Below are positions 1 through 64,000 of a stretch of 64,000 nt of DNA, piece by piece. Source of the stretch: Povalibacter uvarum (GTDB lineage: Bacteria; Pseudomonadota; Gammaproteobacteria; Steroidobacterales; Steroidobacteraceae). Within the stretch, counting starts at the first letter, position 1. Each line of letters begins with the position of its first letter. The notes under the pieces are model-generated. The model did not search any database. It was not told the origin of the DNA and saw only the letters and a list, made by a program, of their open reading frames with translations. The stretch lies in NCBI RefSeq assembly GCF_014202975.1, contig NZ_JACHHZ010000002.1, forward strand, positions 62,001 through 126,000. Direction: 5' to 3'. The position numbers and the translations under genes are program-made.

Positions 1-1990
1 CAGCAGGTGTCGTGGCTCCCTCGGTGTGCAGGTATGCACGGTTCATCCCGACCGGGCCGCGCAGGCTCGCATAGTTCGTCATCGCGTCGGTGCCAGACCC
101 TGTGGGCACGCGGAATCCGAGATTCAGCAGGCGATACCACACTTCCGCCGTCGACTTGTGATCGGCGAACCCGACGACTTCGACGTAGTCCGCCTTGCCG
201 AGCGCCGCGTCGGCAGGGAACGTGTGAGTGAGCGCCTTCTCTTTCTCCGGCACGATCGACCAGTCATAGGGATGCACGTAGCCGACGATGGCGTTCTGCG
301 CATGAGCGAGATCGGCGATCACTCCATTGTGCGGATAAGGAGAAGTCAGCGCGCTGTGCTGGTAAGCGCTGAAGCCCGGTGTCAGATAGTGGTCGTCGAG
401 ATGCAGCAGTGCCATATGCCCCCAGAAGCTGGTGTGATACTCCTGCGACTGGTAGACGATGGTCCTGCCGTCGACGAACGGCTTGGTCGAGAACAAGCTG
501 ACGTCGGGAACGCGCTGCTCCTTGTTGACGATCGTGTTGTAGACGACATCGAGATTCTCCGCCTGCGCCTGCCGCGCGAGCGTCTGCAGCTCACTGCGAT
601 AGTGACCGCCGTAGTTCATGTGAACGTGCATGTCGGCTGTGATGCTGCGCGGTGCCCAAGCTGGCAGACGCAGCTCTTCAAGTCGCAGCGTCAGTTCGTT
701 TGCGCCGGAGCTGCCTACCTTGATCGTCCGGTGAGCTGGTGTGTACTGCTGTCCACGCCACGCGGTCACAGCAACATCACCGAGCGGCACTTCGACTTCA
801 CAGACGTCCAGGCAGTGAAAGTATCTGGTCTCCTCTCGCTGCTGCTGAGGATCGAAGCCGTCGTCCGCATGAATCCATGCGTTGACCGGCGCATAGGCGC
901 GTGCATCCGATCCGACCACACTGAGTCGGCCGGGAACATTCTTCCCAGACGCATCCGTGAGGCGAACCTTCAGCAGCGCGACGGGGCTGCGATGCTCGCG
1001 ACGGACAGCGCGAATCTTCGTGCGCTTGCCACCCACCACTTCCTGCACCCACAACGACAGGTTGCCGTCCTCGTTGCTGACGTACGCGATCCGCCGGCCA
1101 TCCGGCGACCAGCGTGCCTGCGTGACATCGAACTCGCCGAAAGTCAGCGGCAACGTCGCATCGCCGGAAAGCGTCGTCAGCCAGAGCTGATGCCACTGTC
1201 GCCCCTGGTAGCTGCTGTACAGCACTCGATCGCCATCGGGACCGACCTCCGGCTGTGCCCGCCAGCTCGTCTCTTCATTGTTGAAGCAGGTCGGTGCTGT
1301 AGTGCTGTCGGGCTCCGCGACACAGACACTGCCGCTTCCGTACGCGATTTCGCGATTCGACACGAAGACGAGGCGCTCTCCATCGGGCGTCCAAGAAGGA
1401 TTGATCGTGTGATCGTGCGTCGAGTAGTAGTAGCGTGAGATCGCACTCTCCCGCGGCGGCAATGCGAACTTCGAGGCCGACAGCCCTTGATCGGCGATCT
1501 CCGCCACGAAGAGATTGAAGTGCCCCGTGTCCTTCGTCGATACATAGGCCAGCCGCTTTCCGTCCGGCGAGTATCGCGGCTGCAGATTCACATCGCTGCC
1601 GCTCGTGAGTTGAAGTTCTTTGCCAGTCGCAACATCCAGTCGCACGATCTGGATCGCATTCGCATGGTGACGCGTGAAGACGATGTGCCGGCCATCCGGC
1701 GACCAATCCGGCTGATAGTCATAGCCCGGACCCCGAGTGAGCTCCTGCGCGACATCGGCACCGATCGCCTGGCGCCAGAGCGATCCGGCCATGCTGTAGA
1801 CGAGCGACTGTCCATCCGGCGAGAACGTCACACTCGAAGGCCCGCTCGTGAGCTGCGGCAACAGCATCTCGCGGAAGTAGTAGTTGTGCGGTAGCTGGAT
1901 CTGCTTGAGCACCGCTTCCCTGGCGGCAAACGCAGGCGGCAGGGCCAGAAATCCCATCACCACAATCGAAACTACCGACCTCACGCCCAC
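1..1990 (-). CDS. CehA/McbA-family metallohydrolase with N-terminal TolB-like beta-propeller (3' end outside window)
   Basis: The frame is open from a GTG at 1990 to the window edge (about 663 codons, no stop). AAGGAG lies 7 nt before the GTG. A signal peptide (hydrophobic stretch then PPAFA) is followed by WD40/TolB-like propeller repeats, recognisable as recurring FSPDGQ, WSPDGR, YSPDGK and WTPDGE, over roughly residues 50-330. The C-terminal part carries HVHMNYGG (about residue 452), DLAHAQNAIVGYVHP and GSGTDAMTN, which are the metal-binding style of CehA/McbA (PHP-like) amidohydrolases. The product is probably a periplasmic or secreted hydrolase; its substrate cannot be read from sequence. 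The closest alternative is another propeller-amidohydrolase fusion. It is transcribed away from the aminotransferase at 2125, with a REP-like element between them. Confidence 0.8.
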   Translation of the reverse strand, partial: MGVRSVVSIVVMGFLALPPAFAAREAVLKQIQLPHNYYFREMLLPQLTSGPSSVTFSPDGQSLVYSMAGSLWRQAIGADVAQELTRGPGYDYQPDWSPDGRHIVFTRHHANAIQIVRLDVATGKELQLTSGSDVNLQPRYSPDGKRLAYVSTKDTGHFNLFVAEIADQGLSASKFALPPRESAISRYYYSTHDHTINPSWTPDGERLVFVSNREIAYGSGSVCVAEPDSTTAPTCFNNEETSWRAQPEVGPDGDRVLYSSYQGRQWHQLWLTTLSGDATLPLTFGEFDVTQARWSPDGRRIAYVSNEDGNLSLWVQEVVGGKRTKIRAVRREHRSPVALLKVRLTDASGKNVPGRLSVVGSDARAYAPVNAWIHADDGFDPQQQREETRYFHCLDVCEVEVPLGDVAVTAWRGQQYTPAHRTIKVGSSGANELTLRLEELRLPAWAPRSITADMHVHMNYGGHYRSELQTLARQAQAENLDVVYNTIVNKEQRVPDVSLFSTKPFVDGRTIVYQSQEYHTSFWGHMALLHLDDHYLTPGFSAYQHSALTSPYPHNGVIADLAHAQNAIVGYVHPYDWSIVPEKEKALTHTFPADAALGKADYVEVVGFADHKSTAEVWYRLLNLGFRVPTGSGTDAMTNYASLRGPVGMNRAYLHTEGATTPA

Positions 1991-2028
1991 GCTTCTTCTC
2001 CTTCTTGTAGGGAGCCTCCGCCCGATTC

Positions 2029-2090
2029 CGTCACTCCCGCGTGCGCGGGAGTCCATCCGGATGGATCCCCGCTTTCGCGGGGATGACGAG
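2029..2090. repeat. REP-like palindromic element (family A), full-length form
   Basis: Two short GC hairpins (actcccgcg/cgcgggagt and tccccgc/gcgggga) flank ATCCATCCGGATGGAT, and the unit is bounded by CGTCA and TGACG. Related copies lie at 18387-18471, 34106-34133, 50239-50315 and 57405-57432. This is the widespread proteobacterial 'cattcccgcgaaagcggg' type of intergenic repeat. Confidence 0.8.
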
Positions 2091-2095
2091 CCTTC

Positions 2096-2137
2096 TTCCT
2101 CTGGCTGGCTAGCCGGCTGGCTCGCTACCGGCTAATG
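2096..2137. repeat. GCTAGCC-word repeat overlapping a gene end
   Basis: The stretch repeats GGCTGGCTAGCCGGCTGGC and CTACCGGCTAATGGC. It overlaps the stop codon of the aminotransferase at 2125, whose last codons are AGC CGG TAG. Similar words occur at 18355-18375, 28180-28215 and 46465-46560. Confidence 0.6.
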
Positions 2138-3447
2138 GCTTCATCCATCGACGACGCCAGAATAGCGACCGCCTCATCGACGTTCGCCTTCGTGATCATC
2201 AGCGGCGGCATGAACCGGATCGTGCTTTGCCCGCACGACAGCAGCAACAGTCCGTTGTGATACGCACGCGTGATGATTGCGTCAGTGAGCTTCGACGCCG
2301 GTACCTTCGTGTTGCGGTCTTCGACCAGTTCCATCCCGAGCATGAGCCCCTTGCCTCGCACGTGCCCGATGCAGGAGAAACGGCCCTGCAGGTCGCGCAG
2401 CTGGTTCATGAAGTAGGTACCGACCTCGGCGGCATTCGCCATGAACTCCTTCTCGACGAGATCGATCGTCGCGAGCGCCGCTGCACAACATAATGGATTG
2501 CCGCCGTATGTATTGCCGTGCGCGCCGCGCTGCCATTTCTCCATGATCTTCTTCTTCGCGACGACCATGCCGATCGGCAGTCCCGAGCCGAGGCCTTTCG
2601 CGAGCGACATGATGTCGGGCGCCACGCCGAAGTGTTCGCTCGCGAACATCTTGCCCGTGCGGCCGATGCCCGATTGCACTTCGTCGAAGATGAGCAGGAT
2701 GCCGTGACGATCGCAGAGGTCGCGCAGGCCCTGCAGGAACCCTTCCGGTGGCACCAGGTAGCCGCCCTCACCCTGAATCGGCTCGATCAGGATCGCCGCG
2801 ACTTCCGAAGGCGGCACATTCGACTTGAACAGCACGTTCTCAATGTAGTTCAGCACTGCCCCGCCCTGATCCTCGCCGGCGAACAGCGGGCGATACATGT
2901 TGGGGTACGGCACGTGCGTCACGCCCGGCATCGTCGGGAAGAAGCCCTTCTGCTGCGTGTACTTGCTCGATGTGAACGAAAGCGATCCCATCGTTCGGCC
3001 ATGGAAGCCGCCGATGAATCCAATGAAGCGCGGCCGACCAGTCACGTAGCGCGCGAGCTTCAACGAGCCTTCGACCGCTTCCGTGCCGCTCTGGCAGAAG
3101 AAGCTCATCGTCGGTTCGCGCATCGGGCTCAGCGCATTCATCTTCTCCGCGAGTGCGGTCTGGCGTTCATGCCAGTAGTCGCTCGAGATATGAATGAACT
3201 CATCCGCGGCGTCCTTGATCGCCTTCACGACGGAGGGATGACTGTGCCCCGTCGAGCACACCGCGATACCGGCGGCGAAATCGAGAAAGCGATTGCCATC
3301 CACATCCCAGACTTCGGTGCCTTTGCCGTGCGACATCGCGAACGGATAGTCGCGAGGATAGGACGGCGACGTGACCAGCGCATCACGCTTCAGCAGTGCT
3401 TGCGCCTTCGGGCCGGGGAGCGGGGTCTTGATGTGAGGAGATTGCAT
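2125..3447 (-). CDS. Class III (omega) aminotransferase, 4-aminobutyrate / acetylornithine type
   Basis: A 440-residue PLP-dependent class III aminotransferase, the normal length for this family. Visible signatures are the cofactor-binding GTEAVEG, the substrate-side GGFHGRTMGS, the Asp-containing LLIFDEVQSGIGRTG and the Schiff-base lysine in SLAKGLGSGLPIG. It most resembles 4-aminobutyrate or acetylornithine-type transaminases, moving an amino group from a terminal amine to 2-oxoglutarate or pyruvate; the exact substrate is not decided by sequence alone. The ATG at 3447 is only 6 nt after the stop of the upstream aldehyde dehydrogenase, so the two are probably translationally coupled and consecutive in a pathway (amine to semialdehyde to acid). 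The last codons lie inside a repeated intergenic word. Confidence 0.9.
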   Translation of the reverse strand: MQSPHIKTPLPGPKAQALLKRDALVTSPSYPRDYPFAMSHGKGTEVWDVDGNRFLDFAAGIAVCSTGHSHPSVVKAIKDAADEFIHISSDYWHERQTALAEKMNALSPMREPTMSFFCQSGTEAVEGSLKLARYVTGRPRFIGFIGGFHGRTMGSLSFTSSKYTQQKGFFPTMPGVTHVPYPNMYRPLFAGEDQGGAVLNYIENVLFKSNVPPSEVAAILIEPIQGEGGYLVPPEGFLQGLRDLCDRHGILLIFDEVQSGIGRTGKMFASEHFGVAPDIMSLAKGLGSGLPIGMVVAKKKIMEKWQRGAHGNTYGGNPLCCAAALATIDLVEKEFMANAAEVGTYFMNQLRDLQGRFSCIGHVRGKGLMLGMELVEDRNTKVPASKLTDAIITRAYHNGLLLLSCGQSTIRFMPPLMITKANVDEAVAILASSMDEAISR

Positions 3448-3453
3448 GATGGT

Positions 3454-5019
3454 TCATTCAACGATGGTTTGCGATTGCTCGCGCATGTACTGCGCCAGGT
3501 AGTAGAACGATGCGATTGCCTTGCCCGTGTTGCCGGAGCCTTTCCAGCCGCCGAACGGCTGGTAGCCCGGCCATGCGCCGGTCGTCGCGCCCTGAGGGCG
3601 ATTCGCGTAGGTAACACCGGCTTCGATGCGATCGAGGAAGGATTTCACTTCCTCATCGGAGCCGTAGACGCCTGCCGTGAGACCGAGATCCGAATCGTTC
3701 GCGAGATCGACGCCTTCATCGAGACTGCGAATGCGACGCCACATCAGGATGGGCAGGAACATCTCCTCGCGCCACAGCGCGTGATCCGCTGGCGCCTCGG
3801 CCAGCGTCGGAGTCACGAAGTAACCATTCGCGAAGGCGCCCTGCGTGAGAACTTCTCCTCCCGCCACGATCGTCGCGCCGCCGGTGCGGAGCTGCTCGAC
3901 GTATCGCGCGTAGTCGCGCTGCGCCTTCTCGCTGACGACAGGGCCGAACCAGTTCTCTACACGCGTCGGATCACCGATGCCCAGCGCTGCGATCTTCGAT
4001 CTCAGTTTCGCCACCAGCTCATCGGCAACCGCATCTTCCACGTACAGTCGCGAGAGCGCGGAGCATTTCTGTCCACCCATCCCGTAGGCGCTGCGAACGA
4101 TGCCGGCAGCGGCCCGCTCGAGGTCTGCTTTCGCAGTCACGACACACGCGTTCTTGCCGCCCATCTCCGCGATGCACGGTCGCGGATAGCGGCCCTGGAT
4201 CATCTGTCGCGCGATCTTCATGCCGACATCGTAAGAACCGGTGAACGTGACGCCCGCAGTGTGGGGATGCTGAATCAAGGCATCGCCGATCGCCGCGCTC
4301 GGACCGCTCAGATAGTTGAACACACCAGGCGGAAGACCTGCGTCGCGCAGACAGTCCGCGAGCAGGCGACCGGCCCACGGCGTCTCGCTCGCGCCTTTCA
4401 ACACTACGGTATTGCCGGTAACGAGCGCTGCCGCGACCGGGCCACCGGCCAGCGCGAACGGGAAATTGAACGGTGTGATGACGACCCACACGCCGTACGG
4501 CTTCATAACGCTGCGATTGCGCGAAACCGCGTTGGGCAGAGGATCGTTCGGCAGGACGTGATCGAAGGACTGCTGCTTCTCGAAATCGTCGCAGTACACG
4601 GTGAAGAAATCCGCTGTCTCCTGCGTCTCACCGAGAGCTTCCATCCGGTTCTTGCCTACCTCGAGCGCGAGCGCCGCACTGATCTGGTAGACACGCTCTT
4701 CGATGAGCTGCGCCACCTTGCGAAGCAGCCGGGTTCGCTCGGCAACCGGCGTCGCTCGCCATTTCGGCAGCGCCGCCTTCGCGGCCTGCATGGCCCGATC
4801 CGCATCCGCGGCTGTCGCCTGTGAGAACGCGCCCAGCACGACATCGCGGTCGATCGGGCTTCGCTTGTCGCGATGCTGCTGCGCGTGAACGTCTTCGCCG
4901 TCGATATGCAGCGCGTGCTTTGCGCCGAGTTGCGAGCGCACTTCTTTCAGTGCCGCATCGAAACGCGAATGCATTTCGGGCGGCGGATCGAACATGGTGG
5001 AGTAGGTTAGTTTGTACAT
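3454..5019 (-). CDS. Aldehyde dehydrogenase of the P5C / glutamate-semialdehyde dehydrogenase type
   Basis: A 521-residue NAD(P)-dependent aldehyde dehydrogenase. The catalytic cysteine is in GGQKCSALSR and the general-base Glu in CIAEMGGKNA; the cofactor fold shows VVITPFNFPF and GVTFTGSYDVG. The NFPF motif, GGQKCSA, and length of about 520 residues are typical of the 1-pyrroline-5-carboxylate dehydrogenase (RocA/PruA domain) branch rather than betaine-aldehyde enzymes. It likely oxidises glutamate-gamma-semialdehyde or a similar omega-semialdehyde made by a neighbouring transaminase. The start used is the ATG at 5019; a Met nine codons in (4995) is possible because neither has a strong Shine-Dalgarno. 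It is first of a pair with the aminotransferase at 2125. Confidence 0.85.
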   Translation of the reverse strand: MYKLTYSTMFDPPPEMHSRFDAALKEVRSQLGAKHALHIDGEDVHAQQHRDKRSPIDRDVVLGAFSQATAADADRAMQAAKAALPKWRATPVAERTRLLRKVAQLIEERVYQISAALALEVGKNRMEALGETQETADFFTVYCDDFEKQQSFDHVLPNDPLPNAVSRNRSVMKPYGVWVVITPFNFPFALAGGPVAAALVTGNTVVLKGASETPWAGRLLADCLRDAGLPPGVFNYLSGPSAAIGDALIQHPHTAGVTFTGSYDVGMKIARQMIQGRYPRPCIAEMGGKNACVVTAKADLERAAAGIVRSAYGMGGQKCSALSRLYVEDAVADELVAKLRSKIAALGIGDPTRVENWFGPVVSEKAQRDYARYVEQLRTGGATIVAGGEVLTQGAFANGYFVTPTLAEAPADHALWREEMFLPILMWRRIRSLDEGVDLANDSDLGLTAGVYGSDEEVKSFLDRIEAGVTYANRPQGATTGAWPGYQPFGGWKGSGNTGKAIASFYYLAQYMREQSQTIVE

Positions 5020-5030
5020 GGGCGAAGAGA

Positions 5031-5113
5031 CGAGTGACGGGTGATGAGGGTTGTGATGCGCTGGAAAGTTGCGAGTGGCTGCAGCCCGTCACTCGCCGCC
5101 GGTCACCCGTCAC
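5031..5113. repeat. GTGACGGGTGA-word inverted repeats
   Basis: A left arm (5031-5044, CGAGTGACGGGTGA) can pair with either of two right arms, 5085-5095 or 5103-5112, giving competing hairpins between two minus-strand genes. The TGA stop of the upstream aminotransferase (5110) is part of the word. Confidence 0.6.
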
Positions 5114-6417
5114 CTCAGTTTCATTGCTCCAATCAGCGCATCCAGCAATGACACCGCATCCTGCAGTTCCTCTTCCTGAATGACGAGCGGCGGCGCGAGC
5201 AGGATCAGGTTGCCGCGGAAAGCGAGAGAAACATTTCGATCCAGGGCGGACTTCACGAGCTGTTTGAGCGCCGGATGCGCGTCGGGCCACGAGCTCAAAG
5301 GCTCCCGGGTGTTCCGGTCGCTCACCAACTCGATGACAGCGAACAGGCCGTCGCCGCCGCGAACATCGCCAATGATTGCATGCCGCGCCTGCAGCCCGCG
5401 CAGCGCCTCGAGCAACTGTGCGCCGAGGGCACGCGATCGCGCAATCAGGTTTTCATTCTCGTATGTTTCGAGCGCCGCGATGCCCGCGGCGCAAGAGAGC
5501 GGGTGTCCGCAGTAGGTCAGCCCGGTATACAACATCTCGTGTTCGAGCCGCTGAGCAACGCCTGCGGAAAGCACGACTGCACCGAGCGGCAGATGTGCGC
5601 CAGTGAGACCTTTCGCGAGCGTCATCAGATCGGGGCGCCCTGCTTCACCGTACCGCTGCCATGCGAACCACTCGCCGCAGCGACCGAAGCCGCTCATGAC
5701 TTCATCCGCAATCAGGTACACGCCCTGCTCGCGAGTTCGCTTCCTGAGCAACGGCCAATAGTCCGGCGGTGCGACGATTCCATTCGTACCGGCATTCGGT
5801 TCCATCAAGACGGCGGAGACATCGCCATGAGTGTCGATTGCATCGGTCACTGCGCCCACGGCTCGCTCCGCACACTCCTCCGCGCTCGTGCTGCCAAAGG
5901 GACAGCGATATGCGTACGGGGGAGGCACATGCGTAATGCCGAAAGCTTCCGGATTCACCTGGTGCCGCGTGCGCGTGTCGCCGGACAATGCCATCGCCGC
6001 ATAACTTGCGCCGTGATACGAACGATCGCGCGTGATGATCCGACCACGGGGTTTTCCCGACGCCTGGCGTGCGAACTTCACTGCATTCTCGTTCGCATCG
6101 GCGCCCGCGAGCGTGAAGAAAACGCGCCCGCCTTCGAATCCCGATTTCTCGAGCAGCATTTCGGCCAGCCGCGCCCGGGGCTTTGCGCCCCATGCGCTCG
6201 TCACGAAGCACAACTGCTGCGCCTGTGCACGAATCGCGGCAATGACGTGAGGATGCTGATGGCCGAGATTGCTGCACTCGGCGAGACTGCTCATGTCGAG
6301 AATGCGCCGGCCATCCTCGGTATGCAGCCAGGCGCCGGCGCCGCCGACGATCGTCGGTGCCGACCATTCGGATTGCTTGCACCAGCTGTGCAGAACAGTC
6401 TGCTGTTCTGGATACAT
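5110..6417 (-). CDS. Class III aminotransferase (aspartate aminotransferase-family / omega-transaminase)
   Basis: About 435 residues. The frame is open further upstream to 6561, but that would overlap the divergent dadA-like gene; the ATG at 6417 (MYPEQQTVLHSW) gives the usual family N-terminus. Signatures: AGADANENAVKFAR for cofactor phosphate binding, RSYHGASYAAMALSG, YLIADEVMSGFGRCG with the PLP-ring Asp, and the lysine in TLAKGLTGAHLPLGA. It differs clearly from the transaminase at 2125, so it is not a tandem copy. The enzyme likely transfers an amino group from an omega-amino acid or amine to pyruvate or 2-oxoglutarate. It is divergent from dadA with about 130 bp between starts, which must hold both promoters. 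The Shine-Dalgarno is weak. Confidence 0.85.
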   Translation of the reverse strand: MYPEQQTVLHSWCKQSEWSAPTIVGGAGAWLHTEDGRRILDMSSLAECSNLGHQHPHVIAAIRAQAQQLCFVTSAWGAKPRARLAEMLLEKSGFEGGRVFFTLAGADANENAVKFARQASGKPRGRIITRDRSYHGASYAAMALSGDTRTRHQVNPEAFGITHVPPPYAYRCPFGSTSAEECAERAVGAVTDAIDTHGDVSAVLMEPNAGTNGIVAPPDYWPLLRKRTREQGVYLIADEVMSGFGRCGEWFAWQRYGEAGRPDLMTLAKGLTGAHLPLGAVVLSAGVAQRLEHEMLYTGLTYCGHPLSCAAGIAALETYENENLIARSRALGAQLLEALRGLQARHAIIGDVRGGDGLFAVIELVSDRNTREPLSSWPDAHPALKQLVKSALDRNVSLAFRGNLILLAPPLVIQEEELQDAVSLLDALIGAMKLR

Positions 6418-6547
6418 GAAGGCCCCGGCCGCGCGGCAATGATGTGTTGCGGCGCGACTTCGGAGATGATTGCGCTCGCGATCGGCATCATAGGGCCTGT
6501 GGCCCGATTTTTCCTCTTGGGCGATGGAATCTGGCGGCGGAACAAGA

Positions 6548-7801
6548 ATGAAAGTTCTCATACTCGGCAGCGGCGTGATCGGCGTGACCTCGGCCTGGTA
6601 CCTGGCAGAGGCCGGCCATCAGGTCGAAGTCATCGATCGGCAGCCCGGCTCCGCGCTCGAAACCAGTTTTGCGAATGCGGGCGAAATCTCCCCCGGCTAC
6701 GCGTCTCCGTGGGCCGGCCCCGGCATGCCGGTGAAAGCGCTGAAGTGGCTGTTCATGAAGCATTCGCCGCTGGTCGTGCGACCGAGCTTCGATCCGGCGC
6801 AGTGGCGCTGGATCCTGCAGATGCTCCGCAACTGCACGCTCGCGCGCTACCAGGTGAACAAGAGCCGCATGGTGCCGATCGCTGAGTACAGCCGCGACGT
6901 GCTTCGCCAGCTGCGTGCGGACACTCGCATCGCTTATGACGAGCGGTCGATGGGAACGCTGCAACTGTTCAGGACACAGAAGCAGCTCGATGGGTCCGCT
7001 GATGATGTCGCCGTTCTGAAGGAGCTCGGTGTTCCGTACGAAGTGCTCGATCCAGCCGGCTGCATCGCGGCCGAGCCCGGCCTCGCCGACGTCAGTAACC
7101 TCATCGTCGGCGGCCTGCGCCTGCCCGAGGATGAAACCGGCGATTGCCATCTGTTCACACAACGCCTCGCTGCAATGGCGGCGCAGCGCGGAGTCAGCTT
7201 CCAGTACGAAACGACCATCGAAGCCATCGAAACAGAAGGCGAACGCATCGGCGCCGTTCGCACATCGAAGGGCCGACTCCAGGCCGACGTCTATGTGATG
7301 GCCATGGGCAGCTTCTCGACACCGATGGCGCAGACGCTCGGGATTCGCTTGCCGGTCTATCCCGTGAAGGGCTACTCGATCACCGTGCCGATCACCAATG
7401 CGGCGAAGGCGCCCGTCTCGACCATCATGGACGAGAGCTACAAGGTCGCGATCACACGACTGGGTGATCGCATTCGTGTCGGCGGCACCGCGGAGCTCTC
7501 CGGCTTCAACCGTCGCTTGCATCCCGCACGACGCGAGACGCTCGAGCTTTCACTGCGCGGACTCTTTCCCTCCGCCGGCAACGTCGGCGAAGCCTCGTTC
7601 TGGACCGGCATGCGCCCGATGACACCGGACGGCACACCGATCGTCGGCCCGAGCCGCTATCGGAATCTCTTCTTCAACACGGGGCACGGCACGCTCGGCT
7701 GGACGATGGCGTGCGGATCGGGTCGCGTGATGGCGGACATGATCTCGGGACGCAAGCCCGATATCGATGCGACGGAGTTGAGCCTGCAGCGCTACGCGTG
7801 A
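6548..7801 (+). CDS. dadA: D-amino acid dehydrogenase, FAD-dependent (DadA)
   Basis: A 417-residue FAD oxidoreductase of the DAO/DadA family. It starts with the dinucleotide-binding [17 protein letters not shown] and then [21 protein letters not shown], which is highly characteristic of DadA (E. coli type, about 430 residues). The C-terminal FAD segment reads [16 protein letters not shown]. DadA oxidatively deaminates D-amino acids to 2-oxo acids and passes electrons to the respiratory chain at the inner membrane. The ATG at 6548 is chosen because the fold begins MKVLILGSG; the open frame extends only 8 codons further. Its neighbours (two transaminases, two aldehyde dehydrogenases) suggest an amino-acid catabolic locus. 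No alanine racemase gene lies beside it here. Confidence 0.92.
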
Positions 7802-7805
7802 TCGC

Positions 7806-9239
7806 TTAGATCTGCGCGTAGCTCCCCATCACCGCCTTCAGCTCCAGGAACTCCTTGAATCCCTCGGCGCCCCACTCGCGACCATTGCCCGACTGCTTGT
7901 AGCCGCCGAAGGGCGCGTAGAGATCACGCGCCGCTCCGTTCAGGTGAACCATGCCGGTCCGCATTCTCGAAGCGACTCGACGCGCGCGCTCGAGATTGCG
8001 TGAGTGAACGTGACCGGAGAGTCCATAGACCGTGTCGTTGGCGACGCGCACTGCTTCCTCTTCCGTACGATAAGGAATCATCACGAGCACCGGCCCGAAG
8101 ATCTCCTCGCGCGCGATCGTCATCTCATTGGTGACATCCGCGAAGATCGTGGGTCGCACCAGGTAGCCGCGATCGAAGCCTTCCGGCCGGCCCGTTCCGC
8201 CGATCACGACGCGCGCACCTTCGTCGATGCCACGTTGAATGAGCGCCTGGATCTTTTCGAACTGCACTTTGTTCGCGACGGGGCCCATCGTCACACCAGC
8301 GGCCTTCGGATCGCCCACTACGAGTTTCTGCGCCGTTGCTCTGGCGATCTCGACCGCCTGCTCGTATAGCTTCTCCGGCACGAGCATGCGCGAGGGCGCG
8401 TTACACGACTGGCCGCTGTTCGCCATCATCCATGTGACACCGCCACCGACCGCAGCCGTGAGATCCGCATCTTCGAGGATGATGTTGGCGGATTTTCCGC
8501 CCAGCTCCTGCGACACGCGTTTCACGGTGTCCGCGGCCGCTTTCGCGACTTGCACGCCTGCGCGCGTCGAGCCTGTGAACGAAACCATGTCGATGTCCGG
8601 ATGCCGCGAAATAGCCTCGCCCACGGATGGACCATCGCCGTCGACGAGATTGAACACGCCGCGCGGCACACCTGCTTCAGCAAGGATCTCGGCAAAGATG
8701 TGCGCCGTGACTGGCGCGGTCTCGCTGGGCTTCAGCACGACCGTGCAGCCCGTCGCAAGCGCCGGCGCGACCTTGCAGCTGATCTGATTCAAGGGCCAGT
8801 TCCAGGGTGTGATCAGGCCGCAAACACCGATCGGCTCCCGCAGAAGCTGGGTGGTGCCCATACGCTCCTCGAACGGAAACTCCCTCAGGATCGCGAGTGC
8901 GGTCGAAAGATGCCGGAAGCCGCTGCCCGCCTGGGCTTGCACGGCAAGGTCCATCGGTGCGCCCATCTCGTCGGACACCGCCTCGGCGAGGCTCGGGATG
9001 GAAGCCTCGTACGCTCTGACGATTCTCTCGAGCAACGCGATGCGTTCCTCGCGCGACGTTCTCGAATATGTCTCGAATGCAGCGCGCGCCGCCTTGACCG
9101 CGTCATCGACATCATCTGCGTTGCCGCAAAGGATCTGTCCCGTGACCTCTTCCGTCATCGGGTTGACCACCTGCAACTCGCGGCGGCCGGCTGGCGACAC
9201 CCACGATCCGTCGATGAAGAATTTCCTGCAGTCGTACAT
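7806..9239 (-). CDS. Aldehyde dehydrogenase (NAD(P)+) family protein
   Basis: A 477-residue aldehyde dehydrogenase. The catalytic Cys sits in NSGQSCNAPSRML and the Glu in VSQELGGKSANI; cofactor motifs are LITPWNWPLNQ and VSFTGSTRAG. The ATG at 9239 has GGAG 6 nt upstream, so the open extension to 9269 is not used. The type is close to broad-substrate or betaine/aromatic-aldehyde-like ALDHs; the GXCNAPSRM variant is common in uncharacterised proteobacterial ALDHs. It converges on dadA, with only 4 nt between the two stops. It probably oxidises an aldehyde from amine or amino-acid breakdown, but the substrate is unknown. It is not a duplicate of the ALDH at 3454, which belongs to another branch. 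Confidence 0.88.
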   Translation of the reverse strand: MYDCRKFFIDGSWVSPAGRRELQVVNPMTEEVTGQILCGNADDVDDAVKAARAAFETYSRTSREERIALLERIVRAYEASIPSLAEAVSDEMGAPMDLAVQAQAGSGFRHLSTALAILREFPFEERMGTTQLLREPIGVCGLITPWNWPLNQISCKVAPALATGCTVVLKPSETAPVTAHIFAEILAEAGVPRGVFNLVDGDGPSVGEAISRHPDIDMVSFTGSTRAGVQVAKAAADTVKRVSQELGGKSANIILEDADLTAAVGGGVTWMMANSGQSCNAPSRMLVPEKLYEQAVEIARATAQKLVVGDPKAAGVTMGPVANKVQFEKIQALIQRGIDEGARVVIGGTGRPEGFDRGYLVRPTIFADVTNEMTIAREEIFGPVLVMIPYRTEEEAVRVANDTVYGLSGHVHSRNLERARRVASRMRTGMVHLNGAARDLYAPFGGYKQSGNGREWGAEGFKEFLELKAVMGSYAQI

Positions 9240-9367
9240 GAGAATCTCCGGAGAACCCGACGGACGCACGCATCCGCTCGCTCGTTTATACCCGTCGCGG
9301 AGAGCGGCTCGGTTGCCAACGGAGGTGACAGCGGTGTGCTGAAGACACCGCGCGATGGGAGCGGCGG

Positions 9368-9841
9368 CTAACGTGCCGTCCGTGAGAGCCGCTCGCGCAG
9401 TTGGCGCACCGACTCCTTCATCCTGGCATCGTTCTCGAATCGCCGGATGTGTCGCAATCCAAAGCGATAGCCGCGGCCAAAGAAGCGGCGTTTCACAGAG
9501 AGCTTGAAGAAGAGCGTCTCATGATAGTGGAGCACCAGCGCGTCATCCGCGACAGGCCAGTGGGCGTTCAGCAAGAACGTCTCGTACCAGACGAGCAACT
9601 GCCGATGGGCGATCCGCCGGAACTGACGGTCCAGCAGCACGAAGTCGTTCGACTCCTCGAACGGACAGTCCTGCGACGTGATGATCAGATAACCAGGACC
9701 CAGTTCGTACTGCGCCTCGATAATGAATCCTGGGATCGACGTTCCGGTGAACTCGCCGTCGAAGAACAAACGAGTCTCGCGCGGCCACTTCTCGTACGGC
9801 CCCGAATGCTTCTCCAGCGAGAATGACTGTGTACTGCGCAT
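9368..9841 (-). CDS. Conserved-looking hypothetical protein, 157 aa
   Basis: I do not recognise this family. The 157-residue product is soluble, has no signal peptide or membrane span, and is rich in aromatic and acidic residues. It begins with MRSTQSFSLEKHSGPYEKWPR-like sequence, then LFFDGEFTGTSIPGFIIEAQ, YLIITSQDCPFEESNDFVLLD and YHETLFFKLSVKRRFFGRGYRFG. The minus strand is judged coding because it gives well-formed hydrophobic strands and a basic amphipathic C-terminus, while the overlapping plus-strand frame (9401-9826) lacks such pattern. It starts about 120 bp from, and divergent to, the hydrolase at 9963. No function is proposed. Confidence 0.6.
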   Translation of the reverse strand: MRSTQSFSLEKHSGPYEKWPRETRLFFDGEFTGTSIPGFIIEAQYELGPGYLIITSQDCPFEESNDFVLLDRQFRRIAHRQLLVWYETFLLNAHWPVADDALVLHYHETLFFKLSVKRRFFGRGYRFGLRHIRRFENDARMKESVRQLRERLSRTAR

Positions 9842-9962
9842 GGGTGACGGCAGTGGACAGAGTTGGCGGCCGTTTGTCTACTACACCTGCAGCGCCGCCG
9901 ACGTCGGAACTTGCGGGCTGCGAACGTCTTTATCGATATCTCTTCGCTGGCGAGGACTCACC

Positions 9963-11078
9963 ATGGTTGTGCGCATTTCGACTTCGCTCGTGAGCTTGTT
10001 CGTCTCCACACTGGCGCTTGCGCAGACCCCCGTCAAACCTACGAACCGCGCCGAAGCCGTTGCGATCATCGCGGACGCGCGCCGGATCGTCACGCCCGAC
10101 GGCGTCGAGCGGGTCGAGAAGCTGCGCATCGGCGGCATCGATCAGTGGGTCTCCATCCGTGGCACCGATCGGCGCAATCCCGTGTTGCTCCACATTCATG
10201 GCGGACCAGGCTACGTCTCGATCCCGATGAGTTGGTGGTTCGGCCGGGGCTGGGAAGAGTACTTCACTGTCGTGCAGTGGGATCAACGCGCAGCCGGCAA
10301 GACGCACCTGCTGTCGGATCCGAAGGCCATCGAATCCACCGTGAATCGCGATCGCATGATCGCCGACGCCGAGGAAATGCTTGCCTGGGTCCGCAAGGAG
10401 TTCGGCAAGGAGAAAGTCTTCGTCATGGGCCATTCGTGGGGCAGCTACCTCGGCCTCGACCTGGCCCGGCGTCATCCGCGGCAACTGCACGCATATATAG
10501 GAGTGACCCAGATGGCGGACGCTCCCGAGAGCGAACGCCGCGGCTGGCAATTCGCTATCGACGCCGCGCGGCGCGAGGGGAACGCGGAGGCCATTCGAGA
10601 ACTCGAGGCCATCGCGCCCTACTCGCCGCCCGGCACTGTCGTTCCGCTGAAGGATCTCTACACGCAGCGCAAATGGGTCGGCGCCTACGGCGGCGTGATG
10701 GCATATCGAAAAGACAACGCCGCTGATAGCGCGCTCGCGCGACTCTCGCCCGACTACACGGATGCCGAGATCACCAGAATCTGGGAGGGCAACAATTTCG
10801 CTGCTCCTTATCTGCTCCCGGAAGTCGTGAGCCTCGACATGAGCGGCATCAAACGACTCGACTGCCCGCTGATCCTCTTTCTCGGGCGCAAGGACATCAA
10901 CGTGAACTCCGAGGTCGCGGCTGAATGGTTCGCGAAAGTCAAAGCGCCCCGGAAGCAGCTCGTCTGGTTCGAGCATTCCGCGCATATGCCGATGACGGAG
11001 GAGCCAGGGAAGTTCCTGGTGTCACTGGTGAGCCATGCGAGGCCGATCGCGGAACGAGCCGGAGACGTTGCGCGATAG
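9963..11078 (+). CDS. Secreted alpha/beta hydrolase, proline-iminopeptidase-like (S33)
   Basis: A 371-residue alpha/beta-hydrolase with an N-terminal signal peptide (hydrophobic run ending STLALAQ), so likely periplasmic. LLHIHGGPGYVS forms the oxyanion hole (the HGGPG of the prolyl-iminopeptidase group), VMGHSWGSYLG contains the nucleophile Ser, LFLGRKDINV the Asp and FEHSAHMPM the His of the catalytic triad. WDQRAAGKT matches the DQRGxG strand motif. The ATG at 9963 is preceded by GCGAGGA; upstream in-frame Mets would destroy the signal peptide. Probable peptidase or esterase with an unknown natural substrate. It is followed by a large hairpin at 11109-11180. Confidence 0.85.
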   Translation: MVVRISTSLVSLFVSTLALAQTPVKPTNRAEAVAIIADARRIVTPDGVERVEKLRIGGIDQWVSIRGTDRRNPVLLHIHGGPGYVSIPMSWWFGRGWEEYFTVVQWDQRAAGKTHLLSDPKAIESTVNRDRMIADAEEMLAWVRKEFGKEKVFVMGHSWGSYLGLDLARRHPRQLHAYIGVTQMADAPESERRGWQFAIDAARREGNAEAIRELEAIAPYSPPGTVVPLKDLYTQRKWVGAYGGVMAYRKDNAADSALARLSPDYTDAEITRIWEGNNFAAPYLLPEVVSLDMSGIKRLDCPLILFLGRKDINVNSEVAAEWFAKVKAPRKQLVWFEHSAHMPMTEEPGKFLVSLVSHARPIAERAGDVAR

Positions 11079-11108
11079 CCGGATTGTTGTCCCGCTGTGG
11101 GTCTTACT

Positions 11109-11180
11109 GTGGGTCCGGCTTCAGCCGGACGTGATGCCGAAGGCATGCTTCGCATGACGTCCGGCTGAAGCCGGACCCAC
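11109..11180. terminator. Large perfect inverted repeat between convergent genes
   Basis: Arms of 24 nt at 11109-11132 and 11157-11180 are exact reverse complements (core GTCCGGCTTCAGCCGGAC). The 24-nt loop is itself partly palindromic (gatgccgaaggcatgc). It sits between the convergent hydrolase and flotillin genes, so could end transcription from either side, though there is no U-tract. One arm of the same element recurs at 47817-47840. Confidence 0.6.
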
Positions 11181-11190
11181 AAGAAGAAGC

Positions 11191-11233
11191 GCAGCCGGCG
11201 GTAACGGCTCCTGACCGCTACCGCCGGTTACCA
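11191..11233. repeat. CCGGCGGTAACGG inverted repeat
   Basis: CCGGCGGTAACGG faces CCGCTACCGCCGG across a short loop, next to the stop of the flotillin gene. A second hairpin directly after the one at 11109-11180; probably a terminator for the minus-strand operon. Confidence 0.5.
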
Positions 11234-11240
11234 CCATTGG

Positions 11241-12914
11241 TTACGCCTGTCCCGCTGAAGGCACCGGCAACGTCGTTGCGGGATGTGATGCTGACTTCAC
11301 CAACCCCGCCAGTCCGTCACCCGACAAGCCCACTTCCTTGATGAGCTGATCGACGACCGGTGCGTACGCCCGATACTTCAGCGCCGCACCGACTGCCTGC
11401 TCGGCGAGATTGCCGCTGCCTGCTGCCGGTGCTCCGTCGCCAGCCTGTGCGCCAGCGGCGCCGGTGTTGAGACCGTCGACCTGCATGATGCGGATCGAGT
11501 CGATACTCTGCATCGGCTTCACGGCCTGCTCGATGATCCGCGGCAGGCCCTGGATCAGCGCCAGCTTCTCCTGCAGCGAGATCTGCGCGTTCGAGAGCGT
11601 GTTGATGGCTTCGTTCAGCAAGCGCTTGCCGGCCGCTTCCGCTTCGTAGTTCTCGCGATTTGCCTTTGCGAGCGTACGGATTGCGTCGGCCTTCGCTTCC
11701 GAAGCTTCCTTCTCAGCCATCGCGGAGACCTTCACGCTGATCGCCTGGCGTTCGGCTTCCTGGGTCGCGATGACGAGCGTGACTTTCTTCTCGCGCTCTG
11801 CCTTGGCGACATCTTCGGCGGTCTTCACAGCCTGTTCCGACTTGACCGCTTCGGCGAGCGCCATGTTGGCGCTCGCCTGAGCCTTCGACTGCTCTTCGGA
11901 CTTCTGTGCCACGGAGATCGCCTTGTTCTGCTCGGCGATCTGGGTCGCGCGCTGCTGCTCGATCGACGCGATCTGGACCTCACGCTCGGCTTCCACTTCG
12001 CGCTGACGCACCGCCTGCTGCTTGGCCACCTCGGCCTCGCGAATCTGCCGCTGCGCGACGATCTTCGCTTCCTCGGCTTCGCGCGTCTTCTCGGCTTGCA
12101 CCTTGGCGACCGTCGCTGACTGCTCAGCCTCGCGGTTGGCAACTTCCTGTCCCTGCGCGAGCTCGGCGAACCGCTTCTGACGATCGATCTCGAGCTGCAA
12201 CTGCTTCGCTTCGAAGTTCTTCTTCGAGATCGCGACCGTCGTGTCCTGCTCGATTTCGTTGCGCTCGCGGCTGCGGCGCTGTGTCTGCTCGGTGAGCCGC
12301 GTCAGGCCCTCGGCGTCGAATGCGTTGTTCGGATCGAAGAACTGCATGGCCGTCTGGTCGATGCGGGTGAGCGACACGCTCTCGAGCTCGAGACCGTTCT
12401 TGAGCAGGTCCTCGCTCACTGCGTTCTGCACGCCCTGGATGAAATCCTGGCGCTTGTCGAGCAGCTCCTGCATCGTCATCGACACAGCCGCTGCGCGCAG
12501 CGCATCGACGAACTTGTCCTCGACGAGTTGCGAGAGCTGATCCGGATCCATCGTGCGCTGACCGAGAGTCTGCGCCGCGTTGGCGATTCCTTCCTTCGTC
12601 GGGACGACTCGCACGAAGAACGCCACGACCACGTCGACACGCATGCGGTCTTTCGTGAAGAGCGAGTCCTTGCCGAACCGCGTGACCTCGAGCTTCAATG
12701 TATTCATGTTCACGAGAATGGTCTCGTGAAACACCGGCAGCACGAGCGCGCCGCCATCCATCACGATCTTCTGCCCGCCGAGACCGGTACGCACGAACGA
12801 TCTCTCCTTCGAGGACCGGCGATACAGGCGGGAAAAGATGGTCACGATCACCAGGAAACCGAGAAAGCCGATGCCCGTGAGAATCAGCCATTCAGTCATC
12901 TGCGCCGTCAACAT
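11241..12914 (-). CDS. yqiK: Flotillin-like SPFH membrane protein (YqiK)
   Basis: A 557-residue flotillin-family protein. One N-terminal membrane helix (LILTGIGFLGFLVIVTIF, about residues 10-28) is followed by an SPFH/band 7 domain (KIVMDGGALVLPVFHE to about residue 200). A long coiled coil rich in Glu, Ala, Lys, Gln and Arg spans about 215-450, and a Gly/Ala-rich tail follows. This is the bacterial flotillin layout and matches YqiK. Such proteins organise membrane microdomains and form large oligomers. The gene lies just downstream of the yqiJ-like gene, and the yqiJ-yqiK pairing is a conserved arrangement. An odd tandem GAAATCCCAGAAAC motif sits between the pair. Confidence 0.9.
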   Translation of the reverse strand: MLTAQMTEWLILTGIGFLGFLVIVTIFSRLYRRSSKERSFVRTGLGGQKIVMDGGALVLPVFHETILVNMNTLKLEVTRFGKDSLFTKDRMRVDVVVAFFVRVVPTKEGIANAAQTLGQRTMDPDQLSQLVEDKFVDALRAAAVSMTMQELLDKRQDFIQGVQNAVSEDLLKNGLELESVSLTRIDQTAMQFFDPNNAFDAEGLTRLTEQTQRRSRERNEIEQDTTVAISKKNFEAKQLQLEIDRQKRFAELAQGQEVANREAEQSATVAKVQAEKTREAEEAKIVAQRQIREAEVAKQQAVRQREVEAEREVQIASIEQQRATQIAEQNKAISVAQKSEEQSKAQASANMALAEAVKSEQAVKTAEDVAKAEREKKVTLVIATQEAERQAISVKVSAMAEKEASEAKADAIRTLAKANRENYEAEAAGKRLLNEAINTLSNAQISLQEKLALIQGLPRIIEQAVKPMQSIDSIRIMQVDGLNTGAAGAQAGDGAPAAGSGNLAEQAVGAALKYRAYAPVVDQLIKEVGLSGDGLAGLVKSASHPATTLPVPSAGQA

Positions 12915-12926
12915 CCGTTTTACTCC

Positions 12927-12969
12927 CAGTAGTTAGAAATCCCAGAAACGAAATCCCAGAAACCCAGGC
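12927..12969. repeat. Tandem 'GAAATCCCAGAAAC' repeat between yqiJ and yqiK
   Basis: GAAATCCCAGAAAC occurs twice in direct tandem, then a degenerate CCCAGGC. It lies in the 83-nt spacer of an otherwise tight operon. No hairpin is formed by this unit. Confidence 0.5.
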
Positions 12970-12997
12970 AACTCGCACGGCTCGTGCCGCTCTTGCG

Positions 12998-13627
12998 TCA
13001 AACCAGATCGGGCCACGGATTGACGACTCCGGCGAAGCGGCTTCCCGAGATCTGCTTCTTCAGCAGGATCTGCTCGCCGCTGCCGAACGTGACGCCCTCC
13101 GTTTCCGGCTCGACCATGATGTAGAGATTCTGGCCGTGCTCGTTCGCGACTCTCGCCTGCGCCGGGTAACCCGGACGCGCCGTGCCGCCAACCATCGTGG
13201 CGACGCGGCCGATCAGCGTTTCGAAAGACACCGCGAAGGTCTGATCCTGCGGAATGATCCGCGCAAGGCCGGCGCCGAGGATGCGAACGAAGGGAAGCGT
13301 TGCGAAGAAGGCCAGCGGCACCGAGATCAGCGTCGGCACCCACAGCCCGAAAATGCGGTTCGCGACCATGTTCAGCGCGAAGCCGGCCAGCGCGAACCCC
13401 ATGAGGAAGAGCACGACGAGGACCAGGAACGGCACCCGCCCGACGTGCAGCCAGCCGAGGACGTTGTCGAAGGGTCCGTGAACGCTGTCCCAGGGATCAG
13501 GCAGCGCGCTCTGAAGCCATTCCGAAATATTCGCTCCGGCAACCATCGCGAGTCCTTCGACGACTGCAATGAGAAGCATGAGGAAAGTGGCGATGGTGAA
13601 CGGCCATGTCTCTGCGGCGAATAGCAC
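12998..13627 (-). CDS. yqiJ: YqiJ-like integral membrane protein with C-terminal OB-fold (NfeD-type)
   Basis: A 209-residue membrane protein. Hydrophobic segments lie at about residues 8-32, 64-92 and 95-115, followed by a beta-rich C-terminal domain (SFETLIGRVATMVGGTARPG then QNLYIMVEPE) of the NfeD/OB-fold kind. Start is a GTG at 13627 with AAGGAAGGA 8 nt before it. This is the usual partner of flotillin-like YqiK; NfeD-type proteins bind flotillins and help place them in the membrane. It is the first gene of the two-gene operon. The C-terminal OB domain is shorter than in classical NfeD. Confidence 0.85.
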   Translation of the reverse strand: MLFAAETWPFTIATFLMLLIAVVEGLAMVAGANISEWLQSALPDPWDSVHGPFDNVLGWLHVGRVPFLVLVVLFLMGFALAGFALNMVANRIFGLWVPTLISVPLAFFATLPFVRILGAGLARIIPQDQTFAVSFETLIGRVATMVGGTARPGYPAQARVANEHGQNLYIMVEPETEGVTFGSGEQILLKKQISGSRFAGVVNPWPDLV

Positions 13628-13786
13628 GGTTCTTATCCTTCCTTTGAGCGTTTACGACCCGCTGCGCACCGGCATATTGAACTGGGCCGCGGGCGGTTCG
13701 GCAAGGCGTTGCCGGTGAATGGCCACGGGTCACCGGTCAAAAAATGCGGCTGCTTTCCCGCGCCGAACCGATATTCTGTAAGCATC

Positions 13787-14287
13787 ATGTCTGTCGCCAT
13801 TCGTCCCTGTATCGCGCGGGATTTCGACTCGATTCTCGGGATCAATGCTGCGGCTGCGCCCAATGTCGCCCTGCTCGATCGGGCCGAGCTGCTGCGTCTG
13901 ACGTCGATGAGCGGCGTATTCGTTGTCGCGGAAACGCGGGCGGGGATCGTTGGTTACGTCCTGGCGATGAACAGCAGCGCAAACTACGACGGCGAGGAGT
14001 TCCAGCATTTCCGCGCCTCATTGGCGCGGCCCTTTCTTTACATCGACCAGGTAGCCATATCGCTGGACGCGCGGCGATCCAGCGTGGCATCCGACTTGTA
14101 CGCGCACGTCGAGGACCTGTGCGGATCGCGCGACGTAAGAATGCTGTGCTGCGAGGTCAACGTGGATCCGCCCAATCCGGTGTCGATGCGATTTCACGAG
14201 AAGCGTGGCTTCTCACGATTCGGCGAACTTGATACGAGCGATGGGCGGTGCGTAGCGTTGCTGGTAAAGGCCCTCAGCGAATCCTGA
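13787..14287 (+). CDS. GNAT-family N-acetyltransferase
   Basis: A 166-residue GNAT-fold protein. The N-terminus SVAIRPCIARDFDSILGIN is the typical beta1-alpha1 segment; GVFVVAETRAGIVGYVLAM is the central strand pair, FLYIDQVAISLDARRSSVAS the acetyl-CoA binding strand and loop, and VNPPNPVSMRFHEKRGF-like sequence the C-terminal 'N-x-x-S-x-x-F-(H/Y)-x-x-x-G-F' motif. It transfers an acetyl group from acetyl-CoA to an amine; the substrate is unknown. The ATG at 13787 is used because the fold starts there, although the frame is open to 13709. The last codons overlap by 14 bp with the convergent hydrolase gene. Confidence 0.85.
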   Translation: MSVAIRPCIARDFDSILGINAAAAPNVALLDRAELLRLTSMSGVFVVAETRAGIVGYVLAMNSSANYDGEEFQHFRASLARPFLYIDQVAISLDARRSSVASDLYAHVEDLCGSRDVRMLCCEVNVDPPNPVSMRFHEKRGFSRFGELDTSDGRCVALLVKALSES

Positions 14288-15704
14288 ACGGCGGTCTGCG
14301 AAGCGCACCGCACGACGCCCCATCGATCCCACGCGCCTGGCCGCCGCGGACGAACTGCTCGTACAGCTTTCCGACACAGTCACTCCACTCTGTGTGCCCC
14401 CGATTGCGCAAGACCACTTCCGCGCGCTCGGTGAATCCCGGCGCAACGCGCTCGGTGAACCACAGAGGTGTCGCAGGATCGGTGTCACCCGAAACGAAGA
14501 GCGTCGGCACGGACGTGCGGACTGGATCGCGATAGTTCGCTGGAAGACGAACCGTCGGCCATTCCTTGCACGCCACCTCCTGCTGGCGGACGCGGTAGTC
14601 CCCGAGGAACGTGCCCTGCGATTGCGGCGCGACACTGGCCTCCTCCAGGAACGCGATGTCACCGCTGCAGGCGATCGCAAAGAAAAGCCCAAAGCTCACA
14701 GGGGATTCCGCCGAATCGCGACGGCTGGTGTCGGACAGGATCGTCTCGACGATCGGATTCCAGTTGCCGACGTACGCCTGATGGATGAACCACGGTACCT
14801 GCGCTGCAGTCTCCGCGCGATATAGCCTCGCGCGAAGCCATTCGACGAATCGGCCGCGTGGCAGCTGCGTTTCGACGGCTCCGCCGGGGACCGAGACCTT
14901 CACGCCCTTGTCGAGCCGCGTAAGCACCTCATTGAACTCGGCCCGCAGATTCGGAAACGCGGCGTGACACTCCGAATCGGCGGCGCAGGCGCCGAAGGTC
15001 TTCTCGAAGACGTCCTGCAGAGCCTTCGCCATCGGCAGCGGAATGACGACATCGAGAGGCACGACGCTGCCGAGATAGGCAGTTCGTGCGCTTTGCGGAT
15101 GAGTCTTGAGAAAAATCTGGGCGGCGCGCGTTCCATAAGAACCAGCGAACAGATTCATGGGCCCATAACCGAGCTTCCTCCGGACGTACTCGAGATCATC
15201 CGCGAATCGCAGATAGGAGTACGCGCTCAGGTCCGCCGATGCGTGCTGCCGGGCGCAACGCCTCACTGCGGAGGGCGGAAAGAAATTCTGAAGATTCTCG
15301 GCCGCTTCCTCGTCGCGATACATATCGCAGTTCAACGCACTGGATCGTCCTGTTCCGCGCTGGTCGATCAGCACCAGGTCGCGCTTGTCGAGCAGCGATG
15401 CGAACTGCTCCGAGTAGTAGGCGGCGGCGCTGATCGCCTCCTCGCCAGGCCCGCCCATGAGTGGAACGATCGGGTCGGGAAGCGCCTGGCCGCTCCTGGC
15501 TGACACCACGACGACACTTATCTGGATTCGACGACCGCCCGGGCGCCCCGGATCCTCAAGGACCTCTATCGTCCCGCACCGCGCAGCTCGCTCGACATCA
15601 GGGACCCTGCAAGGTGAGAGCACGTCCGCTGCAAGGCTGTTCGCGCTGGCGAACATGCAAAGGACCAGCACGATACCGGCGGACGCACGCGATAAGCAGT
15701 TCAT
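14274..15704 (-). CDS. Secreted alpha/beta hydrolase / tripeptidyl aminopeptidase-like (S33, TAP-like C-terminus)
   Basis: A 476-residue periplasmic hydrolase with a clear signal peptide (to about residue 26, ending NSLAA). PLMGGPGEEAI is the oxyanion region, LVLIDQRGTGRSS the DQRGTGRS strand, LFAGSYGTRAAQ the nucleophile elbow (GSYGTR, as in the TAP/SlpD-E group), VSGDTDPATPL the acid and RNRGHTEW the histidine. GTG/ATG choice: ATG at 15704 has GGGAG 7 nt upstream; the open frame extends to 15752 but without a leader. Several paired cysteines (FGACAADSECH) suggest disulfides. Likely peptidase acting on N-termini of short peptides. Confidence 0.87.
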   Translation of the reverse strand: MNCLSRASAGIVLVLCMFASANSLAADVLSPCRVPDVERAARCGTIEVLEDPGRPGGRRIQISVVVVSARSGQALPDPIVPLMGGPGEEAISAAAYYSEQFASLLDKRDLVLIDQRGTGRSSALNCDMYRDEEAAENLQNFFPPSAVRRCARQHASADLSAYSYLRFADDLEYVRRKLGYGPMNLFAGSYGTRAAQIFLKTHPQSARTAYLGSVVPLDVVIPLPMAKALQDVFEKTFGACAADSECHAAFPNLRAEFNEVLTRLDKGVKVSVPGGAVETQLPRGRFVEWLRARLYRAETAAQVPWFIHQAYVGNWNPIVETILSDTSRRDSAESPVSFGLFFAIACSGDIAFLEEASVAPQSQGTFLGDYRVRQQEVACKEWPTVRLPANYRDPVRTSVPTLFVSGDTDPATPLWFTERVAPGFTERAEVVLRNRGHTEWSDCVGKLYEQFVRGGQARGIDGASCGALRRPPFRIR

Positions 15705-15814
15705 GTGGCAACTCCCGACGCTTGAAATCCTCAACGCCTGCAAAGGCCCCAAGATCCCGTTCTCTCGCCCGCCCGTGCTAGATTCCCCTCACCGACAAAG
15801 AGAACAGCACAGCC

Positions 15815-16771
15815 ATGCGATCGAGCATTCTGCTTGCCTGCGTATGCGCCTTCCTCCTGGGTCCGCCGGCGATTCGCCCGGCTTTCGCGGCGGAAGCCTA
15901 CTGGCGCTGCGCAGTGGGCCGGGTCGTCGTAGTGACGAACAGCAGCGGCGCACGCTGCGAACGGCTGCTGCGCGCAACGCTGCGGTACGAACAGGTGCTG
16001 ATGGATTTCACCGGACTTGAAGCAGACACCGCGCTACCGCCGCTCACTCTTTACTCGCTGACTCGCGACGACGCAAAGCGTCTCATCTTCAAACCGGGGG
16101 AGCTGGAAGAACAGAAGCGTTCGCGCTCATATACGCACAGCAAGTACATGCCCTCCGCCGACGACGTCGTCGCGGTGATCGTGGACCAGCCCGGCGATGA
16201 GCCGCTGCAGTCGGCCCTCTTCATGTACGGGCAAGGCATGCTGTCCTCTCAGGCTGCACGGTCCTATCCCGCCTGGTACCAGCTCGGCATCGCCAATCTG
16301 CTGAATGGCCTCATCATGAAACCCGACGGCACGGTGCTGCTGAACCGAAATCCGATGTTCATGGCAGCCGTCGAGAACGGCAAGCGTCCCACGGAACGAC
16401 TCGATCTGCCAAAGCTGCTCGAGGCAGTCCCGCAGAACCTCGCGCCCGCGGATTTCAATGAACTCGCCAGTCGCGCACATGCGTGGGCGCTGTTCGGCGT
16501 TCTGACCACTCCGGAGCGTCGCGAACGCTATCGCGAGCTGGCGATGCTCATGCGCCAGCGCACGCCAGCCGCAGAAGCAGTGCAGGAAGCTTTCGGTAAG
16601 CCTCTGCCAGAACTGCAGGCGGAGTTCGAGGCCAACCGCTGGCGCACTGAAGTTTCCTACCGACTGGAACCGCCCGCTTCGGCGCCTCCGGCGATCGACG
16701 GGCCGACGGCGATTCCTGCAGCCGATCTCACCGTTCTCATGGACCAACTCAAGCAACGCGCGACGAGCTGA
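15815..16771 (+). CDS. Secreted hypothetical protein, 318 aa
   Basis: The signal peptide (ILLACVCAFLLGPPAI to FAAEA, about 26 residues) directs this protein to the periplasm. The rest is not a family I can name with confidence. It contains CAVGRVVVVTNSSGARCERL, LTLYSLTRDDAKRL, a YPAWYQLGIANLLNGLIM segment and a RAHAWALFGVLTTPERRERY helix near the C-terminus. The layout (surface 'TxxS-x-Y' start, then 'P-x-W-x-x-x-G-x-A' helix, then a helical tail) recalls DUF1570-type or metalloprotease-like cell-surface proteins, but no HExxH is present. It diverges from the hydrolase at 15704 across 110 bp. Confidence 0.7.
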   Translation: MRSSILLACVCAFLLGPPAIRPAFAAEAYWRCAVGRVVVVTNSSGARCERLLRATLRYEQVLMDFTGLEADTALPPLTLYSLTRDDAKRLIFKPGELEEQKRSRSYTHSKYMPSADDVVAVIVDQPGDEPLQSALFMYGQGMLSSQAARSYPAWYQLGIANLLNGLIMKPDGTVLLNRNPMFMAAVENGKRPTERLDLPKLLEAVPQNLAPADFNELASRAHAWALFGVLTTPERRERYRELAMLMRQRTPAAEAVQEAFGKPLPELQAEFEANRWRTEVSYRLEPPASAPPAIDGPTAIPAADLTVLMDQLKQRATS

Positions 16772-16792
16772 GCATGAGTTCGTCGCACGGGC

Positions 16793-17824
16793 TCACTCGC
16801 CCGGCGGCTGAAGCGTGAACTCGATTCGCCTGTTCCGATCGACGATGAGTCCGCCATCCCGCAGTTCGAGCTCCGCCACCTGGATGAGCGTGCGTTGCTT
16901 CCAGTAGGGATCGGATGCCGCTTCGGGTTCGTTACCCTGATGCACGAAGTAGAAGATGAACGCGCGTTCCTGGTCGCCCGAACCGCTGACCACGACTTCC
17001 GGATGCTGACCCTTGTCGCGGTCGGTGGGCTCCGATCCGGGCCGCTCGAGAATGCGTGACGGCTGCTGCGTCCATGATGTTGCATCATATGAACTCAGTA
17101 CGACCAATCCTTTCCACGCATCTGCGATCAGCCAATACTTCCCTTTGAAGCGGAAAACTTTCGGTCCTTCGGCCGCAGCCGGCATCACGGGCGATTTCCC
17201 GGTGCGCGTCCATCCCGACGGCGCATCGCTCTCCGCAACGAAGATGCCACTGTGGGCACGCTCGTCTTTGAACCAGAGACGGTAGCGGCTCCCAATCTTG
17301 ACGACACTGGCATCGATGACACGCGATGAGCCCAGGTCGAGTACGTCCGCGCAGGCCCAGCGCTGCAGATCAGTGCTCGTGAGATGCACGATCCTGCTCG
17401 TGGCTTCCGGAATGCCCCAGCGATGAAAGACACCAGGGACGACAGTCAGCCACAGATGATAGGTGCCGGCTTCGTAGTAGGTCTCCGGTGCCCAAAGCGT
17501 CTCGCCCGTGCATTCCTTTGGAAATTCCGCCGTGCCTTGATAGCGCCAGTGCAGACCATCGTCAGAGCGCGCAATGCCGATGGGTGTCGCATGCACCCAG
17601 GCGACGTCTTTCGGGTCCTCCAGCCGCAGCGTGGCACGCCGGTTCGTGTAGAACATCTTCCATTCGCGTGCGCCGCGGTCGTAAATGATGGAAGCGTCGG
17701 CTGCGCCATCCATGATCGGATCGCGATAGAGCGGCTTGGGTGCGGGCGCAGCCACGGCATGCAAAGCCGCACTAGCCAGAAAGCACGCAAGTACTACTGC
17801 GGAGCTGAAGAATCGCTGCGACAT
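16793..17824 (-). CDS. Glycosyl hydrolase family 43-like five-bladed propeller protein, secreted
   Basis: A 343-residue protein with a signal peptide (RFFSSAVVLACFLASAALHAVA). The repeats MFYTNRRATL, YHLWLTVVPG, RYRLWFKDE and KYWLIADAWKG with adjoining Asp residues are typical of five-bladed beta-propeller glycosidases (GH43/GH32/GH130-like). YRDPIMDGAADASIIYD near the N-terminus gives the Asp expected for the catalytic base. The true start is the ATG at 17824; the longer open frame to 18211 runs through the opposite-strand DoxX gene and is not coding. Enzymatic activity on a plant or microbial glycan is plausible but not shown. Confidence 0.75.
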   Translation of the reverse strand: MSQRFFSSAVVLACFLASAALHAVAAPAPKPLYRDPIMDGAADASIIYDRGAREWKMFYTNRRATLRLEDPKDVAWVHATPIGIARSDDGLHWRYQGTAEFPKECTGETLWAPETYYEAGTYHLWLTVVPGVFHRWGIPEATSRIVHLTSTDLQRWACADVLDLGSSRVIDASVVKIGSRYRLWFKDERAHSGIFVAESDAPSGWTRTGKSPVMPAAAEGPKVFRFKGKYWLIADAWKGLVVLSSYDATSWTQQPSRILERPGSEPTDRDKGQHPEVVVSGSGDQERAFIFYFVHQGNEPEAASDPYWKQRTLIQVAELELRDGGLIVDRNRRIEFTLQPPGE

Positions 17825-17953
17825 GGACGCCTGTCGATCCAAAGCGGAAAGTCTCGAGTGTAGCTCTCCCATTCGGGGAGGTCGCGAGCGTGACGGATCC
17901 ACTATGATCGGCGCGGCGCATATCGCGTCGCGACCTCGAGAGGGACGGCAGTC

Positions 17954-18337
17954 ATGAACGAAAGCACCGGCAAACTGATCCTGAGGCTGGCGCTCGGCAT
18001 CCTGATCCTGTTGCACGGCATCGCCAAGATGACCGGCGGCATTGGCTTCATCTCCGGTACGGTGCAGTCGGCGGGACTGCCGGCGTTCCTGGCATACGGC
18101 GTCTACGTGGGTGAAGTCATCGCGCCGATCATGGTGCTGATCGGCTGGCACTCCCGCATCGGGGCCGCGATCATTGCCGTCAACATGCTGTTCGCGATCG
18201 GGCTGGTGCATCGGGCGGAGTTCGGCAGCCTGAGCCAGACCGGCGGCTGGGCACTCGAGCTGCAGGGCATGTTCCTCTTCGTCGCCATAGCGCTCGTCCT
18301 GCTCGGACCTGGACGATTCAGCATCAACCAGAAGTGA
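17954..18337 (+). CDS. DoxX-family membrane protein
   Basis: A 127-residue four-helix inner-membrane protein. Helices are visible at LILRLALGILILLHGIAK, PAFLAYGVYVGEVIAPIMVLI, IGAAIIAVNMLFAIG and GMFLFVAIALVLLGPG. The 'R-x-x-L-G-x-x-x-L-x-H-G-x-x-K' start and 'E-x-x-A-P' motif fit the DoxX/SURF4 family, whose members are linked to thiol or sulfur redox and oxidative-stress functions. RBS GAGAGGGA precedes the ATG. Downstream lies a REP-like element and a GCTAGCC word, probably the transcript end. Confidence 0.85.
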   Translation: MNESTGKLILRLALGILILLHGIAKMTGGIGFISGTVQSAGLPAFLAYGVYVGEVIAPIMVLIGWHSRIGAAIIAVNMLFAIGLVHRAEFGSLSQTGGWALELQGMFLFVAIALVLLGPGRFSINQK

Positions 18338-18353
18338 CCTGCCCCACGAGGGA

Positions 18354-18375
18354 GCTGGCTAGCCGTTAGCCAGAG
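18354..18375. repeat. GCTAGCCGTTAGCC word
   Basis: GCTGGCTAGCCGTTAGCCAG, a self-complementary intergenic word shared with 2096-2137, 28180-28215 and 46465-46560. It directly follows DoxX. Confidence 0.55.
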
Positions 18376-18386
18376 AGAAGTACACG

Positions 18387-18471
18387 CCGTCATTCCCGCG
18401 AAAGCGGGAATCCATCTGGAAACAAGGCATCTGGATCCAGGCACGGACTCCCGCGTGCGCGGGAGTGACGG
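18387..18471. repeat. REP-like palindromic element (family A), long form
   Basis: Starts CGTCATTCCCGCGAAAGCGG, ends CGCGGGAGTGACGG, with ATCCATCTGG... CTGGAT in the middle. The same two-hairpin layout as 2029-2090, with a longer centre. Probably folds into a Y-shaped RNA when transcribed from DoxX. Confidence 0.8.
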
Positions 18472-18612
18472 ACAACCTGTGTCCGGTTCCTCGAATCTCC
18501 TGCGTCCGACCTGGCAAGAGCGGCGCATTCCGCACCGTCTTTTCCGGGCACAGTTGCCGCATCGCGGCGTCATGACTGCGCTCATACAGCATGGTCCTGA
18601 GGAGATTCTTCG

Positions 18613-19488
18613 ATGAGCAGTCCAACCCCTTCCATCAGTCCGCCACGCCCGCGCCTGGCGCTCGTTCTCGGCAGCGGCGGTGTCCGCAGCATCGCTGCGC
18701 TGGGCATCGCCGACGTCCTTGCCCGCGAAGGGTTGCGACCCGATCTCGTCGTGGGCTGCAGCTCCGGGGCGATCTTCGGCGCGACGATCTCGATGGGGCT
18801 CGACAGCACGGATTCACTCGCTCTGGCAACGCGCCTCTGGTCCGCCGATCTCACCCAGAAGAAGCGCTGGAAGTCCTACGCGCAGCTCGTCGCGCCGCGG
18901 CTCATGGGCTTCGATGCGAACTTCTCCCTGCGCGACGCCTGCCTCATTGCGCATCGGATCGAGCAGGCATTCGGCGAACGCTGCCTGGAGAACTTGCCGA
19001 CGCCTCTTCGGGTCGTCACCACCGACTCGATGACCGGTGAAGGCGTCGTGCTGCGCTCAGGCCTCGTGAGAGACGCATTGCGAGCGAGCATCGCACTGCC
19101 CTTCATTTTCCCGAGCGTGGAGATCGGCGGCCGTCGCCTGTCCGATGGCGTCGTCTCGAATCCGTTGCCGGTGTCTGTCGCGCAGGATGCGGAAGCAGTG
19201 ATCGCTCTCGGGTTCCGCGGCTCGATGCCTCGTCGCATCGACAGGCCGTCACGCCTGATGGCGCAAGTCTCGACTGCGATGATCAACAACCTGCAGCAGT
19301 CACAGATGCGTGCCGCCATTGCGTCCGGTCAGCGCGTTCTCAACTTCGAACTGGACATCGATCGCCGCATCGGACTCTGGCAGACCTCCGCAATGCCGCG
19401 AATCTTCGAGGCGGGCCGGACCGCGGCGCAGCGTCGCCTCGGTGACATCCATGCATTGCTGGATGCCGCTGACCGACGAGCTGCGTAG
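18613..19488 (+). CDS. Patatin-like phospholipase (RssA-type)
   Basis: A 291-residue patatin-domain protein. LALVLGSGGVRSIAALG is the oxyanion loop, VVGCSSGAIFGA the nucleophile motif (G-x-S-x-G), and LSDGVVSNPLPV supplies the Asp of the Ser-Asp dyad (DG[AGV]). It is soluble and without a signal peptide, like the RssA group of small bacterial patatins, which are intracellular lipid acyl hydrolases. GAGGAG 8 nt before the ATG fixes the start. The gene ends before a strong rho-independent terminator at 19518-19548 and converges on the gene at 19552. Confidence 0.9.
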   Translation: MSSPTPSISPPRPRLALVLGSGGVRSIAALGIADVLAREGLRPDLVVGCSSGAIFGATISMGLDSTDSLALATRLWSADLTQKKRWKSYAQLVAPRLMGFDANFSLRDACLIAHRIEQAFGERCLENLPTPLRVVTTDSMTGEGVVLRSGLVRDALRASIALPFIFPSVEIGGRRLSDGVVSNPLPVSVAQDAEAVIALGFRGSMPRRIDRPSRLMAQVSTAMINNLQQSQMRAAIASGQRVLNFELDIDRRIGLWQTSAMPRIFEAGRTAAQRRLGDIHALLDAADRRAA

Positions 19489-19517
19489 CTCGGCGATCGC
19501 TCACGCGGCCCACGCGA

Positions 19518-19548
19518 GGGCTCGGGGATCAGTCCCCGAGCCCCTTTT
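19518..19548 (+). terminator. Rho-independent terminator
   Basis: An 11-bp perfect GC stem (GGGCTCGGGGA, loop TCAG, then TCCCCGAGCCC) followed by C and TTTT. It ends the patatin transcript; the reverse orientation lacks a U-tract. Confidence 0.9.
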
Positions 19549-19551
19549 GTT

Positions 19552-20298
19552 TCAGGCGCCTTCGAGCTGCGCCATGTAGGCAGAGACAGAGTGTGACTTC
19601 GTCTGCGGATGAATGAGCTCGCCGATCGCGTACGCCAGCAGCTCGTTCGTCCAGTTCTTGAACAGGTGGAACACTTCGGCCACCAGCTTGATGCACCGTT
19701 CGCGCTGCCCGGCATCGAGCGCAATCTCGGCCAGCTCACGATGATCGTCATGCCCCATCGAATGGCCCGTCTCCAGGTTGAAGTGGAAATCGCCGAGGTA
19801 GCGCAGCGACACGGACTCCTCCTGCTCGATCGCGCGCGCCAGGCGCGCAGTGAGAGCGAACAGGACGTTTCCGGTCTCCTCGATGGCTTCGATGATCACG
19901 AGGCGCTCGACCGGCGTCGCGTCGTACAGCAGGTGCGCAAGCTGTGCGCTCAGCATCCGGTTCACCTTGGTGCGATCGCTGTACAGCGAATGCAGCACGG
20001 CAGTAGTGGGCTTCGCCTGATCGAAACCGAGCGTCGTGTAATCCTCGAGGTACCACGGCCAGTGGTGGTCATCTTCGTACGTATGCGCATTCACCATCAG
20101 CTGGTGACGGTCGGTCGACTTCTCGTCGCGCATCACGTATTTGTTCAGATCGCCGAAGGCGAGAATGAACGGCGCCATGCAGGGATAGAACGACAGGCGC
20201 TCGCGGGGCGTCATCGAATCGTCGCGCATGAACTCGAACAGGGGCAGGTTGGCATAGGTTCTCTTCGCTTCGAAGATCGCCCTCATCACAGCACGCAT
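19552..20298 (-). CDS. Heme-oxygenase-fold (possible di-iron HDO) protein
   Basis: A 248-residue all-helical soluble protein. The ATG at 20298 has GGAG upstream; the open extension to 20427 crosses a repeat and is not coding. The composition is rich in metal-ligand residues spaced as in heme-oxygenase-like proteins: DRHQLMVNAHTYEDDHHWPW (His65-His79), EAIEETGNVLF (Glu137-141), FHFNLETGHSMGHDDH (His172-His186). This resembles the TENA/PqqC/heme-oxygenase superfamily, in particular the iron-containing redox enzyme group, but identity and substrate are unknown. It contains no membrane span. It is convergent with the patatin gene. Confidence 0.55.
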   Translation of the reverse strand: MRAVMRAIFEAKRTYANLPLFEFMRDDSMTPRERLSFYPCMAPFILAFGDLNKYVMRDEKSTDRHQLMVNAHTYEDDHHWPWYLEDYTTLGFDQAKPTTAVLHSLYSDRTKVNRMLSAQLAHLLYDATPVERLVIIEAIEETGNVLFALTARLARAIEQEESVSLRYLGDFHFNLETGHSMGHDDHRELAEIALDAGQRERCIKLVAEVFHLFKNWTNELLAYAIGELIHPQTKSHSVSAYMAQLEGA

Positions 20299-20368
20299 CG
20301 TCGTCTCCGGTATTGATGGACACGAAGTCAGACGCGGGTAGTGCGGTGATCCGGACATGTCTGAAGGG

Positions 20369-20436
20369 CTATGAGCCGCGAGCGACGAGCTATGAGTCAG
20401 AAGTGTCTCCTCTGGCTCATAGCTCATAGCTCATAG
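20369..20436. repeat. AGCTATGAG-word inverted repeat
   Basis: GAGCGACGAGCTATGAGTCAG pairs with CTGGCTCATAGCTCATAGC. A clear homologue lies at 31692-31756. It is in the spacer between the HO-fold gene and the TonB-receptor terminator. Confidence 0.7.
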
Positions 20437-20441
20437 CTTCC

Positions 20442-20475
20442 AAAAAAAAAATGCCGCGGCGAACACCGCCGCGGC
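20442..20475 (-). terminator. Rho-independent terminator of the TonB-receptor transcript
   Basis: On the minus strand: a 9-bp perfect stem (GCCGCGGCG at 20453-20461 with its complement at 20467-20475), loop of 5, then ten T residues (A-run at 20442-20451 on the plus strand). Confidence 0.93.
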
Positions 20476-20513
20476 CCAAGAGGTTCCAACGTTACGGGAG
20501 AGAGTTGGAACGG

Positions 20514-23465
20514 TCAGAAGCGGATGTTCGCCCTGGCGAAGTAGCGGCGACCGAGAACGTCATATGTCGATGGATCCGTGCCCATCTCGATGAAGGACGT
20601 GTACTGCGGCGGCTGCGTGTCTGCGAGATTCTCGACACCGACCATCAGGTTGATGCCTTCGGCGAACTGCCACGACACATTCGCGTCGAGGTAGGTTGTC
20701 GCCTTGGCACCGACCGTCGTGAACGGATCGTAGGACGCGTATTTGTTCTCCATCTCGGGCAAGTGACGCACGCGCAGGCCGACGCCCAGTGGACCGCGAT
20801 TCCAGTCGGCATTGAGGAAGAGCTTGTAGTCCGGGAATGCACTGCCCACCGAGTCGCCGATCGTGCCGGTGAAGTCGATCTTCGGAATGGCCGGCACGTA
20901 CTGCACCTCCCACTTCCGCAACCAGCTCGCCAGCATGTTCAGATTCACGCGGCCCGCATTGCCGAGATCGAGACCCCAGTCGATCTGAACGTCGATACCC
21001 GACGTGTTGAGCTCGGACACGTTCTCGGTTCCCTGGCTCGGCACCCAGGCACTACCGTTCGATGGTGCCCCGTTGGACAGAGTGCGTCGGTTGAGCGCCA
21101 GGCACGAGGGATCATTGGGGTCGAGGCCCGGATTGTTGCCCTGGAATCCGTAGCACAACAGCGCGATCTCGCCGGCAGGAACCGAGAAGATCGCATCCTT
21201 CAGCCGGATGTCGTAGTAGTCGACCGATGCGCGCAGATCGCTCAGCGCTCCGCTCCATGGGGAATCGAACACTACGCCGAAGGTGATCGTGTTCGCGCTC
21301 TCCTCCTGCAGATCCGGATTGCCGCCGCCGAATGTTTCGATCTGGCCGCCGTTGAACGAGAACGAATCGATGTTGGCCTCCGGAATTCCCTGGGCGACGC
21401 ACAGTGCGCGAATGCCTCCGTTGCCGCCGTTCGCCACGTCCGCATTCGGTCCATTCATCCGCACCGCCGAGCTCACGGAGCACGGGTCTTCCAGCAGCGG
21501 CGGGTTGTTCTGGTCCGACGGGCTGAAGAGTTCGAAGATGCTGGGCGCACGTACTGCCTGCTGCCATGAAGCGCGGAATCGCACCGCGTCCACGGGCTGC
21601 CAGTTGCCTTCCACCTTGAAGGCTTCCGCCGATCCAATCGTTGAGTAGTCGGAGAGGCGGGCGCCAAGCGTCACGCTCAGTGATTTCGCAAAGCTCACAT
21701 CGGTGAGCAGCGGCAGGTAGAGCTCGCCGAAGAATTCACTCACGTTGTAGTACCCGTCGAGTGCCGACTGCTGGTTGAATCCGACCAGGTCACCGCGAGA
21801 CACGGCAAGGTCGGGCTTGAACGAGTACTTTTCTTCGCGCCAGGCTGCACCGACTGAGAACTGCGCTTCGCCAGCCGGCATGTCGAACGCCCGTCCACCG
21901 AAAGTCGCCTCCGCCATGGTGTGGTCGAGCGTCGTCCGGTTGGTGAAGTACGAACGCACGTAGTCGGCGCATGCAGCGGAAAGACCCGCGGGTCCCGTGA
22001 AGGGGTTGTAGCCGCCTGCGCACAGGCTCGCACCGCCATCCGTCGCGTTCAGCAACGCCTGCAATCGCGTGCGTGAGAGATCGTTGTTCAGCAGTGTCGC
22101 CTGACTCATCTGCGACGTCGCCGCGTAGGCATCCCAGTGCCACGCGCTGCCGACGTTGCCCTTGAAGCCGGCCAGGAACTGATAGACGTCGTACTCATCG
22201 AACGTCTGTCGCGGTCCGACGCCTTCCATGCGCTGGCGATAGCTGAACTCCGCGTTCGGGTTCGGCCGCGATGCGAGGAGCGTACGCAGATCTTCAGGGA
22301 TGAATGGATTCGTGACGGGGATCGTGATCCGGCTCGCCGGAACAGCCGCGATCTGGCCGAGCGACTCGTAGGTCGTATAGAAGACCTGCGTGTAGGCATT
22401 GACGCTCTCCGACACGTCCAGGTCGCCGAACATCGCCAGATTCCAGCGCTCCATCGGCCGCGACAGCAGGTTCGGAGGACCGAAGTTGTAGCTGTACGCA
22501 TCGGGATTGAATCCCGGCAGCGCGGTGTCGCCGCGAAAGTTCGCCACGGAGTTCGAGCCTGGGACGCCCGTACCCATGGTGAACAGCGTTCCGTCGGCGT
22601 TGAAGGCGATCTCCTGCCCGCGCGACACAGTGCCGGGTGCGAACCCGTAGCGGGCAAACACCTGATCCATCGCAGCCTGCGTATGTGAGTTGTTGCTCGC
22701 AAGCGAGTAGAGGCCTTCGGTGATCGTCGGCGATCCCTGCGGCACACTGCCGCCACGGCGCACGTCCATGACGACTTCGGAGAACTTCCTGTCGCCCTGG
22801 AGAATCTGGTCGCGTTCGCTGTACTGGATGCTGATCACCGCGTTGCCGCGGTCGTCCGCGAAGTTGCTGCCCAATGTGAATGCGGCATTCCATTCGCGGC
22901 CGTCGTTCAATGCGGTCTCACCGAAGCCCGTCTGGAACTCGACGCCTTCGAAGTTCTTCTTCATCGTGAAGTTGGTGACACCAGCGATTGCATCGGAGCC
23001 GTACACAGCAGAAGCACCGCCCGTAACGACCTCGACCCGCTCGATCAGAGCGGCCGGCACGATGTTGACATCGACGGTTCCGTTCGAGTTCGCCGGAGGC
23101 AGGCGTCGGCCGTTCAGCAGCACGAGGTTGCGATTGGTGCCGAGCCCGCGCAGATCGAGGTTCGCCTGACCGCCGTTCGCCGGATTGTTGGAGCTCGTGC
23201 TGATCGACGGCACGAACTGTGGCAACTGGTTGAGCACGCGCTCGATCGAGATCGCGCCCGTCTCGCTGAGCACATCGGCGTTGACGGAGGCGACCGGGCT
23301 GTCGGATGCGAAATCCGGCCGCTGAATGCGGGTTCCGGTGACTACGATCTCCTGGATGTTCTGATCCTGCGCGTTCGCAGGCGTTGCAAGTGCTGCCACC
23401 GCTGCGGCCAGCAGCGTCGTGCGCACTGCGTACTGAACAGCGCCTTGTCTGTCTGTCGTCTTCAT
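20514..23465 (-). CDS. TonB-dependent outer-membrane receptor
   Basis: A 983-residue outer-membrane receptor. Signal peptide (TTLLAAAVAALATPANAQ) is followed by a TonB-box-like IQEIVVTGTRIQRPDF, the plug domain (VLNQLPQFVP, GTNRNLVLLNGRRLPP, VEVVTGGASAVYGSDAIAG) and a long beta-barrel ending in a C-terminal Phe (RRYFARANIRF). The 'RGLGTNRNLVLLNGRR' plug is typical of the large TonB receptor groups of sphingomonads and Steroidobacter-like bacteria, which import oligosaccharides, sterol-like or other bulky substrates. Start ATG at 23465 is preceded by GGGAG; the extension to 23561 lacks a leader. It ends in a strong terminator and follows the DUF1302 gene on the same strand with 99 bp between. 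Confidence 0.93.
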   Translation of the reverse strand: MKTTDRQGAVQYAVRTTLLAAAVAALATPANAQDQNIQEIVVTGTRIQRPDFASDSPVASVNADVLSETGAISIERVLNQLPQFVPSISTSSNNPANGGQANLDLRGLGTNRNLVLLNGRRLPPANSNGTVDVNIVPAALIERVEVVTGGASAVYGSDAIAGVTNFTMKKNFEGVEFQTGFGETALNDGREWNAAFTLGSNFADDRGNAVISIQYSERDQILQGDRKFSEVVMDVRRGGSVPQGSPTITEGLYSLASNNSHTQAAMDQVFARYGFAPGTVSRGQEIAFNADGTLFTMGTGVPGSNSVANFRGDTALPGFNPDAYSYNFGPPNLLSRPMERWNLAMFGDLDVSESVNAYTQVFYTTYESLGQIAAVPASRITIPVTNPFIPEDLRTLLASRPNPNAEFSYRQRMEGVGPRQTFDEYDVYQFLAGFKGNVGSAWHWDAYAATSQMSQATLLNNDLSRTRLQALLNATDGGASLCAGGYNPFTGPAGLSAACADYVRSYFTNRTTLDHTMAEATFGGRAFDMPAGEAQFSVGAAWREEKYSFKPDLAVSRGDLVGFNQQSALDGYYNVSEFFGELYLPLLTDVSFAKSLSVTLGARLSDYSTIGSAEAFKVEGNWQPVDAVRFRASWQQAVRAPSIFELFSPSDQNNPPLLEDPCSVSSAVRMNGPNADVANGGNGGIRALCVAQGIPEANIDSFSFNGGQIETFGGGNPDLQEESANTITFGVVFDSPWSGALSDLRASVDYYDIRLKDAIFSVPAGEIALLCYGFQGNNPGLDPNDPSCLALNRRTLSNGAPSNGSAWVPSQGTENVSELNTSGIDVQIDWGLDLGNAGRVNLNMLASWLRKWEVQYVPAIPKIDFTGTIGDSVGSAFPDYKLFLNADWNRGPLGVGLRVRHLPEMENKYASYDPFTTVGAKATTYLDANVSWQFAEGINLMVGVENLADTQPPQYTSFIEMGTDPSTYDVLGRRYFARANIRF

Positions 23466-23564
23466 TCCCCACTCCCACGTTTGAGCACCGCGTTGCGGTG
23501 CGTGATTCGAGTCGATACGTCGACACCGAATCAGACGCAGGATGGATGAAGATCCGGACAACGG

Positions 23565-24872
23565 TCAGCGCGAGCGCGACCAGCTCCACTGAAAGTCGAT
23601 GCCGGCGCGCGATGCATCACGAAACTCACCGAAGAGCCCATCAGGGTCACCGTAGAATTTCTCCAGCGAGATGCCGACGGAAATGTTTGCCGATGCCTGC
23701 CAGGAGAGCCGCGCCTGCACTCCTCCATCACCGCGAGTCAGGCTGGAAAGCCACAGGGCCCGCAGCTTCCAGCTCTCGTTTCTGAAGGAGCGCTGGACGA
23801 CGAGCGTCGCTTGTCGCTCGACCGGTTCGCGCGTCATGAACGGATCGACGGTCTGCAATCTCGATTCGAAGTACTGGACGGAGAGCAGCGTATTCGTCAA
23901 CGCCGTATTGTCGACGCCGACGACGAACGCGAACTCGTCTGAAGCAAAGGCACGGTCGACATCGAGTGGGCTCTCGGTAATGAACCAGCGATCTGTCGAG
24001 TAACCAACCTCACCGCGCAATGTCGTGCTGCCGAAGGCATTCGAGAACGTCGCACCGAACAGGCGGCTGCGTTCATAGCGAGGCGCCAGCACAGGCCCTG
24101 CCTGCGTCGGCGCGATGAACGGCACCGGATCGTCGTAGTAGTGATAGAGATAGTTGAGCGTGACATCCCACCCGCCGACGAATGCGGACAGACGTGCGCC
24201 CGCGTCGCTGCCGTCTTCGACACCCTTCGGCCGCAGCGGCGGTCGCACTTCGATTGGACGTGTCGGACGCGGCACGAGCAACGGCGTGGTGATCGCGAAC
24301 GCCGCGTTGCCCAGCGGGATCTCGTCGTAAGTCGGATCCGGCAGCCACAGCAACTGCAGTGTCGCAGGACCCACGGGCACTTCCGCTTTCAGCGTCCAGA
24401 GAGGAATTCGCCGATCCTGGGGGTCGGGCCAGATGAACTCGCGGAACGAGAAGGGATTGACGACATCGAGCACGCGCAGCCCATCCGCCTGGCCCCAGAC
24501 GACCTGCTGCTTCCCCAATCGCAAGAAGGCCGGGCCGATGTGACCGTCGATGTAGAACTCGCGCAGTTCAGCGTCAGCTGTGTCGCTGAGTATCCAGCGG
24601 CGGTTGTAGCTGCTGCGTTCGTGCTGATCGGGCCGGCCCGGCTCAAGGCGATCCTGTGTGTCGGCCCGCACGCGTGCGACTGCGGTCAGTGACCAGCCGG
24701 AGTCAGATGAAATTCCGGCGTTGAGATCCACGGTCGCTTCCGCGGTCTGCAACTGGCGCGAATACTCTTCGGCTGCGGTATCGAGCCGGACGATCGCGGA
24801 AGACTGACCGTCGAGAGCAGGTGCTGATGTGGCGGCCAAGACAGCGACGAGCGCCGCCACCGAGCGCGTCAC
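23565..24872 (-). CDS. DUF1302-family outer-membrane beta-barrel protein
   Basis: A 435-residue predicted outer-membrane protein with a short signal peptide (VAALVAVLAATSAPALDG). The core REFYIDGHIGPAFLRLGKQQVVWGQADGLRVLDVVNPF is the hallmark of the DUF1302 family. Many alternating hydrophobic strands follow and it ends with FQWSWSRSR. Family members are usually encoded with an RND permease and a periplasmic carrier, as here, and are thought to act in transport or envelope lipid traffic; the exact role is unknown. It is shorter than most members (500-600). Start ATG overlaps the stop of the RND gene by ATGA (24869-24872), a tight operon. Confidence 0.85.
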   Translation of the reverse strand: MTRSVAALVAVLAATSAPALDGQSSAIVRLDTAAEEYSRQLQTAEATVDLNAGISSDSGWSLTAVARVRADTQDRLEPGRPDQHERSSYNRRWILSDTADAELREFYIDGHIGPAFLRLGKQQVVWGQADGLRVLDVVNPFSFREFIWPDPQDRRIPLWTLKAEVPVGPATLQLLWLPDPTYDEIPLGNAAFAITTPLLVPRPTRPIEVRPPLRPKGVEDGSDAGARLSAFVGGWDVTLNYLYHYYDDPVPFIAPTQAGPVLAPRYERSRLFGATFSNAFGSTTLRGEVGYSTDRWFITESPLDVDRAFASDEFAFVVGVDNTALTNTLLSVQYFESRLQTVDPFMTREPVERQATLVVQRSFRNESWKLRALWLSSLTRGDGGVQARLSWQASANISVGISLEKFYGDPDGLFGEFRDASRAGIDFQWSWSRSR

Positions 24873-27800
24873 AGCCCCCGCTCCATCTGCTGCTGAGTGA
24901 ACAGCGTGTCGGCGAGCTTCTGGTTGAATCGCACGTCGCGGAAGTCGATGCGGGTCCGATGGCCGGTTTTGTGATTGGCCACCTCGATCCGCATCGCCGA
25001 CCAGATGCCGTTGACCTGCCTCACGTCACGATTCTCGACGGTCTTCAGCAACTGACCGGCGCGATCCCAGTACTCGATCCGCAGCGCCATGCCGGATTTC
25101 TCGTCGATCCACCAGTTCGCGCGTGAGTAGCCGAGTTGCGTGGCAACCGCTTCGCTCGAAGCCGTTCCTTCGATCACCGCACAGGCAGTGCCGTCGGCCT
25201 CGGAGCGGTCGATCAGCCGGAAGCGCCAGTCCTCGAGCGTTACGCGGCTGTCGTTGCGGATCTCGTCGTAGGTAAGATCGGTGCCGAGAAAATAGTCACC
25301 GCGATCCGCGGCGGGCACGCGACGCACCTTTCGTAGCGCTGGCAGGTACAGCCATTGGTCGCTGTCGTGTGCCGTATCCTGATAGTCGAACACCAGGAAA
25401 GCAGTGCCGCGCACATTCGCCGGCGACTGGTAGAAAATCGCCATTCGCCGCCCGTCCGCGACGTTCTTCCTGACAGCGCGTGCGACCTGCTCTCTCACCA
25501 CACCGTGGCGATCGATGAGCTGGATATGGGCAACACGATCGACGCTTTCGCCTTCTTCGCGGGCTGCCACCACCGCCATGATCTTGTCCGCGTCGCCATC
25601 CTCGGCATTCGCTGTCTGCCCGCTGGCCATCCATATGCCGACCGCAATGACGAGCAAGGGCGCGAGGCGCTGGCTCAAAGCCGATGCATGAGGCAGATCG
25701 CGCCGCGATCGTTCGCTCACGAGCTTGAGGAGCGCCGGCAGAACTGTCAGCGCAGCAACGAATGCACCCACGATGGCAATGGACACCAGCACGCCGAACA
25801 TGCGGATCGGCGGCGCGGCGGACAGTGTGACGATGCTGAATCCGATGCCAACGGCGACCGCGTTGAACAGGACGGCGCGGCCGGTGGACTGATAGACGTA
25901 CATGACCTGGGCGTCGACGTCCGCGAATCGCGCTTTTGCCTTGCGGGCCCGCGAGATCATGTGAATGGCGAAGTCGATACCGAGACCGATCGCCACCGAT
26001 GCGAACATCGAAGTCGCTACGCCGAGCCAGATGTCGCCGATCCCCATGGCGGCATAGACGAACAGCACCGAAACCACGAGCGGCGCGAGACACAGCAGAC
26101 CGTCGCGAATCGAACGGAAGATGGCTACGCACATCAGCAGCACCGCCAGCGTCGAAGCAATCACGCTCCAGGCATGACCGGAGGCCACGGACTGGACCCA
26201 CTCGTAGTCGAGCATCACTCTGCCGGTCAGCGTTGCTTTCGCCGTACCGTCCGCGAACTCGCGATCGATGAACTTCTGGGCGGCGTGAACGATGGCCTGC
26301 TGCTCGCTCCAGCGATCGGCTCGCAGGTACGTCCGGACCAGAGCCGTCGAACGACTCGAATCCACCAGCGACTGAAGCTCAGTGGGCGGCACCGAAGCCT
26401 GATAGACGAACAGAAGCTGCGCGATGAGCGCCGGGTCTTCGGGAATCTTCCAGGACAACGCCGCCCCACCGTCGACGGCTCGATTCAGCTGCTTGACGTA
26501 GTCGACGATCGAGATCGAACCTCCGACCTCGGGCAGCGATCGCAGATGCTTCTCGAGAGCTTCGATGCGCCGCAGAACTTCGGGCGCGAGCACGCCGTCC
26601 TCGTGATCCGTCTCGATGACGATGTCCAGCTGATTCGTTCCGGCCAGCGTCCGGTTGATCTCGCGATCGGCGATGTGGATCGCCTCGCTTTCGTTGAAGT
26701 TCTCGATGCGCGCGTGATCGACCTTCACGTTCGCCGCCTCGAACAACGCGGCGATGCAGAGGATCGCGCTGAGCAGCAGCACCATTCGCGGCGCCCGAAT
26801 GACTCGGGCACCCAGCGCCATCATGGCGCGACTCATCGGGTCGGAGGCGGCGCCGGCGCTGCGCTCGATGAGGCGACTCGGTCGCTTCGGCAGCACCGCC
26901 ATGAACGCCGGCAGGAACGACACCGTCAGCAGCCACGCAACCAGCACCCCGAAGGCGCCGAACAGTCCGAAGTAGCGGATCGGCGGCATCGTGCTGGTGA
27001 CCCAGAGTGAGAAGAAGCCGGCGACCGTCGTGACCGCGGTGAGTGCGATCGGGCGCCAGACATTCCGGAGCGCATCGACGATGACATCATGATTCTCGGC
27101 GAACGGTCGTTCACGCTGCAGCGTGTAGTACTCGCCGAACACATGCATCGGCTCGGCAACGCTGATGCCGATGAGCACGACGATCATGCCGTTGGTAATC
27201 GCGTAGAACGGCACGTGACTCGCCGCCATCACCCCCAGCGTCGAGACGATCGTTGCCACGGCAATGACCATCGGCAACGCGGAACTGCGGATCGTCAGAA
27301 AGGCGCAGAACAGGATGAGAGTGACCGCAATTGCAGTGAACGGAACGAGCCGCCCGGCATCGCGATCGATGTAAGTGGAGAAGTAGCCCGTGATCGCACC
27401 GGCTCCGGCTACGAAGACCTCTTCGCCGCGAGGCCGGGCCATTGACTGCGTCAGGTCGAGCACCGCCCGGTACGTTTCGGCGGCGCGCGTTTCATCCAGC
27501 AACTCGGCCACGATGATCGTGGCCGTGCGGTCATGCGACACGAGAGTGCCGTCGTAGAGCGGCGAATCATTGATCGCCGCACGCAGCTTCTCGACGGTCG
27601 CGACATTGATCTCTCCCGCGGGCAGCAGCCGCTCGATCTCGATCCCCTCCTCGCCGCCCGCGATGGAGCTCTGGCTCACGAGACTCGTGATGCGATCCAC
27701 ATCGACGTTCGGAACGGACTCGAGGCGTTCGACCAGGTCGCGCACGAGCCGCAGACTGTCCGCGTTGAGGACACCGCCCGCATCGATTGGCGTCCTGACC

Positions 27801-28057
27801 GCGATGACGAGCGGCTCTTTGAGTCCGAAAGCATCAATGACGCGTTCCCGATACAGCAACGCGGGATTGTCGGGTTCGATGTACGCGTTGGCGGTCGTGT
27901 CTTTCTTCAGGCCGCCAGCGAGATACGCCGCAGTGCCGATCGACAGTGCGACGACAGCGAGCACGAGGTACCGCTGCGAAACGACGAATCGCAGCCAGCG
28001 TTCGATGGCACGATCGACGAACGCAGGCGCCTGCGAGGGAGTGTTGTGAGAAGGCAT
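24869..28057 (-). CDS. RND/MMPL-family permease fused to a LolA-like periplasmic carrier domain
   Basis: A 1062-residue fusion. Residues 1-790 form an MMPL/HAE3-type RND permease with two related halves: TM helix at 28-48, a large periplasmic loop, then a helix cluster near residues 230-400 (PFYAITNGMIVVLIGISVAEP, SFLPAFMAVLPKR), and the same again in the second half (DIWLGVATSMFASVAIGLGIDF, GIGFSIVTLSAAPPI). Residues about 795-818 are a hydrophobic segment ending SGQTANAE, which looks like a signal peptide with an A-N-A cleavage motif. Residues 819-1062 are a LolA-like / outer membrane lipoprotein-sorting domain (RGTAFLVFDYQD, QWLYLPALRKVRR, GDYFLGTDLTYDEI). These are normally separate genes. 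No stop codon separates them; an internal GTG start before the segment has no Shine-Dalgarno. RBS GGAGT lies before ATG 28057. Confidence 0.88.
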   Translation of the reverse strand: MPSHNTPSQAPAFVDRAIERWLRFVVSQRYLVLAVVALSIGTAAYLAGGLKKDTTANAYIEPDNPALLYRERVIDAFGLKEPLVIAVRTPIDAGGVLNADSLRLVRDLVERLESVPNVDVDRITSLVSQSSIAGGEEGIEIERLLPAGEINVATVEKLRAAINDSPLYDGTLVSHDRTATIIVAELLDETRAAETYRAVLDLTQSMARPRGEEVFVAGAGAITGYFSTYIDRDAGRLVPFTAIAVTLILFCAFLTIRSSALPMVIAVATIVSTLGVMAASHVPFYAITNGMIVVLIGISVAEPMHVFGEYYTLQRERPFAENHDVIVDALRNVWRPIALTAVTTVAGFFSLWVTSTMPPIRYFGLFGAFGVLVAWLLTVSFLPAFMAVLPKRPSRLIERSAGAASDPMSRAMMALGARVIRAPRMVLLLSAILCIAALFEAANVKVDHARIENFNESEAIHIADREINRTLAGTNQLDIVIETDHEDGVLAPEVLRRIEALEKHLRSLPEVGGSISIVDYVKQLNRAVDGGAALSWKIPEDPALIAQLLFVYQASVPPTELQSLVDSSRSTALVRTYLRADRWSEQQAIVHAAQKFIDREFADGTAKATLTGRVMLDYEWVQSVASGHAWSVIASTLAVLLMCVAIFRSIRDGLLCLAPLVVSVLFVYAAMGIGDIWLGVATSMFASVAIGLGIDFAIHMISRARKAKARFADVDAQVMYVYQSTGRAVLFNAVAVGIGFSIVTLSAAPPIRMFGVLVSIAIVGAFVAALTVLPALLKLVSERSRRDLPHASALSQRLAPLLVIAVGIWMASGQTANAEDGDADKIMAVVAAREEGESVDRVAHIQLIDRHGVVREQVARAVRKNVADGRRMAIFYQSPANVRGTAFLVFDYQDTAHDSDQWLYLPALRKVRRVPAADRGDYFLGTDLTYDEIRNDSRVTLEDWRFRLIDRSEADGTACAVIEGTASSEAVATQLGYSRANWWIDEKSGMALRIEYWDRAGQLLKTVENRDVRQVNGIWSAMRIEVANHKTGHRTRIDFRDVRFNQKLADTLFTQQQMERGL

Positions 28058-28179
28058 GGGAGGACTCCTATGCCTGTACAGACGCGGAAACGGGGCGAAT
28101 CAGGACGGAGGGTGTACGAAAGCCGGCCAGACGGTAGACGCAGGAAAGATTCCGCAGGTCCTCTTGCTGTGGCCAGCAG

Positions 28180-28215
28180 CCAGGTGGCTAACGGCTTGCT
28201 ACCAGCATTTCTCTT
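28180..28215. repeat. GCTAACGGCTTGCTACCAG word overlapping the kinase stop codon
   Basis: Related to the GCTAGCCGTTAGCC words. On the minus strand the kinase gene ends GTA GCA AGC CGT TAG, so the repeat supplies the last codons and the stop. Confidence 0.55.
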
Positions 28216-30839
28216 GCCTTCCTCGTTTCCGGATGCTCCTCCCCCACCGTCCCGGACAAATTTTCGACGGCTACCTTCAGCGCTGCTGCAGCCGCGGCTT
28301 CATCCCCTCGGGCCTTGTGCGCTTTTCCCTGCGCCAATGAAGCGAGGCCGAGCACATTCGATGGCTTGCTGCCAGCTCGAGTCTGCTCCGCAATTTCCAC
28401 CGCACGAGCTGCATCCCGAAGGGCCTCGTCGAGATGGCCATCCACCAGTCCGAGGTTTGCTCGTTCTGCGTAAGCGCGGGCGAGTCCACCGACTACCGTT
28501 CCTCCGCGGACGAAGCCGTCGATCACCTGGGTGAAGAAGGCGCGCGCCTGGTCGTACTCCCCTCGCGCCATTCGCAATTTCGCAGTGACCAGAAGAACAC
28601 GCAGACCGGCAGGCGTCGTGTCGGTCACGTAACCGTTGTCCGGGTCGTAGGGTTCGAGCACTTCCTCCGCGCGACGCAGATCGCCTTCGGCGATGGCCAC
28701 TTCCGCCGCCACTGCGTCTGCGTAGGTAACCTGCCGCGCGTTGCCATCGGCGGATGCACGCTCCCGCATGAGCGCAAGATCGCGCTTCGCTTCCTCGTAC
28801 CTGGCGAGCGAGAACAACGTCGTGCCTCGATTCCCGAGGAGAAATGGCGCAGGAACCCCGTCCGGTGAAAACAGCCGTGAAATATCGACGGCCTCTTTGA
28901 AGTGCCGGAGCGCCTCTTCCGGTTGCCCGGTACTGATGGAGAGAACACCCCAGTTGTTGAAAACGGTGAACGCGATGTTGCTCTTGTCGCGACCGGTGCG
29001 GCGGAGGATCGCGACAGCCTCCTCGTACTGGCGCTCCGCCTCGATCGATCTGCCGTTCAGTGCGTACGCATAGCCGAGGTCGCCGACGATGTTCGCCTTC
29101 AGCGTTCCGTCCTGGGTGGGCGTTATCGCGTGGACGCGATAGGTTTCCTGGATGTACTTGAGCGCACCAGGTGCGTCGTTGTTGTCGCGAGCAATGGTGG
29201 CGCGCTTGTGCAGACAGTACACGTGCAGGTCCGGCTCATCGGCCGCATTGGCGATGACTTCTTCGAGAATCTTCGTTGCTTCCGGCACACGACCGAGCGC
29301 CCCTATCGCGGCCGCGTACTTGCACTGCAGGGATTGAACCCGATGCGTACCGATGTCGAGATTTCCAGTGCGCTCCAGGGCGCGCGCGAGGACCGCCTCC
29401 GACTTTCCGTAGAGACCGTGAGAGTTGTACGTCGCCGCCACCGCATCTACCGCGAGCGAGTATTGCAACGGCGAAGTCTCCCAAAGGCTTTCGGCCATGG
29501 CCTCGCCTCGGGCCAGCAACTGGGTGAATGTCACGGCCTCGTCGTTGCCGACGCCTTCCGTGAACAGTCGTGTCCAGAATGCGTTCGACGCTTCGGCCTG
29601 CTCGAACGCGCGCAATGCGCGATCTCGTTCGCGAACCGCGACGCCTGCCTGCCATAGCGATACAACAGCACCTGCTGTCACCGCGATCAGCAACGCACTT
29701 CCGAGTCCGACCACTACCCGATAGCGCCGGACGAACTTTCGTGCCCGATAGCCGAAGGTGTCAGGCCGCGCGCTTACCGGAAGGTCGCGCCGATAGCGCC
29801 GAAGATCGTCGATGAATTCGGCAGTCGTCTCATATCGCGCGCGCGGATCCGTCTGCAGTGCTTTCGCCAGAATCGCATCGAGATCGCCCTTGAGGGCGCG
29901 CGCGCCATTCTGATCGACGACATCGAGAACTGACATGGGGGCAAGGCAGATGATCTCAGGCCGGCCCGTCACGTAGTCGCTGCGCTGATAAGGACTGCGA
30001 CCGGACAGCAGCTCGAACAGGATCACACCCAGCGAGTACACATCCGTCGTAATGGTGGGCGACTCGCCGGCGAACTGTTCCGGCGCGGCATAACGTGGAG
30101 TGAAAGCTCGTGCACTCGACTGGCTTGCGGTCGCGCCGTCGGCTTCGAGCAGCCGGGCGATACCGAAGTCGAGCAGGTGGACATCGCCGCTTCGATCGAC
30201 GAGCACGTTGGTCGGCTTCAGGTCCCGATGCACGATCAATCGTGCATGCGCATAAGCCACGGCGCGTGCAACCTGCTCGAACAGGGCCAGCCGTTGCCGC
30301 AAGGAGAGCGAATGCGTTCGTGCGTATTCGTCGAGCGTGACGCCGTCGACATACTCGATGGCGAGATAGGGCTGGCGATCGTCCGCGACACCGGCGTCAT
30401 AGAGGCGAGCGATGCCCGGGTGTTCGAGCGCGGCCAGGATGTCCCGCTCGCGAATGAGCCGATCGCCGAGATCGGAATCCAGCAGCGAAACGCGCGGCAG
30501 TTTCAGCGCGACCTGCCGCTGCAGGGATCCGTCCGCGCGCTCGGCCAGCCAGACGGTGGACATGCCGCCTTCGCCGATCCTGCGGATGAGTCGATAGGGG
30601 CCGACCAGGTCGCCGGCGGAACGCTCGAAGGGCGAAGCAGCGACCAGGGGCGCGCGGCGCAGAATGTCCACGGTCTCGACCCCGGACTGACGGAACAGCA
30701 TGTTTCGCAGCGTTTCCCGCACCGACTCGTACTCCGGCGGCAGCGATTCCATCCAGTCGCAGCGCTTCTCGGGTTCGAGGTCGAGCACCTCGTCCAGGAG
30801 TCGATTCAGCTTGATCCAGTCGGCGCCTGTCAGGCTCAT
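28188..30839 (-). CDS. Membrane Ser/Thr protein kinase with TPR-rich sensor half
   Basis: An 883-residue kinase. Residues about 80-350 are a PknB-type kinase domain: glycine loop GEGGMSTVWLAE, Lys113 in VALKLPR, HRDLKPTN at 204-211, DFG at 224-226 and APEQF. A single transmembrane helix follows at 375-396 (VGLGSALLIAVTAGAVVSLW), so the kinase is cytoplasmic. The outer half (about 420-870) is helical repeats of TPR type. Members of this group often sit next to an ECF-type sigma factor, as here (30919), pointing to a signalling pair. All catalytic residues are present. The last codons are inside a repeated intergenic word. Confidence 0.92.
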   Translation of the reverse strand: MSLTGADWIKLNRLLDEVLDLEPEKRCDWMESLPPEYESVRETLRNMLFRQSGVETVDILRRAPLVAASPFERSAGDLVGPYRLIRRIGEGGMSTVWLAERADGSLQRQVALKLPRVSLLDSDLGDRLIRERDILAALEHPGIARLYDAGVADDRQPYLAIEYVDGVTLDEYARTHSLSLRQRLALFEQVARAVAYAHARLIVHRDLKPTNVLVDRSGDVHLLDFGIARLLEADGATASQSSARAFTPRYAAPEQFAGESPTITTDVYSLGVILFELLSGRSPYQRSDYVTGRPEIICLAPMSVLDVVDQNGARALKGDLDAILAKALQTDPRARYETTAEFIDDLRRYRRDLPVSARPDTFGYRARKFVRRYRVVVGLGSALLIAVTAGAVVSLWQAGVAVRERDRALRAFEQAEASNAFWTRLFTEGVGNDEAVTFTQLLARGEAMAESLWETSPLQYSLAVDAVAATYNSHGLYGKSEAVLARALERTGNLDIGTHRVQSLQCKYAAAIGALGRVPEATKILEEVIANAADEPDLHVYCLHKRATIARDNNDAPGALKYIQETYRVHAITPTQDGTLKANIVGDLGYAYALNGRSIEAERQYEEAVAILRRTGRDKSNIAFTVFNNWGVLSISTGQPEEALRHFKEAVDISRLFSPDGVPAPFLLGNRGTTLFSLARYEEAKRDLALMRERASADGNARQVTYADAVAAEVAIAEGDLRRAEEVLEPYDPDNGYVTDTTPAGLRVLLVTAKLRMARGEYDQARAFFTQVIDGFVRGGTVVGGLARAYAERANLGLVDGHLDEALRDAARAVEIAEQTRAGSKPSNVLGLASLAQGKAHKARGDEAAAAAALKVAVENLSGTVGEEHPETRKAREMLVASR

Positions 30840-30918
30840 GGGGAAAGCAGTCCGCGATCTTTCGGAGTCAGACGCGCTCGATGCGGGAAAGCGGACATCG
30901 ATCGGCGTCTTTTTCTTG

Positions 30919-31578
30919 TCAGCGCAGGGTCGCGGTCAGCAGGAGCTTGGCTTTTTCCCAGTCCCGGCGGACGGTGCGATCCGCCACGCCGAGGGCTTCA
31001 GCGACCTCCGCCTCGGTCATGCCGGCGAAGAAACGCATCTCGACCACTTTGACCAGGCGATCGTCGACGGTCTGCAGCGCTTCGAGTGCATCGTTGATCC
31101 GGATCAATTCCTCGTCGGTCGCACGCACGTCTTCCGCGAATTGCGTGTCGAGCGGCACATGCTCCGCATCGCCGCCACGCCGTTCGGCCTGACGTTTCCG
31201 CGCGAAATCGACGATCACGGAACGCATGACGCGGCCGGCGTAGGAAAAGAAATGACCGCGATCGCTGCCCTGAAGCTGGCCGGCCTGGACGAATCGCAGG
31301 AAGCTTTCGTGAACGAGGACCGTCGTATCGAGCAGTGTGTTGCGGCCGCCGCTGTTGCGCAGCTGGGCTCGTGCCTGGCCGCGCAATTCGTCGTACGCGA
31401 CAGCGAACAAACGTTCACGTGCGGCGGCATCGCCTTGTTGGGCACGCTGCAATAAATCGGCAAGTGGATCCACGACTGACACGCTCTCCCCTGACCCCGC
31501 GCGTGAGACCTCGTCCGCGCCCTCCGGGTTCCCCGCAAGTGAGACCGGAGCCTGCGTCGGGGCCAGCGGGGCTGACAA
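30919..31578 (-). CDS. ECF-type RNA polymerase sigma factor
   Basis: A 219-residue sigma factor of the 'ECF-type sigma factor' (sigma70-ECF) group. Region 2 is at LLQRAQQGDAAARERLFAVAYDELRGQAR; SFLRFVQ and HFFSYAGRVMRSVIVDFARKR complete it. Region 4 contains VVEMRFFAGMTEAEVAEALGV with helix-turn-helix RTVRRDWEKAK. The family is typically encoded beside a Ser/Thr kinase, which regulates it in place of a classic anti-sigma factor, exactly as here. It probably directs transcription of the envelope genes downstream. The N-terminus is Pro/Ala-rich and poorly conserved; a start a few codons further in, at VDPLADLLQ, is possible. Start ATG 31578 has a weak Shine-Dalgarno. Confidence 0.9.
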   Translation of the reverse strand: MSAPLAPTQAPVSLAGNPEGADEVSRAGSGESVSVVDPLADLLQRAQQGDAAARERLFAVAYDELRGQARAQLRNSGGRNTLLDTTVLVHESFLRFVQAGQLQGSDRGHFFSYAGRVMRSVIVDFARKRQAERRGGDAEHVPLDTQFAEDVRATDEELIRINDALEALQTVDDRLVKVVEMRFFAGMTEAEVAEALGVADRTVRRDWEKAKLLLTATLR

Positions 31579-31931
31579 CTAACTATAGTCAGATATCTCG
31601 GGCGTCGGTACCGATGTTCCTGCGGCGCAAGAGATCGGCAACGGTCAACCGGAGCAGATCGCGCGCGACTGGCGGATTTCGGACATGAGCGGCGAGCTGC
31701 AAGCGACGAGCGATGAGCCAGAAGGGAAAGCGCTTCTGGCTCACAGCTCGCAGCTCACCGCCGCACACATGCACGCCGTAAATGACCGCGCATTCCCATG
31801 CAGAATGAACGTTCAGCGTCGCGCACAAATTACGTTCTGTTAGCGATCATCGAGCGCGACGCGTAGTACATTGCCTCCTCAACAGCCGCGACGAAAGCTA
31901 TGCTTGCGCGCGCAAGACGGGGGTCTGGTTG
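31579..31931. other. 353-bp divergent intergenic region, no gene seen
   Basis: Lies between the ECF sigma start and the acyl-CoA synthetase start. It must contain promoters for both. The only structure seen is the AGCTATGAG-family inverted repeat at 31692-31756. A 79-codon open frame (31589-31828, minus) is built over the repeat and is not believed coding. Confidence 0.6.
31692..31756. repeat. AGCTATGAG-word inverted repeat, second copy
   Basis: AGCGACGAGCGATGAGCCAG, then CTTCTGGCTCACAGCTCGCAGC. It aligns closely with the copy at 20369-20436, including the same CAGAAG...CTGGCTCA junction, with compensating changes in the two arms. Confidence 0.75.
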
Positions 31932-33746
31932 ATGAACAGAAAACAGAAGGCGGCAGAACGACCGCTCAATGAGTATCCGATGCGCACGCTCGAGCGACCG
32001 GCGCCGAGCATCGAAGTGCGACAAGGCGATGACGGCATCGTCTATCTCTCCTGCGGCATTCCTTACGAGCCGGGATTGCCTTCGCTGATCGACTACTTCT
32101 CACGCTCCGTCGAACTGCGGCCCGATTCGACGTTTCTCGCGGAGCGCAAAGGCACTGACTGGCGTCGAGTGAGTTATCGCGAGGCCTGGCGCGATACCGG
32201 TGCAATTGCGACGTGGCTGATGCGCCAGGGTTTCGGACCCGATAGCGCACCCGTGATGATTCTTTCCGAGAACAGCATCGAGCACGCATTGCTCACGCTG
32301 GGTGCGCTGCGCGCTGGCGCGGCCGTCGTTCCCGTGTCGCCAACCTATTCCTTCGGCGCCGAACTCACGCGGCTCGGATATGCACTCGAGCTGATCGAGC
32401 CCGGCGTCGTATTCGCGCTCGACGGCGAACGTTATGGTCCGGCACTCGAGACGGCGCGCGCTCCCGGGCGCCGTCTCGTGACGGGCGCTGATCTCCGCGA
32501 GATGCTGAATGAGTACGATGAAGCCGCGGTGACGGAGCGACGCAAGGCGATCACCGAAGACACGATCGCAAAGATCCTGCTGACTTCAGGTTCGACAGGC
32601 CGCCCCAAAGGCGTCGTGAACACGCACGGCAATCTCGCTGCATCCGTGCAGATGATTCGTCTCGTGAGCGAACCGTTCACGCTCGAACGTCATCACGTCA
32701 TCGTCGACTGGCTTCCCTGGCATCACACGTTCGGCGGCAACGCGCAGTTCAACGGCGTGCTTGCGAATGCGGGCACGCTCTATATCGATGATGGACGACC
32801 GATGCCGGGTCTGTTCGAGAAGACGATCGAGAATCTGCGCGACGTCTCGCCGAGTGGCTTCGGTTGCGTACCGGCCGTCTATGGGCTGCTCGCCGATGCG
32901 CTCGAGCGCGACGACGATTTCCGCCACAAGTTCTTCAAGAATCTGCGCTGGCTCTCCTACGGCGGAGCGTTGCTGCCGCAACCTCTGTGGGAACGCATTC
33001 AGCGATTGGCAGTGAAGGAGCTGGGCGAGCGCCTGCCCTTCGGCACCGGCTGGGGCATGACGGAAACATCCGCCACCGGAATCGCTGTGTATTGGAACAC
33101 GGAGCGCACAGGCCTCGTGGGCCTGCCCCAGCCAGGGGTGACTCTCAAACTGCTCCCGGTCGGCGACCGGATCGAAGTCCGCATCAAGGGGCCTCACATC
33201 ATGCCGCGCTATTACCGCAACGACGTACTCAACGCTGCCGCATTCGATGAAGAAGGATATTTCAAGACCGGCGATGCGGCGCGTTGGGTGGACGCGCGAC
33301 GTCCGCTCGAGGGACTCGAGTTCGCAGGCCGTATCGCCGAAGACTTCAAGCTCCAGTCAGGCACATGGGTTCAAGGCAGCATTGTGCGACGCGACCTCGT
33401 CGCTGCGCTGCAGCCCTACGTCACCGACGCGGTCATCTGCGCACCCGACCAGCCTTGGCTGGGCGCGCTCGTGTGGCTCAATGTCGCGGACCAGGAGCCC
33501 ATTCGCGCGGCGCTTGCGGCCAAGCTCGCGAACTTCAATCGTGCACGGCAAGGCGGAGCCAGCACAGTCTCGCGCCTGCTCGTGCTCACAGATCCGCCTT
33601 CGGCAGAAGCCGGTGAAGTGACGGATAAGCGTTCGATCAATCAGCGCCGCGTACTCGAACGGCGTGCCGACGACGTCAACGCGCTTTACGCACCGACACT
33701 GGACCCTCGCGTGGTCCTGCCGATCCAGGGAATTCAGCACGGTTGA
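31932..33746 (+). CDS. AMP-binding acyl-CoA synthetase, feruloyl-CoA synthetase-like
   Basis: A 604-residue ANL-superfamily enzyme, normal length for feruloyl-CoA synthase-like proteins. The P-loop/AMP motif is LLTSGSTGRPKGVVNTHGN, WLPWHHTFGGNAQF is the next core motif, GTGWGMTETSA the A5 motif and GYFKTGDAARW the hinge motif; the C-terminus carries GEVTDKRSINQRRVL with the catalytic Lys in TDKR. It activates an aryl or fatty carboxylate to the CoA thioester. PAPSIEVRQGDDGIVYL at the N-terminus is the extended start seen in feruloyl-CoA synthetases. The listed TTG at 31929 directly precedes the ATG used here. Neighbouring thioesterase (34238) suggests CoA-ester metabolism. Confidence 0.85.
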   Translation: MNRKQKAAERPLNEYPMRTLERPAPSIEVRQGDDGIVYLSCGIPYEPGLPSLIDYFSRSVELRPDSTFLAERKGTDWRRVSYREAWRDTGAIATWLMRQGFGPDSAPVMILSENSIEHALLTLGALRAGAAVVPVSPTYSFGAELTRLGYALELIEPGVVFALDGERYGPALETARAPGRRLVTGADLREMLNEYDEAAVTERRKAITEDTIAKILLTSGSTGRPKGVVNTHGNLAASVQMIRLVSEPFTLERHHVIVDWLPWHHTFGGNAQFNGVLANAGTLYIDDGRPMPGLFEKTIENLRDVSPSGFGCVPAVYGLLADALERDDDFRHKFFKNLRWLSYGGALLPQPLWERIQRLAVKELGERLPFGTGWGMTETSATGIAVYWNTERTGLVGLPQPGVTLKLLPVGDRIEVRIKGPHIMPRYYRNDVLNAAAFDEEGYFKTGDAARWVDARRPLEGLEFAGRIAEDFKLQSGTWVQGSIVRRDLVAALQPYVTDAVICAPDQPWLGALVWLNVADQEPIRAALAAKLANFNRARQGGASTVSRLLVLTDPPSAEAGEVTDKRSINQRRVLERRADDVNALYAPTLDPRVVLPIQGIQHG

Positions 33747-33897
33747 CCCCCTTGGGGAACGAGGGCTCACGGCTCGGCCCTCCGCTGCCTCCGTTCGTCG
33801 CAACGACTTTCGGGTCACTGCAACCTTTTTCGCGGAGGCTGCATCTCAAGGACATACGCTGCAATGAGCAGCAATTGTCCACCGAAGGGAGCACGCC

Positions 33898-34053
33898 ATG
33901 TACACCATCATCGAGTTGAGCAACCGCACCGAGCGAGCAGTCTGTGCCGTTCTTTCCGTCACGATCGTCGCCGTCGTTCTGGCCCTGGGCGCCGCCGGCA
34001 TCGAATCGACCGCACATCTGGACTACTCGGTCACGGTCACGCAGCTGTCGTAA
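33898..34053 (+). CDS. Single-span membrane microprotein, 51 aa (paralogue of 50562-50720)
   Basis: A 51-codon gene, AAGGGAG 7 nt before the ATG. The protein has a short N-terminal head, a hydrophobic helix from about residue 15 to 30 (with Cys16), then GAAGIES at 31-37 and a polar C-terminus ending VTVTQLS. A paralogue at 50562 shares Cys16, Gly31, Ala32, Gly34, Glu36 and Ser37 in exactly the same register and a matching VTITQIA end. I recognise no family. The shared pattern and good ribosome sites support real coding. It follows the acyl-CoA synthetase by 151 bp, which contains a GAGGGC/GCCCTC hairpin (about 33765-33786). Confidence 0.75.
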   Translation: MYTIIELSNRTERAVCAVLSVTIVAVVLALGAAGIESTAHLDYSVTVTQLS

Positions 34054-34105
34054 GAGATCGCAAATTGCCGGCGCCATTGCTGATGTGCGCCGGCGGAAGT
34101 GCACA

Positions 34106-34133
34106 CGTCATTCCCGCGAACGCGGAATCCATC
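34106..34133. repeat. REP-like element (family A), half copy
   Basis: CGTCATTCCCGCGAACGCGG followed by AATCCATC, the left half only of the element seen at 2029-2090. Confidence 0.7.
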
Positions 34134-34237
34134 AGATCGCGGCGCAGAGACGAGAACGGTCAGTGCCTGCACGACCCAGTGCCTGCAACACAGGGGCGTG
34201 AGAAGATCGCGGCAGTCATCCTGTCGTGATCCGTTCG

Positions 34238-34714
34238 ATGAATCAGGCCGCACTCCGTTTCGACCTTCCCGATCCTCATCTGCTGGCGCTCCAGGTCGTC
34301 GAAGACGACATCGACGCGTATCAACACGTCAACAACGCCGTCTACGTGACCTGGTGCGATCGGGTCGCGTGGGATCATTCGGCTGCGCTCGGTCTTCCCA
34401 TCGAGCGATGTCTCGAACTCGATCGAGGCATGGCGGTTGTGCGCACGGTGATCAACTATCTGCGGCCGGCGCTGCGCGGCGATGCGCTGCTGATCGCCAC
34501 GTGGATTCTTCCCGCCGAAAGTCGCGTCTGTATCAGACGCCGCTTCCAGCTGCTTCGCACAAGTGACGGCACCACGTTGTCACGAGCAGAGGTCGAATAT
34601 GCCTGTCTCGAACTATCGAGCGGTCGACCGACGCGCTGGCCTGCCGAGTTTCGACAACGCTATGTCGTTCGGCCTGCGGTCTTGGATGGACTCACGGAAC
34701 TTGGCCCTGTCTGA
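34238..34714 (+). CDS. Hotdog-fold acyl-CoA thioesterase (4-hydroxybenzoyl-CoA thioesterase / YbgC type)
   Basis: A 158-residue hotdog thioesterase. DIDAYQHVNNAVYVTWCDRVAWDHS is the diagnostic D-x-D-x-x-x-H-V-N-N-x-x-Y-x-x-(W/Y) segment with the catalytic Asp. The central strands are GMAVVRTVINYLRPALRGD and RVCIRRRFQLLRTSDG. Such enzymes hydrolyse short or aromatic acyl-CoA esters, which fits the nearby synthetase at 31932. The open frame begins at a GTG (34226), and ATG at 34238 is preferred on N-terminal pattern; neither has a good Shine-Dalgarno. The C-terminal tail is Arg/Pro-rich. Confidence 0.85.
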   Translation: MNQAALRFDLPDPHLLALQVVEDDIDAYQHVNNAVYVTWCDRVAWDHSAALGLPIERCLELDRGMAVVRTVINYLRPALRGDALLIATWILPAESRVCIRRRFQLLRTSDGTTLSRAEVEYACLELSSGRPTRWPAEFRQRYVVRPAVLDGLTELGPV

Positions 34715-34855
34715 CGGTTAGCCACCCGCCTCCTTGGAGCATTGCCGCCGCAGTGCGCAAGCGAACTGCGTCATCGCATCCTGCCTGTCCTGTACGCTAC
34801 CGAACATACCCGGAGCATTTGCCCTAGACTCAGTCGGGTGCGAGGAGAATCCACC

Positions 34856-35578
34856 ATGACCGCGTCGACCCATGATCCTCTGCAGAATCACTTGCTGGCG
34901 GCACTGCCAGAGGCGGATTTCGATCGATTCCGATCCCACCTGAAACTGGTCCCGATGCCACTCGGTGAGGCGCTCTACGAGCCCGGCACGAGACTGCGAT
35001 ACGTCTATTTCCCTACGAACTCGATCGTTTCGTTGCTGTACGTCATGGCCGACGGAGCCTCAGCGGAGATCGCCGTCGTGGGCAACGAAGGCGTGATCGG
35101 TGTTTCGCTGTTCATGGGCGGCGAGACCACTCCGAGCCGCGCAGTCGTGCAAAGCGCCGGACATGCTTATCGGCTGCCGGGACAAGTTCTCAAGGAAGAG
35201 TTCACCCGGGCTGGGGCGATGCAGCATCTGCTGCTGCGCTACACCCAGGCTCTGCTGACTCAGATGGCCCAGACCGCCGTATGTAATCGACACCATTCGC
35301 TCGACCAGCAGCTGTGCCGATGGCTTCTGCTGAGCCTGGATCGCCTGTCTGCGAACGAACTGGTCATGACGCAGGAATTGATCGCCAACATGCTCGGCGT
35401 TCGGCGCGAAGGCGTTACGGAAGCTGCGGGGAATTTGCAGAAGGCCGGATTGATTCAATACAGCCGCGGGCGCATCACGGTGCTCGACCGACCCGGACTG
35501 GAGGCGCGCACCTGCGAGTGCTACGGCGTGGTCAAACGGGAATGCGACCGCCTGTTGCCGGGGTCCACTGCGCCCTGA
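34856..35578 (+). CDS. Crp/Fnr-family transcriptional regulator (copy 1)
   Basis: A 240-residue Crp/Fnr regulator. The N-terminal half is a cyclic-nucleotide-binding fold (LYEPGTRLRYVYFPTNSIVSLLYVM, EIAVVGNEGVIGVSLFMG). The C-terminal winged helix has MTQELIANMLGVRREGVTEAAGNLQKAG as helix-turn-helix. The effector phosphate loop of CRP is not well matched, as usual for this uncharacterised 'YFPTNSIVS' subgroup; cNMP binding is therefore unsure. AGGAG 8 nt before the ATG fixes the start (the open frame to 34742 is longer). It is paralogous to the regulator at 40710. Confidence 0.88.
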   Translation: MTASTHDPLQNHLLAALPEADFDRFRSHLKLVPMPLGEALYEPGTRLRYVYFPTNSIVSLLYVMADGASAEIAVVGNEGVIGVSLFMGGETTPSRAVVQSAGHAYRLPGQVLKEEFTRAGAMQHLLLRYTQALLTQMAQTAVCNRHHSLDQQLCRWLLLSLDRLSANELVMTQELIANMLGVRREGVTEAAGNLQKAGLIQYSRGRITVLDRPGLEARTCECYGVVKRECDRLLPGSTAP

Positions 35579-35628
35579 GTCGCACTCAACCGAGCGCAGC
35601 AACTACGCTCCGAGAGTGCTTCACCGAC

Positions 35629-35988
35629 CTACCGAATCAGGCGGGCGTAGTTCGCTGCGTCGACGAGACGGTCGTAGCGAAAGCCATTGAATACGAAGCT
35701 GCCGTTTTCGAAGGTGATCGCGAGTTCGAACATGAGCAGGTGATCGGTCACGCTCAACCCATCCACTGCATTGGGTACATCCACCGAGGTCAGTTGTTCT
35801 GCAACCGGTTCGACTGGACGGGCTTGCCGCGCTCGGACTACCGCAGCGTAGGCGACAGCATCCGCCAGGCGCTCATAGCAATACCCCTCGTACCTGTAGT
35901 AACGGCCATCGCGCACGATCGACAACTCGGTCATCAGATGCGCGTTCTCAGCCGTCGTGTTCTCAGCCGTCGTGTTCTCAGCCGTCAT
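35629..35988 (-). CDS. Small hypothetical protein with internal duplication, 119 aa
   Basis: Unknown family. Two homologous halves of about 35 residues are visible: MTELSIVRDGRYYRYEGYCY then ERLADAVAYAAVVRA, and FELAITFENGSFVFNGFRYD then RLVDAANYARLIR. Each has a strand-strand-helix pattern: 'G-x-(Y/F)-x-(Y/F)-x-G-(Y/F)-x-Y-(E/D)-R-L-x-D-A-x-x-Y-A'. The DNA at the 5' end is a triple 15-bp tandem repeat (35944-35988) that encodes TAEN-T repeats in front of the first unit; a second start at the MTELS methionine is quite possible. No signal peptide. Position between two regulatory genes gives no functional clue. Confidence 0.65.
   Translation of the reverse strand: MTAENTTAENTTAENAHLMTELSIVRDGRYYRYEGYCYERLADAVAYAAVVRARQARPVEPVAEQLTSVDVPNAVDGLSVTDHLLMFELAITFENGSFVFNGFRYDRLVDAANYARLIR
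35944..35988. repeat. 15-bp tandem repeat x3 covering the start codon
   Basis: Unit TTCTCAGCCGTCGTG at 35944, 35959 and 35974 (the last ends CATG, i.e. the ATG start of the minus-strand gene). Length is a multiple of three, so copy-number change would add or remove TAEN-T residues without frameshift. Confidence 0.85.
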
Positions 35989-36184
35989 GAAGTCTCCGGG
36001 AGTGGCTCCGGTGCACGGCGATAGAGTCCCGCACTGCGCCGAGCATGCGACGACGCTAAACGAGCGTTGAGCATCAGTCTGTTCGCTGGCGCACTGTGAG
36101 CGCCCGCCGTCCAGTGTTCGTCAGCGTACCGACTCACGCTCGGCCCAACCGCAGAATCCGGGAGTGCTGCCACGGGAGAGTGAG

Positions 36185-36967
36185 ATGAACTGTAAGGGCC
36201 TCCTGGAAACCTATCTGGACTGGACGCGGACCGGCCATGACGGCGTCGGTGACGCAGACGTTACTGACGTGGCCGATTCAGATCCCTCGTTCAGGCAGGG
36301 AGGCGCGCTGCTGAAGAAAAACAAGGAGAAGATCCGCGCATGGCGTCGTCGTGTCCTGCTGAGACGCGGGGCGCTCATGCGTGCCGAACTGGGCGCTGAC
36401 GCGCAGAACTGCTCGCTTGCCATGCTGGATGAGAGAGGCGTCGTCGTTTCCTGGTACGGTCGTGCGTGTGAGTCGAATCTCGGTGACGACGCTGTGGTGG
36501 ATCGTCCGCTATCACAGTTCTATGTAGCGACGGACATTGCGCTCAAGGAGCCTCGCAGGGACTTGCGTGCGGCCAGCATGGATGGTCGGATCAGGCGACA
36601 GGGGTGGCGACTCGGGGCGACTGGTGTCGCGTACTGGTGCACGACGGTGCTCGAATCCGTTCTGCTCCGCGACGGGCGATTGCAAGGTTTTTCCTGCGTG
36701 ATGCGCGAGTCCAAGTATCCGTCGCAACTACCGCCCCGCGCTTCCCTTCTGCATGGACTCATCGTCAGAGACGAGGCGTCCGGTCGCGACGCTCCAATAA
36801 GCAGCCTCGCGCCCCTGCGCACCTGGGACCGAATGGCGAAAGCTCGTGACGCCGCGCGCCAGCGGCGGCTGTTCAGACTCTCGTGCCGAATGCGCACGTC
36901 GGAATTCGATCGATCGCTGCTGCGCGGTATGTTGATCGAGCTGCCCGTCGCGAGGAATAACCCGTGA
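36185..36967 (+). CDS. PAS-domain protein, 260 aa
   Basis: A PAS-domain regulatory protein with no recognisable output domain. The PAS core is about residues 85-185: CSLAMLDERGVVVSWYGRA, the GDDAVVDRPLSQFYV helix, and RIRRQGWRLGATGVAYWCTTVLESVLLRDGRLQGFSCVMRE, which is the 'GWRxRxDGxxFWxxxxxxxxRDxxGxLxGFxxVxRD' PAS signature. The ATG at 36185 follows CGGGAGAG; an upstream GTG at 36164 is less likely. N-terminus (about 1-75) is basic and helical. It may sense a ligand or redox state and act through a partner. It overlaps the next gene by GTGA (36964-36967), so the two are co-translated. Confidence 0.75.
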   Translation: MNCKGLLETYLDWTRTGHDGVGDADVTDVADSDPSFRQGGALLKKNKEKIRAWRRRVLLRRGALMRAELGADAQNCSLAMLDERGVVVSWYGRACESNLGDDAVVDRPLSQFYVATDIALKEPRRDLRAASMDGRIRRQGWRLGATGVAYWCTTVLESVLLRDGRLQGFSCVMRESKYPSQLPPRASLLHGLIVRDEASGRDAPISSLAPLRTWDRMAKARDAARQRRLFRLSCRMRTSEFDRSLLRGMLIELPVARNNP

Positions 36968-37638
36968 GCAGAAGACTATCAACGGGGCTGCTGCTGGCGA
37001 TCCTGTCTGGGGCCGTGCCCATTTCCCTCGCGGTTGCGGCCGAACCGGCTGCATTGCCGGAACACGCAAGAGCGAGTCGCTACGGAAGCGGTTGGGAATG
37101 CATGAGCGGATTCCGTCAGACCAGCGATGCCTGCGTGCAGATCGCAGTACCAGCCAATGCCTACATGGACTCTCTCGGACGTGGATGGCGATGCGATCGC
37201 GGTCATCTCAATACCGGCACCGCTTGCGTCGCCGTGAAGGTTCCGGAGAACGCGTATCTGGACGATTCCTTCGGCACCGGGTGGAGGTGCAACCGGGGCT
37301 ATCGCGAGAAGGCTGGCGCCTGCGTGGCCGTAGAGATTCCTGACAACGCGTACCCCGTCGATTCATTCTATGGGTCGGGCTGGCGATGCAACCGCGGATT
37401 CAGAGCGGCGGGCTCCACTTGTCTACCCATCATCGTACCGGCGCAAGGATTTCTATCCCGCTCCGGGGACGATTGGGAATGCGACCGGGGCTATCGGAGA
37501 GAGGACTCCGCTTGCACCGCGGTGAGCCTTCCCGCGAACGCCCATCTCGACCCCTCGGGTGAGCGGTGGGAGTGCGACGAGGGATTTCACTCCCACGGAC
37601 CTCAGTGCGTACGCGACTGGACGAGCGCATCTCCCTGA
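36964..37638 (+). CDS. Secreted cysteine-repeat protein (six W-x-C-x10-C repeats), 224 aa
   Basis: A GTG start overlapping the PAS gene's stop (GTGA). Signal peptide SRRLSTGLLLAILSGAV to AVAAEP (about 27 residues) precedes six repeats with Trp at 44, 75, 107, 140, 171 and 202 (spacing 31-33). Every repeat has a Trp, a Cys two residues later, and a second Cys exactly 11 after the first: C46/C57, C77/C88, C109/C120, C142/C153, C173/C184, C204/C215. The repeat reads 'GW-(R/E)-C-(N/D)-RG-(Y/F)-R...C-x-x-V-x-(V/I)-P-x-NA-Y-L-D'. All 12 Cys outside the leader are paired, strongly suggesting a disulfide-stabilised solenoid or bead chain in the periplasm or outside. Function unknown. Co-expressed with the PAS protein. 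Confidence 0.8.
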   Translation: MSRRLSTGLLLAILSGAVPISLAVAAEPAALPEHARASRYGSGWECMSGFRQTSDACVQIAVPANAYMDSLGRGWRCDRGHLNTGTACVAVKVPENAYLDDSFGTGWRCNRGYREKAGACVAVEIPDNAYPVDSFYGSGWRCNRGFRAAGSTCLPIIVPAQGFLSRSGDDWECDRGYRREDSACTAVSLPANAHLDPSGERWECDEGFHSHGPQCVRDWTSASP

Positions 37639-37724
37639 GCAGAGCCGCGCCGATCGACTGAGACAATCATTCTCAAGCCGGTGGTGGGGATCCGCGCTAA
37701 AGGGCGACCGCGGCCGATGAGTCA

Positions 37725-39059
37725 ATGAGCATGGCCGAGCACGGGAACTCCACCTTCGACCTCGTCAGACTGCCGCAGGAGTTCGTCGATCGATTCACGA
37801 ATCCGCTCGCGCGTTTCCTGAGTATCGAAACGCTCGGCGGCGCCGTGCTGCTCGTGGCCACGGTCGCTGCCCTTGCTCTCGCCAACTCCCCGTGGGCACA
37901 GGTCTTCGCGAATCTGTGGGAAACGTCCATCGGGTTGCGGTTCGGCCCGGTCGAATTCGCACGCTCGCTGAGGGACTGGATCAACGACGCGCTGATGACT
38001 CTCTTCTTCTTCCTCGTGGCGGTCGAACTCAAGCGCGAACTGGTCCTGGGAGAGTTGAGCAGCATGCGCGTCGCAGCACTGTCGATCTCTGCGGCAGTCG
38101 GCGGCATGCTGGTACCAGCGACGATCTATCTGTTCCTGCTGCCCGGGGCAGCGGGGTGGGGAGCCGTGATGGCGACCGACACCGCGTTCGTCATCGGCGC
38201 ATTGGCGCTACTGGGTACGCGCATCCCGCAGACGCTGAGAGTGTTCATGCTTTCACTGGCGATAGTCGACGACATTGGCGCGATTCTCGTCGTCGCCGTC
38301 GCCTACAGCAATGACATCGTCTGGCCAGCCCTCCTCGGCGCTGGTGTTGCTATCGCTGCAATACCGGTAATGGCGCGGGCCGGCGTTCGCCGCGTGGGCG
38401 TCTACTTCATGGCCGGCTGCGTGGTCTGGCTCGCCTTCGATGCATCGGGCGTGCACGCCACTATTGCGGGCGTGATCGTGGGCCTCCTCACTCCGGCGCG
38501 CAGGTGGGTGAGTGACAAGCGGCTCTACGCCATACTCAATCAGGTCATAGCGCACCCGGACCCCGACGACAGTGGCCGTACGAAGGATCGTGAGACGCTG
38601 CAGGCTGCAGCGATTGCGGCCCGGGAGTCCCTCGCTCCTGTCGAGCGCGTTCAGATGACGCTTCACCCTTGGGTCGATTTCTTCGTCATGCCGCTGTTCG
38701 CCCTCGCCAATGCCGGACTACCACTGGCGGTGAGCCACCTGGACATCGCCGTGACCGCGGCAGTGACGGTGGCGCTGGTGGTCGGCAAACCCGTGGGCGT
38801 CCTGTCATTCTGCTGGCTCGCGGTGCGCACCGGTATCGCAATTCGCCCGGCGGAACTCACTTGGGGCGTCCTGGCCGGTGGCGGGGCCATCGCGGGCATC
38901 AGCTTCACGATGGCGCTGTTCATTGCCGACCTCGCGTTCCCGGACGACCTGCTCGACAGCGCGAAGATGGGCATTCTGCTCGCATCGGTTCTTGCCGCAG
39001 CGATCGGTCTCTCGCTGCTCGCTTGGTTCACGAAGCGCAAGCGCGCAGACACTGTGTGA
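37725..39059 (+). CDS. nhaA: Na+/H+ antiporter NhaA
   Basis: A 444-residue NhaA antiporter with about 12 membrane helices. Key residues: VMATDTAFVIGALALLG (Asp152, equivalent of E. coli Asp133) and SLAIVDDIGAI (Asp182/Asp183, equivalents of Asp163/Asp164 which bind Na+ and H+). FFFLVAVELKREL is the conserved early loop and GAIAGISFTMALFIADLAF the C-terminal signature. It moves Na+ out in exchange for H+ for pH and salt homeostasis at the inner membrane. A longer loop (RKWVSDKRL... to VERVQMTLHPW) between helices is normal in many NhaA. Met 37725 and 37731 are both possible starts. It is convergent with the histidine kinase at 39073 (13 bp apart). Confidence 0.95.
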   Translation: MSMAEHGNSTFDLVRLPQEFVDRFTNPLARFLSIETLGGAVLLVATVAALALANSPWAQVFANLWETSIGLRFGPVEFARSLRDWINDALMTLFFFLVAVELKRELVLGELSSMRVAALSISAAVGGMLVPATIYLFLLPGAAGWGAVMATDTAFVIGALALLGTRIPQTLRVFMLSLAIVDDIGAILVVAVAYSNDIVWPALLGAGVAIAAIPVMARAGVRRVGVYFMAGCVVWLAFDASGVHATIAGVIVGLLTPARRWVSDKRLYAILNQVIAHPDPDDSGRTKDRETLQAAAIAARESLAPVERVQMTLHPWVDFFVMPLFALANAGLPLAVSHLDIAVTAAVTVALVVGKPVGVLSFCWLAVRTGIAIRPAELTWGVLAGGGAIAGISFTMALFIADLAFPDDLLDSAKMGILLASVLAAAIGLSLLAWFTKRKRADTV

Positions 39060-39072
39060 CGGGCGGTCGACC

Positions 39073-40458
39073 TCAGCCGGACGCCGAAGCCGCACGGAGG
39101 TGCAGAGGCGTCGTCGGACGGAGCCTCAGGGCGATCGTCGTGCCCAACCCATCCGTCGTTGGGGAGATCGTGAGGGCACCTCTCAGTTGCGTCGCGAAAC
39201 TTCTGATGATCTTGAGCCCCATACCGGAACTCGCAGGGTCTTCAGGAATGCCGACGCCATCATCAGCGATCTGCAGTGTCAACGTGCTCTCGGCCGAACC
39301 GCAGAGGGTGACTGCGATCCTGCCGCCCGATCCCTTCGGGAACGCATGCTTGTACGCGTTCGTGACCGCCTCGTTGGCAAGCAATGCCAATGCGATTGCC
39401 TCATCTGCAGGAAGCCGCACCGGGTCTGTCGCAACAAGCAGCGTCACGCGCCCGGACGCGTCTGGAAAGGATTGTCGTATCGAGTCTCCCACCGCATCGA
39501 GCAACTGCGGCATCAGTATCGATTCCGCGCTGTCGACATCGGAGCAGAGCAGTTCATGAACCTTGGCCAGCAGCTGCAGCCTCTCATGACTCTCGTTCAG
39601 CGCAGCGCGTACTTCCTCGGAAGCAGTAGCACGTGCGTGTAGCGACAATACGCTCGCCGCGATCTGCAGGGTGTTCTTGACGCGATGATGCGCTTCCTGG
39701 ACCACCGCTTGCTTCAGTTCGAGCGTCTGCAGCATTTCGCGCTCGGATTCCTCGGCGCGCTCCCGCAGGCTGCGCTCGAGATGAAGCTCATGAAGGAGCA
39801 GCTCACGCTGAGCTTTCTGGTGCGATTCGAACAGGACCAGCGCGTACCGGCGTTCCTTCGATTGCGCGAGGAGTCGCAGCGCAAGAACCGACTGAACGCC
39901 CAGCTGCTCCAGGATGCGCGCATCGCCAGCATCGAATCGTGATGAACGATCGTGATGGGTGACCCACAATGTGCCTAGCGGCATTCGCAGACTCTCGTGC
40001 AAGGGAACCACCAGAGTTTCGACAATGGCGGGCTGGATCCTGCGCATTTGCGCATGGACCTGCTCCGGGTTCGACACAAGGATGGTCTTCCCGGTACTGA
40101 GACAGAGATCGCACGGAGTCGAAACCTGAGGTGTGCCGCTTCCTTCATAGGGGGCCAGCATCCCGCTCAGCACCTCCCAGCACGCGATCTCCCGGCCCAC
40201 CGCATTGTGTCGAAGCAGGCTTACGCCCGCGCTGCCGGCGTGGCACAAACGCCTGGCCCCTTCCAACAGCCGTCGAAGCGCGCCCAACGGGTCGTCGGCG
40301 AGGATCTGTGACAACGCGCGGAACTCCGCTGCCTCGGCAAGGAAATCGGGTGCGCGTTGCGCCGGGTGCATCTCCTCCTCTGTCACGAAGAGATCGATCC
40401 CTTGTCGCGCTAGATCAGCCGTCGCTGCAGTGCTCACGGATGTGACTCCTTGAGGCAT
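39073..40458 (-). CDS. GAF-domain histidine kinase of the HisKA_2 / HWE type
   Basis: A 461-residue soluble sensor kinase. GAF domain about residues 45-195 (LCHAGSAGVSLLRHN, STGKTILVSNPEQV, PLGTLWVTHHD). A coiled linker leads to the dimerisation motif QEAHHRVKNTLQIAASVLSL with phosphoacceptor His257, then the ATPase: LALLANEAVTNAYKHAF (N box), IADDGVGIPE (G1) and GMGLKIIRSFATQLRG (G2). No transmembrane segment, so it senses cytoplasmic signals; three Cys in the GAF region (CDLCLSTG) could bind a metal, speculative. HisKA_2 kinases usually phosphorylate response regulators that control general stress or phytochrome-like pathways; none is adjacent. It diverges from the Crp/Fnr gene at 40710. 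Confidence 0.88.
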   Translation of the reverse strand: MPQGVTSVSTAATADLARQGIDLFVTEEEMHPAQRAPDFLAEAAEFRALSQILADDPLGALRRLLEGARRLCHAGSAGVSLLRHNAVGREIACWEVLSGMLAPYEGSGTPQVSTPCDLCLSTGKTILVSNPEQVHAQMRRIQPAIVETLVVPLHESLRMPLGTLWVTHHDRSSRFDAGDARILEQLGVQSVLALRLLAQSKERRYALVLFESHQKAQRELLLHELHLERSLRERAEESEREMLQTLELKQAVVQEAHHRVKNTLQIAASVLSLHARATASEEVRAALNESHERLQLLAKVHELLCSDVDSAESILMPQLLDAVGDSIRQSFPDASGRVTLLVATDPVRLPADEAIALALLANEAVTNAYKHAFPKGSGGRIAVTLCGSAESTLTLQIADDGVGIPEDPASSGMGLKIIRSFATQLRGALTISPTTDGLGTTIALRLRPTTPLHLRAASASG

Positions 40459-40709
40459 CGGGTACCGAGTCGCCTTGTTGGGCCCCTGTCAGCTTCAGTG
40501 CCGCCGTTAGGTCAAAGTCGAACGCGCAAGTTAAGTCATCCTTTTCCCTCCCTCTGTACGGCAACGAACACATGAAGATGTGCATTTGCCGTGTTCGGCA
40601 TCGCACATCGCCAGGAACGCCGAGGGCGGATAGTCGGGACTGCAACGATCCCATGCAGCGTTGCTGTGGGTCCGACGCATGCATTTGTACAGCACCACCA
40701 AGAGGCTCC

Positions 40710-41462
40710 ATGACGTCATCACGGCATCCGCTGCCGGCCAATCGTTTGCTGGCTGCGCTATCCCTCCGAAGCCGTGAACGCTTCGTGGTGGATTGCGACC
40801 CGGTGAAGCTGACCTTCGCCGAGGTTCTTTGCGAGAGCGGTGAGCGGATCAACCAGGTCTATTTTCCGACGGAGGGCTTCGTCTCGCTGCTGACTCCACT
40901 CGACGACGGAGCGCGACTGGAGGTTGGAATCGTCGGCGACGAAGGTATGGTGGGTACGCCGTTGCTGCTCGGGGTGAACACATCGCCCCTGCAGGCCGTC
41001 GTGCAGGGCGCGGGAATCGCGCTGCGCATGAACGCCGCAGCATTTCGGAAACACTGCCGCCAGGATGACGAAATCCAGAAGCGTCTCAATCTCTACCTGC
41101 ACGTCTCGATAAGGCAGCTAGCGCAGACAGCGGCATGTACTCGCTATCACTCGATAGAGCCGCGCCTGGCGCGGTGGCTGCTCATGAGCCGCGACCGCGC
41201 CCACGCTGACCAGTTTCATCTCACACACGAGTTCCTGGCCTACATGCTTGGTGTGCGGCGTGTCGGCGTCACGCAAGCTGCGCGTGGACTGCATGCGCGG
41301 GGATTCATCAGCTATATCCGCGGCAGTATCACGATCCTCGACAACACCGGACTGGAGAAGGTCTCCTGCTCATGCTACCGGCGTGGGAACGAGATGTATG
41401 AGCAGACGTTGGGCAAGCCTCGTGGTGGCAGAGCCCGCGCGGCAGGCGAACTCGCATCGTGA
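40710..41462 (+). CDS. Crp/Fnr-family transcriptional regulator (copy 2)
   Basis: A 250-residue regulator related to the one at 34856: LCESGERINQVYFPTEGFVSLLTPLDDG and EVGIVGDEGMVGTPLLLGVN match it in the sensor domain, and HEFLAYMLGVRRVGVTQAARGLHARGFI is the DNA-binding helix-turn-helix. ATG 40710 has AGAGG upstream; the open frame back to 40572 encodes a Cys-rich sequence that looks non-coding. The two copies may recognise different signals but the same kind of DNA site. It diverges from a sensor kinase (40458), so it may act with it. Ligand unknown. Confidence 0.87.
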   Translation: MTSSRHPLPANRLLAALSLRSRERFVVDCDPVKLTFAEVLCESGERINQVYFPTEGFVSLLTPLDDGARLEVGIVGDEGMVGTPLLLGVNTSPLQAVVQGAGIALRMNAAAFRKHCRQDDEIQKRLNLYLHVSIRQLAQTAACTRYHSIEPRLARWLLMSRDRAHADQFHLTHEFLAYMLGVRRVGVTQAARGLHARGFISYIRGSITILDNTGLEKVSCSCYRRGNEMYEQTLGKPRGGRARAAGELAS

Positions 41463-41601
41463 GATCGTTCAGGCGCTCCAAGCGCCACCGTGCAGCCAGG
41501 CTGCCACAGCCGATGAGTGAAGCCTTGGCCGCACTGCGCAAGGAACTTACTCGCTCGGGAAGCGACACAAGCGGTATGCTCTGAACTTCAGGAGCGCATC
41601 C

Positions 41602-42111
41602 ATGCGAACCGCTGCTCTGATCATCGCGACGTTCACGCTATCAGCACTGGACGCTGACGCTGCTGATCCGGCGAAGCAGACCCCCATTCCTGATCATTGT
41701 CCGGTCACTCTTCCCACCGAGCCGCTATACGTGGCACCCGGTGAGGAGAAGGCCGTGGACCCGGCGCGTGGAATATTCCTGTATGGGACGGACGCCCTCT
41801 TTACGCAACTGGCCTCCGACGGGCGATGGACTGGGATCAAATCGGCGACCGGCACTCGCAACAAGTCTGCGTGGTTCCGCAAGGATGCGCAGTGGGGCGA
41901 CGAGCGTCCTTATCAACTCGTTGTGACTGCGAAACGCATCGACGCCAATCGACCGATGATCACGGTTCCGCGAGTGACGAACATGCTCGTCGGCAAGGAA
42001 CAGCAGGAAGTGGCAATGCTGCTTATGCTCGAACTCCCGGAGCGGGGCTGTTGGGAAGTGACGGGGAACTACAAGAGCGACTACCTGTCGTTCATCGTCT
42101 GGCTTGATTGA
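41602..42111 (+). CDS. Secreted hypothetical protein, 169 aa
   Basis: Signal peptide (AALIIATFTLSALDADA) precedes a small periplasmic protein. It contains PEEPLYVAPGEEK-like PLYVAPGEEKAVDP, RGIFLYGTDALFTQLASDGRWTG, SAWFRKDAQWGDERPYQLVV and the C-terminal ERGCWEVTGNYKSDYLSF. I have seen similar ends in unannotated proteobacterial proteins but cannot name the family; 'GCWEVTG' suggests a small immunoglobulin-like beta fold, speculative. AGGAG 7 nt before the ATG. It converges on the Fic gene with 6 bp between stops. Confidence 0.65.
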   Translation: MRTAALIIATFTLSALDADAADPAKQTPIPDHCPVTLPTEPLYVAPGEEKAVDPARGIFLYGTDALFTQLASDGRWTGIKSATGTRNKSAWFRKDAQWGDERPYQLVVTAKRIDANRPMITVPRVTNMLVGKEQQEVAMLLMLELPERGCWEVTGNYKSDYLSFIVWLD

Positions 42112-42117
42112 GCGGCA

Positions 42118-43293
42118 CTAAGCGGAGACCGGATACAGTCTCGGAAACCAGCGCTCGATGACGTCGATCGGAAATCCGAGCCGAAGCGGTGCTTTGTGAG
42201 ATTCCGAAACGAGCAGCTTCTTGTCCACGAGAGCGGAGATCACACGACGGGCAGTCCGCTCGCTGACGTCGATGAGCCTTGGAACCCGACCTCGCTCCAG
42301 CTCTCCCGACAACAACGCCTCTCGCAACAACGCAAAGCTGCGCTTTGGCAGGCGCTCGGCATCTTCTTCGTCGCGCACATACAGCTCAATACGACGTTGC
42401 AGTTCGGAAGGCTCCAGCAGCTCACGCATGTATCGAACCTGGTCGAGACAGCATTCCAGGAAGAACGCGCAGAAATCGATCAATGCGCTCTGCGACAAGG
42501 CACCGCGTCCATCGAGATCCCCTTTGCGGGCTTCATCCGCTGCCATCAGCAGGCGCTTGTAGTCCGCTGAACGACGCGCAAGGCCTCTGGAGATCGACCA
42601 CAGAGCCGAACCGACGCCCAGGTCGAGCAACATCGCATGCGACATCAATCGCGTGACGCGGCCATTGCCATCGAGAAACGGATGGATCCACAGCAGTCGG
42701 TGGTGAGCAGCGGCGGCGGCGATGGCTTGCCGCGGTTTCGTGAGTCGTTCTGACGCATAGGCCTGCTCGAAGCGAGCCATGAACGCTGGCAAATCGTCCG
42801 CCGGCGGCGGGACGTGGCGACCTACGGCAACCGCACACTTACGCAGTTCTCCCGGAACAATCGCAAGGCGCTCGTGCGTATCGGGGTTCTCGATCGTGAG
42901 CAAGCTTTCTGGCAACCGCGAGCAGAATTCGCGGTGCGCCCATTCAATGAACGCGCGCGACGCCGGCGGCTTCGGAAAGTCCGTTCGTGCATCGATCATC
43001 CGCTGCACTTCGATGTGTGCGCGCGCCTCGAATTGCAGATCTCTCTTGTGCGGGTCCGCGGAGTAATCCTCGGCCAAAGCGCGATCGATATCGCGAGGGT
43101 GCGTGTTGTGGCCCTCGATCAGATTCGAGTAGTGGCAGTTCATTGACCGAACCAGCTCGGCCACCGACAGGCGAACAACTGGATGAAGTTGCCCGGAAAG
43201 TTCGCTGGCTTCCCGAGCCAGATCGAAGGCGAGGTTCTCCAGCGCTTCCGCGCCTTCTGCGGGCATCAATGGCTCCGCGGCCGCCGGCCTCAA
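42118..43293 (-). CDS. Fic-domain AMP-transferase with N-terminal inhibitory helix and C-terminal winged helix
   Basis: A 391-residue Fic protein. The catalytic motif HPFLDGNGRVTR (His204-Arg215) matches HPFx(D/E)GNGRxxR in full. The motif SNLIEG (residues 56-61) fits the inhibitory-helix pattern S/T-x-x-x-E-G/N, so this is a class II Fic held inactive by its own N-terminus. The C-terminal domain (about 315-385, KRSFALLREALLSGELERGR, ERTARRVISALVDKKL) is a winged-helix DNA-binding fold. Such enzymes transfer AMP from ATP onto protein hydroxyls. No dedicated antitoxin is visible next to it. The upstream region has two pairs of repeated boxes (43320-43406). Confidence 0.9.
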   Translation of the reverse strand: MRPAAAEPLMPAEGAEALENLAFDLAREASELSGQLHPVVRLSVAELVRSMNCHYSNLIEGHNTHPRDIDRALAEDYSADPHKRDLQFEARAHIEVQRMIDARTDFPKPPASRAFIEWAHREFCSRLPESLLTIENPDTHERLAIVPGELRKCAVAVGRHVPPPADDLPAFMARFEQAYASERLTKPRQAIAAAAAHHRLLWIHPFLDGNGRVTRLMSHAMLLDLGVGSALWSISRGLARRSADYKRLLMAADEARKGDLDGRGALSQSALIDFCAFFLECCLDQVRYMRELLEPSELQRRIELYVRDEEDAERLPKRSFALLREALLSGELERGRVPRLIDVSERTARRVISALVDKKLLVSESHKAPLRLGFPIDVIERWFPRLYPVSA

Positions 43294-43741
43294 AATGACC
43301 TCCGATCCGGGCCTTCGGATGGCCGGATTAGTGGCCGGAATAGTATCTTTGAAATCAACAAATTGGAATATTTTCAGATCCGGCGATGGCCGGATCTATG
43401 GCCGGATCCGGTGATCGCAGATCGGACGATCGCCGGGCCACGAGCTGACGCTGAAATACGTCAACCCGCGACGCTCATTGCTCCAGTGCCACGCGCTAGA
43501 TCTACGAAGGACACCGGCGGGCAGTCTTCGAACTCAACCGACAAACGCAGCCGGCGACCTCACTGATCCGTCCGTCCACACGCCTCGCTCAATAGCGTAC
43601 GAACGAAGACGCGACATGACCTGAGCTGTCGTCCCGTCAACCACACTGGAAGCCCGGACAAATCATGCCGTCCGCGGGCAATGCTGACGCGTCGTGTCGT
43701 GTTTGACTGCGACGATCAACGCGATCGGCAAACAGAGGGAA
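43294..43741. other. 448-bp non-coding stretch upstream of fic
   Basis: No convincing gene. The proximal part (43320-43406) has the TGGCCGGA boxes around an AT-rich core and probably holds the fic promoter. The distal part (about 43420-43741) shows nothing recognisable apart from the tRNA-Phe 3' flank. Confidence 0.6.
43320..43406 (-). promoter_or_regulatory. Putative fic promoter with paired TGGCCGGA direct-repeat boxes
   Basis: TGGCCGGA occurs at 43320-43327, 43332-43339, 43387-43394 and 43399-43406. Each pair has a 12-bp period (about one helical turn) and the pairs flank an AT-rich core at 43340-43380, unusual in this GC-rich window. GATCCGGC/GCCGGATC palindromes overlap the distal pair. 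On the minus strand TTCCAA-17 nt-TACTAT could be the core promoter (weak). The boxes look like operator sites, perhaps for the Fic protein's own winged helix. Confidence 0.5.
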
Positions 43742-43817
<76 letters not shown>

Positions 43818-44164
43818 ACGGTATGGGCAAGCGGGGCATGAGCCCCGGACTCGGGCCGGAAGGCCGGAGGGGCGCGTATTAAAACGGCGGGCCGCCGGGC
43901 CGTCAAGGAAAAGCCGGGAAAGGCTCGCCTTTGGGCGATTCGCTAACGACTAAGAGCAGGATTGTCCCAGACGGGCCGGACTTGGGTTGCTAGCCTCCAA
44001 GCGATGTATGGGTGACGTAAGTGGCTGTTTCGAAAGGGCGAGGATGGGCATTCTGGCGTGGTTCGCGCGGTTGCAACTTTGCAGTGGTACCAGACGTTCC
44101 AACGGACTGCCTGCGCCGCAGCGCGAACCCATATCCCGGCCCATACATATATAAGGAGCCACTT
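43818..44164. other. 347-bp region between tRNA-Phe and egtB
   Basis: Contains the minus-strand tRNA promoter (43878-43906) and must carry the plus-strand promoter of egtBD, which I could not locate with confidence. TACATATATAAGGAG immediately before egtB includes its ribosome site. An open frame running into egtB from 44021 has no Shine-Dalgarno. Confidence 0.55.
43878..43906 (-). promoter_or_regulatory. sigma-70 promoter of tRNA-Phe with GC-rich discriminator
   Basis: On the minus strand TTGACG (43901-43906), a 17-nt GC spacer and TTTAAT (43878-43883), then ACGCGCC before the probable start near 43871, 54 nt ahead of the tRNA. The GC discriminator is the type that makes stable-RNA promoters sensitive to ppGpp. 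Confidence 0.85.
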
Positions 44165-45448
44165 ATGGCCAGCATCGGGAATACGACCGCGGCGTACCGC
44201 GCGCCGGCAGAATCCCTAGCCGACCGCTATTCGCGAATCCGCTCCACGTCGCTCGCCATCTGCGAACCGCTCGAGATCGAAGACTACGTCGTGCAGAGCA
44301 TGCCCGATGCGAGTCCGGTGAAATGGCATCTCGCGCACACGAGCTGGTTCTTCGAACAGTTCGTGCTCAAGCCGCATGCGCGTGGTTACACGCCGTTCGA
44401 TGAGCGCTTCGACTATCTCTTCAACTCGTACTACCAGGCGCTCGGTCCGATGCATCAGCGTCCTCGTCGCGGGCTGCTCACGCGGCCGACGGTGAATGAG
44501 GTCGTGAGCTACCGAAAGCACATCGACGATCACCTGCAGCAGTTGCTGGCGAGCGAAGACACCGCCGATCGCGTCGGCGAACTGGTGACGCTCGGTCTCA
44601 ATCACGAGCAACAGCATCAGGAACTGATGCTCACCGATCTCAAGCACCTGCTCTCTTCGAATCCATTGCTGCCCGCCTATCGCCCGACGACCGCGAATCA
44701 GGTGTGGCAGCCTGTCGAACCGACTCGATTCGTCAGCTTCGACGGCGGCATCGGCGAGATCGGCGCAAGCGGCAAGCATTTCTGTTTCGACAACGAGATG
44801 CCGCGTCATCGCACGCTCGTTGAAGGTTACGCACTCGCCGATCGACTCGTGACGAATGCCGAATACCTGGAGTTCGTTCGCGACGGCGGCTATCGGCGGG
44901 CGGATTTCTGGCTCTCCGATGGCTGGTCGACGGTGACCAGCGAACAATGGACGCGGCCGCTGTACTGGTCCGAATCGCTGGATGCCGAGTTCACTTTGGC
45001 AGGACTGCAGCCGATCGACCCGGCGGCCGCGGTGTGTCACTTGAGTTATTTCGAAGCGGACGCATATGCCAGATGGATAGGCGCTCGCCTGCCTACGGAA
45101 GCGGAGTGGGAACTCGCCGCTGCGCGCAGCCACATCGACGGCAATCTGTTGCGCGATGTGGCGACGTCTTCCCTGCACCCGCGACCTGCCAGCGGCGGCG
45201 AGAAGCTCCGGCAGTTGTTTGGCGACGTGTGGGAGTGGACTGCTTCTCCCTACGTCGCATATCCCGGGTATCGCCCGGCGCCTGGCGCGCTGGGCGAGTA
45301 CAACGGCAAGTTCATGTGCAGCCAGCTCGTGTTGCGTGGTGGCTCCTGCGTAACGCCCGCGGATCACGTACGCGAGACGTACCGGAACTTCTTCTACCCT
45401 CAAGCGCGTTGGCAGTTCATGGGGTTGCGTCTCGCACGCGACCTGTAG
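44165..45448 (+). CDS. egtB: Ergothioneine biosynthesis protein EgtB (iron-dependent sulfoxide synthase)
   Basis: A 427-residue EgtB. The N-terminal DinB-like domain carries KWHLAHTSWFFEQF and the metal motif NHEQQHQELM (His147, His151, Glu153 in HX3HXE). The C-terminal FGE-sulfatase domain shows CFDNEMPRHRTLVEGYALA, RLPTEAEWELAAARS, WEWTASPYVAYPGY and LRGGSCVTP. EgtB joins hercynine to a thiol (gamma-glutamylcysteine or cysteine) by oxidative C-S bond formation. AAGGAG 7 nt before ATG 44165 sets the start. The C-S lyase EgtE and the ligase EgtA are not in this window. It forms a two-gene unit with egtD, 39 bp downstream. Confidence 0.95.
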   Translation: MASIGNTTAAYRAPAESLADRYSRIRSTSLAICEPLEIEDYVVQSMPDASPVKWHLAHTSWFFEQFVLKPHARGYTPFDERFDYLFNSYYQALGPMHQRPRRGLLTRPTVNEVVSYRKHIDDHLQQLLASEDTADRVGELVTLGLNHEQQHQELMLTDLKHLLSSNPLLPAYRPTTANQVWQPVEPTRFVSFDGGIGEIGASGKHFCFDNEMPRHRTLVEGYALADRLVTNAEYLEFVRDGGYRRADFWLSDGWSTVTSEQWTRPLYWSESLDAEFTLAGLQPIDPAAAVCHLSYFEADAYARWIGARLPTEAEWELAAARSHIDGNLLRDVATSSLHPRPASGGEKLRQLFGDVWEWTASPYVAYPGYRPAPGALGEYNGKFMCSQLVLRGGSCVTPADHVRETYRNFFYPQARWQFMGLRLARDL

Positions 45449-45487
45449 AACGCACAGTTTTCACGTCAGTTCGTCGAGGAATCACCG

Positions 45488-46456
45488 ATGTCGAAGCGTC
45501 CCAATGCCCTTCCCGCCCCCAATGCCGACGCTCTGACGAGCAACGTTCTCGATGGTTTGCGCAAGACGCCGAAAGAGCTCTCGGCCGTCTGGTTCTACGA
45601 CGAGTACGGTTCAACGCTCTTCGACAGTATCTGCGAACTGCCTGAGTACTACCTCACGCGGACGGAGCTCGGAATCATGCAGATGCACGCCGCAGAGATG
45701 GCCCAGATCATCGGGCCGCAGGCAGCACTGATCGAGTTCGGCAGCGGGACGAGCCAGAAGACACGATTGCTGCTCGACCATCTCGTGGCGCCGGTAGCGT
45801 ACGTGCCGGTCGACATCGCGCGCGAACATCTGATCGAAGCTGCAGGCACGCTGGCACGCGACTATCCGACGCTGCAGATCGCGCCCGTGTGCGCTGACTT
45901 CACGCAGCCGTTTGACCTGCCGAAGCAGGTAGCGTCGGCGCAGAGGCGCGTCGTGTATTTCCCCGGCTCAACGCTCGGCAATTTCAGCCCGGAACAGGCG
46001 GCACAGTTGCTCGATCGGATGCACAAGATCGTGGGCAATGAAGGCGCGGTGCTCATCGGCATCGACCTGAAGAAGGATCTCAACGTGCTGCGCCGTGCTT
46101 ACAACGATGCGGCCGGCGTCACGGCGGAGTTCAATCTCAACGCGCTGCGCCATATCAATCGCGAGATCGGTGCGAATTTTGACCTTCGCAATTTTCAGCA
46201 CGAAGCCCTGTGGGTCGAGGATGCGAGCCGCATCGAGATGCACCTGATCAGCAAGCGCGATCAGACGGTCACCGTTGCAGGAACGCCGGTTCAGTTCCGC
46301 CGCGGTGAGCACATGCGGACGGAGTACTGTCACAAGTACACGCTGGAAGGGTTCGCGAATCTCGCAGCGACTGCCCAGCTCTCGGCAGTGCGGACCTGGA
46401 CGGATGTGGAGAAGAAGTTCGCGGTGCAGTTGCTCGAGCCGAGAAAGCTGCAATGA
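45488..46456 (+). CDS. egtD: L-histidine N-alpha-trimethyltransferase EgtD
   Basis: A 322-residue SAM-dependent methyltransferase. IEFGSGTSQKTRLLLDHL is the SAM-binding glycine motif, YVPVDIAREHL the next acidic loop, YFPGSTLGNFSP the EgtD-specific motif and LIGIDLKKDLNVLRRAYND the substrate side. It methylates histidine three times to hercynine, the first step of ergothioneine synthesis. The N-terminal FYDEYGSTLFDSICELPEYYLTRTE is highly conserved in the family. GAGGAA precedes the ATG. Only egtB and egtD are linked here, the minimal arrangement common in proteobacteria. Confidence 0.95.
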   Translation: MSKRPNALPAPNADALTSNVLDGLRKTPKELSAVWFYDEYGSTLFDSICELPEYYLTRTELGIMQMHAAEMAQIIGPQAALIEFGSGTSQKTRLLLDHLVAPVAYVPVDIAREHLIEAAGTLARDYPTLQIAPVCADFTQPFDLPKQVASAQRRVVYFPGSTLGNFSPEQAAQLLDRMHKIVGNEGAVLIGIDLKKDLNVLRRAYNDAAGVTAEFNLNALRHINREIGANFDLRNFQHEALWVEDASRIEMHLISKRDQTVTVAGTPVQFRRGEHMRTEYCHKYTLEGFANLAATAQLSAVRTWTDVEKKFAVQLLEPRKLQ

Positions 46457-46464
46457 AGGAAGCC

Positions 46465-46560
46465 AGCTAGCCGTTAGCCAGCTAGCTGCCAGCCAGAGTA
46501 AGCAACTGTGGCTCTCCGAATCTGGCTAGCCGGATAGCTGGCTAACGGCTAGCCGGCTCT
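46465..46560. repeat. Long GCTAGCC/GGCTAGC inverted repeat at convergent gene ends
   Basis: AGCCAGCTAGCCGTTAGCCAG at the left end pairs with GCTAACGGCTAGCCGGCT on the right across a 30-nt centre. It separates egtD (plus) from the DUF1272 gene (minus); the latter's final codons (GCT AGC CGT TAG) lie in the right arm. Most likely a bidirectional terminator. Confidence 0.7.
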
Positions 46561-46790
46561 CCTCGTGGCTTGTAAATCCGTTGCGTCGACGCCGGATACT
46601 TCGCCAGCGCCGCTGCCGGCCGCCGCGGCCGCTGCAGCAACTCGCCGCCACAATTCGGGCAACGCCCCTGCAGCGCGCCTTCCGTGCACTCACGACAGAA
46701 CGTGCATTCGAATGTGCAGATCATGGCGTGTGTCGAATCCGGCGGCAGGTCCGTATTGCAGCACTCGCAGTTGGGTCGCAGTTGAAGCAT
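46542..46790 (-). CDS. DUF1272-type small zinc-ribbon-like protein
   Basis: An 82-residue Cys-rich protein: LQLRPNCECCNTDLPPDS, then MICTFECTFCRECTEG and GRCPNCGGELLQRP. The pattern C-x-C-C...C-x3-C-x2-C-x2-C...C-x2-C is the DUF1272 zinc-binding fold, which includes small proteins of unknown function. The ATG at 46790 follows GAGGGAC; the longer open frame to 46949 overlaps the divergent dehalogenase start and is unlikely. The end PASR is provided by the repeat at 46465-46560. Confidence 0.8.
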   Translation of the reverse strand: MLQLRPNCECCNTDLPPDSTHAMICTFECTFCRECTEGALQGRCPNCGGELLQRPRRPAAALAKYPASTQRIYKPRGEPASR

Positions 46791-46884
46791 CGGCCAGTCC
46801 CTCTGATTCGAGCCTGAAGCATACGCCGGCGGCGTGCCGCGAATCGGTCGATCCGCGTACACTTTCGGCCAGGGGGACTGCTGC

Positions 46885-47781
46885 ATGGCCACACCGACCG
46901 GCGCTTCGCTTCGATTCTTTCCGGGGTTCAAGCCGCTGCATATCGACACGGGTGAGGTTCACATCAACGGCGTCGTGGGCGGCAGCGGGCCACCGTTGCT
47001 CTTGCTGCATGGATGGCCGCAAACGCTGCTGATCTGGCATCGCCTGGCACCACTGCTCGCAGAGCACTTCACTGTCGTTGCTACCGATCTGCGTGGCTAC
47101 GGCGACAGCGGCAATCCTGCGGACGGCGTCAATCACGAAGGTCATTCGAAACGCGCGATGGCTCGCGACCAGGTGGCCGTCATGAAGGCGCTGGGTTACG
47201 AGCGATTCGCCATCGTGGGCCACGATCGTGGCGGGCGCGTGAGCCATCGACTCGCGCTCGATCATCCGGAGGCGGTCAATCGTGTCGCCGTGCTCGACAT
47301 CGTTCCGACGCACACGGTTTATTCGACGGTCACGCGCGCCCTCGGCCTTGCCTACTTTCACTGGTTCCTGTTGCCGCAGCCCGCGCCCATGCCGGAGACC
47401 CTGCTCGGCAACAACCTCGAATTCTTTCTTCGATCCGGGCCGTTTCGCGGACTGATCCCTGGGGTCATTCCGGAAGAAGTGTTCGCGGAGTACCTGCGTT
47501 GCGGCAACGACCCCGCGACGCTTCACGCGATGTGCGAGGACTATCGTGCCGCTGCGACGATCGATCTCGAGCACGATCAGGCCGACCTCAATCGAAGAAT
47601 CGAATGTCCGCTGCTCGTGCTGTGGGGCGCCCAGGGCGCGATGCACGCGCTTTACGACGTGCTGGCGACATGGCAGCCGCGAGCGACGCAAGTCAGCGGC
47701 AAGGCGCTGCCTTGCGGTCACTGGATGCCGGAGCAGTGCCCGCAAGTGTTGTATGAGGAGCTGATGGGCTTCTTGAGATAG
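46885..47781 (+). CDS. Haloacetate (fluoroacetate) dehalogenase-like alpha/beta hydrolase
   Basis: A 298-residue alpha/beta hydrolase with an Asp nucleophile in VGHDRGGRVSHRLA (Asp114, with Arg115 and Arg118 that bind the carboxylate in fluoroacetate dehalogenases). LLLHGWPQTLLIWHR is the oxyanion loop, VATDLRGYGDS the conserved strand, VLDIVPTHTVY holds the acid Asp138 and FHWFLLPQP the His159-Trp160 pair that cradles the leaving halide; PCGHWMPEQ is the catalytic His. Every hallmark of the FAcD/DehH1 family is present. It would split haloacetates into glycolate and halide, but epoxide or other activity is possible. It begins divergently to the DUF1272 gene. Confidence 0.88.
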   Translation: MATPTGASLRFFPGFKPLHIDTGEVHINGVVGGSGPPLLLLHGWPQTLLIWHRLAPLLAEHFTVVATDLRGYGDSGNPADGVNHEGHSKRAMARDQVAVMKALGYERFAIVGHDRGGRVSHRLALDHPEAVNRVAVLDIVPTHTVYSTVTRALGLAYFHWFLLPQPAPMPETLLGNNLEFFLRSGPFRGLIPGVIPEEVFAEYLRCGNDPATLHAMCEDYRAAATIDLEHDQADLNRRIECPLLVLWGAQGAMHALYDVLATWQPRATQVSGKALPCGHWMPEQCPQVLYEELMGFLR

Positions 47782-47816
47782 CAAGAAGTCTGAGTTTCGC
47801 GTGTGGGACTTCTGCT

Positions 47817-47870
47817 GTGGGTCCGGCTTTAGCCGGACGTCTCCTCTCTCTAACCGCCAACCGCCAACCG
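47817..47870. repeat. GTCCGGCT half element and AACCGCCAACCGC word
   Basis: 47817-47840 is the 24-nt arm also present twice at 11109-11180. It is followed by TAACCGCCAACCGCCAACCG, a heptamer-like word that runs into the 3' end of the GH92 gene (its stop TAG is in the word). Confidence 0.6.
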
Positions 47871-50207
47871 CTAACCGCTCCTCCTAACCGAATACGGCCG
47901 CGCCGACGCCTTCGTCGCCCACTGCTTGTTCGGCCTCGCCTGCATGACGAAGCGCAACTCGCCTCCCTGCATGATTTCTTCATGCCGCAGGAACACGCGC
48001 GGCAGCGGCTCGCCGTTGAGACTGACCGAACCGATGTAGCGATTCGCGTCGCTGAGCCCTTCGGTCACGATGGTGAAGCGCCGACCGTTCGGCAGGTTCA
48101 GCGCCATCCTGTCCACGAACGGCCGGCCGATCACGTACTCGCCTGAACCGGGTGTCACGGGATAGAAGCCCATCGCCGTAAAGAAGAGCCACGCAGACAT
48201 CTGACCGAGATCATCGTTGCCCGAGAGCCCTTCCGGACTCGCGTGGTACTGCGTTTCGACGATCTGCTTCAGTCGCTCCTGCGTCCGCCAGGGTTCGCCG
48301 GCGTAGGCATAGAGATAAGCGACGTGATGGCTCGGTTCATTGCCATGTGCGTAGTAACCGATCAGTCCGCTGATGTCCTCGACGTGCTCGAAGCTCTTGG
48401 CGTCCACCTTTGCGTCGAACAGCTCATCGAGCTTTGCGATGAAGCGCCGATTGCCGCCCATGAGTTCGATCAGACCCGCAGTGTCGTGCGGCACGTACCA
48501 CGTGTACTGCCATGCGTTGCCTTCGGTGTAGTCGCCACCATAGCCTGCGACCGCGGGATCGAACGGTTCGCGGAAGCCTCCGTCACTCTTTCGTGCCCGC
48601 ACGAATCCTGTCTTGCGATCGAAGACATTGCGCCAGTAGCCCGCCCGTCGATCGAACTGCTGCGCAATGTCCTTGCGGCCGAGCGACTCCGCCATGCGAG
48701 CGATCGTCCAGTCATCGTACGCGTACTCGAGCGTCTTCGATGCGCCCTCGCGCTCCTTGTCCGATGGCACCCAGCCTGTTCTGATGTAGTCGCCGAGCCC
48801 GGCGTAGCGTTCCTTCGATGCGCTGGCCACCATGGCTTCGAGAGCCTCGTCGGCGGGAAAGCCTCTTATGCCTTTCAAATAGGCATCGGCGATGACCGGT
48901 ACCGCGTGATAACCGATCATCGTCCACGTTTCCTGCCCGTGGTATTGCCACACGGGCAGCAAACCATCGGGACTCGTGCGATAGGACGCCAGCAGCGAGC
49001 GCACGAACTCGTCGTTGTCTGCCTGCGGCCTGACCAGCGTCAGCAGCGGATGCAATGCGCGATACGTGTCCCACAGCGAAAACGTCGAGCGAAACGTGAA
49101 CCCGTCCGCGCGATGCACACCGAGATCAGGACCGCGATAGGAGCCGTCCACATCCATGAAGACGCTGGGAGCCATCAGGCTGTGATACAGCGCGGTGTAA
49201 AGCATCTTTCGCATCGGCTCCGGCGCTTCGATGTCAGCGACACCGAGCGCTCCGCGCCACGCATCGGCAGCGGCTGCACGCTTCGCGTCGAAATCCCAGT
49301 TGGGTACTTCGGCATCGAGGTTGCGCAGCGCGTTCTCTTCGCTGACCGGTGAGAGGGCGACCTTCACAAGGAGCTGCGACGACTCGAGCCCCGCGAAATC
49401 GAAGACGGCAACGAGACCGCGGCCTTCGCGATAGTCGATGTCCGTTCGTGAGAACCAGGGCACGAAGTTCGGATCGTACTCGGGCTTGGTCTCCCGGTTG
49501 TGGAACGCATGCGCGCTGGATGGCGCCGAGAAACGCATCGCGAAATACAGCTGGCGACCACGCGCCCATCCACGGGTTTCCCGAAACCCCGTCACGGTAC
49601 CGTCGGGCCGGACGCGAATGCGCGACCACAGAACCTTGCCCGGGTAGTCGTAGATGCTCGATCGCAAATCGACCAGCACGTGCGCAGGCTGGCCAGCGGG
49701 GAATGTGTAACGATGCAGGCCAACGCGAGTCGTCGCCGTCAGCTCCGCACGCACGTCGTAGTCGGAGAGCGTCACCGCGTAGTAGCCCGGCTCGGCGCGC
49801 TCAGTGTCGTGACTGAATCGCGAGCGATAACCCGATCGCGGCTGCTGCATGTCACCGGGCTCGAGTCGAACGTCGCCGCTGATCGGCGTGACGAGGACGT
49901 CGCCGAGATCGGAGTGACCCGAGCCGGAGAAATGGGTGTGCGAGAAGCCGAGGATCGTCGGATCGTTGTACTGGTAGCCGGCGGCCCAGGGATAGCTTTC
50001 CTTGAAGTACCGGGTCTGCGTGTCCGGACTGAGCTGCACCATGCCGAACGGCACGACGGCACCGGGGAAGGTGTGGCCGTTGCCCTGCGTGCCGATGAAC
50101 GGATCCACCGAGCGATATGGTACGTCCGACTGCGCGATGACGAATGCGGGCAGCAGCGTTGCGGCGAGCGCGGTTGCACGCATCAGACGGCGAAGAAGCT
50201 GGGGCAT
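47871..50207 (-). CDS. GH92 alpha-mannosidase, secreted
   Basis: A 778-residue GH92 glycosidase with a signal peptide (RATALAATLLPAFVIAQ). Diagnostic stretches: VDPFIGTQGNGHTFPGAVVPFGM, GYQYNDPTILGFSHTHFSGSG, MLYTALYHSLMAPSV, TFRSTFSLWDTYRA and SGNDDLGQMSAWLFF with the acid motif and the GFYPVTPGSGEYVIGRP end. These calcium-dependent exo-alpha-mannosidases act on alpha-1,2 and related mannosides from N-glycans or yeast mannan. The ATG at 50207 (AGGA upstream) is preferred over 50231. It is the only glycan-active gene besides the GH43-like protein, and no mannan locus surrounds it. Upstream is a REP element and a GGACA repeat zone. Confidence 0.93.
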   Translation of the reverse strand: MPQLLRRLMRATALAATLLPAFVIAQSDVPYRSVDPFIGTQGNGHTFPGAVVPFGMVQLSPDTQTRYFKESYPWAAGYQYNDPTILGFSHTHFSGSGHSDLGDVLVTPISGDVRLEPGDMQQPRSGYRSRFSHDTERAEPGYYAVTLSDYDVRAELTATTRVGLHRYTFPAGQPAHVLVDLRSSIYDYPGKVLWSRIRVRPDGTVTGFRETRGWARGRQLYFAMRFSAPSSAHAFHNRETKPEYDPNFVPWFSRTDIDYREGRGLVAVFDFAGLESSQLLVKVALSPVSEENALRNLDAEVPNWDFDAKRAAAADAWRGALGVADIEAPEPMRKMLYTALYHSLMAPSVFMDVDGSYRGPDLGVHRADGFTFRSTFSLWDTYRALHPLLTLVRPQADNDEFVRSLLASYRTSPDGLLPVWQYHGQETWTMIGYHAVPVIADAYLKGIRGFPADEALEAMVASASKERYAGLGDYIRTGWVPSDKEREGASKTLEYAYDDWTIARMAESLGRKDIAQQFDRRAGYWRNVFDRKTGFVRARKSDGGFREPFDPAVAGYGGDYTEGNAWQYTWYVPHDTAGLIELMGGNRRFIAKLDELFDAKVDAKSFEHVEDISGLIGYYAHGNEPSHHVAYLYAYAGEPWRTQERLKQIVETQYHASPEGLSGNDDLGQMSAWLFFTAMGFYPVTPGSGEYVIGRPFVDRMALNLPNGRRFTIVTEGLSDANRYIGSVSLNGEPLPRVFLRHEEIMQGGELRFVMQARPNKQWATKASARPYSVRRSG

Positions 50208-50238
50208 CGCGAGGATTCCTGTTTTTTGCATGACACTG

Positions 50239-50315
50239 CGTCATTCCCGCGAAAGCGGAAATCCATCGTCCCCGGTCCCCGCGAAGATGGATCCCCGCCT
50301 GCGCGGGGATGACGG
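50239..50315. repeat. REP-like palindromic element (family A)
   Basis: CGTCATTCCCGCGAAAGCGG at one end, CGCGGGGATGACGG at the other, with AAATCCATCG...GATGGATC inside: the full double-hairpin form. Confidence 0.8.
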
Positions 50316-50330
50316 ATTTCCAAGCCTACC

Positions 50331-50390
50331 GGACAGTCCGGACCACGGACACCGGACACATTGTGCGTGACAGTCGGACACTCGCGGACA
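50331..50390. repeat. GGACA repeat cluster
   Basis: GGACA at 50331, 50347, 50354, 50376 and 50386, with GGACC at 50340. The cluster includes the palindrome CCGGACAGTCCGG. It lies between the GH92 gene and the microprotein promoter. Confidence 0.5.
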
Positions 50391-50486
50391 CCTCCGAGTA
50401 GCCGGCCCGACCGCTCACAGCGAAGCGCTGCTGCGCAAACGCTGGGTTTTTCGGCCTCTTTTGCGTCGTTCGTCGTGAATCCAAAG

Positions 50487-50504
50487 TTGGCACGACCCCT
50501 GCAA
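50487..50504 (+). promoter_or_regulatory. sigma-54 promoter (-24/-12)
   Basis: TTGGCACGACCCCTGCAA: GG at 50489-50490 and GC at 50501-50502 separated by exactly 10 nt, matching TGGCACG-N4-TTGCA at all but one position. Predicted start near 50514, giving a 48-nt leader for the microprotein at 50562. Sigma-54 transcription needs an activator, which is not in this window. Confidence 0.8.
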
Positions 50505-50561
50505 TACGTAGCACGGGGCGTCCACACGGACGCATCGACACAAACTCAAGAGGTAATCGCC

Positions 50562-50720
50562 ATGTTCGCCATCCAGGTCAATCCTTCGCTCGTCCGCACC
50601 GTCGTCTGCCTCGCACTCGCAGTGCTCATCGTCAGCGCCTCACTCGCCGTCGGCGCAATGGGCGTCGAGTCGATGGCTTCCGCTGCACGCGGCGTCGTCA
50701 CGATCACGCAGATCGCGTGA
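50562..50720 (+). CDS. Single-span membrane microprotein, 52 aa (paralogue of 33898-34053)
   Basis: A 52-residue protein: N-terminal MFAIQVNPSLVRT, a hydrophobic helix with Cys16 (VVCLALAVLIVSASLAV), GAMGVES at 31-37, then a polar tail ending VTITQIA. It matches the protein at 33898 in register at Cys16, Gly31, Ala32, Gly34, Glu36 and Ser37. AGAGG 8 nt before the ATG and a sigma-54 promoter 58 nt upstream support expression. Longer open frame to 50361 lacks ribosome sites. Function unknown. Confidence 0.82.
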   Translation: MFAIQVNPSLVRTVVCLALAVLIVSASLAVGAMGVESMASAARGVVTITQIA

Positions 50721-50805
50721 TGCGGCTCGCCAGATCGACATCCGGTTTTCCGTCTCGCAGGGAGCCGGATGTCGACTTCAGCCTGCCGCTGGCGTGGGCT
50801 CGTCG

Positions 50806-51921
50806 CTACAGGGGTTCCGACTTGCCGGAAATATCGGCGCGCAGGAAACGCTGGCCTTCGATTCTGAGCGCCTCCATCACTGCCGCACCGCTCGACTCAT
50901 CGCGATGCGGATACACCTGGACGGCGACGACCCGTCGACCGTAGAGAGCGGTCACAGTCTCGACACGCGTGTGACCGACCAGGATGTTCGTTGCGCCGAA
51001 GGCGGCCAGCATCCGATTCACGTCTTCTGACGTCGCGACCTGTTCCGCGACGTCCGCGAAATAGCCGCGATACCACAGCGGCCCCGACCGACCCATCACA
51101 AAGCTCGCCTGCGACTGTCGCTCACCCTCGAGAGACACGCCGTTCAGAACATCTCGCAGGAGCGAGTTGATCTGGGCAAGCCCCAGCTTCCGTTCGACCA
51201 GCTCCGGCGAGATACCGCCGTGGAGACACAGGAAGTTGCCGATCTTCAGCACTGCCGGCCTCGTTCGCAGCCATTGCCCCAGCAACGTATCCGGACCGAC
51301 GAGCTGCGCGTACGAGCTCGCACCGAGTGCATCGACAACGCGACCGTACTTCGGATTCAGGTAGCGCAGATCGCCGCCCATCACCATGGCTTCATGATTG
51401 CCGATCAGCAAATGCAAGCCGCCGCCGGCTTTCGCGGCCTGCGCCTGCAGTTCATAGAACAGCCAGAGAATCTCGATCTGGTTCGGTCCACGATCGAACA
51501 CATCGCCCAGCACGACGACGTGGCCTTTGCCGAAAGACCATCGCATCGAGGCATCGACGATCTTCTGCTTCTGCAGCAGCTCGCCCAGGATCTGATACTC
51601 GCCATGCGTGTCAGCGATCACGAACAGCGCAGTCGTGCGCCCGAGCTTCACGGTGTCCGCTGCGATTTTCTCGGGGCCGCGGACACGAACCTGGAAAGCG
51701 GGAAGCGCTCCGACGGCGGCAACGGTGAATACTTCTCCGCCAGTGACCTTCCGGTCGATCACCTCCGGCGCCGCGGAATCACCAGCCACCGTGCGCGCGA
51801 GCCAGCTGCCATCTGGTTGAGCGATCAAATAGGGACCGTCCTGGAGCGGTGCGGCTCCGCAAGCCCACGCCGCCGCGAGCAGGAGCGAAGGAAGCCATCG
51901 GAGGCGGCGGACTGTCAGCAT
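50806..51921 (-). CDS. Shewanella-like protein phosphatase (metallophosphoesterase), secreted
   Basis: A 371-residue PPP-type phosphatase with an N-terminal signal peptide (RWLPSLLLAAAWACGA). Motifs: FVIADTHGEY (GDxHG equivalent), VVVLGDVFDRGPNQ (GDxVDRG), LHLLIGNHEAMVMGGDL (GNHE) and LCLHGGISPELV (HGG), which is the Shewanella-like phosphatase arrangement. The product would act on phospho-Ser/Thr or Tyr or on nucleotides in the periplasm. ATG at 51921 is used; a GTG at 51930 is possible. It diverges from the GST gene at 52109. Confidence 0.85.
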   Translation of the reverse strand: MLTVRRLRWLPSLLLAAAWACGAAPLQDGPYLIAQPDGSWLARTVAGDSAAPEVIDRKVTGGEVFTVAAVGALPAFQVRVRGPEKIAADTVKLGRTTALFVIADTHGEYQILGELLQKQKIVDASMRWSFGKGHVVVLGDVFDRGPNQIEILWLFYELQAQAAKAGGGLHLLIGNHEAMVMGGDLRYLNPKYGRVVDALGASSYAQLVGPDTLLGQWLRTRPAVLKIGNFLCLHGGISPELVERKLGLAQINSLLRDVLNGVSLEGERQSQASFVMGRSGPLWYRGYFADVAEQVATSEDVNRMLAAFGATNILVGHTRVETVTALYGRRVVAVQVYPHRDESSGAAVMEALRIEGQRFLRADISGKSEPL

Positions 51922-52108
51922 GATCGACACTCTTCGGGCCGTAAGGACGCCATTCTGCCGAATCCGACGGCTCCTGCGCGATACGGCCGCCCAGATGGCC
52001 CGTACGCGGCCGTTGCGGTGGCTCTTTCGGCGGATTTGCGCTTGCCAGCCGGCCCTTAGAGTGCAGGTCCTCGACGCGCGTACGCGCGCTCACCCCTCAA
52101 GGACTTTC

Positions 52109-52807
52109 ATGAAGCTCTATTACCACCCGGTCTCGACGACGAGCCGCCCCATCATGCTGTTCGCCGCAGACAATCGCGTCGAGCTCGAGTATCAGCTCGT
52201 CGACATCGTGGCGGGCGAGCATGTGCAGCCCGCATTCGCCTCAATCAATCCCAATCAGGCAGTACCGGTCCTCGACGACGACGGCTTCCGACTCACCGAA
52301 AGCTCGGCGATTCTCAAGTACCTTGCGGATCGCGTCGGCTCTCGCGCCTATCCCATCGATCCGCGCCAGCGTGCCCGCGTCAACGAACGCATGGACTGGT
52401 TCAACACAGGTCTTTCGCGCGAGCTGTGCTACGGCTTCATCTATCCGCAACTGTTCCCGAATCATCAGCGTCCCGATGGACATGCGCAGCAGCAGACACT
52501 CGCCTGGGGCCGTACGAACGCGCTTCGCTGGCTGCAGGTTCTCGATGAACGATGGATCGGCCCGTACAACGACTATGTGTGCGGCAATCAGATCACGATC
52601 GCCGACTACTTCGGCATTGCATCGGTGACGCTCGGCGAGGCGGCGCACATCGACTTCAGTGCATGGCCGAACATTTCCCGCTGGATCGCGCGCATGAAGG
52701 ATCGTCCGGCATGGTCCGTAGCGAACGACGCTTTCTACACCTACCTCGTGAAGCCGTACGTCAATGCTTCGTTCGAATCCCTCTCGCTGCAGGCGCGCGC
52801 TGCATGA
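52109..52807 (+). CDS. Glutathione S-transferase family protein
   Basis: A 232-residue GST. The N-terminal thioredoxin fold shows MKLYYHPVSTTSRPIMLFAAD and NPNQAVPVLDDDGFRLTESSAILKYLADR (cis-Pro VPVL and the ESxAI glutathione-binding motif). The C-terminal helical domain contains QITIADYFGIASV. It conjugates or reduces with glutathione; substrate unknown. ATG 52109 follows AAGGA; the upstream open frame has no support. Its stop overlaps the start of the next gene by ATGA. Confidence 0.9.
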   Translation: MKLYYHPVSTTSRPIMLFAADNRVELEYQLVDIVAGEHVQPAFASINPNQAVPVLDDDGFRLTESSAILKYLADRVGSRAYPIDPRQRARVNERMDWFNTGLSRELCYGFIYPQLFPNHQRPDGHAQQQTLAWGRTNALRWLQVLDERWIGPYNDYVCGNQITIADYFGIASVTLGEAAHIDFSAWPNISRWIARMKDRPAWSVANDAFYTYLVKPYVNASFESLSLQARAA

Positions 52808-53316
52808 TCAGGGGACTTCATCACAACGCGTATCGGTGCCGGGACTCGGAACAGACGCGCCGGTTCTACGAAGACTTCCTCGGCTTGCCGCTCGCGAGTG
52901 CCCTGGAGATTCTCGAAACGTGCACCGGCCGGTCGGTCGAGGCGTTGCATACGTTCTACGAGCTCGATGACGGTTCGTACCTCGCATTCTTCGAAGTACC
53001 GGGCATGCCTTTCGAGTTCAAGACGCAACATGACTTCGACCTGCACATTGCGCTCGAGGTCGATGCGGAAGTGTTGCAGCCGATGTTCGACAAGGCGCGC
53101 ATGGCAGGCCACGAAGTCCGGGGCATCAGCGATCACGGCTTCATCCGATCGATCTATCTGCGCGATCCGAACGGCTATGTCGTCGAGCTCACTGCTCGCG
53201 TCAACGGCCACGAGGGCGCCATGGATCCCAATCGCAACGGCGCCCGACAGGTTCTCTCCCGCTGGGCCACTCGCCATCCGGGACGGCCTGTAGGAAACGT
53301 GACCCGCCCGCAGTAA
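52804..53316 (+). CDS. VOC-family glyoxalase/dioxygenase-like protein
   Basis: A 170-residue vicinal-oxygen-chelate fold protein. MIRGLHHNAYRCRDSEQTRRFYEDFLGLPL is the classic N-terminal strand with a metal-ligand His, DLHIALEVDAE and SIYLRDPNGYVVELTAR hold the remaining ligands. The ATGA overlap with the GST gene indicates co-translation. VOC proteins include glyoxalase I, fosfomycin thiol transferases and extradiol dioxygenases; the pairing with a GST suggests glutathione-linked detoxification of an electrophile, an inference only. The C-terminal 30 residues are Arg/Gly-rich. Confidence 0.88.
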   Translation: MIRGLHHNAYRCRDSEQTRRFYEDFLGLPLASALEILETCTGRSVEALHTFYELDDGSYLAFFEVPGMPFEFKTQHDFDLHIALEVDAEVLQPMFDKARMAGHEVRGISDHGFIRSIYLRDPNGYVVELTARVNGHEGAMDPNRNGARQVLSRWATRHPGRPVGNVTRPQ

Positions 53317-53563
53317 GCCGCATGCTGTGATCGGCATCACAATGATGCCGATCCATCGACACGCACCTCACGTTTCCGGTGCCTCCTCGTTGCGAGGCCC
53401 GCCCCCCGTCGATTACATAACATTTCCGCTGATTCGTCGGTGCGTGCGGGCGACGTGACGGATCTCACCGTCCTTGCGCGTGGGTCGCCGCGACAGCGAA
53501 ACCAGGGTCCAGTTTTGCGGACCCGAGCCGTTGTCTCGACAAAATACTGTTTAAGGTGCGGGG

Positions 53564-56500
53564 ATGAAATCGCGCGGGGTGATCGAAATACTGGCTGGCC
53601 AGGCGTCCGTCGTGGCGATCCTGGTGCTGGTGTTGTTCGTGTCCATCGCCGGCACGCCCCTGCTGCTGCAGAAGAAGGTCGTCGCGCAGCGCATCGGTGC
53701 CGATGTCGCGATCTCCAAAGCATATGCGATCACCGAGGCACTGCTGTCCAACGGCTCGCAGGGCAATCTGGACAAGGACGAGCGCTCCTTCACCTCGCGC
53801 CACCTTCCGAACGCGTTGACAGCGCCAGTCGAAACGGATGTCAGCGATCCGTTCATCACCGCAGCTGTCGCCAAGCTCAAAGCCAATCCGCAGCAGCCGC
53901 ACATCGATTTCACCAACGCGGCCGGCCAGGTCTTCCTTCGCTACGCGGTGAACGATCGCGCCGGTGGCGTACTGCTCCTCAACCTGCCGCTCGATCGCGA
54001 GCGTGCCGTCATCGGCCGGCTCTTCGGTCAGTCCTACTTGTCCGCCAACGCTGTCGGCATGCTGATCGTTTCGCTGCTGCTGTTCGCCACCTTCGGCCTG
54101 CGCTTCTATCTGCGGGGCCTGATGCGTCTTCCGGAAGACCAGCGGCGCGCCATCATCAAGTCCGGACTCGACGATCAGCAGCAGCGGCGCAATCTGTTGC
54201 CGTGGATGCTGACGCTGTGTCTGCTGGTCTTCGCTTTCGATCTGATGAACACGATGGATGCCGTCGTCGGCATCGGCTACGTGCTCGCGGTCACGCTGAG
54301 CCTGTCGTCGAATCGACCCTGGCACGTGAATGTCGTTGCGGCTCTCGGTTGCGTGCTGCTGTTCGCGGCGCCGATCGCGTCCAGCTACGACGGGAGTTCG
54401 TGGGTCTACTTCGAGCACCACTCCGTCACCGTCTTCGCGATCCTCGTGACCGCGCTGTACGGCAGCGCTCACATGCGCAAGTCGCGCGCCGAGGCGATCG
54501 CGCTCGCGGAAGCTGCGCAGTCCAAGCACGAGACCGAAGAACTGAAGATCGCGTTGCAGCGCGTGGAGACCGCGGAGAACGAACGACGCAACACCGCCGA
54601 ACGCATGACGATGGCGAACCAGGCGGCCGGCATTTCGATGTGGCACTGGGACGTCCGCAGCGACACCGTCACGGTGTCGGAAGACAGTCCGTTCGTTCAC
54701 CGCATCGGCGGCGCTACCCGGTTCACGGGCAACGATTACGCGAACACCCTCGTCCACCCCGAGGACCAGTCTGCCTACAAGGCGATCTTCGTCTACGCAT
54801 TGAAATCGCTGCCCGGCGGCGATGACCGCATCCAGCATCGCTATCGCGTGCTGCATGCCGACGGTCGGATCCAGCACTTCCAGTTCCATGGTCGCCTCAT
54901 GCGCAATCGCAGCGGCGCGCTGCTGGGCGTGCTGGGTGTCGATTGGGAAGTCACGCGCGAAGAAGAAGCGTTCGAAGAGATTGCACGCCAGACCGAACAG
55001 CTCCGCGAAGTGCAGGCTCGACTGCAGCGTGCCGTCTCCGGCACGACCGACATCTTGTTCGAGATCGACGCCCGCAGCGGCAACTGCTGGGTATCGCCGC
55101 GCTTCTACGACCTGACCGGCTATGCCGACGGCGAACTGCCCACGACGGTGCAATCTCTCTACGCCATGATGCATCCGGACGACCGGTCGCTGATGGACGA
55201 AGTCACGCGCAGGCACTTCCGCGACCACACTCCTTTCGATATCGAGTATCGCCTCGTCTGCAAGGACGGGCGCATCGTGTGGATCCACAGCCGCGCAACC
55301 GCACAGCGCGACGAGAACGGCCGACCGACGTTGCTGTCGGGCTCGATGTTCGACGTCACGGAAGCCCGCGCTGCCCGCGAAGCCCTCGTGCGCGCGACCG
55401 AAGACGCAGAGGCTGCGAGCCGCGCGAAGAGCACGTTCCTCGCGACGATGAGCCACGAGATCCGCACGCCGATGAACGGCGTGATCGGCATGACCGGGCT
55501 GCTGCTCGACACCAATCTCGATCGCGTGCAGCGCGACTATGCGGAAACGATCCGTGCCAGCGCCGACTCGCTGCTGACGATCCTCAACGACATTCTCGAC
55601 TTCTCGAAGATCGAGGCCGGCAAGCTCGACATCGAGAACATCGATCTCGATCTCAATCTGAACGTTGACGAAGTCGGCTCGCTGATGGCTTTCCAGGCCG
55701 CGGCCAAGGGCCTCGAGCTCGTCGTCAACGTGCGGCCGGAAGTGCCTCAGCACGTGATCGGCGATCCGCAGCGTATTCGCCAGTGCCTGCTGAACCTCGT
55801 CGGCAACGCGATCAAATTCACGCAGAGCGGCGAAGTCGTGCTCGAAGTGTGTTCGCTCGGGCGCCAGAGCGGCCGATCGCTCGTCCATTTCGAAGTCCGC
55901 GACACGGGTATCGGCGTCCCGCCCGAAACGCTCGCGAAACTCTTCCAGCCCTTCACGCAGGCGGACTCGTCGACCACGCGTCGCTTCGGCGGCACCGGCC
56001 TCGGCCTGTCGATCGTACGCAAGCTCGTCGAAATGATGGGCGGCCAGGTCGGCGCGCACAGCGAAGTCGGCAAGGGTTCGGCCTTCTGGTTCACGCTGCC
56101 GCTCGATTCCGCGTCGATGAGCAGCGACGAGAATCACGAGCCGGTGATGCCTCGCGGCAAGCGCGTCCTGCTCGTCGACGACAACGAAACCAATCGCCGC
56201 GTTCTGTCGGCACAGCTGCATCACGCGGGATACGACGTCGATGCGGCGGAATCCGCTGCTAGTGCGCTCGCTGTGCTGCGTGATCCCGACACCGCGCCGT
56301 TCGATGTTGTGGTGCTCGACTACCACATGCCCGACATGGACGGCGCGATGCTCGGCCAGGAGATCGTCAACGACCGCTCGATCCCGCCGGCACGCCTCGT
56401 ATTGCTCACCTCGCTCGATCGCTCGGGCGATATCCAGAAGTTCGCGAACATCGGCTTCTCGGCCTATCTCACGAAACCCGTGCGCACGCGCGAACTTCTC

Positions 56501-57382
56501 GAGTGTCTCGAGAAGTCGCTCGCCCGCGATGCCCAGGACTGGCATATGCGCAGCCAGCCGATCATCACGCGCGGCACGCTGATCGCGAACGAAGTGCCGC
56601 GTCGCTACAGCGGGAAGGTTCTGCTGGTCGAAGACAATGCCATCAATCAACGCGTCGCACGGCGCTTCCTCGAACGCCTGGGTTGCGATGTCCACGTCGT
56701 CGGCGACGGCCAGCAGGCAGTCGATGCTTACCGCAAGGACTCGTGGGCGTTCGTGCTGATGGACATGCAGATGCCTGTGATGGACGGGCTCGAAGCCACA
56801 CGGCGCATCCGCGAGATCGAAGCTGACGGAGCGCGCACACCGATCGTCGCTTTGACAGCGAACGCGATGATGGGCCAGCTCGAACGGTGCCTCGAAGCCG
56901 GCATGGACGACTATCTGACCAAGCCGCTCGATATCACGCGCCTGCAGGACGTACTGGATCGCTTCATGACCGCCGTGGCCCGTGAGGAGCAGATACTCGA
57001 AACCCCTGCCCCCTCAGGCACTGGCGAAGTATCGATGCGCACGCGCCTGAATGAGATCGCCGATGGCGATACGGAGTTCGCCGCCGAACTGGTGACGACC
57101 TTCATGCTCGGCGCCGAAGAAACCGTGCAGGAAATGAGAACCGCTGCGCGTGCAGGCGACCTTCAGGCACTCGCCCGTGCGGCTCACAAGCTCAAAGGTG
57201 CCGCAGGCAACCTGCACATCGAAGAACTCGCCAACATGGCGCAGACGATGGAATCGAGAGCCAAGGCCGGCGTCGGTGGCGCATGGGGCCAGGACATCGA
57301 GCGCATCGCGCAGGAATTTGCGCGGGTGTGCGAGGTGTTGCGAGGGATGGCGGACTCGCCGGCGATGGTCGCGAATCGCTGA
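53564..57382 (+). CDS. Hybrid sensor histidine kinase: membrane sensor, two PAS, HisKA, HATPase, two receivers, Hpt
   Basis: A 1272-residue hybrid kinase. TM segments lie near residues 13-33, 163-183, 213-232, 236-250, 256-275 and 287-302. A periplasmic part is at 34-160. PAS domains follow at about 350-465 and 485-605, each with 'HPEDxxxxxxxF' and 'DGRIxxxxxxGRxxRxxxGxxxGxxGxxxDVT' style ends. HisKA contains [17 protein letters not shown] with His631; the ATPase domain has [16 protein letters not shown] and GTGLGLSIV. Receivers: [13 protein letters not shown] (Asp919) and [12 protein letters not shown] (Asp1067). The Hpt domain has [11 protein letters not shown] with His1208. So it can run an internal His-Asp-His relay to an unknown regulator. 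All phospho-acceptors are intact. It ends at a REP hairpin (57405). Confidence 0.95.
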
Positions 57383-57404
57383 CGACGATTTCGCCGCCCC
57401 CCCT

Positions 57405-57432
57405 GTCATTCCCGCGAAGGCGGGAATGACGG
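57405..57432 (+). terminator. REP-type hairpin between convergent genes
   Basis: GTCATTCCCGCGAAGGCGGG followed by AATGACGG: near-perfect inverted repeat (8-bp GC stem), minimal REP element. Lies between the stop codons of the hybrid kinase and yggX, ending both transcripts plausibly. Confidence 0.65.
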
Positions 57433-57705
57433 TCACTGCCCCTTCGGCACGTACTCCGTCGGCTTCTCCGACCCTTCACCGAAGAAGAACTTCTCCATCT
57501 CCGCAACGAGGAACTTCCGCGCCTTCGGTTCGATCGGCGAGAGACGGTACTCGTTGATCAGCATCGTCTGGTGCTTGACCCAACGCTGCCACGCTTCCTT
57601 CGACACGTTGTCGTAGATGCGCTGGCCGAGCTCGCCTGGATAGGGCGGCTTGTCGAGGCCTTCCGCTTCGACGCCGAGCAACACGCATTTCACTGTTCTT
57701 GCCAT
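57433..57705 (-). CDS. yggX: Fe(2+)-trafficking / oxidative-damage protection protein YggX
   Basis: A 90-residue YggX homologue: [22 protein letters not shown] with the conserved Cys7, then [24 protein letters not shown] and [21 protein letters not shown]. Nearly the same length as in other gammaproteobacteria. YggX protects iron-sulfur clusters and Cys-redox proteins. It is the last gene of the asmA-SRPBCC-mutY-thioesterase-yggX series; mutY-yggX linkage is classic in gammaproteobacteria, fitting oxidative DNA damage with iron care. Confidence 0.95.
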
Positions 57706-57743
57706 GGCGGCAGTTAATCACAAGAGCGCGTCGGACGGCATCC

Positions 57744-58178
57744 CTATTCCTCCGCGATGCCCGCCTGCGCTCGCGCTTTGCGCGGAACGATGCGCAGCTT
57801 CGCGGTTGCAGTAGCGACGAGCACGCCTTCGCTGTCATGCAGCTCACCCGACGTTTCGCCGTAGCGATGATCCCGCGTGACGAGCTTGCTCGTCGCGATG
57901 AATGGCCCGATGCGGCCGGGCTTCACGAAGGTCACGTTGAGATTCACGGTCACTGCCGTCTGATCGGCGGGCAGTACGGTGTAGAGCGCGAGTGCCGTAG
58001 CGGAATCGAGCATCGCGGCAAGAAGTCCGCCCTGCACCGTTCCATGACGGTTCGCGAAGTCGGGCCGGGCCGTAAAACCCAGCCTGGCGCCGCCGTTCTC
58101 GGTATCGACGCTCAACACTTCGCGCCCGAGCAGTTCGGCGACGGGCGGCTGAAATTTCAGGATTTCGTCTTTGGTCAT
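57744..58178 (-). CDS. PaaI-type hotdog thioesterase
   Basis: A 144-residue hotdog-fold thioesterase: [26 protein letters not shown] is the PaaI/YdiI signature 'N-x-x-G-x-x-H-G-G' variant with the catalytic region, followed by [20 protein letters not shown] and [20 protein letters not shown]. It cleaves small or aromatic acyl-CoA esters. ATG 58178 overlaps the stop of mutY by ATGA, so the enzyme is co-translated with the DNA repair gene, an arrangement without evident metabolic logic. Confidence 0.88.
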
Positions 58179-59239
58179 TCGGGTTGCGCTCGCGCGAGCA
58201 TCGCGATGAGATCGACCGCGGGCTTCGCGAGACCGATCTTTGCAGGCCGCTTCGGGTCATACCAGAGATGACGATCGCCATCGGCAATGTCGCGTGACAC
58301 TGGGCGCGCCCGCACGAGAATCGGATGCAGCGTCAGATCGAAGTGCGTGAACGAATGGTGATAGGCCCCGAGCGAGGTCTCCCGTTCCTGCAGCTTGCCG
58401 AGGCCGGCTGCATGGCTCTGTGCGCTTTCGGGCTCGTCGAACTGCGGGAACGTCCAGAGCCCTCCCCAGATGCCGGTGGGCGGGCGACGCTCGAGCAGAA
58501 CCGCACCCTGCTCGTCCATCGCGATGACGGCGTAGGCGATGCGCTGCGGGCGTGCCTTCTTCGGCTTCGGCGTGGGCAGCGAAGATTGCCGATGCTCGAT
58601 GCGCGCCACGCAATGCTCCTGCAAGGGGCACATCGTGCACAGCGGTCGTGAGCGCACGCAAAGCGTCGCGCCCAGATCCATGATCGCCTGCGTGTAGTTC
58701 CCGACACGCTCGGTTGGTGTGCACAGATCAGCGAGTCGCCAGAGTTCGCGCTCGACCTTCTGCTCGCCCGGAAATCCCTCGATTCCGAAATAGCGCGTCA
58801 GCACGCGCTTCACGTTGCCGTCGAGGATCGGGTGACGCTGCGCACGCGACAGCGCCAGGATCGCGCCTGCAGTGGAACGGCCTATGCCGGGCAATGCCTG
58901 AACCGCTTCCAGCGTCGAAGGAAACTCTCCGCTGAACTCTTTCACGATTGTCTGCGCTGCGCGATGCAGGTTGCGTGCGCGAGCGTAGTACCCGAGCCCG
59001 GTCCACAGATGCAGCACTTCATCGATCGGCGCGGCCGCCAGTGCACGTACCTCTGGAAAACGCTCCATGAAGCGCTCGTAGTAAGGGATCACAGTCGCGA
59101 CTTGAGTCTGCTGCAGCATGATCTCCGACACCCAGACCCGATAGGGCGTGGTGTCGCGCTGCCACGGCAGATGTTTGCGACCGGCACGGTCGAACCAGGC
59201 GAGCAGGTTCGGCGCGAGGGTGCGGATAGCGTCGGACAT
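58175..59239 (-). CDS. mutY: A/G-specific adenine DNA glycosylase MutY
   Basis: A 354-residue Mut[21 protein letters not shown] carries the catalytic Glu, [16 protein letters not shown] is the helix-hairpin-helix, [11 protein letters not shown] the catalytic Asp, and [17 protein letters not shown] the [4Fe-4S] cluster (C-x6-C-x2-C-x5-C). The C-terminal NUDIX-like domain ([23 protein letters not shown]) recognises 8-oxoG. It removes adenine opposite 8-oxoguanine. ATG 59239 is used; the longer frame to 59347 overlaps the SRPBCC gene. Confidence 0.96.
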
Positions 59240-59243
59240 GCGA

Positions 59244-59834
59244 TCAATGACCTTGTTGCGAATCGGCTTTCGCTCTTGCTTCCACACCGCGAAAGAGATC
59301 GATGGTGCCGTCTTCGAGTGTCTCGAGCAGCCAGCGCCGGCCCGCAAAGGCGGGAATCCAGAAGTCGGGAACGATACTCGTGCGATAGCTCACGCGAGTC
59401 CGCCCGTCCGTCACGGACAGCATCATGCGCGTCTCCCCGAACTTCACATCGCTGCGCGACGCATCGGCTGTCGCGACCAGCTCCAGGGGCGATTCCTCGA
59501 CTCGCTCGACCCGCTTCACGTTGCGGCAGAACGGCCCGAAGCACGCACGCACTATCGTCTCGAGTGTCGTCACATAGTCCGCCGGGCGATCGATGATCTT
59601 CGCTTCGAGGATGCGTGGATCGAGCTCGGTATAGCTCGTGTAGTCGCGAAGGACTGCCTGCACGCGATCGACGGGCGCATCGAGCAGCGCAACGAGCTCG
59701 TACTGGTAGTGCTTGTCGACATACGTGGCCTGGGAAAGCTCGATGTCGAGAGCGGAAGCTGCTGCCGGCAGCAGCAGTGACGCGGCGCTGCACCAGAACC
59801 ACCCACCGGGCCGACTCTTCTCTCGCGTCGTCAC
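59244..59834 (-). CDS. SRPBCC / START-like periplasmic protein
   Basis: A 196-residue protein with a signal peptide ([17 protein letters not shown]). The mature part has the START/SRPBCC pattern: [55 protein letters not shown] and [34 protein letters not shown]. This fold binds hydrophobic ligands, so a role in lipid handling next to asmA is attractive but inferred. The start is a GTG (59834) that lies inside a run of GTGACG words (59826-59856), the same word seen at 5031-5113. Confidence 0.75.
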
Positions 59835-59856
59835 CTCGTCACCCCGTCACCCGATC
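59826..59856. repeat. GTGACG-word cluster between asmA and the SRPBCC gene
   Basis: On the minus strand GGGTGACGGGGTGACGAGGTG: three tandem GTGAC words. The third supplies the GTG start of the SRPBCC gene. Confidence 0.6.
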
Positions 59857-59858
59857 GC

Positions 59859-62039
59859 TCATCTGGTAAACAGATCCTTCAATTTCTCCCCGAGCTTCTC
59901 CTTGAGTTTCTCCTCTTCTTTTTTCAGTTCTTCCTTCACCCGGCCTTTCACGTAGTCATGGATGTCGGGACGGACTTTCGGATCGTCCAGCTTGCCAGTG
60001 ACTTTCACGGGAATCTGGGCATCCACGAGATCCTGCATCTGCGAGGTGTCCGCGCCCTCCTTAGGAATCTTGAGCACGGTCGCCATGAGCTGGTAGTCGA
60101 GCGTGCTCTTCGGCAGATCGAGCGTGCCCTTGCCACCGATCTTCAGGTACTGCATCGACACATCGAGGTCGTTGTTCGACATGACGCCGTCCCTGAAAAC
60201 ACCGGTGCCGCGCAGCGCATCGAACGTCGTGCGGGCTGGCCCGGAGCGTTCCGGAACCGCTTCCTGCTTGAGCACAGCTCGCGCACGGCGGATTTCGTAC
60301 CAGAGGTCGGCGCCTTCGAGCACGCCTTCGGCGACATTGAAATCGACGGTGCCGTTCAGCGTGTTCATCAGGTCGTCGGTGTTGCGGCCCGAGGCGGTGC
60401 CTTTGAAAGTCGCGCTGCCTTTGCCCGAGAAGCGTTCGCTCTCGAACATGTCCTTTAGCAATGGCGCGAACGCGACACTGTTGACCTGCTCGCTGAAGCT
60501 GACGCGCGCCGCATCCTTGCCCGCTTCGATGCCGATGTCGCCGCTATAAGTGCCGCCGTACATCGATGCTTCCGCCGGATTGAGGCGCACCTTGCCGTCG
60601 CGTGCATTCACGCCAAGACGCAGCTTCGAAAACTTCACGCCTGCGAAGATCGCTTCGCCGATTCGCAACTGGCCGCGTGCGTTCAGCGTGCGGAGCATCT
60701 CGATGGGAATTTCCGTTGGAGGCGCCTTCTCCGCCTTTTCCTCCCTGGCCGGCTTCGCAGCCTCCGCGGGCTTGGGCGCGAGGTAACGATCGGCATTGAT
60801 GCGATCGACATCGAGATCGAAGCGCAGCGCCTTCGCCTCGAAATTGGCGATGCCGGCCTGACCCTTGGCGGTGGTGTCATCGAGCGTGAGCTGGACGTCC
60901 TCGAGGCCCGCCGAGTCCTTCGTGGCAACGACGTTGCCCGAGAAACTGAGCTGGCTGAACACCGCCGGATCGGCCGTCGCCGGCAGCTCGATACCGAGCT
61001 TCGGCAACCATTCCCTCGGGGAAATGCGCTCGAGGCGCAGCGGTCCGCGCAGCTGGGGCGCGTCCAGGATCTCCTTGCCTTGCAGGCCCCCGGTCAGCTT
61101 TGCGCCGGCGATTTCCGCACTAAATTCTGTCAAATCGAGCGTCTGCGTCTCCAGATTCGCGAGCAATTGCTGCGCCTGCACCGAGACCGGCACTCCTGCC
61201 GCGGGAAATCCGTCACCTTTCCAGGTCGTCGTCAGCGTCAGACCGTCAAGTTGGTGCACGCCGTGACCGATATCTGCAGAGAGGGACCGCGCGTGGAGCT
61301 GCACCGGTATGCCCTCAGGGGGATATCCCTGGCCTTGCACCGTCATGTCGATCCGAGGGTCGGCGAGGCGGTGTGTATTGCTTTCCAGATCCGCGGTAAC
61401 AGTGGTCGCGACATGCACTTTGACCGACAGCGAGGCGTCCTGATCGAGCACGAAGCCGGTCTTCAGATCGAACGGCTCGCCGGAGGCCAGTCGCCCCGTT
61501 TCCAGATTGAAATCGCGCACGACGCGCCGCGACTTCTCCTTCCGGTTTTCCATCGTGACGGACGAGTTCGTGATCTCGAGCCCGGCAATCGTCGGCAGCT
61601 CGCCGCTGCCCGTTTCGGTCTGCGCCTGCGTTTCGTCGCGCTTGCCGAGATCTTCCCAGTTGTCGCGTCCCTGCTCGTCGGTGATGAGCCGAATCCGCGC
61701 ACCGTCGAGTCTGATCTTGCCGACCTCGAGACGACCGCGCAGCAGAGGCAGCAGCCGCACGCTGACACGTGCGCCGTCGATCGAGACGAAGGGCTCGTCG
61801 CCGAAGCCGGGCGCATCGCTCAATGTGGCAGCACCCGTCTCGAGCGCGATCCACGGAAACACCGACAGCTTGAGATCGCCGGTCAGCGCAAGTTTGCGGC
61901 CCGTCCGGCTTTCCACGGCAGCCGAGATGTCGTCGCGATAGTCGTTCGGATCGACGAACAACATGACGCACACGACGAGCACGATGACGAGCGCCACCAG
62001 CGCGCCGAGAACGTAGCCTGCAATCTTCAGTACCCGCAT
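59859..62039 (-). CDS. asmA: AsmA-family inner-membrane-anchored lipid-transport/assembly protein
   Basis: A 726-residue AsmA protein. One N-terminal TM (LGALVALVIVLVVCVMLF), then FVDPNDYRDDISAAVESRTGRKLALTGDL, which is a near-invariant AsmA start, followed by LPLLRGRLEVGKIRLDGARIRLI and the C-terminal AsmA_2 region (GVLEGADLWYEIRRARA, KIGGKGTLDLPKSTLDYQLMATV). A Lys/Glu-rich tail closes it. AsmA-like proteins bridge inner and outer membranes and are linked to phospholipid traffic and LPS state. It is the first gene of the operon to yggX and diverges from the PAS protein at 62147 (107 bp). Confidence 0.93.
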   Translation of the reverse strand: MRVLKIAGYVLGALVALVIVLVVCVMLFVDPNDYRDDISAAVESRTGRKLALTGDLKLSVFPWIALETGAATLSDAPGFGDEPFVSIDGARVSVRLLPLLRGRLEVGKIRLDGARIRLITDEQGRDNWEDLGKRDETQAQTETGSGELPTIAGLEITNSSVTMENRKEKSRRVVRDFNLETGRLASGEPFDLKTGFVLDQDASLSVKVHVATTVTADLESNTHRLADPRIDMTVQGQGYPPEGIPVQLHARSLSADIGHGVHQLDGLTLTTTWKGDGFPAAGVPVSVQAQQLLANLETQTLDLTEFSAEIAGAKLTGGLQGKEILDAPQLRGPLRLERISPREWLPKLGIELPATADPAVFSQLSFSGNVVATKDSAGLEDVQLTLDDTTAKGQAGIANFEAKALRFDLDVDRINADRYLAPKPAEAAKPAREEKAEKAPPTEIPIEMLRTLNARGQLRIGEAIFAGVKFSKLRLGVNARDGKVRLNPAEASMYGGTYSGDIGIEAGKDAARVSFSEQVNSVAFAPLLKDMFESERFSGKGSATFKGTASGRNTDDLMNTLNGTVDFNVAEGVLEGADLWYEIRRARAVLKQEAVPERSGPARTTFDALRGTGVFRDGVMSNNDLDVSMQYLKIGGKGTLDLPKSTLDYQLMATVLKIPKEGADTSQMQDLVDAQIPVKVTGKLDDPKVRPDIHDYVKGRVKEELKKEEEKLKEKLGEKLKDLFTR

Positions 62040-62146
62040 CGGTCTTCCTCATGTCAGCGGACCGCGTCGGCGCATCGCGTACGACCGCCCCGTGGAGCGG
62101 TCGATTCTAGCAGGGGCCTTCGCCGTATCCGCCCCAGGGTCGCATT

Positions 62147-64000
62147 GTGACGACGCTGCTGTATGTCCTCGGCGGGGTGGCCGGAGGTTTCGCACTCGCG
62201 AGACTTGCGCCCGCCTTTTTGCGCCTGGGCAAGAACCGCAGGGTTGAGGCTGCGACCCCTGCCGCCGGTCCGCAGGAACGGCGCGATCTGCTCGAGCGAC
62301 TCCACCTCACGACCCGGACTGCGGGCCTGGCAACCTGGGGCCTGGACCTGACGACCCGCGAACTCTCGATCGACGAACATCTTTGGTCCCTGTTCCGCGC
62401 TGCGCCCTCGACCGATGCGCGTGCGCTGCTCGAAATGGTCCTCGAAGAGGACCGGGCTTCCGTGCAGGCTGCTGTGGACGCAGCCGTGGCTGACGAAACG
62501 GGCAGTGTTTCATCGGTCCGCTATCGCATCCGCCGCGGCGACGGCGAAGAACGCTACATGCAGACCCACGTGCGGGCGCTGCGCGAAGGCGGAAAGGCTC
62601 CGCAACGCGTGCTCGGCGTCACCTGGGACGTCACTGACGATACCGTCCGTGCGTTGCAGATGGAGGAACACGCGGGCGACTTGCGCACGGTCGTCGAGCG
62701 ATTCAACGCAGCGCTGCAGACCGCTGGCTTCTCGCCGTGGGAAATCGATGCGCGCACCGGCCGCTTCGTCTGGGCGGAGAATCGCATCTCGGCCTTCGGA
62801 CTCGCCGATCTGCCGATCGCGGAGTATGGCGAAGCGCTCACGCGCATGATGCATCCCGATGATCGGGCGGACCTGATCGAAACGGGTCGTCGTGCGATCG
62901 CGGAGAACCGGCCGAGCTATTCGTATCGTTATCGGCTGATGCGACCCGATGGTCTCGTGCGGCACATGCAATCGCACGTTCGCATCATCCGCGACGGCGA
63001 CGGACAGGCGATCCGCCTGCTCGGCTCGACGATCGACATCACGAACGAAGTGCAGACGAATGACCTGCTGCAGCGTCAGGCCGAGCAGGAACGCCTGCTG
63101 CTGGATCGCCTCAACATCGCGACCCAGGCCGCCGGCATCAGCTCGTGGGAAATCGATCTCGAGCAGCGTCGCTTCCTGTGGATCGAGAATCCGCTCGAAG
63201 GCGCGCTGATGCCGCAAGACGATTCGCTGGAATCGTTCGCGGAGCTGTTGCACGCGGAAGATCGCGGCCTGTTCATTCAAGCCGTGCAGCAGGCAGTGGC
63301 GCAGCGTCAGGAGCGCCTCTCCTACCGCTATCGTTCGAAGACGATCGACGGACGCTCACTGTACGCCCAGGTCAGCGCCCGCCTCGTCCTGAACGAAGCC
63401 GGCCGGGTCACCCGCCTGCTCGGCGTCACCTGGGATGTGACGCGCGAGGTCGAGGCCGCAAAGCAGCTCGAAGAGCAGGCTGCGCACGAGCGCATGCTGC
63501 TCGATCGTCTCAGCATCGCCACGCAGGTGGCCGACATCAGTTCGTGGCAGCTCGATCTGCGTACGCGCGAGTTCCTGTGGGTCGAGAACCCGATCCCGTC
63601 GCTGGTGTCCTCGGATGACCTGACGACGCTCAGTGTCGACCAGCTGTTCCGCGTCACGCATCCGGACGATCAGGACGTGGCGGCGAATGCGATCCGCAAG
63701 GCGATCGCGGCCCAGACCGACCGCATGTCCTATCGCTACCGCGCGATCGGCCCGTCCGGACAGACCGTGCACGTCCAGAACTACGCGAAGCTCATCTTCG
63801 ACGAGCAGGGCCAGCCCGTCAGCCTGCTCGGCGCTTCCTGGGACGTCACCCGCGAAGTCGAGGCTTCGGAAAAACTGCAGCAGCAGGCGCAGCAGCTTCA
63901 CGATGCCGAGCGCCGCCTGGAACGCGCCTCGCTGTCGAGCTCCGAGGGTCACTGGGAGTTCGACATTTCGTCGAGCATGCTCTGGATGTCCAAGAGCTAT
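62147..64000 (+). CDS. Tandem-PAS signalling protein (N-terminal part, runs off window)
   Basis: 618 codons, open to the window edge. Start GTG 62147 follows CCCCAGGG; no ATG fits better. A short membrane-like helix (TTLLYVLGGVAGGFALA) is followed by five PAS domains at about residues 55, 187, 316, 449 and 585, each ending in 'L-(L/V)-G-x-(T/S)-W-D-(V/I)-T'. Units 3 and 4 have a period of 133 residues (399 nt) and share ISSWEIDL/ISSWQLDL and RFLWIENP/EFLWVENP, pointing to recent duplication. The output domain lies beyond the window; histidine kinase or GGDEF are both possible. Confidence 0.8.
   Translation, partial: MTTLLYVLGGVAGGFALARLAPAFLRLGKNRRVEAATPAAGPQERRDLLERLHLTTRTAGLATWGLDLTTRELSIDEHLWSLFRAAPSTDARALLEMVLEEDRASVQAAVDAAVADETGSVSSVRYRIRRGDGEERYMQTHVRALREGGKAPQRVLGVTWDVTDDTVRALQMEEHAGDLRTVVERFNAALQTAGFSPWEIDARTGRFVWAENRISAFGLADLPIAEYGEALTRMMHPDDRADLIETGRRAIAENRPSYSYRYRLMRPDGLVRHMQSHVRIIRDGDGQAIRLLGSTIDITNEVQTNDLLQRQAEQERLLLDRLNIATQAAGISSWEIDLEQRRFLWIENPLEGALMPQDDSLESFAELLHAEDRGLFIQAVQQAVAQRQERLSYRYRSKTIDGRSLYAQVSARLVLNEAGRVTRLLGVTWDVTREVEAAKQLEEQAAHERMLLDRLSIATQVADISSWQLDLRTREFLWVENPIPSLVSSDDLTTLSVDQLFRVTHPDDQDVAANAIRKAIAAQTDRMSYRYRAIGPSGQTVHVQNYAKLIFDEQGQPVSLLGASWDVTREVEASEKLQQQAQQLHDAERRLERASLSSSEGHWEFDISSSMLWMSKSY

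Follow-up and report, generated by a model that had tools for sequence, protein, structure and literature searches.

Predicted single-span microproteins of Povalibacter uvarum form a six-copy family whose branches differ in putative promoter type, ECF or sigma-54

The window analyzed here, a stretch of 64,000 nucleotides from Povalibacter uvarum contig NZ_JACHHZ010000002.1, contains two short open reading frames (P0001 and P0002) that are located exactly where an initial annotation had placed them, encode proteins of 51 and 52 residues, and are each preceded by a ribosome-binding site that can be read directly from the sequence (Table 1). P0001 is flanked by an acyl-CoA synthetase gene that ends at 33746 and an open reading frame of the thioesterase superfamily that starts at 34226, all three on the plus strand. 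P0002 is located between genes for a GH92 glycosidase and a calcineurin-like phosphoesterase, both on the minus strand. Because the genes before and after P0001 are 151 nt and 172 nt away on the same strand, and those next to P0002 are on the opposite strand, the original description of neither gene being in a recognizable operon is a fair one. Both genes have their own promoter motif upstream and an inverted repeat downstream. Neither repeat was scored as a terminator in terminator prediction of the two loci, and the one terminator-like site is found at 50441-50455, upstream of the P0002 promoter. No sigma-70-like promoter was detected on either strand at the two loci, and Rfam gave no match over the P0001 locus. 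In a single BLASTP comparison, P0001 and P0002 are identical at 18 of 38 positions (E 1e-7). Cys16, Gly31-Ala32, Gly34 and Glu36-Ser37 are common to the two proteins in ungapped register, as first described. They also have a VT(V/I)TQ(L/I) ending in common, but alignment of this ending requires a one-residue gap and it is not in identical register.

Table 1. Location of the features described in the text (window positions unless another contig is given).
Feature	Position	Strand	Basis or comment
P0001 ECF-sigma-type motif: -35 TGCAACC, 16 nt, -10 CATC	33819..33845	+	79 nt before start; strict-pattern match
P0001 leader hairpin GCTGC(AATGA)GCAGC	33858..33872	+	0.047 of shuffled leaders as good
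P0001 ribosome-binding site AAGGGAG	33885..33891	+	Sequence reading
P0001, predicted 51-aa single-span microprotein	33898..34053	+	BLASTP, profile search, pN/pS, conservation, AlphaFold2
P0001 predicted membrane segment, residues 15-34, Cys16 at its N-terminal end	33940..33999	+	Hydropathy
P0001 conserved tail, residues 43-51, YSVTVTQLS	34024..34050	+	Conservation over 26 members
8-nt inverted repeat GCCGGCGC / GCGCCGGC after P0001	34067..34094	+	Possible 3' end, without T run
P0002 predicted sigma-54 promoter TTGGCACG-N4-CTGCAAT	50487..50505	+	Sole strict-pattern match in the 6.3-Mb genome
P0002 leader hairpin GCGTCC(ACAC)GGACGC	50518..50533	+	0.017 of shuffled leaders as good
P0002 ribosome-binding site AAGAGG	50548..50553	+	Sequence reading
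P0002, predicted 52-aa single-span microprotein	50562..50720	+	BLASTP, whole-genome search, conservation
11-nt inverted repeat TCGACATCCGG / CCGGATGTCGA after P0002	50735..50775	+	Possible 3' end, without T run
napA	G000:C3:656401-658905 (L008:11402-13906)	+ in L008	NCBIfam match over cut-off

The two proteins had been described as paralogues in two loci, and the relationship holds, but two is too few: profile search finds six copies in the genome. In a whole-genome search with P0002, P0001 was recovered at E 0.0018, and a better-scoring copy at 3.2e-5. The same search gave, besides P0001, three copies in a tandem cluster on another contig (C3:654339-655585, minus strand), and the sixth copy, at C3:579173, was added by a five-row profile (A2). 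A six-frame search with the motif VT(V/I)TQ(I/L) gave six matches in the genome, five of which are members of the family; the other one sits within an unrelated long open frame and was not accepted. Two more matches in the same genome (E 0.43 and 0.48) were left out of the family, as were G022/L021 (E 0.0086, with an internal stop) and C5:499122 (E 0.135). Next to the tandem cluster, on the opposite strand, is the periplasmic nitrate reductase gene napA. Palindromic repeats of the type GTCATTCCCGCG...CGCGGGAATCCAT could be read in the sequence upstream of P0002 (window 50240-50319) and also between the tandem copies (G000:C3, about 655130-655350).

Examination of other genomes indicates that the predicted microproteins form a real family that, among the genomes searched, is nearly confined to one genus. 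Profile A2 matched 13 of 98 genomes at E 0.01, the P. uvarum genome included. A 26-row profile (A3) matched 14 of 217 Steroidobacteraceae-level genomes at E 0.001, with E-values that are flattered because A3 itself contains most of the matched sequences. These matches comprise 12 of the 14 genomes of the genus, again counting P. uvarum, together with G034 and G231; the remaining two genomes of the genus (G005 and G009) gave no member in the A3 search. The match in G034 is convincing, as it is retained at E 3.3e-5 by a profile made without G034, and it is the one clear member among 203 other family-level genomes. The match in G231 (L043) was dropped from the family after its sequence was read, and we take it from that sequence to resemble a CcmH-type protein. 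At the order level at least 13 of 396 sampled genomes match, and at the class level at least 2 of 369 at E 1e-4, both from the same genus; these counts are lower bounds because at most 17 or 18 candidates were scored per genome. The sole order-level match from another family, the doubtful G303/L050, was dropped as a 28-residue match with an internal stop. A collection of named genomes yielded 13 loci, all in Steroidobacter or Peristeroidobacter. No relatives were found in viral contigs with a 12-row profile, or in plasmids and phages with the sequence of one tandem copy as the only query. Two further loci (L029 and L034, in G003 and G011) match the profile weakly and were dropped on reading, as the small protein encoded there is not the same: its start resembles a signal peptide, and it contains the sequence AWEWNV and, in mid-chain, a VT(V/I)TQ(L/I) motif. 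Two members found later (L042 and L047) both keep the Cys. With members in 12 of 14 genomes of the genus, the possibility that there are no homologues outside the P. uvarum genome clearly fails.

The initial annotation knew of no named family for these proteins, and none fits in Pfam, NCBIfam, PHROG or the PDB. None of the 26 members of A3 reached a curated cut-off in Pfam (best E 0.016) or a cut-off in NCBIfam, where the best match was to sorbitol-6-phosphate dehydrogenase (E 0.0095, in four of them; member 1 scored 14.3 bits, and 307 are required); such matches are at chance level. There was no match to PHROGs at E 0.01 and none in the PDB. The literature found on Steroidobacter small proteins was not about this family, and by title none of that found on small membrane proteins with sigma factors concerns it.

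The predicted membrane segment of P0001 is accompanied by a best 19-residue hydropathy window that begins at residue 14. AlphaFold2 modeled P0001 as one helix from residue 2 to 46 at low confidence (pLDDT 73, pTM 0.37), with neither a beta tail nor a partner. Across the 26 members, Met1, Cys16 and Val24 are invariant and Leu28 (25 members), Ile23 (24), Gly31, Thr46 and Gln49 (22 each) are nearly so, although gathering members by profile is a route that favors positions such as Cys16 and Val24. The membrane segment and the tail are conserved to the same degree (0.557 and 0.558), and the N-terminus (0.286) and linker (0.32) are less conserved. A GxES signature had been proposed for the family, but with Glu36 in 11 and Ser37 in 12 of the 26 members it is not a family feature; Cys16, present in all 26, and the tail are. 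A defined family with a conserved Cys, as had been suggested, is what emerges, given the homologues across the genus, the purifying selection on class 1 described below and the lack of a fitting family in the libraries searched. The orientation of membrane proteins generally follows the positive-inside rule. In 25 of 26 members the residues ahead of the Cys carry a net positive charge, P0001 itself being neutral, which suggests an N-in/C-out arrangement.

Six class-1 pairs, picked by eye to avoid common branches before the tree existed, gave a pN/pS of 0.37 (64.5 non-synonymous and 56.5 synonymous changes; binomial p 7e-8, a value that assumes independent changes and ignores transition bias). 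The ratio was 0.64 for two pairs with the sigma-54 element (p 0.02) and 0.59 for P0001 against L023 (p 0.045). P0002 gave 0.73 against L031 (p 0.17), 0.98 against L032 and 0.68 against L028. A dN/dS near 1 is refuted for class 1, and weakly for P0001 (0.59) and P0002 (0.73) taken singly. A D-Ala-D-Ala endopeptidase gene precedes five orthologues from one branch (L016, L017 and L024-L026) by 166-314 nt and L023 by 1.2 kb; the gene is named as such in one of the six loci and was recognized by BLASTP in the other five. P0001 clusters with these six on the protein tree (85/80, a soft grouping), but the neighbors of P0001 differ.

What is new here is the promoters of the family. An ECF-type motif, TG(T/C)AACC-N16-(C/T)(G/A)TC or near to it, is found upstream of 18 of the 26 members, a sigma-54 element upstream of five, and neither upstream of three (L030, L036 and L027). 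Of the 21 members that have no sigma-54 element, 18 have the ECF motif at 77-99 nt upstream of the start, or 16 if it is written strictly as TG(T/C)AACC. It is important to point out that the pattern counted here, (T/C)G(T/C)AAC(C/T)-N16-(C/T)(G/A)TC, was derived from these same upstream regions and was loosened to include L014 and L015, and that the upstream regions were already known when the promoter classes were named. As a control, 159,894 bases from the same loci gave four matches to this pattern, and some of these four may be true sites of neighboring copies because the loci partly overlap. L042 and L047, which were not used to define the motif, both carry it 83-84 nt before the start.

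Genome-wide, the strict pattern has five matches and its reversed control none. The five sites precede P0001, a UrcA-family gene, a LiaX-like gene (a weak assignment, at 40 bits against a cut-off of 350), a small hydrophobic open reading frame, and one other open reading frame with a signal-peptide-like start. The UrcA-family gene (G000:C2:883755, L066) matches TIGR04433 over its cut-off, and the stretch from -35 to -10 in front of it differs from that of P0001 at 2 of 30 bases; we found nothing in the literature on UrcA with ECF. The relaxed pattern is not enriched by number in the genome, with 10 matches against 8 for the reversed control. Nine of the ten relaxed sites lie 61-86 nt before an ATG taken as the start, in an inspection that covered the ten matches of the pattern itself; the nine belong to P0001, two tandem copies and six other genes, and the tenth is inside a coding frame. 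Within the window, a loose pattern is not enriched (2 matches, 0.92 expected). A membrane-stress or redox response had been tentatively suggested for both proteins. Finding an ECF-type motif ahead of P0001 and of related members lends indirect support to a membrane-stress response, but P0002 has a predicted sigma-54 promoter instead.

Sigma-54 promoters have GG and GC at -24 and -12 in the consensus TGGCACG-N4-(T/C)TGCA. The element (T/C)TGGCACG-N4-CTGCAAT is found 72-80 nt before the start of five members (P0002, L031, L032, L028 and L020) and is absent elsewhere in the family loci searched; these five are near-consensus predicted sigma-54 promoters, and the genome encodes rpoN (C6:88883). 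On the protein tree, a large branch of 20 rows (86/98) holds 17 rows with the ECF motif and the three motif-less rows. L033, L042 and L047 make up a third branch (99/99), in which the tail reads VIVE(V/F/A)A and the Cys and ECF motif are the same. The five rows outside both ECF branches are exactly those with the sigma-54 element. Mapped onto the tree, the promoter label changes three times, compared to a mean of 7.7 when labels are shuffled. The predicted ECF-type and sigma-54 promoters sit on different branches of the family, but the tree is supported by few columns, and the sigma-54 rows fall to one side of a branch in only 12% of bootstrap trees.

Between promoter and start codon, a stem of 4-8 pairs (G-T allowed) can be formed in 25 of 26 leaders, the exception being L030. 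The summed stem score is 338.5, compared to 149.3 (sd 24.3, maximum 213.5) in 300 mononucleotide shuffles. Singly, nine of the 26 leaders reach 0.05, and many of the rows are near-copies. The stems vary between branches (CCGC, GCTGC, GCGTCC, GTCCAC and CGCATCG). The relaxed ECF pattern also precedes six other genes, and a stem is found in the leader of one of them, but those leaders are shorter. The hairpin may have a role in transcript stability.

A six-copy family under purifying selection in class 1, with two predicted promoter types that follow the branches of the protein tree, could be explained in several ways. The explanation that we prefer, and hold with middling confidence, is that these are inducible N-in/C-out single-span microproteins of the inner membrane at the level of the genus, the copies of which have been assigned to different alternative sigma factors and tune a partner protein. 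In each, a helix of about 20 residues would start at the invariant Cys, with the short N-terminus on the inner side of the membrane and a short C-terminal tail on the outer side. Release of an ECF sigma factor from its anti-sigma factor, under envelope or oxidative-type stress, would cause P0001-type copies to be made, and the firing of a sigma-54 activator would do the same for P0002-type copies. The transcript, short and carrying a hairpin close to the 5' end, would then give a burst of small membrane protein. Least certain are the last steps, in which the conserved helix positions (Cys16, Ile23-Val24, Leu28 and Gly31-Ala32) might dock onto another membrane protein as partner. The beta-prone tail (YSVTVTQLQ) might engage this partner from the periplasmic side and tune its activity. 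MgrB, AcrZ and SafA are stress-induced single-span small membrane proteins of enterobacteria, and the likeness to the present family lies in a length of about 50 residues, one predicted helix and putative stress-type control. Unlike them, the family has no Pfam or NCBIfam match over cut-off and has been amplified into paralogues that are divided between ECF-type and sigma-54 promoters.

The main rival, which we regard as possible although rather unlikely, is that the proteins are precursors of a secreted peptide. Residues 1-34 would be a Sec signal peptide cut after A32-x-G/A34. This would free a peptide of about 17 residues, with YSVTVTQLQ at its end, to act in the periplasm or outside. Signal-peptidase I sites follow a small-x-small rule, and such a site is kept here, position 32 being A, S or V in all 26 members and position 34 being G, A or S in 25. 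The net positive N-terminus and the strongly conserved tail are in keeping with this explanation as well. Like the precursors of the Rap-Phr peptide family, the proteins are short and have a hydrophobic leader and a conserved end; however, the match to that family is at chance level and in 1 of the 26 members (E 0.034). Furthermore, the hydrophobic segment is conserved as much as the tail and contains the invariant Cys and Val24, which would be unusual for a signal peptide that is discarded. Because the invariant Cys sits in the hydrophobic stretch, the helix itself is argued to be functional.

Type I toxins such as Ldr, Ibs and TisB are small hydrophobic proteins that depolarize the membrane and are kept in check by a structured leader together with an antisense RNA. 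The size, single helix, intergenic tandem copies and hairpin leaders of the present family would suit a toxin of this kind. Nevertheless, the leaders are short, neither window locus has an antisense promoter of the sigma-70-like type, and six copies in six genomes stay downstream of the D-Ala-D-Ala endopeptidase gene, making a toxin improbable. That the genes are chance open reading frames or decayed gene fragments, as their length of about 51 codons and the weak selection on P0001 and P0002 singly might imply, is hardly credible given homologues in 12 of 14 genomes of the genus, the class-1 pN/pS of 0.37 and promoter motifs at similar distances.

Returning to the inducible single-span microprotein, the assignment of its copies to identifiable ECF-type and sigma-54 promoters predicts when each copy is made. 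A more speculative extension, to which we give little weight, is a lineage-specific toolkit in which copies of one scaffold have been handed to separate alternative sigma factors. Each regulon would deploy a membrane-tail variant of its own as an adaptor for its particular stress, or release a short peptide signal of its own. If so, the tail, which is conserved, would serve as the address, and docking or sensing would fall to the helix with the Cys. The family adds a testable group of small proteins that is described by none of the family libraries searched, and it gives a route to ask how small membrane proteins duplicate and get rewired between regulons.

The P0001-type promoters also point to a candidate ECF regulon in Steroidobacter. 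Locus L083 (132-2026) contains an ECF sigma gene followed by a zf-HC2 anti-sigma gene, with a membrane-protein-like open reading frame divergent from the sigma gene. DUF6249, presumed at first to be the label for this divergent gene, was not used, as the gene has no match in Pfam or NCBIfam, and nothing related was found in the literature on DUF6249. In one report, the ECF16 promoter is proposed as tGTAACc-N16-CGAA, the -10 of EcfF's own promoter in Bradyrhizobium as (c,t)CG(t,a) after N14-15, and OsrA, its anti-sigma partner there, as a DUF1109 protein (PMC3420878). The -35 and spacer of ECF16, tGTAACc-N16, resemble the TG(T/C)AACC-N16 of the microprotein family, but the -10 of the family, (C/T)(G/A)TC, agrees neither with CGAA nor with EcfF's own (c,t)CG(t,a), and the ECF16-type anti-sigma factor is DUF1109 OsrA rather than the zf-HC2 match found beside the L083 sigma gene. 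Because both the -10 and the type of anti-sigma factor differ, membership in the ECF16 (EcfF/SigF) regulon was dropped. The motif of the family, in which a -35 that contains AAC is followed after about 16 nt by a -10, is itself also found upstream of a sigma gene: the intergenic region of L083, which holds one of the genome-wide sites, carries it both ways, toward the sigma gene and toward the divergent open reading frame, and two matches in the locus were reached by 1 of 200 shuffles. On sequence grounds, the L083 sigma factor is the leading candidate for recognition of P0001-type promoters. The motif facing the sigma gene ends only 11 nt before the listed ATG, a distance so short that the gene would have to start further downstream or be read from a leaderless transcript.
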